Assembly: GCA_033065855.1 (NCBI GenBank)
Contig: JAVXUO010002083.1
Location: 372,001 to 436,000, forward strand
Direction: 5' to 3'
From: Escallonia rubra
Lineage: Eukaryota; Streptophyta; Magnoliopsida; Escalloniales; Escalloniaceae
Length of the DNA: 64,000 nucleotides
The position numbers and the translations under genes are program-made. The notes under the pieces were generated by a model. The model was not told where the DNA came from and ran no database searches. It saw only the letters and a program-made list of their open reading frames with translations. The stretch's first letter is position 1; each line of letters opens with the position of its first letter. Of the stretch, positions 1 to 64,000 are shown one piece after another.

Positions 1-414
1 GACTATTAGCGACTGAATTTCGTCGCTAAATTTTTTATTTTGTTATTTTGGGGAAACTGAAAAATCATATCATTTAGTAAGGAAAAAAAATTTACAAAAC
101 CCATCGTTAAAAGTCCAGGCAGTTTCCAACCAAATTCAAAAACAGGAAAACGTTTAGCGGCAGGGTTTCTCCTGACGGATTTTTACCAACAGAAGTTCCA
201 TTAGAAAAAGTCTCTTTCAACTGAATATATTCCTTTTTTTAACAGAAATTCCATCGGTTAAAATCTTTTTATTTGTGGTGATGCAACTTCTTAATTTTGG
301 GTCTACTCAGAATCCAGAACATTGCTTTGTTAAATTGCCAGTGTATAAAACTAAGAACATGACTGACTTTTGTGGCTTTTTCCTCGTTTGTTTCTTATCT
401 GATTTTAATGAGAA
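1..414. other. Unassigned AT-rich DNA at the left edge
   Basis: No gene is visible. Near the left edge the sequence has a short inverted pattern (TTAGCGAC close to GTCGCTAA), a composition often met in ends or interiors of plant DNA transposons, but no complete terminal repeat can be matched inside the window. The block abuts the broken protease part of the gypsy relic, so it may be a later insertion or a deletion junction that removed the rest of pol. Confidence 0.3.
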
Positions 415-1880
415 TTACCATTTTAGAATGGATATCTAAAAGAACTAGATCCCCAGGAAGGTACCTATCACAAATGTGGATCTTACAATTCCTCAATATT
501 GACTTAACTACCACAGAATCCCTCACGGGAGAACCCACAGACAACTCACAGTTAAGAGATTAGGGTTTAACCCCAAGGCGATGTGCAAAACAAATAGAAA
601 CAAAAAAGTGTGTGGCACCAGAGTCAAATACTACATGCGCATGAATTAAGTTCATCTGAATTGCACCTTCCTCCACCACATCCTTTGACCCTGAGGCATC
701 CTTAGCTGTCATGTTGATCACCTTGACTGAAGCCTTAGGTTTTTGCCCTTCGCTTGACTGACTCGTACTTTGCCTTTGGCCTGAAGTTGTACTCCCTGCA
801 GCTGTCCAGATTGCCCTGATGCCGGAACTGGACAATCTCTAATATGGTGACCCTTCCGGCCACACCTGAAGCATGCTCATGTATCCCAATGGCAACTCTG
901 ACTACCATGTCTCTTATTGCACCTCTGACAAATAGGATCTAAACCTGTAGATAGAGGCCTCTGAGCAAAGTTCTGACTAGAACCTCTACTGAAATTACCC
1001 TGCTGACCTTGGCACCTCGGACCAAAAGAAATCAAGGAAGAAGTCTGTCTGCGATTTCCATCACCCTGTGCCGTGTATGGCTGGGATATTTCTGGACGGT
1101 CACTCTTGCCTGCCTTGGCATCCTTCTTCTCTCTGTAGTCCCTTGCCTCAGCTTCGATAGTCTTTACAATGTCAATACACTGAACGTAAGTGTCTATTGG
1201 AACTGGAACAATGCGCTGCCTAATGCTAGGCTTGAGACCCCAAGTAAACATCTGCACTCTATCCTTCTCATTTACAACCAACAACTTACCATAACGAGAC
1301 AGCCGTGTAAACTTGACCTCATACTCGGCAACACTCTCGTTCTCCCCCTGCCTCAAGTTAAGAAAATCACGATACATTTGTTCTTTTACACTCCTAGGAA
1401 AATAGCGGTCGAAGAACAAGTCCTTAAACTTATCTCATGTCATCGCTTTGCGTTGTTCCACCGTTTTACTATCCTCAATAATTTTCCACCAGTGGTCTGC
1501 TTCCCCGTCTATCTTATACATTGTGAGTTCTATCTTTTCCTCATCAATGCAACCCATAGGCCTAAATACTTTCTCAAGTCGAGAAATCCACTTCTCTGCC
1601 ACAATCGGATCGTCTGTACCTCCAAAAGGTTCTACATTCTTCTTGTCAAACTGCTCTAATAAGCTACGAGTTTGAGCCTGCCCGTGGTTAGGATTCGGAT
1701 TCGGCTTCAGTTGATTTTGTTGATTTACCTGAGCTTGTTGGTTCGTCAGTAGCTGAGTCAGTTGAGCTTGCTGATTTTTGCCAGGATAGTCAGAAGATCT
1801 GGCAGATTCTCATTCCCTGTGACGTTCTGACGCTCCGCATTTCGATTGTTGGCTCGCCTATTATTACGACCGCTTGCCAT
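415..1880 (-). pseudogene. Ty3/gypsy gag-protease remnant
   Basis: Reading leftwards from an ATG at 1880, the fragments assemble into a plant Ty3/gypsy polyprotein. A Q/N-rich N-terminus is followed by the retrotransposon gag domain (motif region FFDRYFPRSVKEQMY near 1370-1419), a CCHC zinc knuckle (C-x2-C-x4-GH-x4-C, near 835-875) and an aspartic protease with the FDSGAT active site near 630. The frame is broken: a frameshift near 1770, a TGA near 1435 where relatives have Trp, a TGA between the two Cys/His clusters, and a TAA after the residues GVKP near 560. Protease similarity fades near 415 and no reverse transcriptase follows. It lies just inside the LTR at 2017-5435 in the same orientation, so both come from one element. 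Family is confident; lineage within Ty3/gypsy is not assigned. Confidence 0.85.
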
Positions 1881-2016
1881 TACTACAAAAGAAAACTGGA
1901 ATCAGATACTGACTAGGACAATAAACTTAAATCTACCCATCCTACCCATCTCACAACTTATCTGATCCTAAGCATATAAGTCTACAGGACTTTAAACCAA
2001 TAGTTCTGCTACTAAC

Positions 2017-5000
2017 TGTAATGCTCCGAATTTTTAGAGCGTTAATTTCAAATAAACTAAGTCAGAAAACCTCAAATTTCCAAAAGTCTCCCAAACAGGT
2101 TATTCAGAACATCTAATTAGAAAATCTTCAATTTACACAATTAAATGTTAAATAGGCCTAAAACAGTAATTTAATCTCGAATTTACTCCTACAAGGAGTT
2201 CCAAATGAAACATCGAAATCTAAATATTTCCTCTTATTATAATTTCTAAAAAAATCATCAAAGTAGTTATGAGATTAAACCGCTAGCTCTCAGTCAAATT
2301 GCTTGGCCCGTAATCAAATCACCTCTACTGATCACCTGAAAGTAAAATAATAAGGGGGGTGAGCCAGATGCCCAATAAGGTCTCTCAACGGACCAATCAA
2401 AATGGGATACAAAGATATCTGAGAAAACAAGATCGGACGTACAGAATTTTAACAGAACGTATACGAACCAGAATTGTCAAAATACAAAATATGTTTCGTA
2501 GAAAGACAAAATTTCAAAATGTATTCTTATACAGAAACTGACACTAGAGAGCCATTCAGAATAAGGTCACACGTCCCATCATTAATACGTGGAATAAGGT
2601 TCAGAAAATAAGATCGCGATCTCTAGCTCATCCCACTGAGCTAGCTCACGTTCCAATTCACGTGAGTAAGTCAGATACAGAAAAGTCACATACACTGTGA
2701 CATGACTCACAAAACAAGCTACACATATATCCAATGAATTAGGCAAGACATCAAAAGTCGCTCATATGATTTAAAGTTATCGTTCGATACACTTAGCGGC
2801 CTAAGACTCACGCTAAGTGTCATCATAGGTTACATGCACCATGTCATATGTCGGGGATATAAGCGGGATTACACACAATTCAAGTGGAGTGTAAGTTTGT
2901 AGCGGTCAAATAAGAACGAATACAAAAATAATTCAAAGCTGACAGATGGTACGCCATCTACGTATACTACACGGCTGAAATTCAAAGAGGAAGGGACGAG
3001 TTTTTAACACTTCAGCACTGAAACGACAATGGACAGTTGCATTTAAGGTAGTTCAATTCAAGATGGTGAGTAGGTTGTATATATAAGGCTTAGAAAAGAA
3101 GAAGCATTCATGATTCGGAGCAAAGATAGAATAGAAAGAAAACAAAGCATCAGATTGTCAACAACAAACAAAAACAAAAGGTTAAAACTTAACTACACCT
3201 GGGACCTAAAGCATAGGTTCAACGATGAGTCAAAAGCTCCAACAATTTATGATAGGGTTAATTACACTTATGTCCCTGAGGTTTGGGTGAAATTACAGTC
3301 AAGGACACTAACTTTCAAAAGGTAACAAACCGTGTCCACAAACGTTAAAAAGGTAACACTTGTGTCCATCCGTCAAATATCCGTCCAAAAAGTGTATTTT
3401 TTTGCTGATGTCATAGATACGTATTATTAAAATGACAACATTACCCTTGCAATGTATATACACGTATTCTTAAAATCTTATTTTTTTTCTCCAAATTTGT
3501 AGTTTTTTTCCTTTTTGATAAAGCCTTTTTTCCTTTAATTTTTTTAATTTGAATATCAATCCTAACTCTCTCTCTCTCTCTCCAACTCCCCGCACCCTGC
3601 CCTACTACACCCCCACCCCTCTCGTCGTCCCACCCTCCCCGCCCTCACCCTTTCCTTAAGTAAACCCATTGTTGCCGTCGTCGCCGAAACCGAGATCGAC
3701 CACTGGCGCCAAGACCACCGATGCACCACCACCAAATCCGCACCAAAGACATGGCTGTAATCGACAACCTAAGACTCAAATCACCGCCGGCACGACATAA
3801 GCCACGCCGACATCATCGCAACGTCGCCGGTACCCTAATTCACGACCCAAGACACAAACCACATCCACCTCATCACAGCACCGCCGGCACCCATCTACAT
3901 CGCTCGCCGGACCAACCACCACATCGTCCACCGAAGCATCTACGTCGCCGTGGTAGGCTCGGCAGCCGATCAAATTAATTTTTTCAACCGGTAGGCTCGC
4001 CGGCGGTGGTTTTATTTCTAGATTTTAGCTGTAAATTTAATTTTTTAAAAGATAAACGATTGATGCATTTAGTTGGTATTAGTTAGTTGTGGTGGGTATT
4101 GGCTTTGATAGACGGTGGTGTTGGCGGCATTGGCTTTGGTGAATGGCGGTGACTGTGGCCATGGTGGTGTTGAGGCAGTGGTTATAGACTAGAATTGCAG
4201 GGGGAAAAAGATAGAGGTTAGGGAAGAGAGGAATGAATGGTATTTTACATTTTCAATCGTGGGCAACGTGGTCATTTCATTCAAACCGTTAAGTATTTCA
4301 ATAGTGCGTTAGGTAAAAGGACATAAGTGCTTATTTTTTAAAATTATGGAAACGCGTGTAATTACCCTATAACCTCAGGGACATAAGTGTAATTAACCCT
4401 TTATTATAAGTGCCAGGCTTCTCTTTAACGGTACAGTGCCTTAGACAGACACATTAGGAGTGGAAACAGAGTGCGGGCACGAAGATTTAGACCGACAGAA
4501 AAAAATATAAAAAGAATCAGTCAAGACAATACATATGCGCGGAAAAAAAGGCATGTACGCTTACCATATTAATTTTCTGGTTTTAGCAATGATGATTAAA
4601 AAGTTTTTTTTTTGCGTACTTTTATCATTTTTTATTTTCGTTTTAGATAAAATTACTCAAATAGTGTTTTTCAGCTTTTTGCACTCAAACTTACCCCAAT
4701 ATAAGAAAAAATAGCTTTTTTTTTTTTTTTTGGTGAAAATAATAAAAGAACAGGAACGGATTTTCAAACTGAATATAAAAATCATGAAAATTAAAACATA
4801 AAACAAATATGGTAAGCGTACGAGTATCAATATTCATCAAAATTTTCAACCGTGCGCAGTAATAGCACAGAGATCAAGACAATACGAAACTTTCAGCCGA
4901 CATTGCACAGTATTGACACGAAAATCGATACAAATTGATTGAACGATTAAATCACTAAACGGCGATTGGTCCAACGCTAATTCAGATTTTCAAAAAAAAA

Positions 5001-5435
5001 TAATCTCTTACCTCCAATTGTGCAATTCAATCACAAAACTTTGATCTCCTGAATCAATTATATCAAAATCCCTAAAAAATCAATATAGCCAAAAGTTAAG
5101 ATTAGGGTTCCAACAATAATACAAATTCGTAAGGATTCCAGCTACAAACCGCACTTCGATACCCAAAAATAAATTCTTACCTCGAACAATGATCAAAATC
5201 TCAAAAGGCTCTTCCTAGTGATTTTCTGGAGACTTTTCTGAACTTTGGTGTGCTCCTATGAATCTACGCAACTATCAGACACCTAAAACATATATATTTA
5301 TATTCCCAAAAAAATATAATTTCAAAATTCCCATAATGTCCCAAACTTTCTATATATATTTTTTTAAGCATTTAAATATGAGGGGTCTAACAAGTAGCAT
5401 GTCCAAATCTCACGAAAAATTCGGGTTGTTATACA
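2017..5435 (-). repeat. 5' LTR of the Ty3/gypsy element, interrupted by a MITE
   Basis: On the minus strand the LTR begins TGTATAACAACCCGAATTT at 5435 and ends CGGAGCATTACA at 2017, the TG...CA form of plant gypsy LTRs. It is directly followed by a stretch (TAGTAGCAGAAC) resembling a degenerate initiator-Met-tRNA primer-binding site and then by gag. Without the inserted MITE (3255-4399) the LTR is about 2.27 kb. The 3' LTR and the far target duplication lie outside the window or are lost. Repeated short AT-rich and A-tract segments fill it; no gene is present. Confidence 0.75.
3255..4399. mobile_element. MULE-type MITE, family A copy 1
   Basis: The element starts GGGTTAATTACACTTATGTC and ends with the inverted counterpart of GGGTTAATTACACTTATGTC at 4399. 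It is flanked by 9-bp duplications TTTATGATA (3246-3254) and TTTATTATA (4400-4408), 8 of 9 identical. Nine-base duplications are the signature of Mutator-like transposases. The interior has a CT-repeat and a GC-rich block rich in CCG/CAC (about 3590-3990) that may be captured host DNA, but I recognise no gene and no transposase. The same family recurs at 61436-62565. It sits inside the gypsy LTR and is therefore younger than it. Confidence 0.85.
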
Positions 5436-5940
5436 ATTAAAGTTCAAACCATTGAAACCAGAAGGAATTTATTTTTTTTAACATATTTTTGCTTCTTAGA
5501 CTTTGTGACTGCATCAAATGCTCAATGAAGAAATCCATGGTATGTACTTTATAAAAATTTAAAACCCTATTTAAATGTTCTTATAAAATTTCCAAACTTT
5601 ATTTTTTAAATGTTCTTTATGGTCGACTGCGATGGTAGTTGATATAGTGGTGATTTGGAAAGATAGAGGGGAGAAAAGAAGAGAAGAGATCGGTGGTGGT
5701 GCGGGCGGTGGGTCACGGCGGTAGATCAAGGTTGGTGGGTCGCGATAGTGGTGCGTGGTGGTTGACAGTGGTGTATGGGTATGGTGGGGGTAAGCAGGGT
5801 CGAAGGTATGGCACCAGTTTGGGAGGACAGAGAGGAGTAAAGAAGAGAGAGAATTTACCTTTCAAGTTATGGACAATATTGTCCTTCTGTTGGAAACATT
5901 AAGTACTTGATGATTCTATTTGGTCAACGGACATTATTAT
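5436..5940. other. Spacer between gypsy LTR and Pack-MULE, no gene seen
   Basis: AT-rich for the first 180 bases, then a GGTGGT-rich stretch (about 5630-5800). Short open frames here are low-complexity and resemble no family I know. Confidence 0.4.
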
Positions 5941-6402
5941 GGGTTAATTACTCACGGCACCCCTGAGGTTTACCCTAAATTACACACAGACCCCCCTATC
6001 TTTTGAAAATTACACTCCACTCCATTTCTTCGACGGTGTTAACGGTGGGACACAAAAAGACATTTTTACCCTTGTATATTAACTACACAGTATCTTCTTG
6101 GATTTTGGAGGGACTGTTTTGGAGGTTGCGGCGGGCGGTGCTTCCAATGGAGGGCAACGGTGTCAGGCATGCGGCTTTGGGTTCACAGGTGATGAAGCCG
6201 TGCAGTGTTCGGTGTCGCAGTGGTGCGCGGGGGTGTTGGGCAGTACTTTCGGTGAGGGGTGTGGCCGGAGAATGAGGGGTGGTTGACCACGAGATGCCAC
6301 CGAAGATGGCGCCGGAGATGGCGTAGATGATAAATCCCGTGCGGTGGTGGCTACGGCGCGGTGGTCGCCGCTGTTGTGTCGTGGTGTACACTGTAGGCGA
6401 CG

Positions 6403-6541
6403 CCGGAGAAGAAGCCGGCGGAGGAGAAGAAGCCCACCGTCGCTGAGAAGGGCCCCGCCGAGAAGAAGCCCAAGGCCCGCAAGAAGCTCCCTAAGGAGGC
6501 TGGCTCCGCCGCTGCCGGAGACAAAAAGAAGAAGAAGGCAA
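6403..6541 (+). pseudogene. Captured histone H2B N-terminal tail fragment
   Basis: Read from 6403 this encodes the Lys/Pro/Ala-rich plant H2B tail: PEKKPAEEKK, then AEKKPKARKKLPKEAG and a GDKKKKK run. This pattern of repeated EKKPA and KKLPKEAG is diagnostic of plant H2B. It has no start codon of its own and stops abruptly, after which unrelated sequence follows; the H2B core resumes about 410 bases downstream at 6954. It is a transposon-captured fragment, not a functional histone gene. Confidence 0.85.
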
Positions 6542-6633
6542 GCAGCGCCGCTAGCGCACCCCCGCCCCATCACAGTCACCGCCACAGCAGCTCTTCCGAG
6601 AAAAAATCGGTGCCATACCGATTGGAGATGGAC

Positions 6634-6861
6634 TTGGTGCAGACGGTGTTTGTGTCAGATCCGTCAGGGCCCAGGCTCATGCCGTCTCCATCACTGCCGA
6701 GCGGACCTGCTCCCTCTTCGAGCAGAAGCACGCCTCCCTCTCTTTCGAGTTCGTCGCTCTCCAATCACAGCATTTTCGGCTTGCCTCCTTCCTCGAACAG
6801 CGCCTCGCTAAGCTTGCCCGGCCAGCTCCAGGCGGACAAGCGCCAAGGCCATCTCCAATCG
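6634..6861 (+). pseudogene. Captured coiled-coil fragment, probably from NUA/TPR nuclear pore anchor
   Basis: The frame starting near 6634 reads ADGVCVRS, then AQAHAVSITAERTCSLFEQK, SFEFVALQSQ and FLEQRLAKLA. After a one-base shift it continues QLQADKRQGHLQS and ends at CAATCG|GTTTGTG, which looks like an old splice donor. The order ITAE-TCSL-EQK, LQSQ, LEQRL and ADKRQ-HLQS matches my recollection of the N-terminal coiled coil of the plant nuclear pore anchor (NUA, TPR family). No search was run, so the family call is tentative. It lies between the two halves of captured H2B. Confidence 0.5.
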
Positions 6862-6953
6862 GTTTGTGTTAGATCCACTTCAGATCCTCGTCTTCTAGTT
6901 CAGATCTGGTTGATCGCCGTCGATCGTGTGGCTTCGGTGGCAATGCACAACTG

Positions 6954-7028
6954 ACCTACAAGATCTACATCTTCAAGGTCTTGAAGCAGGTCCACCCGGC
7001 CATGGGGATCTCGAGTAAGGCCATGGGG
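6954..7028 (+). pseudogene. Captured histone H2B core (alpha-1 helix) fragment
   Basis: Encodes [15 protein letters not shown] followed by MGISSKAMG, the strongly conserved start of the H2B histone fold. The reading frame ends in unrelated sequence after SSKAMG. With the tail fragment at 6403-6541 it shows that a host H2B gene, normally intronless, was captured and then split or rearranged around the NUA-like piece inside this element. Confidence 0.88.
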
Positions 7029-7253
7029 AGGGCAAGGGTTGATGATTTTTCAGGGGAGGGCAATTTGGAGATGAAAAATCCAAAAAGTAAGGTGTCAAAG
7101 AATCTTTAGACGGAGTTAGGGTCCCCGTCAATTTTGTGGGGCTCCGTGAAATGCGGGTACAAACCTGGGGGGAGCAGAGTGTAATTTTCAAAAGATAAGG
7201 GGGTCCGTGTGTAATTTAGGGTAAACCTCAGGGGGGCCGTGAGTAATTAACCC

Positions 7254-8023
7254 TAATAAAAAAAACTTGTCTGCCTCTTTATGAGTTTTCTACCACTTTT
7301 TGTTGTTAAAAATATACTTTAGTAACAATTGTTAGCCTTTTAGTAATAAATGAAGTAAAATATAAAACGTTAAAAACAATTCTCTCAAATAATAGTGATA
7401 AAAAAATGTTTTCTTGCAAGAAGAGAATAAAAAGAAGTAAAAGAGCAATTTCTTCAGAGTTCCTTTGTGAGGATTTCACAACTTCTCCTAAAAAAACTCC
7501 TAATTGAGTCCAAAATGATAGCGAGGTCAAGTGTTTCTTTCCACAAAGATGGTGATTCAAGGCAACAGCCCTCAAAATTTTACAACTTGTGTGACCTTAA
7601 TTTATAGCCTAAAAGATTTGAGTCAGCACAAGAAAGAATGATCTCTTGATTGAGCCCAAAAGACAAGCAGAGGTAATTCTTTTGGTGTGGCCCAAAGTGA
7701 TAGTACTATATGAGCAAACAAAAGTTAATAGAACTATATGAGCAGATTGTAAGCTATATTTGACAACAATTAATGCTATTATATGAGCAGATTGTAAGCT
7801 ATTCCTACTGCCGAAGCTGCATCCAAAATCTTTTGGAAAAGAATTCTCAAAGAATAAAGGGCAACCTGAATGTTAATGACCTGCGTTATGACTGGTCACT
7901 GCATTTATTGGTTCCAATATCTTTTCTTGGACTACATTAATGGCATGAATTCGGAATCCACAAGTTGTCACCCAAAAGATTCATAAGTAAATCTTAAGCT
8001 TGCAAACAGAACGCCCCAAGTAA
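7254..8023. other. Intergenic DNA upstream of the defensin-like gene, no gene seen
   Basis: AT-rich. A direct duplication of about 22 bases (TATATGAGCAGATTGTAAGC) occurs near 7737 and again near 7779. The minus-strand open frame at 7306-7575 has no recognisable family. The promoter of the downstream defensin-like gene should lie here, but no convincing TATA box position can be fixed. Confidence 0.4.
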
Positions 8024-8475
8024 ATGGAGACGGTCTTCAAGCTAACTTTCAAGATCACCTTGCTGCTTTTTGTAACAGGTTAGTAACCCCCCACCCCACC
8101 CGTGTGATACACAGAAATATTTTCAAGAAGCTGTTAACATAACAGGCATCATATCTTTGCATATTTGTGCAACATGTTGGTGGCTAATGAATGCAAGTGA
8201 TAGGTTTGGCAATCTCAAAGGTGTCAGGGTTCGATGGAGTCATGCCCACACCTTGCGAAACTTACCGTGATTGCAAGTATGCCTGCGATCCCCAAGGGTA
8301 TGCGAGTTGCACCAATGGCCTCTGCAAATGCCATTTGAGCCGTGCTGTCGAAAAGATCCCAAGTGATGGAGTTGAAGGGTGCAAGAGCAATGATGATTGT
8401 CAAGTTCCCTGTCCTCCCAACTGTGCCTCCAAAGAGTGTGTCGCAGGTAGATGCATATGTGCTTGTAATACTTGA
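8024..8475 (+). CDS. Secreted tandem defensin-like (DEFL) cysteine-rich peptide, two exons
   Basis: Exon 1 (8024-8078) encodes a hydrophobic signal peptide (METVFKLTFKITLLLFVT). It ends ACAG|GTTAGT. The acceptor is GATAG|GT at 8203, and exon 2 (8204-8475) restores a Gly codon across the junction and runs to TGA. The product is 108 residues. The mature part has two similar cysteine modules: C-x5-C-x3-C-x7-C-x4-C-x-C, then C-x5-C-x3-C-x3-C-x4-C-x-C-x-C, 14 cysteines in all. One intron right after the signal peptide and CxC endings are typical of plant DEFL genes, whose products are exported to the apoplast and act in defence or reproductive signalling; which applies here cannot be read from sequence. 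The frame is intact. It is transcribed towards PHYLLO. An alternative in-frame ATG at 8191 would lack a signal peptide and is rejected. Confidence 0.85.
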
Positions 8476-10497
8476 AAATTGCCTAGTCATTATTTATGAT
8501 GGTTCTATGATCTCAAGTTTTTCAACAAAGAAGTGGTTCCATGCGAGAAAGTGTTAGTGTGTAACGGTGGCTGGTATTACGCTCCAATGAATTCACTCCC
8601 TAACACCTTAGAGATCCTTGTCACCAATGTCGATCAAAACCATTGTCCATTTCGGCCATGGATTCTGGCCATGGAGGGAATGACCATGGTTTCTTGTCGC
8701 CATCGGCCGCCTTTGATGCCAGATCTAGACCAAAGAGATATAGAAAGGGAACCACGAGGGCAACGAGGACAAAATCAAACATCTCACGATAGAGCAGCAC
8801 TCAGCCGATGTTGAACCTCGTATACTCACCTCAACCCCCCCACACCCCACACACACACAAACCCCCCAATACCCAGGCACGCCTCGGTCGAACCTCGTTG
8901 CCATTGCTCACCGAGAAAAGTTGCCTAATGCTTTTCGGCTGGGTTGAAGTGAATGATGACGAGGAGTGTACGTGTTGACGAGGACGGTGACGACTAGGAT
9001 TTCTGCGGTAGCATCATGGAGTGTACATAGGGGGGGGTGATACGATGAAAGCAGGGATGACGTGTTAGTCCCTTTACAGTGAATATTTCTCCCGTTCTCG
9101 TTTCTTTGTGATCTCTACCTCTAATGCCATACACATGTATATATATACCCTCTGTTTTATCGAACTCTACCATTTGATTTTTTTGAAATCTTAGGTTTGT
9201 CGTTGATACAAGAACATTGGATTAAACTCATTTACTAAGTATGTAAGAAATCTATTCTAAAATTTGCAAAAAAATCAAAGGGTAAAACCAACGAGTCGGT
9301 GAACTTCTATATATTTTAGTTTTTGTTCCACAAAACTCTTGCATCTATTGCTTAATGACTGTGAAACAAATATACAACTAGCATAAACTCATATTATGTG
9401 GTAGGTAACTTTCATCAAGTTAAGGCTCTCTTCGTTTTACACAAAAAATGCTTTCGATGTTGTTTTCCTGTGTTTGAAGTACTTAAGGAATATGTGGTCT
9501 ACAAAAGATGTTTATTCCAATCAGCTCTCTTCGTTTATTTAAGTTGTAGCTGGTTTTTGTTGATGATACCTTTATTATAGTTCCTATGTCATCCGTGTGT
9601 GTTGTTAAACTTGTCATATATGGGCACGATGTATCCATCTTTATATCAATGGTAGGGTTTCTTATCCCTTTCCAAAACCAAAAAAAAAAAAAAAATCTTA
9701 CTTATTTCAGGTTCTTCTTGTTTAACCTGTTGCACCCACAGTATCAAAAGTGTGTTTGGTATTTGGGCCTTTATTAGTTAAAAATTTTGAGTCCCAGATA
9801 AAAACTAGAAAAGTATATTCCTGAAAATGAATAACAGAACACGTTTCTTTTAAAAATACTTACCAGAAAATATTTACAAAAAAATCATGTTTCGCGAAAC
9901 AAACGAGATCTCATATAGAAATTAGTAATGTAAGCATGACATCAGAGACCAAACATTTCATTTTACATTTTAAGGGAGAAGGGTAAGAAGTGACTTCCCA
10001 GTTCCCTTCACAGAGGAAAAGTAAAATGTGAAAGAATTATCTTATTTCAAGTCTTTACGAGGACAAATAACAGAATTATCTCATTTCAAGTCTTTACGAG
10101 GACAAATTATTATGTTATCGACTTTTAGAACATAATGGTACAAATTGCTGAAAGGTCAAGTTCAAGATTTTCCTGCTAACAAATGTCATTTCTTTTAACC
10201 TCTAAAAACTGGTTTCTCCTGCAATTAGTTTGTGCATTCCATCTGATTCAACTAAACAAGCTCAAGAGCAATCAGGCAAATGATGCAGCATATGGAACCA
10301 TGACTCAAACCCAAAAAAGGAGTGAATATTATCGTAACATCAGTCTCTCAAAGAGTAAAATATAAGAACACTCTACCCTCGTAATTCCTAGCGTCAAATA
10401 TTATGTAGGCTGAAAACATGAAAGTCGTGACCAGAACACTATATAGAAGCAAAAGCGTATCTACCTTTCAGAAAGCCGTTCTGAAGTTGATGCAATT
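8476..10497. other. Intergenic DNA between the DEFL gene and PHYLLO, no gene seen
   Basis: Contains a short C/A-rich simple repeat (about 8837-8870), AT-rich DNA, and a tandem duplication of about 40 bp (AGAATTATCT... near 10033 and again near 10073). Open frames here are short and featureless. Confidence 0.4.
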
Positions 10498-10503
10498 TTT
10501 ATT
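10498..10503 (-). terminator. Possible PHYLLO polyadenylation signal
   Basis: The minus strand reads AATAAA at 10503-10498, about 167 bases beyond the PHYLLO stop codon, a plausible spacing for a plant 3' UTR. Plant signals are loose, so this is only a candidate. Confidence 0.35.
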
Positions 10504-10669
10504 TTTGTTTCTCCTTTGGATCAAGGCTTCTGTCTATACTGGATCAAGTTAGCCGCTCACATGATAACTCCTCGTGCTGCCACAGAAATCAACGGAAAAA
10601 TTCTTCAGTTGAATGCCATGCATAGTATTTTCTGACGTTTCCTATTCTGGTTGAAGGGTACAAGAATGT

Positions 10670-13600
10670 CTAAAATGATTTTTGATTAGCATGATGATCC
10701 TTCATTCTAGTCAAAAACCGTGTTACTGCACTGATAACAGGGAGAGGGTTTTCTAAATGGGCAGCATGCCCACAGTTAGGAACTTTCGCTATCTCATAAG
10801 CATCTCTTCCAGAAATTTTTCCGCTCCCTGGCCCACGACTGATTTGAGAGCACATTTCCTGAGCAATCCTCAAAAATTTCTCGTCTCTCTCTCCAACAAT
10901 GAACAGAATGGGTATGGTGCAGTGCTTTAGGTCTTCCCACAACGACCTATAATGCAAAGGGGAAAACAATATAATCAGTACCTCCTTGGTTGTAGCAAAT
11001 TGAGCAAGATATTCCTCAAAACACAACCAAGAGAAGCTATAGAAAGACTTCAGTCAGCACTACAAGAAGTTAGATGTGCATGACGATTCGGTAAAGCACA
11101 TTAAGTTTGTGATGAGTTGGAATGGATGCGCATGTGTAGTATGCTGCTGTACTTCCAAATTCCATAAATTTGAAAACAAAAACTCACTAGGCAATCTAAG
11201 GAAATAGCGGAGTAAAAAATGGTAAAACATATATACTAGGTGGTTTTGGGAAGAGGCTGGCCATATTGTACAAGGCAACTGTATTGGCAGGATGTCTGGG
11301 GGAAGTTCTGGACCTCTGGTAGCTAGCCAAATTTGCAAAGCATTTTGACATCGAAGTCTACATTCTTGTAGCCTGAGTGCCTAAGGGACGTCTGTAGCAA
11401 CAATGTTTCAAAGCACAATAGAGGCTTGCTTGTCTATGCTGCTTGTCGTTTGTCTTTTTCCTGCATTTGACATCTTCTTCTGTTCTGTTTTTTGGCTTTC
11501 ATGTACATCATGTTGTTTGCTTAACACGTATAATTGTTTTCCGCTATAATTTTATTCTTTTCCGACTTATAACTTAATGAAATAAAGCTTAAGACACTGG
11601 AGGTCAAATCTATATGGAAATAATTAGCCCTTATTAGACCTATGCACAATGGAAACCCTGAGCCTGATACGCAATGCCAAGAAAATACAAACTGTGAAGA
11701 GAAAACAAAAAGCAGAGAGCCGAAGACATGCATGGAAAAACAGGAACATTGAAGAAGAGATTAGATAAAGCAAATGAAAAAGATAAATAGACAACAAACA
11801 TGTTATCAAAAAAGCGAATGAAGAAGCAAAACAAGAAACGAGCACGCATAACTTGCAGGCTCTTAAGGAAAGGTTGTGCTCCGTAATACAGCTAGCTAAG
11901 CCTTTGTGCCGAGCTAGTAGTAGTCGCTACATGAATCATTTTCTTCCTCTCTCCCCTGCCCAAACTCATCTTAGTTAATATATCTCAAGCAGCAATTCAT
12001 TTATCAATACTTCTAAGCATGTTAATCTCAGTTTTCCCCTGCACTTCTTACCCCAATCACACTTCACCTATGAAGCACGGATGCGGGCGCGGGTGTGGAT
12101 ACGACACGGGTGCTGATACGCGGATACGGCATTTTTTAAAATTTTAGGATACGGGTGCGGCAGGGATACGGCAAATTTTATCAATATTTTTTTAATTATA
12201 TACACTTAGTATTAAATTTTTAAACAGTTAGAATCTCAATAATCATAATATATGTGTTTAATATATGTAAAAAGATATTAATATTTCAAACAAAGTAGTG
12301 AGTTTAAGTTTAATGAGCTCTTTTGTAAATTTTAAAGCTTTCAACCAAATTAGTGAGAATTTGTTAATTTTAATGGGCTGTTTTATAAATATTAAAATTG
12401 TAATTTGAAAAGAATAAAGTTTTTGTGGTATCACTTTTATTTCTTTGAAGTACTGGGATGGTTCATGTAATAACTTAACAATGGGTACTTAACATAAAAT
12501 AACAAACATGTGTCAAGAGTCAAAAGTCAAAAGTCATCTCATCTCCATACAGCTTACAGCCAACATAGATAACATCGACCGTTCTTCTTCTTCTTCTTCT
12601 CTGGCCGCACACCGTCGCCGTCGCCATTAAGTCCTTCTCCTCCTCCTTCTTCTCCTTCTCTTCTCCTTCTTCTGCTGCTTCTACTTCTTCTCTCCAGTCT
12701 CCTCTCTTGTCAGATTCCTTGCCAGCGGTCGCCGGTGTCGTTGGAGTGGCCAGTGGTCACAGATCTGCCCGGTGGTCACAGATCGCCGGATACGCCCCCG
12801 AGCCGCACCCGATATTTAAGATTTAAATAAAATAAATAAAAAATGTTGGACACGCACCCGACGCGCACCCACGCCGCACCCGACGCTTACCCGGCGCTGG
12901 TGCTTCACCCTAAGTGCCGCACCGGTGCTTCATAGCACTTCACTAACGCTTCTAAAGGCCTAGCTGGAGATGTCCAAACCATCTCGAAGATGATCCCACA
13001 TCATCTCCATATTGATGTTACCCAACATTCTTATGAATTCTATCCTTGCACTAATCTTATGCTTCCACTCAATGTGCAATTAGTGTCTTCCAAGTGACGA
13101 ACCCAGTGGAAATGACGAGCATTCTATGACAACTAAGAAGGGCAGCCCAGTGCTCAAGGCTTCCCCATGACAGGGTCGGGTAGGTTAATGTATGCAGCCT
13201 TACGCCCGGTTTTTTAAAGAGGCTTTATCCGCATTTCGAGCCAGTGACCTATGGGTCGGAATGGAGTAACCTCACCATTGTGCCAAGGCGGTCTCTAATA
13301 TCCTGGAATGCTAACCAATAATATATAATGCTGACACAAGTATAAAGACCATACTAGCAGAACTGCAGTCTGCTTCATAAGGACTTAACTATGGGCTTAC
13401 TTGTTGTGGACCATATAGAAGAGGTCTAATAGTAATAGGTTTGGACACAGGTACGATCTTACCTGAAATCCATCGCAGCAGGTTGCCTTAGCTTCTGAAG
13501 AAACTGCATTGGACTTCTTAAGACTAACCCCCTTGCCTGTACTTCTCGGTTTAGCGTCATACGCACATAAATACATGTGTACCTCATTTTTAAAGCCAAC

Positions 13601-16600
13601 AACTGACGAAGCCACCAAAAATCAGCACCCACATGTACCAGTTAATTCAACCAAACAACAAAAATACCATATGCAGTCCCAGACAAATTGTGATACCATT
13701 TGTGACGAGGAATATAAATTTGTATTTAGAGATGTTTCATTTGAGATATAAAGCTCCATATGAAGAGACAGCTTAACAATGCAAACAAACTTACGGCTGC
13801 CTCCCAACACTTAAATCAGAAAGAGACTTTGCAAGAGCGTGCACGTCATCATGCTTCAAACGGCTGGCAGCTATCTGCTTAAAACGTGGATGACCTCTTA
13901 AGCTGCAGGTGGAATTAGTTACCTAAGCGGTTTATAATTGTAAGGAAAGAAATATTGCAATAATTAAGCAAAGGACAGAAGCAAACTGATTGATAGAAGT
14001 CCACAATTACCTATTCCACAAGTCTCCAGTATACCACATCTGAATAAAGTGCTCTAACCCATGAGAAACAAACGAGCATGCTAAAAAATCGTCCTTAATT
14101 CTACGAATTTTTCTTGCCACATCATCTTTCAATCCGGGGCTACCAGATATTATGACAGCTCCTTCAACCTTCAAACAAAAGTTCATATTACCATAAATAT
14201 TTGACTATACATCATATTCAAGATGTAAGGCACCCAACAGTGTACCTTATCGCTGCATCTCAGGGCCATGTACAATGCGATCCTTGCCCCCATTGAGTAT
14301 CCGATCATTGTAACTTTTCTGGGGGTGATTAAATGAAGCGACTTGCATAATATTTCTGCAACTACCTCAACTGAAAATGTTGGATCTTGAGCTGACTCAT
14401 TACCATTCTGATACTGCATCTTTGATCCCCCATGGCCAGGGAGGTCAATTGCGACACATCTTGCAGATCCAGAGATGGCCTCCATCATTGGAACCCAGTC
14501 TTCACCAGTCCCAAGAAAGCCATGAAGAAACACAAGAACATCATTCTGCATAAACACGATAACTATAAAAGATTGAGCATAACAATAAGCAGCTCAAACC
14601 AAAACCGTTGACGTTAAAATATGCAAGCTGCTTTAGCAAGTTGGGCTGTTGGCTAGGATGGTTTCTTAAGCTGCTTGTGCTGGTATAGAAAAAATAAAGT
14701 TGATCCCATGCAGCAGACACCTCAATGCCAAAATTCAAGCTTACCTTATGAAACCCATGATGCTCATATAATGGTTTCACTGAACTAACACGCATGTGTG
14801 TGTCTCAGATATGAAACACACCCATGCAACATACACACTGTTATCGACAGTGAACACCAGAACTCAATTGGAATTTAGATACGAGTACATCTCCTCAATG
14901 ACTAGCCATTAGAGTTCAAGGGAGCTTGTTCAGCAGATTACGGAGCAAGACATATGTGTATATTTATATATGTATATGTACATCCATATGTAGTGTATGT
15001 ATACTGAGAAATAAAGAACTAAAGCTAACACATACTGAGAATGCGCTACTTACATCAGGATTCTGACCAATCTCTTGCACATTGATAGAAATAGCAAAAT
15101 CTTCCAATTCAACCACTAACTGATAATTAAAAACTTGTGCCCGGATATTGCTGCGAATGATACAGTTATCGTTGAACTCAAAATTTCGCAAGAGCCGACC
15201 AGCGTCAGCAACAGATGCTTCCATAAATCCGCTGTATGGATTACGATGAATACTCAGAGGCTCGGCAGTAACGTCTTCTTTGAACCATCGGTAGGTTCCA
15301 AGACCATGGGCTATTGATAACGCTGGTTCCTTATTCATCACTTTACAAACATCAGCACTTTGCAGCCCAAGATAACAAGAGAACTGGATATAAGCCGATA
15401 GACCAAGGCCACTTTCAAATGCAGCACTTACAACAGCCATCTTTCCGTGCTGCTGAGCCCATCTTGCAATTAATGCTGCATTTTCAAAGCCCCCTACTAC
15501 ACTTGGTTTAATAACCTGTAATAGAAAACATAGCAACCCAAATTAGGATGACCTATTTGATTCTTCCTCTTTATGATCTTAATAGGTATGAACTTTCAGA
15601 GGATGAGACACCAAGGCCATGTAGTGAAATGGTGTTCTTGTTTATGGAGCATTCAGGGATGAGCCACCTTGGTTATTCTATAACAGTGTGACAAAGCATT
15701 AAATTTTAAGGCACTCTTAACAGGAAAAATAATAATCCTCTGATTATGTAGTCTTTGATATAAAATGACAACAAACATTTGTCGCACTTGAAGTCATCTG
15801 GCTAGGCTAAGATCTACCTAAAAGAAAACCTCCCAGGTGGGGCTTATACGGTGGACCTCTGGATTGGTGACGGCAAGGATAGGCCCATGGTGGTACGGTA
15901 GTATAAGAGGCAAGTTACTAACTGACTACACGAAGTGATACTTGTCCCAGAAAATTTAAAAACAAAACACCGTAAGAAAAGCTAGAATAGAAATGCACTT
16001 CTTACTTACAACAGCAACAACCCCTGCATGAGTAAATTTCGCAAGCATTTCAAGAAAGTTTTCCTGAAAATTGTCGATCGTTTCATCAATTGCTACAGGT
16101 AAGCCAGTTTCTTCACAGAACTTAATTATATCATCCCCATCACTAACAGGTTCCTGAAATCAAAAGGAAGATGCAAGAATTATTTATTGACCTGAAAAAA
16201 AGATCACATAAGATAGACCAGAAGAGAGCTGATCTGATAATGTATGAATACCACAACTTCTGATAAATGAGTATTAGGACATGAAGGCATTCGTTAAATA
16301 GGTAAATAACAGCTGCGTCCAATCAATATACCTAGAATTGATCAGTAATAGGAAGTTGAGAATGCAAGTATTAGGAGAGGAGATCAACCATTTCTTAGAA
16401 AGCACACCTCAATATACTGCAGCCCACAATCTTTCACATGATTGCCAAACCGGATCGCTTCTTTATAGGCCCATTTCCGATTAGCATCAGCACGCAACTC
16501 AATCTGATGTCCTATTTTCTTTCTTATTTCTTTTATAACTGCAGCATCCTCAGTTGGATCTGCCCGACGTCCCACCTGTAATTGGAGGATACAATATGCC

Positions 16601-19600
16601 ATTTATTGTCCGGTAATGCTATACTTCCCAAATCTCCTTCCAAAACAAGATTCCAAATATATGGGGTTCACCGCAGCAAAATGTGTTTAAACAGTGAGCC
16701 CTCAACATTGTCAATGTGCCAAGAGCCACGCCATTTGGGCTGTGAGTGGCATCATTTGGTTGGAGGTTTTGTATGGCCTGCCTAAAGTGCAGCAAAGGAA
16801 CAGAACAAAGCAGAGTAGGTTATTGTAAGAGAGATTCTCACTTTTAGCTTTATGGCTGTAAACCCTTCATCAACAAGTCCACTAGCAATATAAGCTACTT
16901 CTGCAGGCGTCCCCTTAGAGTCGAGAAGAGCACAAATTTTAACATTTCTTTCAGATACACCTTCTTCATTAGAAGTCCGTGCATGGAGTAGATCTAATAA
17001 ACTGGAATCGTGTGCTGCAGCTAGAGCATTCAGAATGGCCATCTCTAAACCGCATCTAACACTTGGTAAGATTGAAGCTGGCTATACATAAGGAAATAAG
17101 ACCGCATAAAACCAAACTACATTAGAGATGAAAAACTTGATAAAAACCTTTTCCTGCATCTTTGGCAGGTCATTGAGATGTACAATCTAAGTGCATACGA
17201 TCAGCATATATGCAAATGAAGATTCGTGGACCTACCACAAGTCCTAGACTGTTCCATATCCAGTAAGAAAATGAGCCCTTCAGCAAAGGAAGTGGAAAAC
17301 TAATATTAGCTCCTTCTATGAGATGGATTAGAAAACAAAGTTGGTGTTCGACATCCAGCAGGCTTTCTTCCTCAAATTGAAGAGGTGCAACCTGTTCAGG
17401 ATAAGTGCTTATGAGACACAAAGGAAACAAACTTGTATCTGCCAAAACATACAGAAAATGGTAGAAATTCACAGATCAGAAAGATTCAGGCAAGAAGAAG
17501 CATTATATACATCGTTGGGCCTAGACCTGGCAAACGGTTCGACCCGCGCGGGTACGGGTAATACCCGGTAGGATCCGGGTAAAAACGGGTCGGGTAATTT
17601 ATACCTGAGTTTTTTCTGGTACGCTTATCCGGGATCCGTACCCGCGGGTAATAAATTAATTTTTATAATTTTTTTTAACAGATGTTCTTCCTTTCTCGTT
17701 TCTTCCGTCACACAAACAGAACCTCAAAATTTCACATAACAATCTCCCATGAAGATCCATCACACAACAATCATCATTCGTATGCATGACAAGCATTTAA
17801 CTCGCACAAAAAAGTTCGCCATCTGCATTCAGCAACATCATAAAGCGACAGAAATCTAACAACTGTATAACTCCGAGAGAACACAATTTCTCAAAGAGTA
17901 AAATTGAAGAAGCCACATTACCTATTTAATCAACAAATCTGAATCCGAAACAATAACACAAAAAAATCTAAGTTTCTAAATTAACCAGAAATCCGCGTAA
18001 AACCAACTTGTATGTAAACACTCATAAACACCAGATCTAACTTAAATCACACCGCAGCTTCCACTAAGCACAACGTCAAACAGATCTAACGAAATTAACG
18101 GATGACCAACATCATAGGCCAGAACTGGCCGGCGACGGTAAACTTCAGATCTGGGCGGCGACGGTGAACTTCCGATCGGGACATGGTCGGCGACGGAGTG
18201 GCGATGGACAACGCAGATCTGGTCGGCAACGATCAACGCATATATGGTCGGCGACGGACAACGCAGATCTGGTCGGCGACGGAGAGAAGAACGGCGCTGC
18301 TGCGGTCGGTCCGACAGTCACTTACTCGAACGATGATAGATTGACAATGGGTAAAGTTTCAATAGATCCATGACAGTGAGGGAGAAGACGAAGTGATGGG
18401 AGGCGATAGATCTTTGCGAGAGGGATGGCGGCGGCGCAGAGGCAGAGAAGAAGGGGAGACGGCGGAGGCGCAGAGGCAGAGAAGGGTCTGAGTGAAGTAG
18501 AAAAATGAAAGTGATGGGTTGCTGGCTTAGGGCACACTTGTTTGTTTATATATCCTTTGAAAAACGGTAACCCGGGCAATCCGTCAACCGACCCGAAAAT
18601 TACGGGTCGGTTCGGGTACAGGTCTATTTTCGGCGGGTAGTGAAAATAGCTACCCGTACCCGGCATTTTGCCAGGTCTAGTTGGGCCCATTCTCTAACAG
18701 CAAGATTTTAGAGCATATGGTAACTTAACAAGGTATTAGAGCTCTGGTTTCGCAAGGTCTTGGTTTGATTCTTTCTACTTGCATATTTGATTCCCCTTTA
18801 CTGGGGGCTTGCACGTGAGGGGGAGTGTTAAAGAATGAGATACATTGTTGGGCTTAAGCTTTTAGAACAAATTGTAACTTAGCAGATAAAGGTACCAAAG
18901 GGCAGCCATCACAGAGTATTCAGGATAATGTATAATACAATCCCTGGTTTGTGGCCAATTTAAGCCAAGAAACCCCTTTCCTATGGATTAGAAGTGCAAA
19001 TACGCAAAACGACATGTTACAGATGAGGTTGTGGTCAATATCCATGTTAGCTGTCAATAAAGGAGTGGAGTTCCTGATCATCTCTATGTGGATACAGCTG
19101 TTGCTGTGCATATCTCTCATGGCGCTATCTTGTCAGTATGGTGACCTCTTGTGCTCTTCATGGGAACAGTCTTGACAATATCCCATCCCTGAGTACTTTA
19201 TTGCAATTGATCCAAGTTTTCGATTTAGATATTCTAGTTTAGGGGTTTACTTTTTCGGGATTGATCATAATTGGGTCGCTACTAAAGTTGAGTGATATAT
19301 TTTTTTATTGAGATGTCAAATGTAATGCATTGCTAAGAAAAAGTAACATACCATGACAGGAAAAGAAAACCAGGCATGGGATATTGCTGATTTACAATTT
19401 TTCCATCCACACATACAGATAACAATAAAAGATAAACTAACCTCGCCAAACCCAAGACTTCCGTCTTCAAGACACACAGATAATATAAAACCTTCTCTAT
19501 AAAGTGCTGTGGCGTCATAGTTGACAGGAGCTGAAGTTGGTGCAGCGCAAAGCTGGACTCTACAAAAATGATGATAAGGGAAGCGTTGGCACATTGTTAG

Positions 19601-22600
19601 ATAAGTAAACATAACATTATCAGATCATTGAACTCTTCTGAATTACAACGAAGGAAAAGAGTGAATGAACCCATTTCTGAAATAAAAGCAAACACTGACC
19701 TGTATAAAGAGTACTCCATCGTACAAATTTTTGAAAAATTCAAGCCATGTTGGACAGATTCCGAAATTAAGAACCTTGAAAGGATGCTCATAGACTTTTC
19801 AACTGTCTGGCATGCAAATTTTCTCAAACTACTGCGAACAGGAGCAAGATGCGTTAGCAAAGCATAAAGGTGATAAACTGCTAACCTAGATATCATAACT
19901 AATGCGATTAAGTACCCAACTACCTGTGGAAGGTGGCATTGGCATCCATGCAACTCTCAACTTCAACTACACAGTCAACTTCTTCCTGTTGAGATATGCG
20001 CAAAGCATCTTGTAGTTCCATCTTTGTCAGGACTTTTACATGTTTCACACTGCATAAAAGGTTATTCTCTCACCGTAATAAGAGAAAACAGCAAGCATAG
20101 CAGAGGGTATGGTGGCACAACTAAAAAATGAAATGAACTATATGTTTACATTAAACATGAGAAAGATACTACTAAATGAAGGGCAACATATTAAAGAATT
20201 TGTATTAACCTACTGGCAAATGGGAATGTAGCATTCACCCATCCAAAAGGCCATTAGTAAAATCTTACTTAAAAAGACAATCATTCATTTTGTTTTGTCT
20301 TAACTATATATTATTGTGCAATAAGAAACCATGTTGTCAAAAAGGGAACATGTAACCAGTTCCCCCTTCTTCAAAAATACTGGCAACAAATTGCTTTAAT
20401 TTACTTATTGTATTGATACACTGTCTTCTCTTTTGTTTATGTTTTCAGAAATGCAATAGAAGCCGCAGGATTGTTTTGAACATAATCATAAGATCTTTAA
20501 CTTACTTTTGGAAAGAAATATTATCCTAGATACTAGCTTTCAATAAAAAGAACTGATGCAAGTACTTACAGATCCTGTTCCAATGTACAATTTACTGTCC
20601 AAAAAAGCAGAAATATGTAGAATTTACTAGGGCTTCCTTTGTTAGTCATTACTGCATTCATATTAGTACCGAGTGTTCCAACCTACACCGGTAAGAGACA
20701 GTCAAAGTATATGGAACTGTGCTTTTCCAAGTACTTCAAAGAAGAAAATTTTGGACACACGGCCAGCTTAATTATATTTTTCAAGAGATTAATCTGGTTG
20801 CATGAGGAAAACGATACGATTCGCAACTACACGGTAAGAATTTTTATAAAACTAATGGAATTTCTAAGAAGGATCTATGCCAAATATTTTTTGTAAGAGT
20901 AAGTATAAGATGGTGAACCTTGCCACAACATTTTGACCTGGAGGTAACGGGTTCAGAACGGGGAACAGTATATCCACGACAGTGGGGGTAAAGCTGAATA
21001 CATCAACACTCTCAGACCCCTGAATGGAGGAAGCCTTGCGCACTGGGGACGTCCCTTTTTCTTATATGAGCAGGTAAAAACGAAGTGCACAAGGAGGGGC
21101 GAATTGAAATTCATGTACACAACGGTATACAAAAAACAAAATGTTTACATCAAGAACCTAACTAATAAGGCCTTAAGAACCTTCAAAGAGGACAGCCATG
21201 CCACTTGGTCCACAGGTTAATATGTTAGAAAAAAAAACCTTAATACAAGCTATGGGCAGTTCCTCATTCCGCAAAGCCCGACATCTGAAAGAGTCTACAC
21301 CCAGTAATTTATAGGTCCCATCTTTAGATATGTGCAGATAATTTCAAAAAGTAAAAAGAACTTAAACAACTACTTGTCTTGTTGAATTCATATGAGACTT
21401 CATTAACACCAAATAGTTCTATTGCACTGTTGTAGTCGAAATAAGTAGCCGAACTGACTATTATAAGCAAAAAACAGCACGCGGGCAGATGCCACTAATA
21501 CTAAAGTCATAATGCTGGAAAGAGATAATTGAATAAATGGCAGGCATATTGGCAGGTTTCGTACCCATGTGCCATGCAAAGCTGGTGGATTGAGACATCA
21601 TGTGATGTGTAGAAATACTGACTCAAGATACTTTGGTCAGTTTTATCTGCAACGGGAAGGAGACTGAAGATTGCACCGCCATGATTGTTTATCACAAGTA
21701 TAGTCATTCCTTTGCGTGGCACCCTTCAAATACAAAAGAATCTTTAAAACAATTGCAGACGAGGCATCACAGACATTTGTTACCATATGAAGAAAGACAC
21801 TTAATAAAACCGACATTGCAAAGCAATAAAAGCAGCAAACTTCGAAACTTAAAGAATGGAAAGGAAAATGATAAAAACATGCCAATGATGTAGTAGTCCC
21901 CTCCACACGCTATTCATGTCAAGGGATGGAGTGGATTGGTTGATTTTGACGTGGAAAGTTTTTCAGTGGAAATCTCGCTGCTAATAGTAACCACCTATTC
22001 GCCATTATGTAATACAAAAAAGAAAGGAAAAAAAAACAAGGATTTCTAACCTACAAAAAAAGTTTCATGTTAAAACTATTTCTTTCTGAGAGGGGCGTGG
22101 GGACAAATAACAGCATTATATAAAATAGGACAATTTGTGAGATGATACAAGGCTGAGTTGGGAATGGCGCCATCAATTACAATCCAGTATTTGTAACCAC
22201 TTTTACTAGTTATAGGCAATTTAATATCTCATTTGTTGATCAAAAGAAGATGTGTATGAAAGTAATCTTACATATTTTGTTACTAGAAATCTATTGTCCC
22301 GTTGCAATGCACAGGTTCAATGCTAGTATTAGATCTAAGAATCCGGGAAACGTTTTCTTCTACTTGAATCGGGCAGGAGTTACAATATTGAACAATTACA
22401 AAAAACAGTTTGTGATCATTGAAAACATTTTTTTTTTCTTCTTTTCACATAAATACAAATTTATCTCATGAAACAATCTCGCACTGGTATAAGACTTGAG
22501 AACGAGACAATCTATCTTCCAGCAATGCAGATATAAGCTCAAATAATAACTGGGGGGAACCACCAAATGATGAGTTGTTTCCTTGAATAGTACATATTCT

Positions 22601-25600
22601 TTTCCTTTTTTTCCCACATAAATACAAATCTATTTCATGAAACAATCTCTCACGGAGATAAGACTTGAGAACAAGACAATACCCCTTCCAGCAATACAGA
22701 TAAAAGCTCAGGATATAACCGGGCCAAACCACCAGATAAAAACTAGTGTAATATGAATACTACAGATACCAGTTATCAAAAGAACAAGATGGTAAACCCA
22801 GGGAAGCTTTTTAGGTCAAGGTTCTTACAAGCAGCAAAATTTTGCACCAAAAGTAATTCAAAAAGACATCTAAACAAGTTCTCACCTTTGCTTCAGCAAT
22901 GCTAATCCATTTGTATCATGTAGAAAAGAAACATCTCCCATTAGACAAAGTACCTAAACATAACCAGAGAAATATAGACAAATGAGCATCTCCCAACTTT
23001 AAAAAAATGTGAAAAATCCTCAACCAGCCGAATATTTGGCAGCTCCAATCGCACAAATCAATCACCTAAAAAAGAGAATGGCATGTACCTAATATGATAT
23101 ATTCCTCTATACAGTTGTATGGCAACTGCCGTGCAAATCATACATATAGTTACAACTGTAACTTACAAGTTTCTTTTAGGATCCGCATATTAGAATGTCG
23201 ACTCATGAGGTTATACAATCCATATGCTTTTCCTGATTTAATAAGATGAGGAAAGGGCTATACGATTGTATGGCCTTGAGCACAATCTGAGATTTTCGAA
23301 ATCATCTGAGGCAAGCATAACCTAAAAACAGAATGTAGTGTATCTCATCTGACGTACTCGTATTATATGGCAGCTGCAGTGCATACTATACATCTGGTTC
23401 CAACTTTCACTAAGAAGTATCTATTAGGATCCGTGTATTATAGTGCCGAGTCATGTGGTTGTATAATCTATATGTTTTTCCTTATTGTTTTACGGTTTTC
23501 ATAAGATAAGGAAAGGCCATAGTACATATTTATAACCTACTAAGCTCATACCATTGTATAACCTTAAGCACAATCTAAGATAATCAATTTCATTTTACAT
23601 TACAATCCTACCCAAAAAATCCTACGAGAAGGAAATAATAGTGGTTGGTTTCTGAGAAAATATAAAACTAAGTTTCAAGGCTTTAAACTCCTCGCATAGG
23701 AGCCAATGGATACATTTTGTGGCTAGCCCCGTGGCCGGGCTGTGGTTCAGGTGCGTTACATCTGTAGTCTGTACTCTGCAGTGATGCTAACAGATCTGGG
23801 GAACCAAGACTCCCCAATGCCCCAAGACCTCCCTTTTAGTTTGAAGGTTAGGGTGATCATGCCAAATGAAAGGCTTGCGCGTTGGGATAACTTCTGAGCC
23901 GCCAAATACCTCTTTCTTCGGATCTCTTATTTTTGCTTTATATGATAGGGATGAGGCATAACTTTGGTTCTTCTTAATCCTTTCAAGACGACATGAACAT
24001 ACTCTTAGGCTGATTTCTTTCTGCCTATCACATACGAGGGGTTGATTCCAGGATGAGAAGAGCAACCAATGATGGCAAAACCTCCTTAAGGCTTAGGTTG
24101 GTCAATCCGGCCTAAGACACATAAAATGACAAACTGCTGTAGGAATGGAAAGTGGAGACCTTCCAACGAAAAGGATATTACTTAATGTTCCAACACCTTG
24201 CATTCTCAAAGGAAGCATTTGTTCAAGAGGGTAAAACATGTGCTACTTTCTTTCTTCCCACTTTTGGGAGGAAGAAATAGCGTAGCACCAGTGAAGATAG
24301 CGACCCTCCTCCCTTCACCTTCCCCTCTTAGTCAGACAATGAAGCAAATACATTTGCACTTCACAACTTTCATCCTTCCTTTTTCTCCTTGTAGCAAACA
24401 TCATGATTCCCATTCTATTAGTATTAACTACTTCATCGAGTTGTGCAAATCTGCTCTTTCTTCAAATTGCAAACAATTTTGCAACGCTTCTTTCAATCTT
24501 TTTTTGTAATTTTTACTGTCCATATTACTTATTTCAAGTTGTCTCAATTTCAGCTTGCTCCAAAAGTTTTTGATGACCAATTATTCTCCAGGTTCTACGT
24601 AACCATGATTAGGAATGGATTCTACAACTTGATCCAAAATATGGAAAGATATATAAAGGGGACAGAAGAAATCTGGCTTTGTTGCTTCTCCTTACTGATA
24701 TGATTCTCACAAACGGCTGAAGATTCAAGTCTAAGAGTAAAGGTGCCAATTTTTTTCAAACCAAAATAAGTTCGCCACAATATGGGCAGATCTTTTCATG
24801 TTTGGCAAGTGAGATTCCATGAATTGTGTTGTTATGACTTGGATGTGAATTTGCATGGAATCTCACAAGTTTTGCAACTCGGATGTTTGTGTCATGTTTT
24901 TTGTGGAGCGCAATTGTTGTCTGGTTGGTGAACTAAATGAAGCCAACTCCTGTTTATGTTGGGGTTAAACTAGCAAGCACTAAAGTGCTTTGGTTTCGAA
25001 AATATGTTGGAAAAGTTGAAGCAATATCATCCGCTATTGTGACATTAGCCTTGATATAAACAGCATGAGTGTATTTACATCTACAATTCCTCTCTACAGT
25101 AGATCAGTGGGAAAGATAATGGCAGGTGGTAATAGCATCCCCTCCTCCGGTAAACAGTAATGTTTAGTTGGTCCTGTACTGGATCTAATCTTGTTTCTAG
25201 TAGTAAGTTAACTTAAGCACTTGATTTTCCGGTGCCGTCCTATCCTACGTCCTTTCCCCAGAACCTCTATAAAAGAAGAGATTGACAAAGGTTATGAGCA
25301 GAATGTGTACCCGCAGTTGGAGCTGGCTGCACTTCATACAAGTGCTAGTCTTTCTCTACATGAACAATATTTTCAGCTAGGCCATACGTTCTATGTCCTT
25401 TTCTAGATGATCATTTAGGAGCAAGTTATTATTTACTATTAAGAATTTGTTCAGGAACTCCTTAATTCATCTGCTGTTTTACAAGGAAGTAGAGCACAAT
25501 TAGATAAATAAGTTTGAAATCTTCTTAGGTATGAAAACCAATTTCTTACAAGAACTCACCAAATGATTACAAGCAGTAGCATGGTAGTTTTTTAGCTTGA

Positions 25601-28600
25601 GAAAAATATACCAAAACGAGAACAATTTCTTTTCTAAACAAATCTATAAATACTAACTTGTTTATTGCAGCCCACAGAAAATCCAATAGCGGTGCTAAGC
25701 AGACCATCAATACCACTAGCTCCTCTATTCCCAGCCACCTGTATCCAGTGACATGATAATCCCAAGGTCAACATTGCAGGAATATCGTGAGTACACCGTG
25801 CCCAGTTACTTCCATACATATTGGCATCACGTATTGGCATGCTGTTTCCGATAAATATAGAAGATCCACAGTTAAGAGCTTCCGGAATTGCATGTGCAAC
25901 ATAAGGTTCAGTCAAGGAGTTATCCAAACCGATTAGACATGAAATCTCCCAGGCAACCTACAAAATGGGTGGAATGAACTTACAAAACCATGTAAAGAGA
26001 GGATGGAAGACCTTGAAAAACCAAATACACTTAGAAATAGGATTCACTCTGTCTAGGTCTACAAGAAATAGGAATCAGAACAAGAACCCACAATGAGGTC
26101 CTTGGAATCATGTCTTCTTGTACAACAAGCTTTTAGTTACCAGTTGGGTGACGCCCTTGCAAAGCCATCAAAAGACGCCTTAGAGAGCTTCTTTTTCAAT
26201 TTATTGGTGTTAATTCTTGAAACCCTTTAAATCAATGCTTCTCAATTTCACATGCCAATACTTTTTCTTTTGCAATTTCTAATTTTCTTTTATTTTCCTC
26301 TCTCCACTGTTTCGGTCCAATGTCTGTTTGCCAGTTTCAGTTTAGCACAAAAATTAACACCTTATTTAAGACTCAGAATATTCGTAGGTGACATAAAAAC
26401 AAACACACTATCATCTTACACACATAAAATTTGGTCAATTTGGCATTAGAAAATTTGATCCTATAAGCTATGGGCCTATGGCACATGAGAATACCAACTT
26501 CTCTGACAATCTACATCAAATTGAGAAGAACAAAGCTGTGAAAAACAGGGCATACCACATCTTAAGAGGTAATGCAGCTCCTACACTTCGGGAAAATCTA
26601 TCTCAGCCACAATTGAAGGACTTATTTCTCCCATTCACAAAGATACAACAAGACAGTTAAACAATAGTGGCCGTATTGCTAAAGGCACACCATGTTTGCT
26701 AATCATTCAACAAATACGTTGATGTATACCTCTATACTCTTGATTCCGAAAAGCTGTAGTAACTGTGTTTATTGCACCCCTGCTTTGTTAATACTTTCCC
26801 GAAGCTCTTATGCTTTCTAATACTTTTTAGTTTTAAGTTCTCTTAGCGACAGATAGGAGTTATGACAATGAATTGCAGTTTTGAACAGAAAGCTGGAAAT
26901 TAGATCATCAGAGCTAGTTACAGGCATGTACAAAGTTCAGCAGGTCTGGCTTTTTCTAGAGTTAGCCAACCGAACGTCGTCGAAACTTCACCAAATAAGA
27001 TGTGAAAAGCAAGGTAGAATTCAAGAAGGTAAAATGGAACGATTAACTAAGTAAGGGTGTAAAAGAATCAAGGCTGAAGAATAGAACCATCATGTCTAAT
27101 GCCCGTAGAAAACCAATCCAATTTCTGCTCATGCGCGGTTTACAAGCTTTAAGCAAACAACCAGTGAATTCAGTAGCAGAACTCTGGATCCTATGCGTTA
27201 CAATGTGTGAAGGATCGTGACGACTTGGATGCTTCTCAACCATTACATACGAGCGTGGAAAGCAATCTTCTAGCATCTCAGAAATGCGCTTGCTTGTAAT
27301 CCGGCTACCAATCTGGTATAATGCAAAACTGGAAGTTAATTGACAAGATTTAATATACAATCACACAGCATACAGGGAAGTATCATCGAGCAAACCATTG
27401 CCACATTATCATTACCTAATGCAAGATCCATATGCTTTACTTGTCTTTTGTGGACCGTGTGATCTTTTCTAGATATTGTAAAAGTACATCTACAGACAGG
27501 TAATATGAAAAGGCTAACAAGACAAGAACTATTACCAAACCTGTGTAACTTCTGTCCTTTTATAAGGGCTGTCGCCTTTTGTCTTTCTACGTAATCGACA
27601 ATCTAAAGCAAAGGAAAGGATACTCGCTAACATTAAATCACTGCGAAAGGGACTCCAGGACTCTTCCTGTTTCTCGTCATCTAAAGGGCAGCCGCGCTAT
27701 GGGGAGGGCTAAATGTACGCAGCCTTAACTTAACTTTGAGGAGAGGCTATTCCGCATTTCAAACCCGTGATCTCCGTGAGTTAGCCACCTTAAAAGAAAA
27801 AATGTCATTCTAATTACGGAGAGAAATGTAAGTTCAAGGCCAATGTTGAGCCTTGATGCAATAATAAGGTTGCCAAGGCTCAACCTCGGCCTCAAAGTTT
27901 CATTCCTCTTCATAACTAGAGTGATGTTTGATAAATAGGTGGCTAACTCACCTAGTGCGTTGATTCTTAAACTTATCTTCAAATTAGGGATTGGTATCTT
28001 CCCTGCATGATTCCCCGCAGTATATATTAGAGAATTTTCTCTCGTTTTTCATCATATAAAAATTCATTTTTTTGCAGTCTACGGAGGGTGAAACAAAAGA
28101 GAAGTTCCACGCAATTGTTGTCCTTCCCTTTCTGCCATACAAGCTCCAAACACAGCCTTAAAGTTTGTCTAAAGTACAGTAAATGCACTTAAATTTAATA
28201 GCAAAGGCAGAATTAGTTTATACCTGAACAACCACATCAGGCAGCGCCCATTCCCTGACGACACTGGAGAGTAATAAATGATCAAGATGATCAACAAATA
28301 ACAAATTCTCTGCATTTGTAGAAAAGGAAGTCATATACTTTCTCAATCGCAGGCCTGATAAGATGTCAGCTACAATTGGCCATTGAAGGTGTTTAGCAAG
28401 AAGAAGAGCTGCCCATATGTCATCCTCTGTTCGAATTGCACCAATTAGTAAAAGTCCTCGCTTTGCCCCTTGAATCACTCTTATAACCTCAGTCATATGC
28501 CCATGTGTATAACAACATGCAAGAGAATGTTGCACTTGGACATAAGACGTAAATGGTGCAGCACTTGACATCCAGAAATCTAATCCTTCTAGACAATTAC

Positions 28601-31600
28601 GCATCCACTTCCTTGGACTGTTTTCTAATGGTTCCCTAAAAGGACAGTTGATGTGAGCCGGCCCAGAAGGTGAAGAGGTTGCCCAATGTACAGCGGAGTC
28701 AAGGGTGGTCAGTACCATCCTTGCAGGTATATTATCTGTGGGTGCAGGAAGACCGAAGAAGTACCTCACAAATGGGCCAAAATGGTTGACCTGGTGTACA
28801 AAACAAAGACATAGTTCGTGAGAACAATTAAAACATTCAGTAGCCTCCTGCACTAGGCTGCCATCATATCAGGTCAAGATAGATTGGCAGATGATGAATT
28901 AGATGATTTTGTACAGCTACCACACAATTCAGGAAATATAGAACTCAATAAATACAAGTGGCAACTCCAAGGAAAGACTAGAGAAAATATATTGTCATAA
29001 AAACCTAATGAGTCAAGCCACTTGAGCTATGAGCAAGGTGAGCCCATCTAAATCTAATCCTACATCAGTTCAACATAATCCATGTTATATGTTTCTTTAC
29101 AACAAAATCAGGGTAAGTATGAAATATCAAACCCAGTAGGCCAGCACCCAAGAATATAAAACCTTAAAATTTCTGAAGGGGTAATGTCAACATCAGACAC
29201 CCCATAACCAATTTGGTCAATGCACCAAACAAGATGGCAACAACTGAACACTCCACATTCAAAATTGGAGTATGTTATCTCAAAATCATCATAGAAGCAT
29301 CAAATTTGGAAGTCTGCTAGGCAGGGGCCCTAGTTGCTGCTTAATCCCAGCTGGAGGTTGACCTAAACTTCCAACTTCAGCTTCCATAATACTGTATGAA
29401 AATAGCACTAGTGCTAGATCGCTACTGTATTCAGATGGCAGGATATAAATTTCAAACATGTGTCACAGCAGAAAGTAACAACACGTCCCATGGATCAAAT
29501 CGTAGTTCCTTCTTTCAGAACCCACAAATCAGCATGCCCTCTAGAATCCAAAGAGAAGCTCCCTTCCCAGCTTCATATGCTCAGTTCATCAATACCTTTT
29601 GGATAAGTAAAATATAGACTAAGAGAATGGCATATTTGTTTTATTTTATTATTTTGATAAAAAATTGTATCCTCCCAAGACCCCCGGAACATGGGAAGCC
29701 TCGTGCACCAGGCCACACAAATTAGTAGCAGGAGCTAGCATAAAGCACTAACCTGGCCAATCTATAAAACCTGCAACTTGAAACACATGCATCATTTCCC
29801 ACAACAGAAAACCTTAACAGAGGCACCAAAACCCTCGCCTCTGCACATACCACAGCCATTGCAGGCACCCATCTCTGGCCAGTCTCCTACACACCGTGCT
29901 TCTAAAACAATTATGGAAACCCAGCTCCATCCAACCAAAACAGCCCCATGCTTTGCCAAAAGAATGGTACCGACCCTTATGTATGTCTGATACTTCACCG
30001 CCTCGAAGCCATGTGCATCCAACTTCAATTGGCAAAGCTCTAGCCAACCAAGCACCATCAGAGGGAAACACCCACTGCTAACTGCTCCTGGGAACTTTGT
30101 TGAACTTGAACCCATGGCAGAATAGGAGGAATGGAGTCCATTGGTAAAAGCTACCCAGGGGGGACCGCCACCCCCAACAGGCACATTCAATGGCTAGGAA
30201 ACAAAAAAAAAAGAATGTGAAAAAATTGAATCCCCAAAATTCCAACGGGAGAAGCTTGTACTTGTATGCATTATCTGATGTCAGCAAAGGCAGGACAAAA
30301 GCTTTTGCAAAACAAATTTGAAATGTTGATAAGAAACATGGCTCATAAGTGGACATTCTTGCCTGCTATGTAATAATATCACATTGCTCTGACAGCTGTA
30401 AATGGCCCCGGGTCCTTTTCAGTTAAAAAAGTCAAATGCACCATTTATACATGTAGAAAGAACAAATATGATGTTGAGTAACTCAACCAGGTCCAACCAG
30501 AAGTAAGAGCTAACCTTATCAAATATAATATGTCCATCAAAACTACCTGTCTTCTAATATAGGTTGTAAGTAGGGGTTAAAAGTTTAACATACCTGATTA
30601 ATGGCCTGGTTTGCTCCAGCATCTTGCAGCTCTGGAGGACGATCAGCAGTTAGTAATAAAAGTGGTACAAAATCTTGACTAGCCTCTACAACCTGTACAA
30701 CACCACTTACTATTAGCGAGGGATCCAAAATATACCTAATCAAAGCACAATATAAGCAAAACAACAATATTTAAGAGAATGAAGTGCAAGGAAGAAAGAA
30801 ATGTGAAAGCAGGCAGAGGTGCTTACTCCCCCAACAGAAGGGACAAAAATTGCATTATGATTGACAACGAGAAAAGCAAATTCAGTGAGACACTAAGAGA
30901 TTTCCAACATGGTTACAATCAACTAAAACTTAACTAAACATAGGAAACTGGAATCCCATTTGCCACTATTACTAAAAGAATGAGTTAAGTTTCAATATCT
31001 AGTGATACTCACAGCAGGAAGAAGGTTTGAGACTGCAGTGCCAGATGATGTTATGACCACTGCTGGTTTATGAGAACCTCTGGCATAACCTATAGCGTGA
31101 AATGCAAGCGAGCGCTCATCAAAGCACGCGATACAAGTTGTAAGGGGATGACTAGAAGCAGCAATTGCAAGGGGAGACGATCGTGATCCTGGAGCTACAC
31201 AAAAATACTAGATGAAGAATGAATCAGAAAAAGTATACCCCCACATACGTAGCAAAGGAGACCATCAATTAATCTCACCGTCAGACCAAGTCGAGAGCAT
31301 TCTTCGATTATGAGTGACGCCCACAAGGTATTGATGTTAGCATAATCTTGCACTGATAAGTAAGTTATTTCACCAACATGATCCAATTCATACTGAAACA
31401 GAGACAAACTACCTGAATAATTTATACACAAGTTTGCTCCACTGAGGCACTTCAAATTAAACAACTGAACAACAAAAAAAATTCAGACATATTCTCATTC
31501 ATATTTTACGATTGGAAGTGGCATACCATGTTTTTGGAAATAGCTACTGTGGGTGAAAGCCTGATAGAGAACTGGCAGGAACATGAAGCATCTTTCTGTA

Positions 31601-34600
31601 AATAGAATGGGCAGTTAAATTATGCATTATTCCGTTGGATCCTCATTGAAATTATAAATAGGAGTTATAGGACAGAACAAAACCATCCAGCCTGTAAGGA
31701 TCACCTCCCTCCCAAGCCACATCAAAATTTTCTCAAAGGCAGGAAAATTACCAGGATAAAGGGGATACCAGTTCCATAGGGTCACCCAAGAAATCCCTTC
31801 CACCCTGTGAAAGAGCAGTTGCGTATACCTACAAAAATCAAGTTTCCCAATAAAAGATTGACAAATGGAATACATAATTGAGTCAAAATGTCTCACTAAA
31901 GTCCAACAATTCTCATAGTATATTCAAGGCATAACAATAATGTCGGAGAAAAATCCTTCCACGCTCCATCCAGCCTTTGCATTTAATCAATCAGAAGATT
32001 GGGAACCACGTAATAGCTACTAAAAAGATGAGAGCTAAGCAACAATGTGACAGTCAGGATGGGATGGTTGTGAGTCAGTTCAGTATCTACAGTAGCATGG
32101 GATATGGATGTGTTCTCCAAGCCCAGCCATTAAGTAAACGATCATGAAACTAGAACTCCAAGGAAACTTAGTTGCCAGAATCAGACTACCAAAAAGTAAG
32201 TATAATAAGGCAATCATATGCAAATATGATTTTAGTAGTATAAACGTTACATTTAAGAAGAACTATAAAGTTCAATGGCTTCTTGAGCCAGGGTGGATCA
32301 TCAGAATCAAGGCATACGCCAACGTATTGGTTAAAGAAACCTGAACCGGCTCCTCAATTTGAGAAGGGTCTAAAAGTCAATCCTATGAATGGAAAGACAT
32401 AGACAACCAACCAAATTAGAAGTAAGTTTCCCAGTGTAGGGCGATTCTATATATACATAGTATAATTAGAGAAAAGAAGAGAGCGAGAGAGAGAAACGGT
32501 GCAACCAAGTAGTTGAAACAATTTAGACTTCAAGCTACATCCTCGTGTAAGTTTAAATAGATAAAAAAAATTTACCATTTGAGCATTTTTATCCTCTACC
32601 ATGTTGAACTTTCTGAGAACAGGCGCGACGCATTTGTTGTGGCATTCCTCTGTGATGGGCGCCATATGATGTCTGGTCTGAAAACAATAAAATGCATTAC
32701 TGATGACTGATGAGGAAGCTGAGGCAAGGGGGGAAAAACTTCTAATTTTCATATCCTCACATAAAGTCCAACATTAAAATCTGCAGATGCAAGAGTAATC
32801 TTACTAACGGTATAATAACGTTTTACACCATCCTAACATATAATAAAAGAAGAACATTCGTAATCGCAATATTTAAAAGAGCTAAAAAATAATATAAGTA
32901 GCACTAAATTACTCCAAAGTGAGGGTTGACGTTAGGTTTCCAGTAAAGGTTAGTAGCTCAGTCATTTTACCAAAATCTGAAATGGGTTTTATGCTTTAAC
33001 TTATGTTAAGATTATTCTTGTTCTTGCATGAACAACAGTACAAGGAGTCTCTTTCTTTCTTGCCTAATCTACTTGCAATGCCTAAATATACTGCCAAACA
33101 GAAAATTTAGGTACACATAATTGTTATGCTTAAATTCGCCAACTTACTATGAATTTCTGACAGTTGTAGATAGCACCTGGTTTGTTTGTTCACAGATCCC
33201 CCTCATGAGTCAAAGCTTACCATGTTTGTACATAAAATAAACCATATGAACCCACCCCCTCAGCTCTTTCTACAACTTTAAATTGTAAAGAGAGACATAT
33301 TATGAGTATCAATGACCTTTTACATCTAGATTCTAGATGCCATGTAGAGAATGGAACATTCAAGGTTAGCAAACAAATCTTGCATAACCTTTTCCATCAC
33401 CATCAGGATAAAAAGGATAAAAATAGAGCAAATATCTCATAACCACCTTCTCAAGGCCACACATAAAAGCTACAAAGGATGTGATTGGTTGTCCCCTAAA
33501 AAGGTGAGATAATATAGGCACAAACCCTTGAAGTGATGTTAGGAAGGCTGGTGTTTTAGAAATAACATCAGGTTTAAGATGTATAAAGCTCTATGGTGAG
33601 ATTCTGGATGGACCTCTCTTGCAGGGAGAAATAACTGCAGGACCTTTCCCAGACTATGCTAGGAGGAAAAAAAATAGTACAGAGATCGTCTTTTCCCTTT
33701 TTTCCTTAGTTTATATTTCTTCGCACGCCAGGGGAGGGGGGAGCATGGATGGAGGGAACTGGTCGAACCTTCTACAAAAAACATTCAAGATTTGGAGGTC
33801 AAATAGGTTGTGACCTTGATTGATAGACTGCTTATGCAGCTCAGGGACGATAGGGAGGGTAGACTGGCATTAGAAGAAGGATGTAATATACATCAAGTCC
33901 TGAGTAATCACCTATACTCTAGATTCATGTTCCAGTATAAGTACCATGTGAAGATTGAAAAAAACATATATCATGTAACTTTTACATACGGAAAGATCCA
34001 ATAGGTACTTAAATTGCAGAAATGCACAAGATCTCATGAATAATAAGTGAAAAGATACCATTGTACTATCATCCTTGGCAGTCTATATAGATAATAAACT
34101 TACAAATATATCTTGTACGTTTTAACTTCTTCTTTGGATTAATTAGGTCCGAAGCCTCACAGCTCTCAAAACCAAAGAGAAAACTCAAAGAATAAAGCTG
34201 ACAGGTGGAGATTACAACCTGAGGGTACCTGGTAGAAAGATAACTCATAACGTTGAATGGCCTCCCCAAATGCACAAAGCGATGATTCATTCCATGCCAG
34301 CGTTGCAGCTAAAATCGAAATCCCCTCAAGCTCAACTAACTCCATCTGCCAATTAAAAATTACCATGTTAAGTTACTTGATCCTCTAGAAGCTTAAGCGA
34401 AAATGGGCACACTTCAACTGAATGGAACCTTGAGCCCCACCTACATGTCTATATCGCAATATAATACTTAATTAAAACATAAGAGATGCAGCACGAGTTG
34501 GATGCAAGATTAAAGGTAGAAAAGCAGATGCTTACTTGGGGAATAAACAGGTGAAATGAACCAGTTTCGTACTCTTTAGAAGATGACATTGTCTCGGAAT

Positions 34601-37600
34601 CAAAAATGGCATAACCATAACGCATTGAGAGTGCTGAATCGTTTGAAGGACATCTGTTGAAGCACCATAACATGATGTTACAATCGTTTGAAGGACATCT
34701 GATAACTTCAAATCAAGAGATAAAAAGAAACTATATGATTGTAGTTCAAACTAGAAAAACATAAACCCTGCAGGCAACTTAATATGCAGTAAAATTGGAT
34801 AACAAGGCGGGTTCAAAAACCAAAAATCGAACACCATTTTGTACAAAATTAACTCAACTGGCACCAATTAGAGACTTCGGCAGCAAGCAGGCACTAGGTT
34901 GGAGACAGTGACAATACTATATAGAACTATGATTGCACCAAAACATTAGCATCATTTTGTGAAGAAGTTACCTTGAGTCACACCTACAAGGCTACAACGT
35001 ACTTGGACAGCAAATTAGCAATGCACTTGGTTGGGGACCGTGAATCCACTTACAAGACAAAAACGCATAATTACCTATGCCAGTACTTTTATTTTTATTT
35101 TATTTTATTCTTCTAATAAGCAAAAGATTTTACTATAAACCCCAAGAGGGGGGAACCCTCATACAAAAGACGCCCAAAGACTAAAGGAGGTGCGCTGGGT
35201 AAACCCATTTACATAGAGGATGCTATGATCAAGTCATCTAAAAGGACTTAAAAAGGCATCAGATGATCCTTGACCCAAAAGAAAAGCCTGTTCAGAAAAG
35301 AAGAATGCTACAGATGAAGAGGAATCTCCACACCCTTAAAAGCACACAAATCCCTCTCCCTCCAGAGTCCAGACGTACCACATAGAACACAATGGCAGTA
35401 ACCTCCACTCACAAACACTCTTCGGAACCTTTGCCCTGTTCCAACTTAGCATCAACTCTTTCATCAATCTCGGCAACACCTGTGTCATACCTGAAATCAG
35501 CTCATTGCTTGAGTAATGGCATCTGTATTAGCTAGAACATCTACAAATGAACTCACAGCTTCTAGTTCCAATCGTAAAAGTCTCTTCAAAGATGCGGATT
35601 CCAAACCATTTTTTCCATATAGAAAAGTCGACTAATCAAAATGGTAGCCTCCTTATTGACGGCCAATTGAAATAACTCTAGAAACTCACACTCAAAGACT
35701 CCAACTTACACCAGTCCAACCAAATATGATCTGATTATCGCTGCTCACCGCGAAAGAAATGAGTTTCATTAAATCTTGCCACCCATTAGTCATATATCTC
35801 CACAAACCGACACCATAATGCAATCTCGAAGGCAGAGAAATCCACTTCCAGGGATCCTTTACCAATTCTACAATCCACCACCCTACACCGCAATTACTCT
35901 TCCTCTCTCAAAACCTCCAAAACATTAAAGACCCGCAGATCTTTCACAGCCAACCCATCTTATGAAATTAGAGAACAAACAGTGTCGCAATTCACTAAAT
36001 GGTTTTTAAATGGATCTGCCAAACAAATCCCTTCTAAGCTTATCAAATCTCTCCAAAACAAAAACGGGAATTCGGAAAGCAGAGATATAGTAGGTAAAAA
36101 AAAATTACAAAGAGCACTCTTAATCAACGTAAGCCTCCCACTCTTGAATAAGGTATTGCCTCTTCCACCCCGCCAACCTCGATAGAAGTGTGCAATAATA
36201 TGATCCCAAACCGCTTTAGTTTCCACATTGCTCCCAAATGCAACCCTAAGTTAGAAGTTGGGAAAGAGCTTACCTAGCATCGCAGAATGTCTGCCAGAAT
36301 TGTAACATTACCTACCTCCCCCACTGGCAAGATTCACACTTACTCTAATTAGTCCTCACTCCAAAGCGTAAAAGAATCCCCCTAAAGTATCTCATCTAAG
36401 ACTCTTCAGCCCCAGAAAAACGATAGCATCATCCACTAATGTAAAAGGGAGACAATGTTAGTTACTCCCCCACCCCTCAACTATAAAGCCTTCCAAAAAA
36501 CCACCAGCTACAGACTGACTAATCATCATGATGTTAGCCTCCATAGCCATTACGAATGGAAGGGTCAACAGAGGATTTCCTTGCCGAATGCCTCTCAATG
36601 TGGAAAACAAACTGCCGGACAACCATTGACCATAACAGAGAAGCCTAGGAAGCAGGCACACCTCTTCTGGGTCGAGGTATCGTGCCCGACACCTACTGCC
36701 ACCCAGAAACCTCTGGACAAGTGTCGGATATCTCCATGCAGGGAAAAGGTTGATGATGGAGATCCATGGGGAAATGGACGTGACGAGGCAATTCATGATG
36801 ATTAAATCTTGAAGGATGGAAGGGACGAAAGCTGTTTTTGTTTTCCTTTTTGACTTGTTTTAACGGGATCTTGCATCACCTCATTACCTATGTTCTATAA
36901 CTTGACTTCCAGCTTATTTGTGGTTTTTAGCTGGTGTTTTACTATTTATGAGGGTGGAATGTGCTTGAAACTTGGATAAACATGCACAATAAAAAAAAAT
37001 ATATCAACAATTCAGTAGAGTCCAAGAATTGGTTTTTTTCGAGAATACGGTGTCCAGTGTCCCCGTCGGTTTTGGACGCGGTGTCCGTGTCCGTGCTACT
37101 TGGAGAGAAGCAAGCCCAAATTCAACTCCTCCATTTCTCTCCAAACCCTATATGACATAATAAACAAGAATTTCTAATCAACATGGTCAGCCTTATCAAT
37201 TTCAACTTGCACACCACACCCCCAACCTATCCACCACGCATTCATTGCTATAAGCATCAACAAAAGTGTTCTGAGTGCTTGATTTTACTTTTGAAAACCT
37301 TGCTCAACCTGTTAGACAAGACATTAGTCAATAACTAGTACGCATACTTCCCCAATGTTTTCTGCTCCACTTTTAGTAGGTTTTAGAGTGACGAAAGAAA
37401 GCATTACTACTCCGCTCGTAACTTCCAAACTCAACGAACTCCTGAAACACTGTCACCAGGTCCTCCCTCAACACAAGCCAAAGCCATCAAGACTTAGAGC
37501 CTTTGTACTGCAACCTGCCAATGCCTCTAAGACTTCTGTCTCGTAGAGGGTCTCTACAATTACACTTTATCCTCCTCTCCAATAGTCGAGAACAACAAAC

Positions 37601-40600
37601 CCTCAAGACCCGGCTTCCGTCTTCTTGTTACTCATATAACTGCTCATAAGAATGAATAATGCCTTCTAACTAATCTACCGAAATGGTTACCTCTTCTTTG
37701 AGCTTTAGCCTCTTCTTCTACTCATATTACACCAGGCACTATCCTTGCGATCCAAATTTTTCAGTACCTCCGTTGTTTGCCAAAGAGATTTAAACCTTTC
37801 CAAAGATATCCTTATTCCACCTTTTCAGATCTCCATACAGTAACTTCAATTTGCAAGCCAAACACCGATTTGGCCGTCCAACTAACTAATATAACTCCCA
37901 CCAACCTGGCATCCGCTCCACAAATCCCTTTAATCCACAACTGAAGAAGAGATATCTCTCCCCACTAGAATAGAAGTCAACAGTGAATAACAGAATTCCT
38001 ACTCGAGTTTTTTCAATACACTCTGATATATAGTATACAACATACCCATTCTATAGCATTAGGAAACGCTAATCCTAGTAAATGCGTGAGACGGAATTTA
38101 ACCTAGAAACGAATTGTACTACCTGGGCAATTCCCATACACAGTTGGACCACTTGTCGGGTAAGCATCAAAGATTCCTCCTTGTCCGACTCCAGAAAGTT
38201 CCTGAAAAGATCAACAGCCCAGTGAAAGTTGGTAAAAGCGTTTGCCGAACTTTATCACGGTTTTCAGAACTTTTCCAATTGATATTGCCGCTCCAAAACC
38301 ACCTTTAGGCCAAAAAATATCGGCAAGGCAGAGCACTCATCGATTGCTTTCCAACAACGCACTGATCACCCCAATCCAAGTCCGTATGACAAAGTTATGC
38401 TCGCTAAGTGAAGAAATACACAATGGTAAAAGTCAAACTTGCTACAATTGCTTCCTAATCACTCTCCTATTGTATTGATTGCGCCTAGAAGTCTTCAATC
38501 AGTGTAATTGAGATCCTCCTAGATCACTCCTCCATCCACATGTTTTAAAATGAAAAGGAATTTTCCCACTTCTCCAACCCCTACATTCTCTTGTCTTGCA
38601 TGCACGTAATCACCAACTTCAACTTAGAAAGCACAGCTTACACACTCGTCCTCTTTTCAAAAATTCAGCCACAGAAACATTCCATGTAAACAAATTCAGA
38701 CTCATCTTAACAGTGGAATGATATGAAAACCTCAACCTACCCGCATCCACACCACTCCCCTCACGCCTGACAACCCAATCATAATCAATCGAACACTTTC
38801 AGCTCCCTTGCCTTTAGATCTGCCACCCCTTGACTGTTTAACTAACATTCCAAATACAGCAAACGGCATCTTTTCTTTACCCTCAAAATCCCCCACAAAT
38901 TTAAATAAAACCATTAACTGCCTCCAAAAGCCACGCATCCACATTGGAGCCCACAACTTTTCTCGGACTACCATCTCCACCCACTATAATCAGTGCCACT
39001 ATAATCAAGAGATTCGTCTGGATACTCAGTATTATCCCAGTTGCATTAAGCAATAAGTGCTACCATCATCATCACACCACTTTACAGTATCATCCCAACG
39101 GTCAATGTAAGAAACAGGTCGGTAGTGGTCAACCACTCACAGTCGACTAAGCATCGCCCACGTCAACACATTGAAAAAACTCCCACAAGTACTCTGAACC
39201 CACTCCAGTATAAGAACCGGTTGGCAGCACAACATCATTATCCTATTTCTTCTAGCCCAAGTGCAAGAATTCTGAATTAACTTTATCAGAAACATCATCC
39301 AGCCTTTGCTTAACTCGCCAAGCTCTGTCTTGTCGCTAGTAGGGCTGCAACTTTGGTTGAGCTTTATAGGTTTAACCAACCCGACCCAAGAAAATGTGAG
39401 CTTTTACCCAAACTAACCCACTTAATTATAAAATGCGTTAGAATGGGCTGAGCTCATAGTATAGTGGGTTATTTGGGTTGGGATTTTCAAACGATTTGGT
39501 AAAAACTCATATTTTTTAGCGACCGCCACGGCCAGCCGCCAACAAACGCCACCGACAACGACCGCTGCCACCATGGGCAGCCACAGCCTCTGGCAGCCGC
39601 AACCACCACAGCCGGCCGCCGCGACCCCCAGCAGCCACCACACCTTACACCCACCACCGCAGCCACCGGCTGCAACCGCCACCATCGGCAGCTCCACTGC
39701 TGCCGGCAGTCACCGCATCCACCTCTGTTGGCACCAGCCACCAGCATTCCATTTTTTGTTTCACCTAAAAAAAATTACTTAACTTTGATCAACCCATTAA
39801 ACCCAAATATACCCACTCAACCCAACCCAACCCAACCTAATTAATTCAATCTTTTCAAGGGTTAAAGATCATTGGGTCTTTAAAGCATATTGGGTTTTTT
39901 GGGTTAGGTACAAACCCAACCCAACCCACCCACGTTGCACCCCTGGTCACCAACAACTGCCACCACTGCGAAATCTTCTTGCTATTCATGTCATATAATG
40001 CACCAGGGCTCACCATTGCTCGTCTAAACTAAAGGCGGCGTGAAGAAAGCTCTATTCCATGAAGCAATGACACCTCTAGGAGGAGCATATAGGGTGCGTG
40101 AGAAAAATTATCCAACTATACTTCTTAAGTTTTCTAATGCACTTTTATACGCTAGCTATGTCCCGGTGCATTCTTTGGTAATGGCATAATATCCCTCTAA
40201 ATTGGTTTTATAGGACTTTCGACAACTCACTCAAGTACTTTTCTTGTCTTGGTAATAAGTGCATACATTTAGTTCCTATTAAGCATTATAGTTTGATCAG
40301 CATTTTTGTCCTTTTAATTGTTAAGTGTGATATACACCTTGAATAAATTCTCTAATAGCTTAAGAATTTATATAGCGACAATCACTTAACATGCAATCTG
40401 TTGTGATGTCTTGCAATCATAGTTAGTCGTGGGAAGAGAAATACAATGGTCCTAACTCCTGACTAGAAGAATTTGATGCGGAAAGTGAAACAAACTTCCT
40501 GCAAAAGGGTTGGATTGCAGGGCAAGGCAGGGAACTTCATCACAGTGGAAGGTCCACGAAATATGACTAACCTTTGAAACAAATTTACATCAGTTGAGGC

Positions 40601-42101
40601 ACAAGAATAGAACCCCTTGAACTTGAGTGCAGCACCAATTCCAAAAACCCCACGGGTTCGATTCAACGAAAGCATTTTTCTTGTGGGATTGTCACTCTCT
40701 TTAGACAGAAAAAATTGAGGGAACACTCGTGATGACTCGGGTTGACAGCAAAACCAATTCAAAGCTTTAGCACCAGGAGACACCGCAACCTGCAAATATC
40801 GATATTACAATTTGCATGATCCAGCACATCTTCTACACTCAATAAAAAATTTCAGCAATATTCATACAGAAAATTGACATATAAACGCATGATCAATTTC
40901 ACATTACTCTTTAGTCCAAATATACTGCACAATTCGATAATTAAAAATCTTTTGCAACTTCTACTTTGGCTAATGGCACTCCCAATGCAGTTAATTCGTG
41001 CACAATAGACAACCACATATAGCACCACAAGATATGCCAATAACCGAAACATGTATGCCGTTAGAGCTATCCTTTTGATATATATTTGTCTGTAATTGCG
41101 CATCGCAATTAAAACCTGAACATTGTGCATGCTAATGACCATTTACCACGTCCAATTCTGGTATCGAGAAGCGTGGAGAGTTCCCACACGCTTATACCCT
41201 CTGGGTCATCAATAAGCACGTATTGGTTACAATCGATAAGAACATGTCAGCAGAGCTGTCTTCAACTGACCCCACTTTGCCTGCAGTCAAAATCCGGTGG
41301 CGTGTTCTCATTGATTGCCACCATCACGTGCCATCGATGACGTGGCGGCCCGCACAAACACCCCTGCTTAAAAATTTATTGGAAAAGTACAAATCGTAAC
41401 TAAATAACTGCACCTGAAATCTGTACATTCCACTTGTGCAACAAAGAGGATTCAACTTCAAATCCTCAACCGCCTCCTTGATCTTGTCGAGTCCATGCTC
41501 GAGCGTCAATGCAGGCGGCAGCGTACGCGTAATGCAGGTAGCCAGCAGCAATTCAGCATCCTCAGCTTCCAAAATAACCGGAGTACTGTCCCTGTTGGGC
41601 AATGCGCCTCTAATAACCTAATAACAGCACCAAACAGGCAATGCTTAACTCAAATCCGCGGCAAGTAAAAAAAGTTTAGCACAATTAGCTACAGGTAATA
41701 ACAACCCAATATTATAGCACAATTTTGTTTAACCCATAACCTGCAAGTAGCGAAATTTGATAACTGTGCTCCATTTTTCAAAACTTACACTTCAATCTCG
41801 GCATTAAAGTAATTTTACGGCGACATTGTTTAGTATCACTTTTAGCGACACTTTATCAGCGGCAATACTTAACAAGCGACACTTGAACTAAAATCAGAGT
41901 TTATACATGAAAGGTTGAGTGGAATTAGCGACGCTTAGTTACCCCGTAATTGGCGGTTCGACGACGGCGGAGGAGCGCGAAATGCGGAGGAGGTGTGAGA
42001 GACAGACCGGGTGGAGTTCGGATTGTGATGGTCCTTCTACGGCGGAGGGGTGGGAATGGAGAGAGTGGTGTGGGGTGGGATGTTATTGGGTGAGCTTCCA
42101 T
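10670..42101 (-). CDS. PHYLLO: PHYLLO: fused MenF(remnant)-MenD-MenC-MenH protein of phylloquinone synthesis
   Basis: Twenty-seven exons with GT-AG junctions join in consistent phase to a 5103-nt CDS (1700 residues plus stop), close to the length I recall for Arabidopsis PHYLLO (about 1.7 kilo-residues). Exon limits in transcript order are: 42101-41943, 41617-41414, 40789-40572, 34653-34536, 34345-34229, 32677-32576, 31595-31527, 31392-31279, 31207-31013, 30692-30594, 28790-28224, 27312-27088, 25957-25658, 22953-22886, 21723-21565, 20049-19924, 19831-19700, 19559-19442, 17391-17236, 17081-16842, 16575-16408, 16153-16010, 15515-15054, 14545-14246, 14168-14011, 13902-13795, 10946-10670. Order: transit peptide, MenF N-terminal remnant, MenD, MenC, MenH. 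The fusion acts in the plastid and converts isochorismate through SEPHCHC and SHCHC to o-succinylbenzoate; a separate isochorismate synthase must feed it. No frameshift or stop is seen. The first two exons and the start are the least certain: another in-frame ATG lies at 42242. Confidence 0.93.
12068..12935. mobile_element. hAT-like non-autonomous element in PHYLLO intron 26
   Basis: Perfect terminal inverted repeat CTATGAAGCAC / GTGCTTCATAG, extending imperfectly inward through G/C-rich GGATACGG-type repeats. Both sides carry an identical 8-bp duplication, CACTTCAC (12060-12067 and 12936-12943). Eight-base duplications suggest the hAT superfamily, though the terminal sequence is not one I can name. 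The 868-bp interior includes an AT-rich half and a CTT-repeat/GC-rich half (12580-12790); no transposase is present. Confidence 0.8.
13136..13300 (-). mobile_element. Au-like SINE in PHYLLO intron 26
   Basis: Read on the minus strand: a tRNA-like head with an A-box-like TTGGCACAATGGTGAGG, a B-box-like GGTCACTGGCTCGAAATGC, then GGTAAGGCTGCATACATT-type body and an end CACTGGGCTGCCCTTCTT. This order matches the plant Au SINE consensus as I know it. Diverged, so old. Confidence 0.75.
17522..18679. mobile_element. hAT-type non-autonomous element in PHYLLO intron 18
   Basis: Inverted termini TAGACCTGGCAAA / TTTGCCAGGTCTA and a perfect 8-bp target duplication GTTGGGCC at 17514-17521 and 18680-18687, a textbook hAT insertion. 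Both ends continue into a GGGTACGGGT-type subterminal repeat. The middle (18120-18290) contains a tandem repeat of a GATCTGGTCGGCGACGG-like unit. No transposase. It lies between PHYLLO exons 19 and 18. Confidence 0.9.
18690..18870 (+). repeat. tRNA-like SINE-type repeat next to the hAT insertion
   Basis: The segment GGTATTAGAGCTCTGG followed by GGTCTTGGTTTGATTC resembles an initiator-tRNA-derived head with a B-box, then a GGGGGAGTGTTAAAGAATGAG tail. The stretch ATACATTGTTGGGC at the tail resembles the ATACATCGTTGGGC sequence split by the hAT insertion, suggesting a partial tandem copy. SINE is the best guess; a fragment of a retrotransposon primer-binding region is the alternative. Confidence 0.35.
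20908..21060 (+). mobile_element. Au-like SINE in PHYLLO intron 15
   Basis: The head CTTGCCACAACATTTTGACC, the B-box-like GGTAACGGGTTCAGAAC, the body GGGGGTAAAGCTGAATACATC and the end GCCTTGCGCACTGGGGACG followed by a T run reproduce the Au SINE layout on the plus strand, opposite to the gene. Diverged copy. Confidence 0.75.
22446..22735. repeat. Tandem duplication in PHYLLO intron 14
   Basis: Two diverged copies with a period of about 168 bp: CACATAAATACAAATTTAT at 22448 and CACATAAATACAAATCTAT at 22616, both followed by CATGAAACAATCTC and AAGACTTGAGAAC. The second copy stops after about 120 bases. Confidence 0.75.
23085..23590. repeat. Imperfect tandem duplication in PHYLLO intron 13
   Basis: Two related blocks of roughly 220-250 bp. 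Shared words in order are TATGGCA-CTGC-GTGCA, TTAGGATCCG-TATTA, GTCATG-GGTT, CATATG/TATATG-TTTTTCCT and TATACGATTGTATGGCCTTGAG versus TACCATTGTATAACCTTAAG. Boundaries are approximate. Confidence 0.6.
24190..25440. other. Middle of PHYLLO intron 13, nothing recognised
   Basis: Long intronic stretch without coding similarity, terminal repeats or a SINE that I can recognise. Open frames are short and low in complexity. Confidence 0.4.
27675..27790 (-). mobile_element. Truncated Au-like SINE in PHYLLO intron 11
   Basis: On the minus strand a B-box-like ATCACGGGTTTGAAATGC, GGAATAGCCTCTCC, AAGGCTGCGTACATTTAGCC and GCGGCTGCCC at the end follow the Au SINE order, but the head is missing and the tail is shortened. 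Confidence 0.6.
29640..29740 (-). repeat. Possible SINE tail fragment in PHYLLO intron 10
   Basis: The minus strand reads GGTGCACGAGGCTTCCCATG then GGGGGTCTTGGGAGGATACA, reminiscent of the 3' body of tRNA-derived plant SINEs. No head is seen. The adjoining 29740-30190 block is GC-richer than the intron around it but shows no recognisable gene. Confidence 0.35.
35085..39339 (-). mobile_element. Degenerate L1-type LINE in PHYLLO intron 3
   Basis: Reading leftwards, fragments in several frames follow L1 order. [20 protein letters not shown] (37801-37862) is the segment between endonuclease and reverse transcriptase. [18 protein letters not shown] (36540-36605) is the RGLRQGDPLSP box. VDDAIVFLG (about 36405-36435) stands for the YADD box, with Ala changed to Val. 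[20 protein letters not shown] (36110-36170) is the post-RT motif. The 3' end near 35085-35150 is an A-rich (AAAAT)n tail. Many stops and shifts; old and inactive. It lies in the same orientation as PHYLLO and accounts for most of the 5.9-kb intron. Its 5' end is interrupted by the hAT MITE at 39340 and may extend to about 40070. Confidence 0.75.
39340..39945. mobile_element. hAT-type MITE inside the intronic LINE
   Basis: Ends TAGGGCTGCAA and TTGCACCCCTG, matching the TAGGG(G/C)TGCAA termini of plant hAT MITEs. The presumed 8-bp duplications GTCGCTAG (39332-39339) and GTCACCAA (39946-39953) differ at three sites, all transitions, so the insertion is old. Subterminal AACCCAACCC repeats and a central GCC-rich block (39530-39740). 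No transposase. Confidence 0.7.
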
Positions 42102-42340
42102 GGTTGTGTTGGTGAGAAGGTTGGGGTCTGGGTCATGAAAGGGGTTAGGGATAAGGGCTTTGGTAGTTATGGAAGTTTGGGAGGAGTTTTTGCTGTGTGC
42201 ATGGCAGTGGATAAGATAGGTTTGGACTTTATTTACACTCATACCCCTCTACTTCTAAAAGCTACAACCAATATAAAAAAAATGAGAAGGGGTGGTAGTA
42301 TGACCGATCCTAATTTCAATCTTTTTACCAACTAGAAAAA

Positions 42341-42350
42341 TATATATATA
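42341..42350 (-). promoter_or_regulatory. Candidate PHYLLO TATA box
   Basis: TATATATATA on the minus strand, 240 bases upstream of the preferred PHYLLO start and 99 bases upstream of the alternative in-frame ATG at 42242. The position suits a start of transcription near 42310. If that is so, the 42242 ATG would be the first in the mRNA, which makes the true translation start uncertain. Confidence 0.4.
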
Positions 42351-42654
42351 GGAGAGGATTAGTATTACTTATTTTGTTGGACATTTCGCCATTACCCCGT
42401 AAACGTGTGTGTTCTTCAATTTGGTTCATGGGTTTGGATTCAATTAGTGTAATTGTGTGACTTGAAAGGGTTTAGGGCATTAATGTATAGTTTGTAATGA
42501 GATTTAGTGGTTAAAGTGTATAAAAGTGAGAAATTTAGCTGTGATTGAAGAAGAAATGTACCCAGGTGTGTGTGACAGCTGAAGGAGGAAGAAGATGAGT
42601 GTGTGTGGTCAAGGTGTGTTAGTGTGTGTAATGATCTGAATCGTAACATGTAAT

Positions 42655-43790
42655 TGTCGCTAAAGATGAAAAGTCATGAAGCAGTTTCTTATCCTATTTT
42701 TTTAAAAAAAGTTAGGGTCAGATTTAGCCAAACTGTAAAAAATAGACCCCAGTTATTTTTAAGAGATTTAAATTGTGGAAACATTTCAGATTTTCCAAGG
42801 TCGGGAAGAGGGTTAATGAATCCTGTGATTTTGAAACTTTACAGTGAAACTTAAAATACCAAACTAGCGCGGTTTTCCACAAAAATTTTATGACGATCCT
42901 AGGATGCTGAGAAGTTCCATTTTTCAAAATTTTCAGGTCATTTCAAAGTCGTTAGCTATTTTTGGCCGAACGGACTTTTTAGCGCTCAGTCTGGACACCG
43001 ATTCAGAATTTTTGGGCAAAATTTTTTTGAAATTCTCTTTTAACTCAAAAATGACTTCGACACCCTTAAAATAGCATTTTAAAGTGGTTTTGAGATTTTT
43101 CTAGTGCAAGGAACCCTCAGGGGACATTTTGGTAAATTACCGCCCGGAGAGGGGTATTTTGGTAATTTTCTCGGTAAATTTTTCAAAGGACTTATTAGTC
43201 CGGGGAAGGTTGTAAAACGCCTGAAAGGTTGTTTTGAAGCAGATTTGGGGTGTGGGGATGGTAGTGAACCCTCAGGGGGCATTTTGGTAATTTGTCGCCT
43301 AGAGGGAGGTGTTTTGGTAATTTTTCCTTTAATTTTTTTTAGGGACGATTTGGGCTATAAATGATGTACTTCATCTAAAAAGTAGTTTCAAAGCAGATTT
43401 GGGGTGTTGGTGGTGTAGCTGCCATTAGGGGGTATTTTGGTAATTTCCCATGTTGACGCCAAATTTTGGGGAACGCGCGTTAATCAGCGTCTAGAGTGGT
43501 GGGAAGTGAGGAATGGTGTTAATACGTTAAATAATGGGATTGGTTATTGGGGAGGCGTCGATAAGGCTGGGTTAATGATCTGGTTATCGGATCGGATTAA
43601 CAAGTTGTCGTAAGACGCTATGAACGGTTAAGTGAGAAGGGGTAGAATAAGGAATGCGTATATGTTGAATGATGACTAACGAGCAGGGTATGATTTGACT
43701 AGGTGATGCCGCTCATTGTGATCAGAGGTTACGAGTTGCTTCGGCTGTAAGCCAATGAGGTTCTATTATGATAATTCATTCTTTCAATTA
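42655..43790. repeat. Degenerate tandem block with ATTTTGGTAATTT repeats
   Basis: Within 43105-43440 a unit of about 155 bp recurs. Copies begin GAACCCTCAGGGGACATTTTGG (43111) and GAACCCTCAGGGGGCATTTTGG (43266); a third is partial near 43415. CAGATTTGGGGTGT recurs at the unit ends. This looks like the interior of a decayed LTR, but no LTR boundaries can be fixed. No gene. Confidence 0.5.
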
Positions 43791-44400
43791 GCATACCATG
43801 TTGATGACATTTATGCTGGACTCTTGCTGTTATGAGTTGACACGGTAGTCATTGTGACCGGTATACGTATATTTGAATTGTGTTGTTGAGGACTTAGGGT
43901 AGAATAATTCCCTTAGTCCGCGTTGTTGATAGAATTTAATGAGGATGATGCGTGTCCTAGTATGATATGATTCAACTCGATTAGCATACCTGATGTTGGG
44001 GGTGATATTGTGTAGGGGTTGTTGTGAGATGTCGGCAATTATTGATAGCCGACATCTCTTCTCTTTAAGAACACCATTGAGGACTTGTGGCAAACTTCTC
44101 CCGAGTTTGCCCTATTGTTGATGATGATGTTGTAGAGATCATTACGTTGTTATTATGAAATGTTGGCACTTATTGATAACCGACATTTCTCTTATGTAAG
44201 AATGTTGTTGAGGGCTTGTGGCATACTTCTCCTGAGTCTGCCATGTTGATGATGTTACGTTGAACTCTTGTTCATAGGTTGGAACACCGATTGATCTTTT
44301 AATCCGGTATTCCTTGTTGAGTTGTGTTGTTGAGGACATAAGGTGGAATAATTTTCCCTTAGTCCGCCACGTTGATGAAGCACCGTTGTTTAGCTGTAAC
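43790..44400. repeat. Array of about four hairpin-bearing tandem modules
   Basis: Modules of about 110-190 bp, each with a hairpin followed by TTGTTGAGGACTT or similar, a second inverted segment, and GTTGATGATG. Clearest stems are GAGATGTCGGC...GCCGACATCTC (44031-44063, perfect 11 bp), GAAATGTTGG...CCGACATTTC (44157-44189) and GGCAAACT...AGTTTGCC (44090-44112). Modules at about 43840-43945 and 44270-44390 share the pattern AGAATAATTCCCTTAGTCCGC. It has no coding capacity. It is probably part of a decayed retrotransposon LTR, but it is more structured than its surroundings. Confidence 0.55.
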
Positions 44401-44512
44401 GCGGTTAGGGATAAACACTCGTGGTGAGTCCCCTCTTGTTGACAATGTCTCTCTTAAACTACTTGAGACTGAGATGAATACCCCATGTAATGGGACATCA
44501 ATAAGTTGAATA

Positions 44513-44610
44513 CCAGTGAAAGTGGAGTAACTGGTGACCAGTGAAAATAAAGTAACTGGTGACCAGTGAAAATAAAGTAACTGGTAATCAGTGAAAAATT
44601 AAGTAACTGG
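44513..44610. repeat. Short tandem repeat, about 29-bp unit
   Basis: Four consecutive diverged copies of AGTGAAAATAAAGTAACTGG plus a short spacer (GTGACC or GTAATC). Confidence 0.75.
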
Positions 44611-44699
44611 CAAGGAGAATATAGCGTGCTAGAGTTTGTCAGTCGAGTCAAGTCAAGTCTGCATTTGCAATTGATTTTAATTGATGTTGTTTATTTTTA

Positions 44700-45840
44700 C
44701 TACTTTGTATGTTTCCTATGATTAGTGTTTTCTTTATTGTTTTCTTTTGCATTACACTTGCATAGTCATTGTCAGTCGTATCCCTGTCCAAGTTGAAATG
44801 ATGATGCTCTGTTGGGCCTTAAAGCCGCTCAGTTTGACGAAAGAAAGTATTGTTTGACAATTATGCTGATGTCAAAAATTTATTGGAACTCTTGATTCAT
44901 TGTTATCGTTGAGATGATTATTATTCATCTGAGTCTCTAGAATCACTTGTACGCGATACTCCTCGTGTTGTCTTTACTGGGCGATTTGCGTTCATTCCTT
45001 ATGTTGTATTGTGCAGGTTATAAGGTTGATCATGGAAAACCCTCTAGAAAATGGAAGATAAACAAGCTAGAAAAGTTGAGCAAATGGATAAGTTGTGTGA
45101 GGTAAGACAAGCTAGAAATGGTGAGATATAGATTGAGCTGCTAGATAAGCTGATAAGGGTCCTACGACTACACTCATATATTAGGTTGTAAACATTCATG
45201 TTGTTTAGAGACCTAAAAGTCTTCCGCTACAGTACGATGTATGTTTGTAAGGAAATTTTTTGTAAGGACGCATTTTAGAGCGTCTATTAATGATGTATGA
45301 GTATGAGGATGTAGTTGCTCTATATTCTACACAGGGTTTTGAAGGTGATTATGATCGATAACTCAACCCGATGATGTCACTAGGTTTGAGGGTGTCGCAT
45401 CCAGCTTCATGATCGTTGGCCATAGGCTGAGCCCAAGAGAAATTAGAGCCATATTGATCCAGTAAATAGGCCTACGAATGCTTAAAACTCTTGGGCCAAA
45501 GGGGAGGATCAGTCTAGGCTTCATTTGGTGAGGCTAGTACCAAAGGTGAATTGGGTCGTTCACCAAAAGAGTCTACAAAGAAGTCCATTAAGTTAGTCGG
45601 GGGGGGGGGAGGCCAAGAGAGAGTGAGTCCAAACAATTTTGATTTTGGCCCAAAAATGTACTCAGTTCACATTTCACCGGGGTTTGTTAAGTTAGCCTTA
45701 TCCTTGTCATCTTTTGAACCTGATAAGATAGAGCGCATGGCCCGAGAGGCCATGTCACAAAGGCCTTCCACGCGGCAAATAAGGACCTATCAGCTCGACA
45801 TGCTTGAGGACACGTGGCCATAGTAATCAACTCTTGGGGA
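44700..45840. other. Degenerate repeat DNA, no intact gene
   Basis: The plus-strand frame at 45551-45823 starts with a poly-G tract (45601-45609) and has no family I recognise. The text around 45030-45330 looks like a broken retrotransposon leader or gag start but is too decayed to call. Confidence 0.35.
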
Positions 45841-46960
45841 ATCATGCTGGAAGCCTCACCAGTCGTCGGCAAAACCTACAATTTTGACGACGACGAAGAA
45901 AAATCACCGGGATCATCATCTAAGGAGTAAAAAGACTCATGCGACCATACCTCAGTTGCAACATAAGATTCCAACGACATATCAGTCACCTGCGAAGAAC
46001 AATGCCTCTATTCAAAGTTGTTAGCAGAGGCCATAGAACAAACATCACCATGATCAACATTATGATCAACAGCCACCATACCCTCCAATTTAATTCATAT
46101 GTGACTACTGGCATTCCAACCGAAATTAGCAAAAGCTCGCAAACCACGCATATACAAGGGAAGGTTGTGCTGAATATATAAAAGATTGTTCCCAGGCAAT
46201 GAATATATATTCAAAACTATTTCCACCTTATTCCTTGCATGTATAATTGAGGAGCTGCACAAACTGTTAACATGCCCGATTACCTCCACAGTGGTAACAA
46301 ACCCGAAATTTTTTCTCGTAAGTAGCCCAATCCCAGGTGCCTTCCTCTGCTACTGTGGGTACAGACACGCCGGTGACCAGTTGTTCTTCAACAAATATTT
46401 TAACAAAAATCTAGAGATAATCCTTACGATGTTGTCTGGTATCCATCAATCGAAAGCGAAGACTTCAACTGGAACATCATTCAACATAACCCACAGATTA
46501 ACATTGTTAAATTTGATCCTAGGTAGACATTTTGATCCTAGGTAAACATTGAAAAGGCTGCCAACGGATTAAGCTCAAAAGAGCGCCTTGAATATTTCAA
46601 GTTCCCTCTCTGCTAAGAGACACTCTAAATCGATAGGATCTGAAAAATGAAAAGTGAAGTAGTCACTACAAGCTCAACCTCTATCGTTCCTAGTAACTGT
46701 CAATATTGATTCACAGAGTGTTGAACGAGAGAAAGAGGGGGAGAAAACCCGGTGGTCCATGAATTTCCCTAGCAAAGTATTGTTCCATTTACACCGTTGA
46801 GCATCAAATTGTGCTTGATCAACCAAAACAAAATTTCCATAGTGCCCTAAAATCGGGGCATCAGCTCGATTGGAAGAAGAAATACTTGAGATCGACATCA
46901 CTGACCTTCTCCTTAGGAGTTCCTGACATTGTTAATTATGAAAGAGTTGACTCTAATTGA
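45840..46960 (-). pseudogene. L1-ORF1-like (DUF4283/zinc-knuckle) relic
   Basis: On the minus strand, from an ATG near 46901, the broken frames read LLGKFMDHRVFS, YFTFHFSDPIDLECLLAERE, then LWVMLNDVPVEVFAFD and, in another frame, a CYHCGGN-RAC zinc-knuckle-like piece. This order resembles the DUF4283 plus zinc-knuckle proteins encoded by ORF1 of plant L1 elements. Several stops interrupt it. Its orientation is opposite to the LINE at 47383, so it is not that element's ORF1. Confidence 0.4.
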
Positions 46961-46961
46961 T

Positions 46962-47367
46962 GCATTTTTTTATCGCAAAACTTACAAAAGGTCAATAAAG
47001 ATTGAGTTAAATGAGTGATGTTAGTGGGATACTTACATTCATCACGATTGAGACTTCTGTTTATAACATCGCTTGTAGGTTTAAAAAATTAGACTTACCA
47101 TAGTTTATTGTTGTCTTGCATCCCGCCCATTCCAGTTAAGACTATGTCACTTACGCTGACAAAAAAATAATGTAGCATACATGAAGTCTTTTCTACGCTT
47201 TCAATTAAAACCTCTACCAATTGCTTTCAAGTTTCTCTACAATGACTTAACAATGGTCAATAAAGCAATTTTGCCTAAAACACTTATATGCGCAACTTGC
47301 CCACAACCCTTTAATCTGTTGCACCCACGTCGTACAAACTCTCACACCTCTCCCTGAACACTCTCTC
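46962..47367. other. Spacer before the LINE insertion, no gene seen
   Basis: AT-rich DNA with no recognisable coding or repeat structure. It ends at the 5' copy of the LINE target-site duplication (AATCTCTTATTCCTA, 47368-47382). Confidence 0.4.
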
Positions 47368-47461
47368 AATCTCTTATTCCTAGTTTTTCCCTTTCTTCCC
47401 ACAATTCAAAGCCATCACCAATCAAAACACCCTCATCTCCTATCCTAGCCCCCACATCCCT

Positions 47462-47863
47462 ATGCACGTAACCACCATTCTGAACACCACTCAAAACTCA
47501 CCCAGCACTCAACCAAAAAGAAAGAACCTTTTTGACCAACCACTACAAACAAAAAGACTCAAACTAGACAAAACAAACCAAACCTCAGCTTACCAAAACC
47601 AAACTAAAGACCAAGCATCTCCCCCAACTATTTCGGTCCTCATCCAACCAACCACCTTTTCTCCCAAAACACAAATTACACGAGGTGCAAAGCTGAAAAA
47701 TCTGAAGCATTTGGCAAGAAGTGTTAAGCACCCTTCTGAACTTAGCTCCCAGCTCTCTATCCCATTAACCACAATCTCTTCCACACCCCCCAATCTCCTC
47801 TCTCAACGGATCAAATGCAACACAGAGGTGACAAGCCTTGGCTTGATCACCCACCCGCCATGA
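47462..47863 (+). pseudogene. C-terminal remnant of LINE ORF1
   Basis: A 133-residue frame rich in Ser, Thr, Pro, Asn, Gln and Lys with no folded domain, ending 49 bases into ORF2. In plant L1 elements this position holds the disordered tail of ORF1 (DUF4283/zinc knuckle protein); the folded part is lost to 5' truncation. Assignment is by position and composition only. Confidence 0.5.
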
Positions 47864-50800
47864 TCATCCTTGCTTGGAACATCCAAGGGCTTGGGTGCAC
47901 CGAGAGTGTCAGGGCCCTCAAAAAAGATGTCAGGAACCTCAAACCTGACATTATTTTTCTTGCAGAAACCCTCTCCTCTTCTTCTAAACTCTCTCATCTT
48001 CTTGACTCTCTCGGCTTCCTCAACAAATTTTTTGTTCCTCCAACCGGAAAGAAACATGCTGGTGGTCTCTGTCTAGCTTGGAAAATGGGAGTTGACATCG
48101 AGATCACTCTCCAAAACAACAATATAATCAATGGCCTGATTTTCTCTGATCCTCCTAATCAACCGTGGATGATGTCGATGATTTATGGGCCTCCTCACTG
48201 GGCAAACAAAAGAAGTTTTTGGGAAGATTTAAACTCTGTTGCAAAGGCTTTCTCTGGTCCTTGGCTTTGTATGGGAGATTTTAATGCAGTTGTGGATCAA
48301 TCTGAAAAACTTGGAGGAAATCCAGTTGCCTCTTCGTCCTATGGAGGACTGAGAGGACTGATCAGCTCAACCCATCTCATTGATCTAGGTTTCTCTGGGA
48401 ATCCGTACACTTGGTCTAATAACCGTCCTTTATCTGCAAATATCAAAGAATGGTTAGACAAAGCCTATCCAAATTCTGATTGGAGACTAATGTTCCAGGA
48501 TGCCTCCATCACTCACTTGCCGGGTAAATCCTCTGACCATCTCCCAATTGTTCTTCACTCTCATGGATCTCAGCGTCTAGGCCCCAGGCCTTTTAAATTT
48601 GAGTCTGTGTGGACTCGAGATCCTTCATCCCATTTGGTTGTAAAATTGGCATGGAGAAAACAGATTTTCGGTCCTCCAGAATTCGTGCTATGCCGAAAAA
48701 CGGATAACACCTGTACAGCTCTCAAGAAATGGAACTTCACATGCTTTGGTCATATTCAATCTCAAATCAAAAGACTATCTGATCTTTTGGACTCTGTACA
48801 ACAACAAGAACCATCTGTGAGGAACATAGAGCTCCAAGGTAATCTTCAAAAACAGATTGACAAACAATGCTGTAGGGAAGAATGGCTATGGCACCAGAAG
48901 AGCAGATTACAATGGATCAAGGAAGGGGACCGAAATACAAAGTATTTTCACCTCAGCACTATCATCAGGAGTAAACAAAACAACATTGATTTCTTAAAAG
49001 ATAGTAGCGGAACATGGACCTCAAACCGAGAGGAGATTGGTACGTGCTTCACTGATCATTTCCAAGACCTGTACAAATCCTCTAATCCCTCCATCCCTGA
49101 AAATCTGGACGGCCTCATCCCTCAGGTTGTTTCAGATGAAGATACACATGCCCTTCTGCAAATTCCATCCATAGAAGAGATTACCTCCATCTTGATGAAG
49201 TTTAGCAACTTAAAAGCTCCTGGGCCTAATGGTATGCCATCTCTGTTCTACAAAACTTATTGGGAAACTGTCAAGCCAGAGATGTGCATAGCCATCCAAT
49301 CCTTTTTTCGTATGAATTCTCCTCTCCATGAAATAAACCATACCAACATTGCCTTAATCCCTAAAATTCCATCTCCCACCAAAGCAGTGCACTTCAGACC
49401 GATAAGTCTTTGTAATGTCTCCTACAAAGTGATTGCCAAAATCTTGGCAAATAAGTTAAAGCCTCTTCTTGCAAAAATCATCTCTCCCATGCAGTCAGCT
49501 TTTGTCCCGGGAAGATTGATCAATGACAATAGTATCATCGTTCAAGAAGTTTGGCACTCTATGAGGAAGAAAAAGGGCGCAGGGCTTATGGCGATTAAAA
49601 TTGATATGGAGAAGGCATACGATAAAATAGAGTGGCTATTTATCATCAGAATTCTTCAAAATCTAGGTTTCCCACAAGTTTGGATCAACTGGGTGACCAA
49701 TTGCATCTCAACAACTAGCTTCTCCACCATCCTGAATGGAATTCCCTTTGGTTTTTTCAAACCTCAAAGAGGGCTTCGCCAAGGAGACCCCCTGTCTCCG
49801 TATCTGTTCATCATTGCGTCTGAAATCCTAACAAGACTGTTCCTCCGAGCGGAAAGCAGTGGAGCTCTTCATGGAATTAAACCCAGCAGGGGCAGTCCCA
49901 CAATCTCTCACCTCCTCTACGCTGATGATCTAATTATATTTTGCAGGGCTAATAACAAGGAGGTGATAGCTGTTCAAAATTGCCTGGACACCTACAACTC
50001 TTGGTCGGGCCAGTGCACAAACCAACAGAAGTCAAAAAATTACTTCAGCAAAAATCTCAGACACAATCGGTGCAGCGAAATCTGTCGAATCCTTCAACTG
50101 AAAAAAGCACCAAAGGAAGCAAAATATCTGGGATTGCCCATCTTTACTAATCAGCCCAAGAACAGACTCTTCGAAGAGATAGTCATGAGAGTTGAGAAAA
50201 GACTTGCTAGCTGGAAGAGCAAGGTATTATCCCAAGCGGGCAGAGCTACACTCATAAAATCAACGGCCATGGCGATACCGACGTATGTGATGTCCACTTT
50301 CATCCTTCCGAAGAGCATCACCGAAAAATTAGACAGTCGTATGCGCCAATTTTGGTGGGGCTTCAATGAGGATGGTAAATCTCACTACCACCCCAAAGCG
50401 TGGGACTCCATTTGCGTACCAAAATCCGTGGGAGGAATGGACTTTAAGAAAATGCATGATTTCAACATGGCGTTGATTACAAAACTGGGCTGGACTATCT
50501 TGAAACACCCGACCTGCTTATGGGTGCAAATTATGAGCTCTAAATACCTTAGAGGTATCTCTTTCCTTGAGTATAACATCAAAAAGGCCTCTTTCTGGCT
50601 TTGGAAATGTATCTGTAAATCCCGTAGCATTCTCGAGAAAGGTATAGGAGTTTTGGTAGGAGATGGGAAAGCTACGAATGTGTGGAAGGATAGATGGATT
50701 CCAACTGAAGATGGTTTTATACCAGCTAAAGCACGGTTCGATAACCATGTTGTTAACTTGGTGGCAGACCTTTTCCTCCAAGACTCTCAAATTTGGGATT

Positions 50801-51450
50801 TTCCAAAAATCCTCAGCATGTTTGATGCTGTGACGGCAGAGGCTATTCGGAAAATTAGAATTCCACCAAATCAAACCCAAGACATTTTAGCTTGGACCCC
50901 AAACAAGAAAGGTAATTTCACAACCAAGTCTGCATATCTCACAGCTTACAAGCACAAGTTTAGACCAAACCCAAACTTTCCATCTGATTTTTGGAAGAAT
51001 TTGTGGAGAGCCAAAATTCGAGAAAGACACAAAGTCATGATCTGGCGAATAGCTTGGAATATCCTCCCGACGAGAGCGAATTTAGCTAAACTGATCCCAG
51101 ACATTGATGACCGATGCCCGCTATGCGAGTCATGTACAGAGACGTCTACACATCTCTTTCTTGAATGCAGCAAGACCAGACTGATTTGGGCAGCATCTTT
51201 GTTTGACTGTAGACCCCTTTTTGGTGCAAATTCACAGATAGAATGGCTGCAAAGCATCCTAAACCCACCTGGAAACTCTGAAGCTAAGGATAAATACACC
51301 ACCTATGCAGCGTTCTTTTTGAACTTGGTCTGGTTTGGCAGGAACCAACTGGTACACCAAGGCAGGCTTTTCAATCACTGCAAGATGGCTGAGTCCATCA
51401 ACTCTTCTACCAAAGCTTTCCTGGAGCTCTCAGAGACCAATAATAAATAA
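47815..51450 (+). CDS. LINE ORF2: endonuclease-reverse transcriptase
   Basis: An uninterrupted frame of 1211 codons; Met16 (MIILAWNIQGLG, 47860) is the more likely start by family comparison. The APE-type endonuclease occupies about residues 17-250: Asn22 in AWN, LAET, GDFNAV with Asp155, and SDH with Asp241-His242. Reverse transcriptase is about 480-760: FRPISLCNVSYK, the RGLRQGDPLSPYLF box and YADD at 702-705. GRATLIKS and WW segments follow, then a zf-RVT cysteine/histidine region near 1080-1130 (CPLCESC...HLFLEC). Its product would nick target DNA and copy the LINE RNA in the nucleus. The frame stops at TAA 51448-51450, and the RNase H domain continues in the same frame one codon later. 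Confidence 0.95.
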   Translation: MQHRGDKPWLDHPPAMIILAWNIQGLGCTESVRALKKDVRNLKPDIIFLAETLSSSSKLSHLLDSLGFLNKFFVPPTGKKHAGGLCLAWKMGVDIEITLQNNNIINGLIFSDPPNQPWMMSMIYGPPHWANKRSFWEDLNSVAKAFSGPWLCMGDFNAVVDQSEKLGGNPVASSSYGGLRGLISSTHLIDLGFSGNPYTWSNNRPLSANIKEWLDKAYPNSDWRLMFQDASITHLPGKSSDHLPIVLHSHGSQRLGPRPFKFESVWTRDPSSHLVVKLAWRKQIFGPPEFVLCRKTDNTCTALKKWNFTCFGHIQSQIKRLSDLLDSVQQQEPSVRNIELQGNLQKQIDKQCCREEWLWHQKSRLQWIKEGDRNTKYFHLSTIIRSKQNNIDFLKDSSGTWTSNREEIGTCFTDHFQDLYKSSNPSIPENLDGLIPQVVSDEDTHALLQIPSIEEITSILMKFSNLKAPGPNGMPSLFYKTYWETVKPEMCIAIQSFFRMNSPLHEINHTNIALIPKIPSPTKAVHFRPISLCNVSYKVIAKILANKLKPLLAKIISPMQSAFVPGRLINDNSIIVQEVWHSMRKKKGAGLMAIKIDMEKAYDKIEWLFIIRILQNLGFPQVWINWVTNCISTTSFSTILNGIPFGFFKPQRGLRQGDPLSPYLFIIASEILTRLFLRAESSGALHGIKPSRGSPTISHLLYADDLIIFCRANNKEVIAVQNCLDTYNSWSGQCTNQQKSKNYFSKNLRHNRCSEICRILQLKKAPKEAKYLGLPIFTNQPKNRLFEEIVMRVEKRLASWKSKVLSQAGRATLIKSTAMAIPTYVMSTFILPKSITEKLDSRMRQFWWGFNEDGKSHYHPKAWDSICVPKSVGGMDFKKMHDFNMALITKLGWTILKHPTCLWVQIMSSKYLRGISFLEYNIKKASFWLWKCICKSRSILEKGIGVLVGDGKATNVWKDRWIPTEDGFIPAKARFDNHVVNLVADLFLQDSQIWDFPKILSMFDAVTAEAIRKIRIPPNQTQDILAWTPNKKGNFTTKSAYLTAYKHKFRPNPNFPSDFWKNLWRAKIRERHKVMIWRIAWNILPTRANLAKLIPDIDDRCPLCESCTETSTHLFLECSKTRLIWAASLFDCRPLFGANSQIEWLQSILNPPGNSEAKDKYTTYAAFFLNLVWFGRNQLVHQGRLFNHCKMAESINSSTKAFLELSETNNK

Positions 51451-51453
51451 GCA

Positions 51454-51948
51454 ATGCCCTGTAACTTGGTCCCCCCTTTCCCTGGTTGGTCTAAACTAAA
51501 TTTTGATGCGGCTCTAAGAGGTCCCAGAGCATGTGCGGCTATGGTGTGCAGAAACTCAGAAGGAGCCTTCAAATTTGGGTGCACGGAGATGACAGACATT
51601 ATTCATCCTGAAGAAGCGGAAGCCTATGCGGCTCTCCCAGCAATTTCAACGGCACTTTCTCATGGGAAGCAGTTTGTTCTGATGGCAGGAGACGCAACTG
51701 AGATTATCAAACTTCTGCGAGATACATCTTTGTCCCCAGGCTGGAGGATAAGATCTTTTATTTTGCAGGCTAGACAGCTCTTAACCAATTTCTTGTGTTG
51801 GGAAGTAGAATTCTCACCTAGACTAGCCAACTGTGTGGCTCATAATCTTGCGGCCGATGCTTACTTTTGTAATTACTCTGGTTTTGTTCCATCATCTTCC
51901 ACACTTTTGTTTAATTTGGAAGAAGATCGGAACATTGTTGCTACTTGA
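51454..51948 (+). pseudogene. LINE RNase H domain, separated from ORF2 by an in-frame stop
   Basis: In the same frame as ORF2, after TAA and one codon, runs PPFPGWSKLNFDAA, then EEAEAYAALPA, LMAGDATEII and SPRLANCVAHNLAADA. These carry the acidic residues and the Asn/His segment of the plant LINE RNase H (RVT_3) domain. The natural product is one fused ORF2, so the TAA is most simply a nonsense mutation. Internal initiation at the ATG 51454 would give a domain-only 164-residue protein but is unlikely. Confidence 0.85.
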
Positions 51949-52065
51949 TTCTCCTTTTAATATAAGTTCGTCGGTTTACCAAAAAAAAATCTCTTATTCC
52001 TATTTGGTTTTGAATTGCAATTTTCTATTGCAGAGAACCTCCTCTAGAGTGCTCTATTATTCAAT

Positions 52066-52280
52066 GGGTTAATTATAAAACTGTCCCCTATGGTTTACAT
52101 GTTTTTACACTTTGCCCCTCGTGTTTACAACTTTTGTAATAATGTCCCTCAAGGTTTACAAAACCATTGCAAACAGCTCCAAAAATGGACGGCCGTTCAA
52201 ATTCAGCCGTTAAGACCCCATGTGCACAACACACCCGATTTTCTCATGGGTATATCGGTCATTTGCCTACCCCATCTTCC
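52066..52280 (+). repeat. MULE left terminal inverted repeat
   Basis: Pairs with 57575-57789. Contains the GGGTTAATTA terminus and, at its inner end, GCCTACCCCATCTTCC. Probable promoter of the transposase gene, whose ATG is at 52419. Confidence 0.93.
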
Positions 52281-52418
52281 ATCGGTTATCACGAAATCAA
52301 ATAACCCAACCGTTGCCAGAGCTAAGGAGAGAGAAACAGAGAACGGTCGTGCGATCACTACCTGCAAATCGAAATTCTTGGACGAAAAAGATCCCGTGTG
52401 GGAGATTGATGAGCGAAA

Positions 52419-55400
52419 ATGGATTGGGTACCCCGAGAAAGCGACGTCGCACAGCCCATTTACGGTCAGTGCTACTGAAACCCATATTTTGTCCCTGTTT
52501 GATTAAACTAGGGTTTGAGTTTTAAGTATATAATTAACTAATGTCTCTCACATGTGCAAATAATTTTATAATCCCTGTTCTAATTAAATAATTTTGTTTG
52601 TTGAAGTGTTGTTTGTTCGTGCGTGTTGTTTATTGATAGAATAATGTTTTTGAAGTTAAAGCTTTTATTAGTTTTTGTTTTATGCAGTAGTTAATTTGGG
52701 ATTGTGCATGTTTGGTTTGTTTGTGTGTTTTTAGATCCTCATTCTTCTTTTTTAACCATAAAACTGCACTATGGGGGGCAATTTAAGAACATGCCACACA
52801 AGGTTTACACCCCTTGCAAAATAGACTACTTTGATTACTGTGACCTTGACATGTTAAGTTTGATTAAGATTGATAACATGGCAGAGAGTGTAGGAGCTGT
52901 AGGATTTATGAACTATTACTATAAGAAGCCTGGGTTAAGCCTTGACAATGGACTAGTGCAGATGATTGTAGACTCAGACATTTTGGCATTGAAAGACTGC
53001 ATAAATTCACAGGGCCAAGTAGAAATATATTTGGAAAGTTTGTCAAAGGATGAGATGATGGAATCAATTTCCACTCAGTTAGGGCTTAAAGAAACTGTGG
53101 GCTCTAGTGTGGTTATTGAAGAGCTTGATGATGTAGGCAATGTAGGAGGAAATGTGCCTACAGGGACTACTGTGCCTGTTTGGAGCTTAGGAAAACAGGG
53201 GACAACAAGTACACAGGGGGTGAGAGGTGGTTCAAGGTTTAGGCTAAGTTTAGAAGGTCCAAGCAATGTTGGTGATGATGGGCTTGGTACACAAGCATCA
53301 GTAAATGTGGGCACTGGGGTGGAGGAAAACATAAACCAGAGCAGTAGGGCAATAATGGGTACTCAGGGGGAGGAAAACATAAATCAGAGCAGTAGGGAAA
53401 GAATAGGCACTGAGGGCAAGAGAATCATACACCAAAGGACTAGGGCAGCAAGGGGCAGTGCTAATGAGGGGCCAAGGGGCAGTGCTACTAAGGGACCAAG
53501 GGGTAGTGCTACTGGTGCTAATGAGGGGCCAAGTGGTGGTGCTTCTGAGGGGCCAAGGGGTAGTGTTACTGGTGCTAATGAGGGGCCAAGTGGTGGTGCT
53601 TCTGAGGGGCCAAGGGGTAGTGCTAATGAGGGGCCAAGTGTTAATGAGGGGCTAAGTGGTGGTGCTTCTGAGGGGCCAAGGGGTAGTGCTACTGGTGCTA
53701 ATGAGGGGCTAGGTGGTGGTGCTTCTGAGGGGCCAAGGGGTAGTGATTCTGACACTGATTCTGATGATGAATCATACTGCTCAGATTTGTTTGATAGTGA
53801 CTATGATGCCAATGAGGATGATAGATTGTATGAGAAAAATGTTGACATGAATGTAGTAGAACATGGAGTGGGTAGTAGAAGCAAGGGTAAGGGACAAATG
53901 GTGCCAAATTTTGAAGAGAGAATATGACTCTGATGAGTGGCAGGAACATCCACCATCAGATTCTGAGGAAGAAATTGACAATGTAAGAAACAAGAAACTA
54001 ACTGGGGAATTTAACCCTAAATCATACATGAGAAAACCTGAGTTCAAGGTTGGTATGGTGTTTAAAGACAACAAGGTTTTCAAGGAAGCTGTTAGGCAAC
54101 ATTCTATTTTGGAAGGAAAACCAGTAGTATTCCCCAAGAATGAATCAGGGAGAGTTACGGCTAGGTGTGCTTCAGAAGGGTGTCAATGGCAGGTGTTTGT
54201 GTCTAGGATGCAAGGAGACAATGAGGTTGATTTGGTTGTGAAGACTGCAGTAACCCAGCACACATGTACCAGGGTGCACAAGAATAAACATGTGACTAGT
54301 ACTTGACTAGCTGCTAGATACAGTAAAGATTTCCGATTAAATCCTAATATGAAGGTTGGTACTTTGAGAAATACATTGATGAGTGATCACCAACTAGGTG
54401 TGCCACTTTGGACAGTTTATAGAAGCAAGAGGAAGGCAGCAATGATGGTTGAGGGCAATATAATGGAACAGTTTGGGCAGTTGAACTCTTACATTTATGA
54501 ACTTAAGAGAAGTAATCCTGGCACCACTGTGGATCTACAATATGAACCAGGGGGCATAGGATATGGTGAGTATAGGTTTCAAAGGATTTATATATGCCTT
54601 GGTGCATTGAAGGAATGGTTCAAAGCTGGGTGTAGGAGATTGATAGGGCTAGATGGGTGCTTTTTGAAAGGTCCCACTGGTGGTCAGCTTTTGACTGCAG
54701 TGGGCATTGATCCTAACAACCAGATGTATCCAGTGGCATATGCTATTGTAGAGGCTGAAAACAGAGACTCTTGGGGTTGGTTTGTACAGTTGTTGGGTGA
54801 TGACTTAGAGATAGAAGACAGTTTGAGTTGGGCATTTTTGTCTAACAAACAAAAAGGGTTGGTTGGGAGCATAGAGTCATTGTATCCTCATACTGAGCAC
54901 GGGTTTTGTGTCATGCACTTGCATGCAAACTTCAAGGCAACAGGGTTTACTGGGATTGCTTTGAGAGATGTTCTGTTTGCTGCAGCCAAGGTAACCAATG
55001 TGGTGAGATGGGAGCACAGAATGCAAGAGATGGCTGACATAGACAAGGAGGCAGTGGCCTGACTTGATGATAAGCTACCTACAGAGTGGTCTAGGTCACA
55101 TTTTAGTACAAATGTTAAATGTGATGTTCTTTTGAACAATTATTGTGAGAGCTTCAATTCAATGATAAAGGAAGCAAGGGATAGATTGGTCATTACTTGT
55201 CTTGAAACAATAAGAAATACCTTGATGGCAAGGATGAGATTTTCTAGGGAACAAGCTGAGGAATGGAATGGTGAGATTTGTCCTACAATACAGAGGATAA
55301 CTGAAAGATTGAAGGTGTATGCTGGGGAAGGGATACCATCACACTCAGGGGAGTTGAGGTTTCAGGTAGCATGTCCATGGGGGGAGCAGTTCACTGTGGA

Positions 55401-56420
55401 TCTCAAGCAGTACACATGTTCATGTAGGAGGTGGGACTTGAATGGGATTCCATGTCCCCATGCCATTGCATGCATTTGGCACAAGAACCTGGTAATAGAG
55501 AATTTCATCCATGAGTGCTACAGTATTGACACATACAAGAAGGCTTATGCACCAATCATTAACCCAATGAATGGTCCAAGTATGTGGCCTAAAAGTAATT
55601 TACCCTTCATTCTACCCCCCACTTATAGAAGGCCAAGTGGCAGACCTAAGAAACTGAGGAGAAGAGGCAAATATGAAGCTGAGGATAACACATGCACTGG
55701 CAAGATGCCAAGGAAAGGAACAACAACTAGATGCAGCATATGCCATCAGCTTGGGCACAACAGGATGAAATGTCAGAGCAGTAAACAAAATACTTCCTCA
55801 GTAAGTACATGTTGATTTTATTTAGTTGGCCTAGTTGTTATTTATGTTTGAGATTAATGTATTATAACCTCTCTAATAAGGAAACATGCCAACTGAGCAA
55901 GGCAGAGCCCCATAACAGGGAGATATGGCAACAAGGGGGGGTAGAACCCCAAGAAGGCAAAAGTTACTAGTATGTAAATAACAGAGTTATAGATTTGAAT
56001 TGTATTTATAAATAGGTATTTTTACTGAAAATGTCTTTTTTGCAGCCAATAAGGCAACAAACTGCATCTCAACCAAGCCAAGGTGCTCCACAAAGCTCAG
56101 TTGTTACAAAGCAGATACCAGCAGGGTTTATGCCAACTCCATAGGCAACATCAGCCGAAAGACCATCATGGCCTATACCAAGCATGGTAGAGCCACCACC
56201 AACATCAGCTGTTACAGGTGGCCAAAGCCAAGGTGGCCAGAACATAGGGAAAGAGAAAATTGCCAAGGGAAGTCTAAGCCAAGGGAAGGAGAAGTTAAAC
56301 GACAACCCTGGCCCAAATCCAACAGGAGGACAAATAACCACAAGATCAAGAGCAGTTGCAAGGAGTCAAGGTGAAGGACAAGCAGCTGCTGGTCCAAAGG
56401 GCAAGGGAAAGCAAAAGTGA
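52419..56420 (+). pseudogene. MULE transposase (MURA-like), disabled
   Basis: Three exons in matching phase: 52419-52464 (MDWVPRES...), 52735-55800, 56046-56420. Order of domains: an N-terminal PB1-like stretch (HYGGQFKNMPHKVY), a Gly/Ser-rich minisatellite linker, a MuDR-type DNA-binding domain (FKEAVRQHSI, TARCASEGCQWQVFVS, HTCTR), the MULE transposase domain (LIGLDGCFLKG, QLLTAVGIDPNNQ), a SWIM zinc finger (YTCSCRRWDLNGIPCPH), a CCHC knuckle (CSICHQLGHNRMKC) and a basic/Gly-rich tail. It is broken by a frameshift near 53920, TGA at 54304 and 55060 (both where relatives have Trp), and TAG at 56142. In the second catalytic motif an Asn replaces the expected Asp (SNKQKGL). It could not make active transposase. 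Confidence 0.9.
53450..53750 (+). repeat. Coding minisatellite in the transposase linker
   Basis: Repeats of GPRGSA, ANEGP and SGGASE blocks. At DNA level units such as GAGGGGCCAAGTGGTGGTGC recur with periods of about 27 to 57 bases, all multiples of three. It forms a disordered linker; length is probably variable between copies. Confidence 0.85.
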
Positions 56421-57078
56421 TATGGTGTCAGTGTAGCTTAATTTTGTGTAGGGAACTCACTGTTAGTTTTTGTTCAAAGTATAGGAAGGTTGGATGGTTT
56501 TTTGAGAGCAGTAGATAAATTTGTAGGTGACTGGTTTTTGGAAGCCTAGTATATACACTAGAAGATAGTGCCAGAGTATATGTTTTTGGATGTTGGCTGT
56601 AATTAGAATTGGGAAGGATGATATTGTTTATGTGTTGGATGTAATTTAATTGGAAGATTGATGACAAAACCACAGCTTGTGAGTCTGTATGTTCAGATTA
56701 ATGTAACTTGATTACTTGTCTTGAGATTTGGTTGTGAATCTTACATGAAAGGGATATTTTAGCACTTTTGTCCTGAAAAAGTAAACCACAGGGAACACTT
56801 TTGTCTATTATTGTAAATGACAGGGAACAGAATTGCAATACACATGGGACATTTTTGCTCGGTATGTGAAAAGTACAGGGGACACTTTTGCCATTAACAT
56901 TAAAAGTACAGGGAACAGAAATGCAAAAACATTAAATTGAAATTATCTTCATTACATTGCTTCAGTACACAGCTTGGAAACAGGGGATGTTGATTTTTTT
57001 AGGGCAATCCCTAATTCAGTACATTCCACAGCTCAAAACATTACAAAAAGCCCTAATTCAGTACAACCCTAGCAATTT
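56421..57078. other. Region between the two convergent MULE genes
   Basis: AT-rich 3' flank of both genes with short repeated phrases (AGTACAGGGAACA, CAGGGGACACTTTTG, near 56770-56920) that echo the text of the TIR (CCCTATGGTTTACA type). No gene. Confidence 0.5.
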
Positions 57079-57447
57079 CTACAAGCTGTTGCCCACATCT
57101 TCACCTTCAATGTTGCTCAATTCCTCTGTCCCGTCGCCAAAATCAGACAATAATGCAATCACAGTCAGTAGAAGCAACACCCAACTAATAATTGCAACAG
57201 TCTTCCAAAATCTCTCATTTGACCTGTTAATCGTAATTGGAGGGTCACGCCAAGCAAAAAACCCACACCTACCAGCCTGTGAGAACAAGGAGACTGTTCA
57301 TTCAGCTCACGAAATTGAAGAAGAAAATGGGTTAAACACAAAACTCACCTGGTTGCTGCAAGTCCAAAATCTTCGGCCGGGATTTAGATCTGTCCACGAA
57401 GTCTTAGCCACGGCTCTCTGACCACACTGACAGTATATATGAGCCAT
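57079..57447 (-). CDS. GRF-type zinc-finger membrane protein encoded by the MULE
   Basis: Exon 1 (57447-57349, 33 codons) ends CAG|GTGAG; exon 2 (57276-57079) starts after CACAG and runs to a stop: 98 residues in all, no disruption. The zinc finger is C-x-C-G (Cys6, Cys8), AVAKTSWTDLNPGRRFWTC (Cys30) and Cys37 in RCGFFAWRDPPI, the GRF layout found in topoisomerase 3 and APE2 C-termini, where it binds single-stranded DNA. A hydrophobic segment TVAIISWVLLLLTVIALL near residues 63-80 predicts a C-terminal membrane anchor, followed by an acidic tail. It lies inside the MULE TIRs, convergent with the transposase, in the position mudrB has in MuDR. Its role in transposition is unknown. Small GRF proteins with a C-terminal membrane segment are known in plants as uncharacterised proteins. 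Confidence 0.85.
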
Positions 57448-57574
57448 GAGATGGGTTCTTCGAAATCTCTCTCTCCTCCACTGAAGTCTCTCTCTCCTTT
57501 CTTGAAATCCCTGAAGAAATATTGAGGCATAAACTGATTTTGGAGGGAAATAGGAGTGACAGTCACTTTTGGAG

Positions 57575-57789
57575 GGAAGATGGGGTAGGCAAATGACCGG
57601 TATATCCATGAGAAAACCGGGTGTGCTGTGCACGTGGGGTCTTAACGGCTGAATTTGAACGGCCATCCGTTTTTGAAGCTGTTTGCAATGGTTTTGTAAA
57701 CCTTGAGGGACATTATTGCAAAAGTTGTAAACACGAGACACAAAGTGCAAAAACATGTAGACCACAGGGGACAGTTTTGTAATTAACCA
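57575..57789 (-). repeat. MULE right terminal inverted repeat
   Basis: Inverted copy of 52066-52280. Probable promoter of the GRF gene, whose ATG is at 57447, 128 bases inside the repeat. Confidence 0.93.
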
Positions 57790-58245
57790 TTATTCAATCC
57801 TTATTAGCGTGTTTGTGAGTTTTTTCTAGGTGAAGAAAAAAAAAAGTGGTTCATCCTCCCTTTTCTTAACGGTGAGTTTTTTTTAAGAGAGAAAAGAAAA
57901 GAAAATGGAGAAAAGTTTGGACTTCTTTCTATTCAAATCTTTCCTCTCAAAATTGGGAAGAAATAGAAAGAAATGACACACTAATTAGTAATAGGGTTAA
58001 ATACACTTTAGTATCCCAAAAGTACCCCGAAATCTCACCTGAGGGTCCAAATGTTCAATTTTAAAAAAAATGAATATGTATATTCAATTACGTAATAAGT
58101 AAGGACTTCCGTCCAAATTCCTAACGTTCTAGCAAAACTGTCAGGGAAAATTTGGTCGAGCCAACTTTTTTTTCAAACCCTCGTTTAATCCCAAATTACA
58201 AATCACAGGTTTTACACAATTTTCTTCAGGTTAATGGACATGTAA

Positions 58246-60342
58246 TGTAACGCCCCGAACCCGAGGGTCCGAACACGTTCTTAAACCAAAATCCACATAT
58301 CAATGACATAACTATTATAAAGGCAGAGCAGAGCATCTAGGATACCACAAACATAATTATCTAAATCTCAAATATTTAACTCTAAAAATAATCCAACACT
58401 TGTATACAATTCCTTCAAAAACTTAATTCCAAAATACTTCAAAACTTTATTACAAGTCTTCTTAGACTAAATATCTAAATCCAAAATAATATAAATCAAC
58501 TAACCAATATTTCGTATAAAGAAATCATAAGCTCTATTCTCAATATCAGAAACCAGAACAATTCCCACCGTTGCACTAATATCTCTCCCTTCGTGCTACT
58601 TTTGGCCTGGAAGGGAAAGGAAACGAAAAACAAAGGGGTGAGCACAAATTGCCCAGTAAAAGATCTTACACACAGAGGACCAAAAACGAATACGAAACTA
58701 GAGTTATCAAATAGAGCCAATAAATAGGAATTTAGATAACTCAATCAAATTTCACAAATGAATGATTACGGTGACCAAAAGAGAGTTACCAAAAACAAAT
58801 AACAAATAACAAATATGAGTTATCAAATAGAACCAATAAATAGGAATTCAGATAACTCAATCGAATTTCACAAGCGAATAACAGAAGCGACTGAAAAGGA
58901 GGATAAATAACCAATAAGTCGAATGTCGATTCAAATACGAATAACAAATCAACTCAAAAAGGGGTTACATAACCAATAAGTCGAATATCAAAATATTTTT
59001 ACCAAATCTTGTGGGTGTCACATACACAATTGCTTATTATTAAGCATCACAAATCATGGTTATACCATGTCGAATATCGCAGCCGGCGCATCACATATAA
59101 GTCACGATAATCAAAAGTGACTTTCAAACACAAATATTACCCACAAATAATTTGATAAATATAGTGAATATTCATTCGAAGTTCAAAAATAGTCATTGTA
59201 GACTTAAATCGAAGAGAACGAAAATACGAATTCAAAGAAACAAAAATCAGCTCAATCGGAGATCGGATGAATGAGATATCGTCAAAAGAAGTTTTGGATA
59301 GAAAATTAAAGGCCACAAAAAACGAAAAACGAAAAAAGACCACCTAAAAGGTGACACGTGGCGAAAAGAAGTAAGAGGGTACACATTTGAACCCAAATCT
59401 GGCTAGCTGGTCATTTAAAAAAAAAAAGCCAAAGACCAATAGAAAAGAGACACGTGAGACTCATATATTTGAAAGTAACTTTTTGACTGTGAACAAAGAA
59501 CGGCTGGGAGCACAAAATAATCGCGAACGACTTTTTACGATAAAACGAAAACAAATTTTTATAAATCACATAGGAACCATCTTGAATGCAAATTACAAGA
59601 CAATAAAATAAGATTATTGGTAACGTTACAAAAAGCGTGATGATAAAGAAATACGTTTAAAGACAAATATATTTTTGGGAATCAAAGCATAGCACATAGA
59701 TCTCGTGTATAAAACGGAAAGACGGCGTAAGAACCCTTACCTCAAAGTAACGAATATCATGTCAATAATCTCCAATTTATCTTAGATCTTTACTTCAAAG
59801 TAACAATATCATGTCAAGAACCTCCTCTTTATCTTGGACCAATCACCGTCTTTTTGCTTGAATACCCAAAAGAATGCACTTGACTTTTTATCTTAGATCA
59901 ATCACCACCTTTTTGCTTGAATACCAAAAAGAATGCACTTGAGTCTTTTCTCTTTCTTCTCCTTTGTCTCTAAAAATATATGAAGACTCTTATGTCTTCT
60001 TCCCCCTTATATAGTTTGCTAATCTAATTCTAATATGACTTGAAATCCCAGTTTCTAGTGTAATTATAACACAACTAAAATCATTATTCCTAGTGTAATT
60101 ATTATACAACTAATAGACCTCATTACTAATTTAATCACAATATGACTTAAAATCCTAATCCAAGTCGAAATCTTTTTTTTTCTTTTTCTTAATCCAATCA
60201 CATTAGCCAGTAATACTATTAAATATTAATTTATTCTCTAAAAGAATTCCAAATAATTTATCTAAGGTCCAATACTCAATCCAAAATCATAATAATTTTT
60301 AATTGTTCTTTACACAAGTACCAAAAAATCCGGGGTATTACA
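58246..60342. repeat. Solo LTR of a Ty3/gypsy-type retrotransposon
   Basis: Starts TGTAACGCCCCGAACCCGAG and ends CCGGGGTATTACA (TG...CA), flanked by exact 5-bp duplications TGTAA at 58241-58245 and 60343-60347. No internal coding region, so a full element recombined between its LTRs. Inside are two imperfect duplications: CCAATAAATAGGAATT blocks (58650-58990) and TTTTTGCTTGAATACC blocks (59760-59950). Confidence 0.92.
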
Positions 60343-60508
60343 TGTAATCTCTCTCTACGCCCAACTGGAACTTCTGTTTGGTAATTAACGCCCCCTGCTT
60401 GATGAATCACACCCTTTGCTCTTTCCCATTCATAAATTTTCCCTTCTCCACCCCTCCCCCTGCACTAATAAAATTACGCCACCCCCCAACTAGCTCACCG
60501 CAACCAAA

Positions 60509-60760
60509 ATGGTGCACCCGGTGGTCGACGCAAACAAGACCAGCCCTTTCAGCACCTTCACCCTTATCGAGTTCTACATCCGCCACTCAGTGACTCACTC
60601 CTCCCACTACATCACCAACCCCAGAGGACTCCGGCTCTTCACCCAATCATGGACCCCGCTCCCCTAACCCAAATCCTTGGCGTCGTCTCTATCTTGTACA
60701 GCTACACCGGCTCATCCAGCTCACCACCATCCACTCGCCAAGTCTGATCCAAATGCTGCC
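60509..60760 (+). pseudogene. Captured 5' fragment of a monoacylglycerol-lipase-like (alpha/beta hydrolase) gene
   Basis: From ATG 60509 the frame reads MVHPVVDANKTSPFSTFTL, IEFYIRHSVTHSSHYITN, PRGLRLFTQSWTPLP, then TAA at 60665. In shifted frames the similarity goes on (ILGVVSIL, SYTGSS, QLTTIHSPS). This is the N-terminal sequence of plant MAGL/caffeoylshikimate-esterase-like hydrolases, which continue into HGFTGESSW. The catalytic elbow and the rest are missing. It lies inside the MULE-type element and is a captured pseudogene. Confidence 0.75.
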
Positions 60761-60879
60761 CAAACAAATGGACGACCAAATAAATCCTATTGCAAAATCA
60801 ACCCGATTACCACCCTAACCAAGAAGAAAAAACAAAACTGTCTACTAAATAAACCAACCGGGAGTCAGATCTTGGATGG

Positions 60880-61435
60880 TTAGTGGCGTTGCCGTCGACG
60901 GATCTGTGGGTTGGCGTGGTCGTGACAGCGGATCTATGGATTAAAGTGGTCGTGGTTAAGAAGTGAATCGGTGGTGGTGGGTTTTGTTTCCTGTGTTGGT
61001 GGCTCGTCAATGCTGAAGCAGGTGAACAGTGGTGGGTGGGCCTTGGGCATGGGTTGATGATGGTGGTGATTGGGGAATCTGGCGACATAGTGAGTGGTGG
61101 TCGATGGTGTGACATTTGGTTTGTGACGGGGTTGGCGAGATGGTGGTAGATTTAGGGACGTTGGGGGTTGGCGAGGTCGCGACGGGGCTGGGATATGGAG
61201 ATGACAATGGGTGACGACAATTTCGGTCGTTTATCAGGCGTTGTCACCGCTCGTTGTCGGCGACCACCGCCTCTATCTTTCCTCCCCCCCCCATCCACCC
61301 TGCTTCACTCCCCACCCCTCCCATCCCCCCTCCGTTTACCCCTTTATGTGTGTGTGTGTTCCAGCCGTGGTGGGGCTTGGGAGGGGCTGGCTGTGATTTG
61401 TAAATTGGAATTAAATAAGGGTTTGAAAAAAATAA
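60880..61435. other. GC-rich filler of the MULE-type element, no gene seen
   Basis: GGTGGT- and GTGGTCGTGA-rich low-complexity DNA, then a C/CT-rich stretch and a GTGTGTGT run near 61345. Open frames here are composition artefacts. Confidence 0.4.
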
Positions 61436-62565
61436 GGGTTAATTACACTTATGTCCCTGAGGTTTAGGTGTAATTACAGTCAAGGACACAAAGTTTCAAA
61501 AGGTAACAAATCGTGTCCACAAACGTTAAAAAGGTAACATTTATGTCCATCCGTCAAGTATCCGTCCAAAAAGTGTACTTTTTCGGTGATGTCATCAATA
61601 TGTATTTTTTAAATGACAATACTACCCTTGTTAAAAACCTAATTTTTAAAGAAATGAGTTTCTCTCTCCAAATATTTTTAGAAACTCTCTTCCAAATCTG
61701 AATTTCCAGTGCCCCTCCCTCGCCCCATGCCGCCGACAGCCCCCTCCCTCACCCTACCTCGTCGCCGGCAGCCCCTTCCCTCACCCCACCTAGCCGCCGA
61801 TAGCCCCTTCCTTCAGCCCACCCCGGCGGCAGCCCCTCCTTCACCCCACCCAGCCGGCAATCCCCTCCCTCACCCCACCTCGTCGCCGACAACCTCTTCC
61901 CTATACCAGAACACGATGGGTTCGTTGTGCGGCGGTGGGCCTGTTGTCATCGGCGGAGAGGAAGAGGGGCGGGCAACAGGTTAGGGAGAGGGAGGTGCCG
62001 CTGCGTGTGCAGCAGCAGATGTGCGGCCGTGGCTGTAATGTCGCCGGCGGGGAGGAAGAGGGGGCGAGCTGGGGGAAGGGAGAGATAGGCAGCAGGGTTG
62101 GGGGGAAGGGAAGGGGGTGGGCAGCGGGGTTGGGGGGAAGGGAAGGGGGTGGGCAGCGGGGTTGGGGGGAAGGGAAGGGGGAGATTCAATCAGTTTCCCT
62201 AAAACCCTAAATTGAACAAATGTACCCTAATTTGAAAGATTATGGCTTTGAAATCCCTAATTTGTCAAATTAGGGTTTGGAAAACCTAATTTTGAAACTC
62301 TAATTTTCCAAATTAGGGTTTCGAAACCTCTAATTTGTCAAATTAGGGTTTTGAAACCCTAATTTGGAAAATTTAAAACCCTAATTTGAAGAGATGGTTG
62401 GCATTTGAAAATTTGAAGAGAGATCATGGGCAATATGGTCATTTCGACAATTCCATTATGTATTTGGGTATTCCGTTAGGTCAGAGGATATAAGTTCTAT
62501 TTTCCAAACTTATGGACACGCGTGTAATTACACCTAAACCTCAGGGACATAAGTGTAATTAACCC
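61436..62565. mobile_element. MULE-type MITE, family A copy 2
   Basis: Same termini as the element at 3255-4399 (GGGTTAATTACACTTATGTC) with an exact 9-bp duplication AAAAAATAA at 61427-61435 and 62566-62574. The interior differs from copy 1. It has CCGCCGACAGCCCC-type repeats (61720-61900), three tandem copies of GGGTTGGGGGGAAGGGAAGG (62096-62185) and a palindromic CCCTAATTTG block (62190-62400). No coding capacity recognised. Confidence 0.92.
62190..62400. repeat. Palindromic AAACCCTAATTTG array in the MITE
   Basis: Alternating direct and inverted copies of CCCTAATTTG and CAAATTAGGG, for example TTTGTCAAATTAGGGTTT and GAAACCCTAATTTGG. Strong self-complementarity; includes AAACCCTAA, the plant telomere-like and telo-box motif. 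Confidence 0.7.
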
Positions 62566-62755
62566 AAAAAATAAAGTTGGCTCGACAAAATTACCCCCCG
62601 ACGGTTTTGCTTAGAACGTTAGGAATTTGGACAGAAGTCCTTATATATTGCGTAATTGAAAATACACTCTTTTCTACAAAAATTGGACATTTAGACCCTC
62701 AGGTGAGATTTTGGAGTAATTTTGGGTACTAAAGAATATTTAACCCTTAGTAATA

Positions 62756-64000
62756 CTTCGATAATGCTTATATTATGCTTGAGATGATGAAACTAAGGGT
62801 CTGTTTGAAATCTATTTCAGTCTTTTGTTTTTATTTTTCAAAAAACCAAAATCAAAATCGCTTTGAGTTTTCTTTATTTACAAAACTGATGGGTTGTTTA
62901 ATAGTAGTTTTGTATAATTGATTTTTACTTTTGTTTTTCTTTTCTATGTTTTCTTTCTTCTCTTTTCTTTCATTTTCTAGTACTTGAGAGCTTCTTCTAA
63001 GCTCTTATGTTCAACAAGTAGAAGCGCCCCTACCCCGACCAGCATATCTACTTCGCGACCGTCCAACTACTGCTATGGTAGTAACACACAAGCTTGCGAA
63101 TTAGGGCTTCACTGGGTATGATTGGGGTTTGATTTGGTGAACGGATTTGATTAGCTTGGAATTTATATGTGCATGTCGAAGATACTAAGGCTAATCATCT
63201 TGTGGTGTGTTGGTATGATGGTGGATTTGAATTTAGAGGAGCGGTGGTGCCGTGGTGGTAACCGGTGTTAGAGGGTTTGGTTTTTCTGACGATGTTGGTC
63301 ATTGGTGGTGGTGGTGATGGTTGTGGTTATCGATGGCTATGGTGGTTGATGGTGTTCATGGGTGTTGGTCACTGGTGGTGGTGGCGTCGGTCAGTGGCTA
63401 TGGTGGTAAGAGGTGTTGGCAAGTTTGGTGTTTGGGTGTGTTGATCAGTGGTGGTGGCGGTCAATAGGTGTGGTGGTTGGCAATGTTGGTGGTTTGGTGT
63501 TCTTGGGTGATAGGAGTTGGTGATAAAGATTGAAGGAAATAATACGTGATAGGAGCTTAATTTGATATTTGCTAGAAGGCTTAGCCTAACAATTTGTTGA
63601 AGGTCCTAAGCTGGATACATAGCAATCTAGTAAATCACTGGATCTGGTTTGGCTTACCGATTGGTATTACTATTCAAGATCTTCCGTGGCTGCTTGGGAG
63701 CTGATTTCTTACGGCGTTGGTTGGCCAAGCCTTTACTTGAACAAGCTACACTGATTCAAGCTTTTCTTTGGAAAGCAGTGACGTTGTGGTGCTCTGGAGA
63801 GGTCGTAATGATTTTGGGTTCTAGAGCATTTGCTTTTTGCCATTTTCAATCTTGTGGTGCTCAGAACATTTATCATACTCGGCGCTTCAGTAGGTGTTTT
63901 GCTAGGCTTATAGCTCCCTCACATGGTGGGGCGGCTCAGTCTACTGTATTTACATTTCACTCGAGGAGAATCTGCTCTTACGCCTCATCTCCGGCACTTA
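62756..64000. other. Right edge, no gene seen
   Basis: T-rich DNA beginning GGGTCTGTTTGAAATC (62805), a start common to plant MITE ends but without a visible partner. A GGTGGTGGTG/TGGTGATGG-rich block (63230-63500) and unassigned DNA follow. Confidence 0.35.

Follow-up and report, generated by a model that had tools for sequence, protein, structure and literature searches.

The stretch of DNA analyzed here (the window; 64,000 nucleotides of the Escallonia rubra genome) contains a 5.7-kb MULE (52066-57789) with two genes that face each other. The second of these, on the minus strand (57079-57447; two exons, 98 codons), encodes a GRF zinc finger followed by a C-terminal hydrophobic segment (Table 1). 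The finger is recognized by Pfam PF06839 with E=2.3e-11 (44 bits versus a curated cut-off of 25.9), its four cysteines are complete (C6, C8, C30, and C37), and 21 residues separate the hydrophobic segment (residues 59-77) from the C-terminus; the Pfam search of the protein returned no domain besides GRF. Its PDB match is the GRF finger of NEIL3 (E=1.3e-7), a member of the same zinc finger family; NEIL3 carries its fingers together with a DNA glycosylase, whereas the window protein combines one finger with a membrane-type segment. Within the window the gene is present as a single copy. The original prediction described this gene and its coordinates correctly; the distance of 128 bases that it gave between the gene's start and the right TIR is 124 when measured from the inner edge of the arm.

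Table 1. Features of the MULE and of its GRF gene, in window positions
Feature	Position	Strand	Basis or remark
Left TSD, 9 bp, TTATTCAAT	52057..52065	.	Window flanks and sister copies
Left TIR	52066..52283	.	Arm 217 nt, 92% complementary
Broken MULE transposase, N-terminal part with repetitive tract	52791..53924	+	Pfam: no match at E<=1
Transposase MuDR DNA-binding domain (DBD_Tnp_Mut), PF03108	53860..54303	+	Pfam E=1.2e-14
Transposase MULE catalytic domain, PF10551	54307..55059	+	Pfam E=9.8e-15
Transposase SWIM zinc finger, PF04434, and C-terminal zinc knuckle	55063..55812	+	SWIM E=1.7e-9; knuckle by eye
Five TIR-type units (ACAGGGRACANNWTTG) between the convergent genes	56788..56923	+	Match count and shuffles
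GRF gene exon 2	57079..57276	-	Encodes the finger's fourth cysteine, the hydrophobic C-terminal segment, and an acidic tail up to the stop codon
Predicted transmembrane segment, residues 59-77	57145..57201	-	Kyte-Doolittle 2.56 over 19 residues
GRF gene intron	57277..57348	-	72 nt, GTGAGT...CTCACAG, GT-AG, phase 0
GRF gene exon 1	57349..57447	-	Start codon and first three cysteines; Pfam E=3.4e-7 for exon 1 alone
Right TIR	57572..57789	.	GRF start codon lies 124 bp from its inner edge
Right TSD, 9 bp, TTATTCAAT	57790..57798	.	Window flanks and sister copies

As predicted, the GRF gene lies inside the TIRs of the element and opposite the transposase, which is on the plus strand. The inverted arms (52067-52283 and 57572-57788) are 217 nt long and 92% complementary, and both ends of the element are flanked by ATTATTCAAT, which, judged against the GGG...CCC ends of its family, reads as the 9-bp TSD TTATTCAAT plus one changed terminal base. 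Most differences between the arms are transitions (15 of 17), in mixed contexts (8 CHH, 4 CHG, and 3 CG) that make deamination possible and not CG-specific. The transposase combines a MULE catalytic domain, a MuDR DNA-binding domain, and a SWIM finger, which identifies the element as a MULE, and the presence of a transposase sets it apart from the Pack-MULEs. A frame change and in-frame stops interrupt the transposase, whose N-terminal part gave a weak tblastn match (E=5e-5) to the transposase of another lineage described below (lineage E). The original prediction had pointed to the clean frame of the GRF gene beside four breaks in the transposase, which might be taken as a sign of selection. 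Four breaks in ∼3.4 kb predict only 0.35 per 297 nt, however, so that a gene of this length would escape with a probability of 0.70; the argument is statistically empty, and we rejected it.

Between the two genes lies a tract of TIR-type units, of which we counted nine matches in the window (2.33 expected), five of them at 56788-56923. The similarity of this tract to the right TIR was reached in 1 of 500 shuffles, and in the opposite orientation the tract shows no such similarity. The five units are oriented like the right TIR, and at this tract other copies of the family are about 140 to 190 bases longer than the window copy. An element of lineage E also has a TIR-like stretch between its genes (∼2767-2817 of the joined loci L056/L079), inverted relative to the TIR on the GRF side. 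Such intergenic units may offer the transposase additional sites to bind, or may be what is left of an older end. Elsewhere in the window, a LINE (47746-51945) with endonuclease, reverse transcriptase, and RNase H domains has an open stretch of 1234 codons, then one stop, and ends just left of the MULE insertion; frames at 14183-14593, 14964-15542, and 28218-28868 (minus strand) resemble, by eye, the MenH, MenC, and MenD parts of plant PHYLLO.

The same gene recurs throughout the 566-Mb genome from which the window was taken. Counting the window, at least 40 matches share 92 to 100% identity over full or near-full length (the best 40 of 94 candidates), and we refer to this family as lineage A. 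Twenty of the other 39 copies were taken with their surroundings (4.1 to 7.8 kb each) and the remaining 19 as the gene and its TIR only. In all 20 copies with surroundings, transposase sequence (partial in L025, L026, and L027) accompanies the GRF gene and the right TIR, with the two genes convergent each time, and 16 of these copies are complete from end to end. Every complete copy has a perfect 9-bp TSD, all 16 TSDs are different, and the ends are GGG...CCC in 14 copies and GGA...CCC in 2. Two pairs, L010/L025 and L011/L027, each made up of a complete and an incomplete copy, share their right flank (96 to 97% over 700 bases) and are probably one insertion each, so the 20 copies represent 18 insertions. 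These pairs lie on contigs with adjacent numbers (C3041/C3040 and C847/C848); they are probably alleles or duplicated contig ends, and copy counts in this assembly may therefore be inflated. The comparison for duplicate insertions covered the family-A copies with surroundings, and the other lists given below may count insertions twice. Across the 40 aligned copies, the intron sequence is always present (acceptor AG lost in 5), and start, splice sites, and reading frame are all kept in 19 copies, window included, a share that is biased upward because these copies are the ones most similar to an intact query. Judged from the window alone, with one copy of the gene beside a broken transposase, the gene might have been a host gene captured once by a MULE copy that is now dead, the alternative that accompanied the original prediction. 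At least 40 matches in the genome, 20 of 20 examined copies inside the same element, and 16 complete copies with 16 different TSDs refute that alternative and leave it a negligible probability.

GRF genes are found beside other MULE transposases as well. A Pfam search of the genome for GRF (150 of 345 candidates scored) yielded 30 loci, of which 4 (L030-L032 and L034) are host-type by eye and the rest belong to repeated families of small frames; in the DNA around the loci of the repeated families, the transposases point toward the GRF gene. GRF genes adjoin MULE transposases in lineages A, B, C, D, D′, E, and F, which we delimited by transposase identity bands drawn by eye. Lineage B has DDE and SWIM pieces beside the GRF gene, and lineage C a C-terminal transposase piece in L038 (no transposase match in L040). 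The transposases of D and E are nearly complete, that of E being a single open frame of 932 codons with Pfam domains, and those of A, B, D, and E are 36 to 47% identical to one another in 247 common columns. By eye, the host-type loci L030 and L032 have a zinc knuckle and then GRF, and L031 resembles the end of an APE2-like nuclease; such host-type genes could serve as a root for the MULE GRF types. Scans of viral and prokaryote contigs for the GRF protein, the transposase, and the TIR found no relative; one weak match (L001) lies on a contig with long frames that look phage-like by eye.

Taken from the side of the transposases, the association is close to constant in several lineages. Among the transposases listed, a convergent GRF gene accompanies 47 of 50 of D type (88 to 100% identity), 33 of 35 of D′ (70 to 78%), 35 of 37 of E type (73 to 100%), 20 of 23 of B type (88 to 100%), and 32 of 36 of F type (55 to 63% to E; partners found with exon 2 of the F gene); in D and D′ the starts of the two genes are 1.4 to 2.3 kb apart. 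In the group at 43 to 47% identity in the D search, 13 of 30 listed transposases have a GRF gene. The exon 2 query also found convergent partners for all 10 partial F-like transposases and for 18 of the 56 more distant ones listed, 9 others of which are family-A copies with their own GRF gene; for the remaining 29, none was found in the lists obtained with the Pfam, family-A, or exon 2 GRF queries. The original prediction had named recurrent convergent co-occurrence as support for an element-encoded gene, and these lineages, together with the 20 family-A copies, supply it. Lineage B′ (65 to 74% identical to B) is the exception, with no GRF match within 6 kb of its 18 listed transposases, which may mean absence or a split or diverged gene. 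Two other gaps of this kind were only apparent. A lack of the gene in D′ (0 of 35 with the Pfam list) was rejected when a closer GRF protein query found the partners, and F, which also looked empty (0 of 36 with the Pfam and E-type GRF lists) before exon 2 of its split gene was used as a query, was likewise rejected as a lineage without it. In the one F copy analyzed, the GRF/TM gene is split by an 80-nt intron between the same two cysteines as the window gene; two GT-AG solutions keep the frame, and splicing at the usual donor gives phase 0, like the window's intron. The spliced product matches Pfam GRF at E=5.6e-7.

From the side of the GRF gene, for at least 112 of the 150 scored matches a MULE transposase from the lists lies no more than 6 kb away, and every one of these pairs is convergent; this count took in 44 of 150 matches from the E transposase search and 69 of 150 from the D search. 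The other 38 have no listed transposase within 6 kb, although at least 6 of them are family-A copies with a transposase. With one complete list of 150 transposases, 31 of the 150 GRF matches were co-located, against 0.48 expected by chance. Summed over disjoint groups, 228 transposase places with a GRF gene were counted, some insertions perhaps twice. Each protein or family search scored at most 150 candidates (from 1308, 1176, and 818 in three transposase searches; 150 each from 342, 295, and 317 in further GRF searches), so all these counts are lower bounds drawn from lists that favor the best matches. Of 150 scored transposase matches each, 85 entered the D/D′ count, 73 the E count, and 102 the F exon 2 count, and the E co-location used 59 of 150 E-GRF matches, those left out being chiefly D type. 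Outside lineage A, the search for TIRs covered D and E. TIRs were seen in E; in D, the 6.7 kb examined contained no inverted repeat at E<=1e-5, and the ends may lie outside it or be short. Several D elements (e.g., C1160:52660-54936) have both frames open, ∼880 codons for the transposase and 177 for the GRF protein, and they are 99 to 100% identical to the query in the searched stretches, so that this family looks recently active.

Selection on the GRF gene is detectable between two sister lineages. One copy per lineage was compared, and D and D′ share 94 of 140 GRF residues (46 differ) and 170 of 220 residues of a transposase piece (50 differ). The GRF dN/dS is 0.38, 0.49, or 0.62 at a kappa of 1, 2, or 4, versus 0.18 to 0.28 for the transposase; bootstrapping of the GRF value at kappa 2 gives a range of 0.30 to 0.85, and 0.6% of replicates reach or exceed 1; the GRF gene is thus constrained between D and D′, less so than the transposase. 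E1 versus E2 gives 0.54 to 0.80 with a bootstrap range of 0.32 to 1.52, indistinguishable from 1. Three closer pairs give 0.35 (L036/L045), 0.55 (L033/L035), and 0.56 (L039/L042), and two have no synonymous change at all (L038/L040, 0 synonymous and 11 nonsynonymous; L056/L059, 0 and 4), all five from few changes. In GRF comparisons between lineages, synonymous sites are near saturation. Within lineage A, where a dN/dS below 1 between element copies had been proposed as support for the gene, the ratio is 1.56 on internal branches (21 nonsynonymous changes, 5 synonymous, no stop) and 1.01 on terminal branches (125, 46, and 12 stops) among 34 copies, six of the 40 having been excluded for frame indels (L025, L067, L071, L072, L075, and L078). 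The expectation therefore holds for D versus D′ and fails for the window's own family. The transposase of the same family, which must once have been selected, gives the same result (internal 1.69 with 3 stops, terminal 1.07 with 27 stops; 17 copies, namely, 16 and the window after exclusion of L016, L025, L026, and L027 for coverage below 85%). The within-family ratio is accordingly without power, and we rejected it as evidence for or against a function of the GRF gene. Neutral spectra were taken from non-coding columns for the GRF gene and from the coding columns themselves for the transposase control.

The GRF genes fall into two types whose distribution does not track the kinship of the transposases. 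Type I (A, B, and F) is marked by the motifs GRRF and C-[GE]-[FY]-F-x-W-x-D-P-P, type II (C, D, D′, and E) by [KR]-L-[FY]-[FY], C-[NK]-[MF]-[FW]-x-W-C, and a loop that is shorter than in type I; support for the split is 100/99, with a warning from the tree program that long branches may join falsely. The E and F transposases are 55 to 63% identical, as against 44 to 46% between E and A or B, and since these close transposases accompany different GRF types, the second gene has probably passed from one MULE lineage to another, or been acquired anew, at least once.

Base composition bears on the same history. The observed/expected ratio of CpG is 0.03 in the window transposase, compared with 0.56 in the whole window and 0.42 in the neighboring LINE, while elsewhere in the element it is ordinary, at 0.52 in the GRF gene, 0.69 in the TIRs, and 0.97 in the left leader. 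Over 4.5 kb of this element (52623-57131) there are 6 CpG. CWG is not depleted in it, and the depletion of the MULE body therefore looks CG-specific. In D and E the depletion extends to both genes (transposase, 0.02 and 0.01; GRF gene, 0.08 in each; ∼1 outside), which ties transposase and GRF gene to one history; the GRF genes of B (0.39, transposase 0.00), C (0.17), and D′ (0.22) have intermediate values. As counts, the E transposase has 1 CpG versus 112 expected, that of D 2 versus 106, and the D′ piece 0 versus 31. In A and B, the higher CpG content of the GRF gene than of the transposase allows either a later arrival or replacement of the gene or a promoter-proximal zone that escaped.

These observations bear on whether small host GRF/TM proteins have been picked up often by MULEs as functionless passengers. 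MULEs do take up host genes (PMC6446971; PMC9168764), 38 of the 150 GRF matches lie away from listed transposases with some of them host-type by eye, the CpG content of GRF gene and transposase differs in A and B, and the GRF types cut across transposase kinship, all of which would fit such repeated capture. Such capture sits poorly, however, with a GRF gene beside nearly every scored transposase of D, D′, E, and F, with the same slot and convergent orientation in each pair found, with a matching intron in A and F, with constraint between D and D′, and with CpG depletion common to both genes in D and E. For D, D′, E, and F this explanation is already unlikely, and as an account of the GRF genes as a whole we consider it very improbable. 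Recurrence across the family-A copies, convergent GRF genes in other lineages, and the dN/dS between D and D′ together argue that the elements of a large group of plant MULEs encode the GRF/TM gene as their resident second gene, one of the possibilities raised in the original prediction, and we hold this with high confidence.

A second gene convergent with the transposase is an established feature of MULEs. In maize MuDR, mudrB (product MURB) also lies opposite the transposase, a likeness of layout and not of compared sequence; the original prediction regarded the GRF product as a different protein. The slot that the original prediction assigned to the GRF gene, that of mudrB at the transposase-distal TIR, was confirmed in the window's family; the other lineages share the convergent orientation, and of these E alone provided TIRs by which to place the gene. 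The Abermu elements of barley and other grasses have GGG...CCC ends, TA-rich 9-bp TSDs, and, in type II elements, an antisense gene (ORFR) between the transposase and the 3′ TIR (PMC9168764). The window's family has ends, TSD, and layout of this kind, the window copy with its one changed terminal base. ORFR evolves fast, with Ka and Ks above those of the transposase and Ka/Ks below 1; ORFRs of distant plants are dissimilar, and an element without ORFR shows signs of recent movement (PMC9168764). Antisense second genes of several plant MULE groups have been tabulated as PMD, FAR1, DUF, and others (PMC6446971, Table 1). MURB and ORFR are known by position, and their molecular function is called unclear or unknown (PMC9168764; PMC6446971). 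As to the product, we met no named domain for ORFR, and the term GRF is absent from the main text of that study (PMC9168764), as it is from Table 1 and the main text of the MULE survey (PMC6446971). In titles and the opening parts of abstracts of the papers listed from the open-licence literature, we found no link between a GRF finger and a MULE. Convergent or antisense second genes such as mudrB, ORFR, and antisense PMD are thus already known, and the GRF/TM kind is, provisionally, new.

Plant annotations contain small proteins with an N-terminal GRF finger and a C-terminal hydrophobic segment, ∼100 to 150 amino acids long, under the name uncharacterized protein At4g04775-like, and the window protein resembles them as far as this general description goes. 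The two papers found to contain the name mention it once each; the contexts are a list of genes and a candidate TAS locus, and MULEs do not figure in those passages.

A hydrophobic C-terminal segment recurs in the MULE-borne proteins. Kyte-Doolittle maxima are 2.56 in A, 1.75 in B, 2.64 in C, 2.37 in D, and 1.84 in E, followed by 21, 15, 3, 2, and 3 residues, respectively; C-terminal hydrophobic segments are visible by eye in D′ and F, and the lineages other than the window's have a longer linker. Its location at or near the C-terminus is reminiscent of tail-anchored membrane proteins, whose N-terminus stays in the cytosol or nucleoplasm when they insert in the endoplasmic reticulum or the nuclear envelope, and GRF fingers of repair proteins bind single-stranded DNA. 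In the reading that we favor, each element consists of TIR, transposase, convergent GRF/TM gene, and TIR, and the GRF/TM protein would be expressed from the transposase-distal TIR. By analogy with tail-anchored proteins and repair fingers, the protein would sit in the membrane of the endoplasmic reticulum or in the nuclear envelope, its finger turned toward the cytosol or nucleoplasm, where the finger may bind a nucleoprotein intermediate or DNA that is single-stranded or gapped. It could thereby aid the completion of excised ends or of a gapped target. Long MULE TIRs are described as carriers of promoters (PMC6446971), and MURB is reportedly required for insertion in maize (PMC9168764; PMC6446971). 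A specific helper role of this kind in transposition is a tentative proposal, to which we give somewhat less than even weight when it is taken by itself. The resident second gene encoding a membrane-tethered, single-strand-binding helper is nonetheless the explanation that we favor overall, with moderate confidence.

The main rival to a membrane-tethered helper would have the GRF/TM protein defend the family that encodes it against RNA-directed silencing or DNA methylation, in the manner of VANC, the anti-silencing factor of VANDAL elements. The faster evolution of the second gene relative to the transposase between D and D′ is what such a role would produce, the two GRF types with their apparent swapping between lineages would suit an arms race, and element bodies that are nearly free of CpG, with CWG undepleted in the window's, suggest that CG methylation has mattered to these elements. 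A membrane anchor is unexpected in a chromatin factor, though, and where the function of a GRF finger is known, it acts on single-stranded DNA as part of a repair protein, a class to which the match with NEIL3 relates the window protein by sequence. We regard anti-silencing as unlikely, if worth serious consideration. It is also conceivable that the protein acts on RNA or on the host, by tethering transcripts at the endoplasmic reticulum or by altering a membrane or repair process of the host. The retention of C-terminal hydrophobicity without the sequence of the segment would be compatible with this, and RNA, like DNA, could be a ligand of such zinc ribbons; the closest solved relatives, however, are DNA repair proteins and we found no direct support for action on RNA or host, which makes it decidedly improbable.

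Returning to the resident, membrane-tethered helper, its broadest form would have the GRF finger with a C-terminal anchor already present in the ancestor of a large plant MULE clade, as the second gene of nearly all its members, and would make it an unrecognized class of transposition helper that has been exchanged as a module between lineages and is the source of most "uncharacterized GRF-type" plant genes; we judge this possible, at just short of even probability. A recurring domain and membrane-type segment in the second-gene slot of MULEs provide a concrete hypothesis of function that can be tested, and the material for such tests includes elements in which both frames are open. Of the small GRF genes annotated in plants, many may be transposon genes and not host genes.
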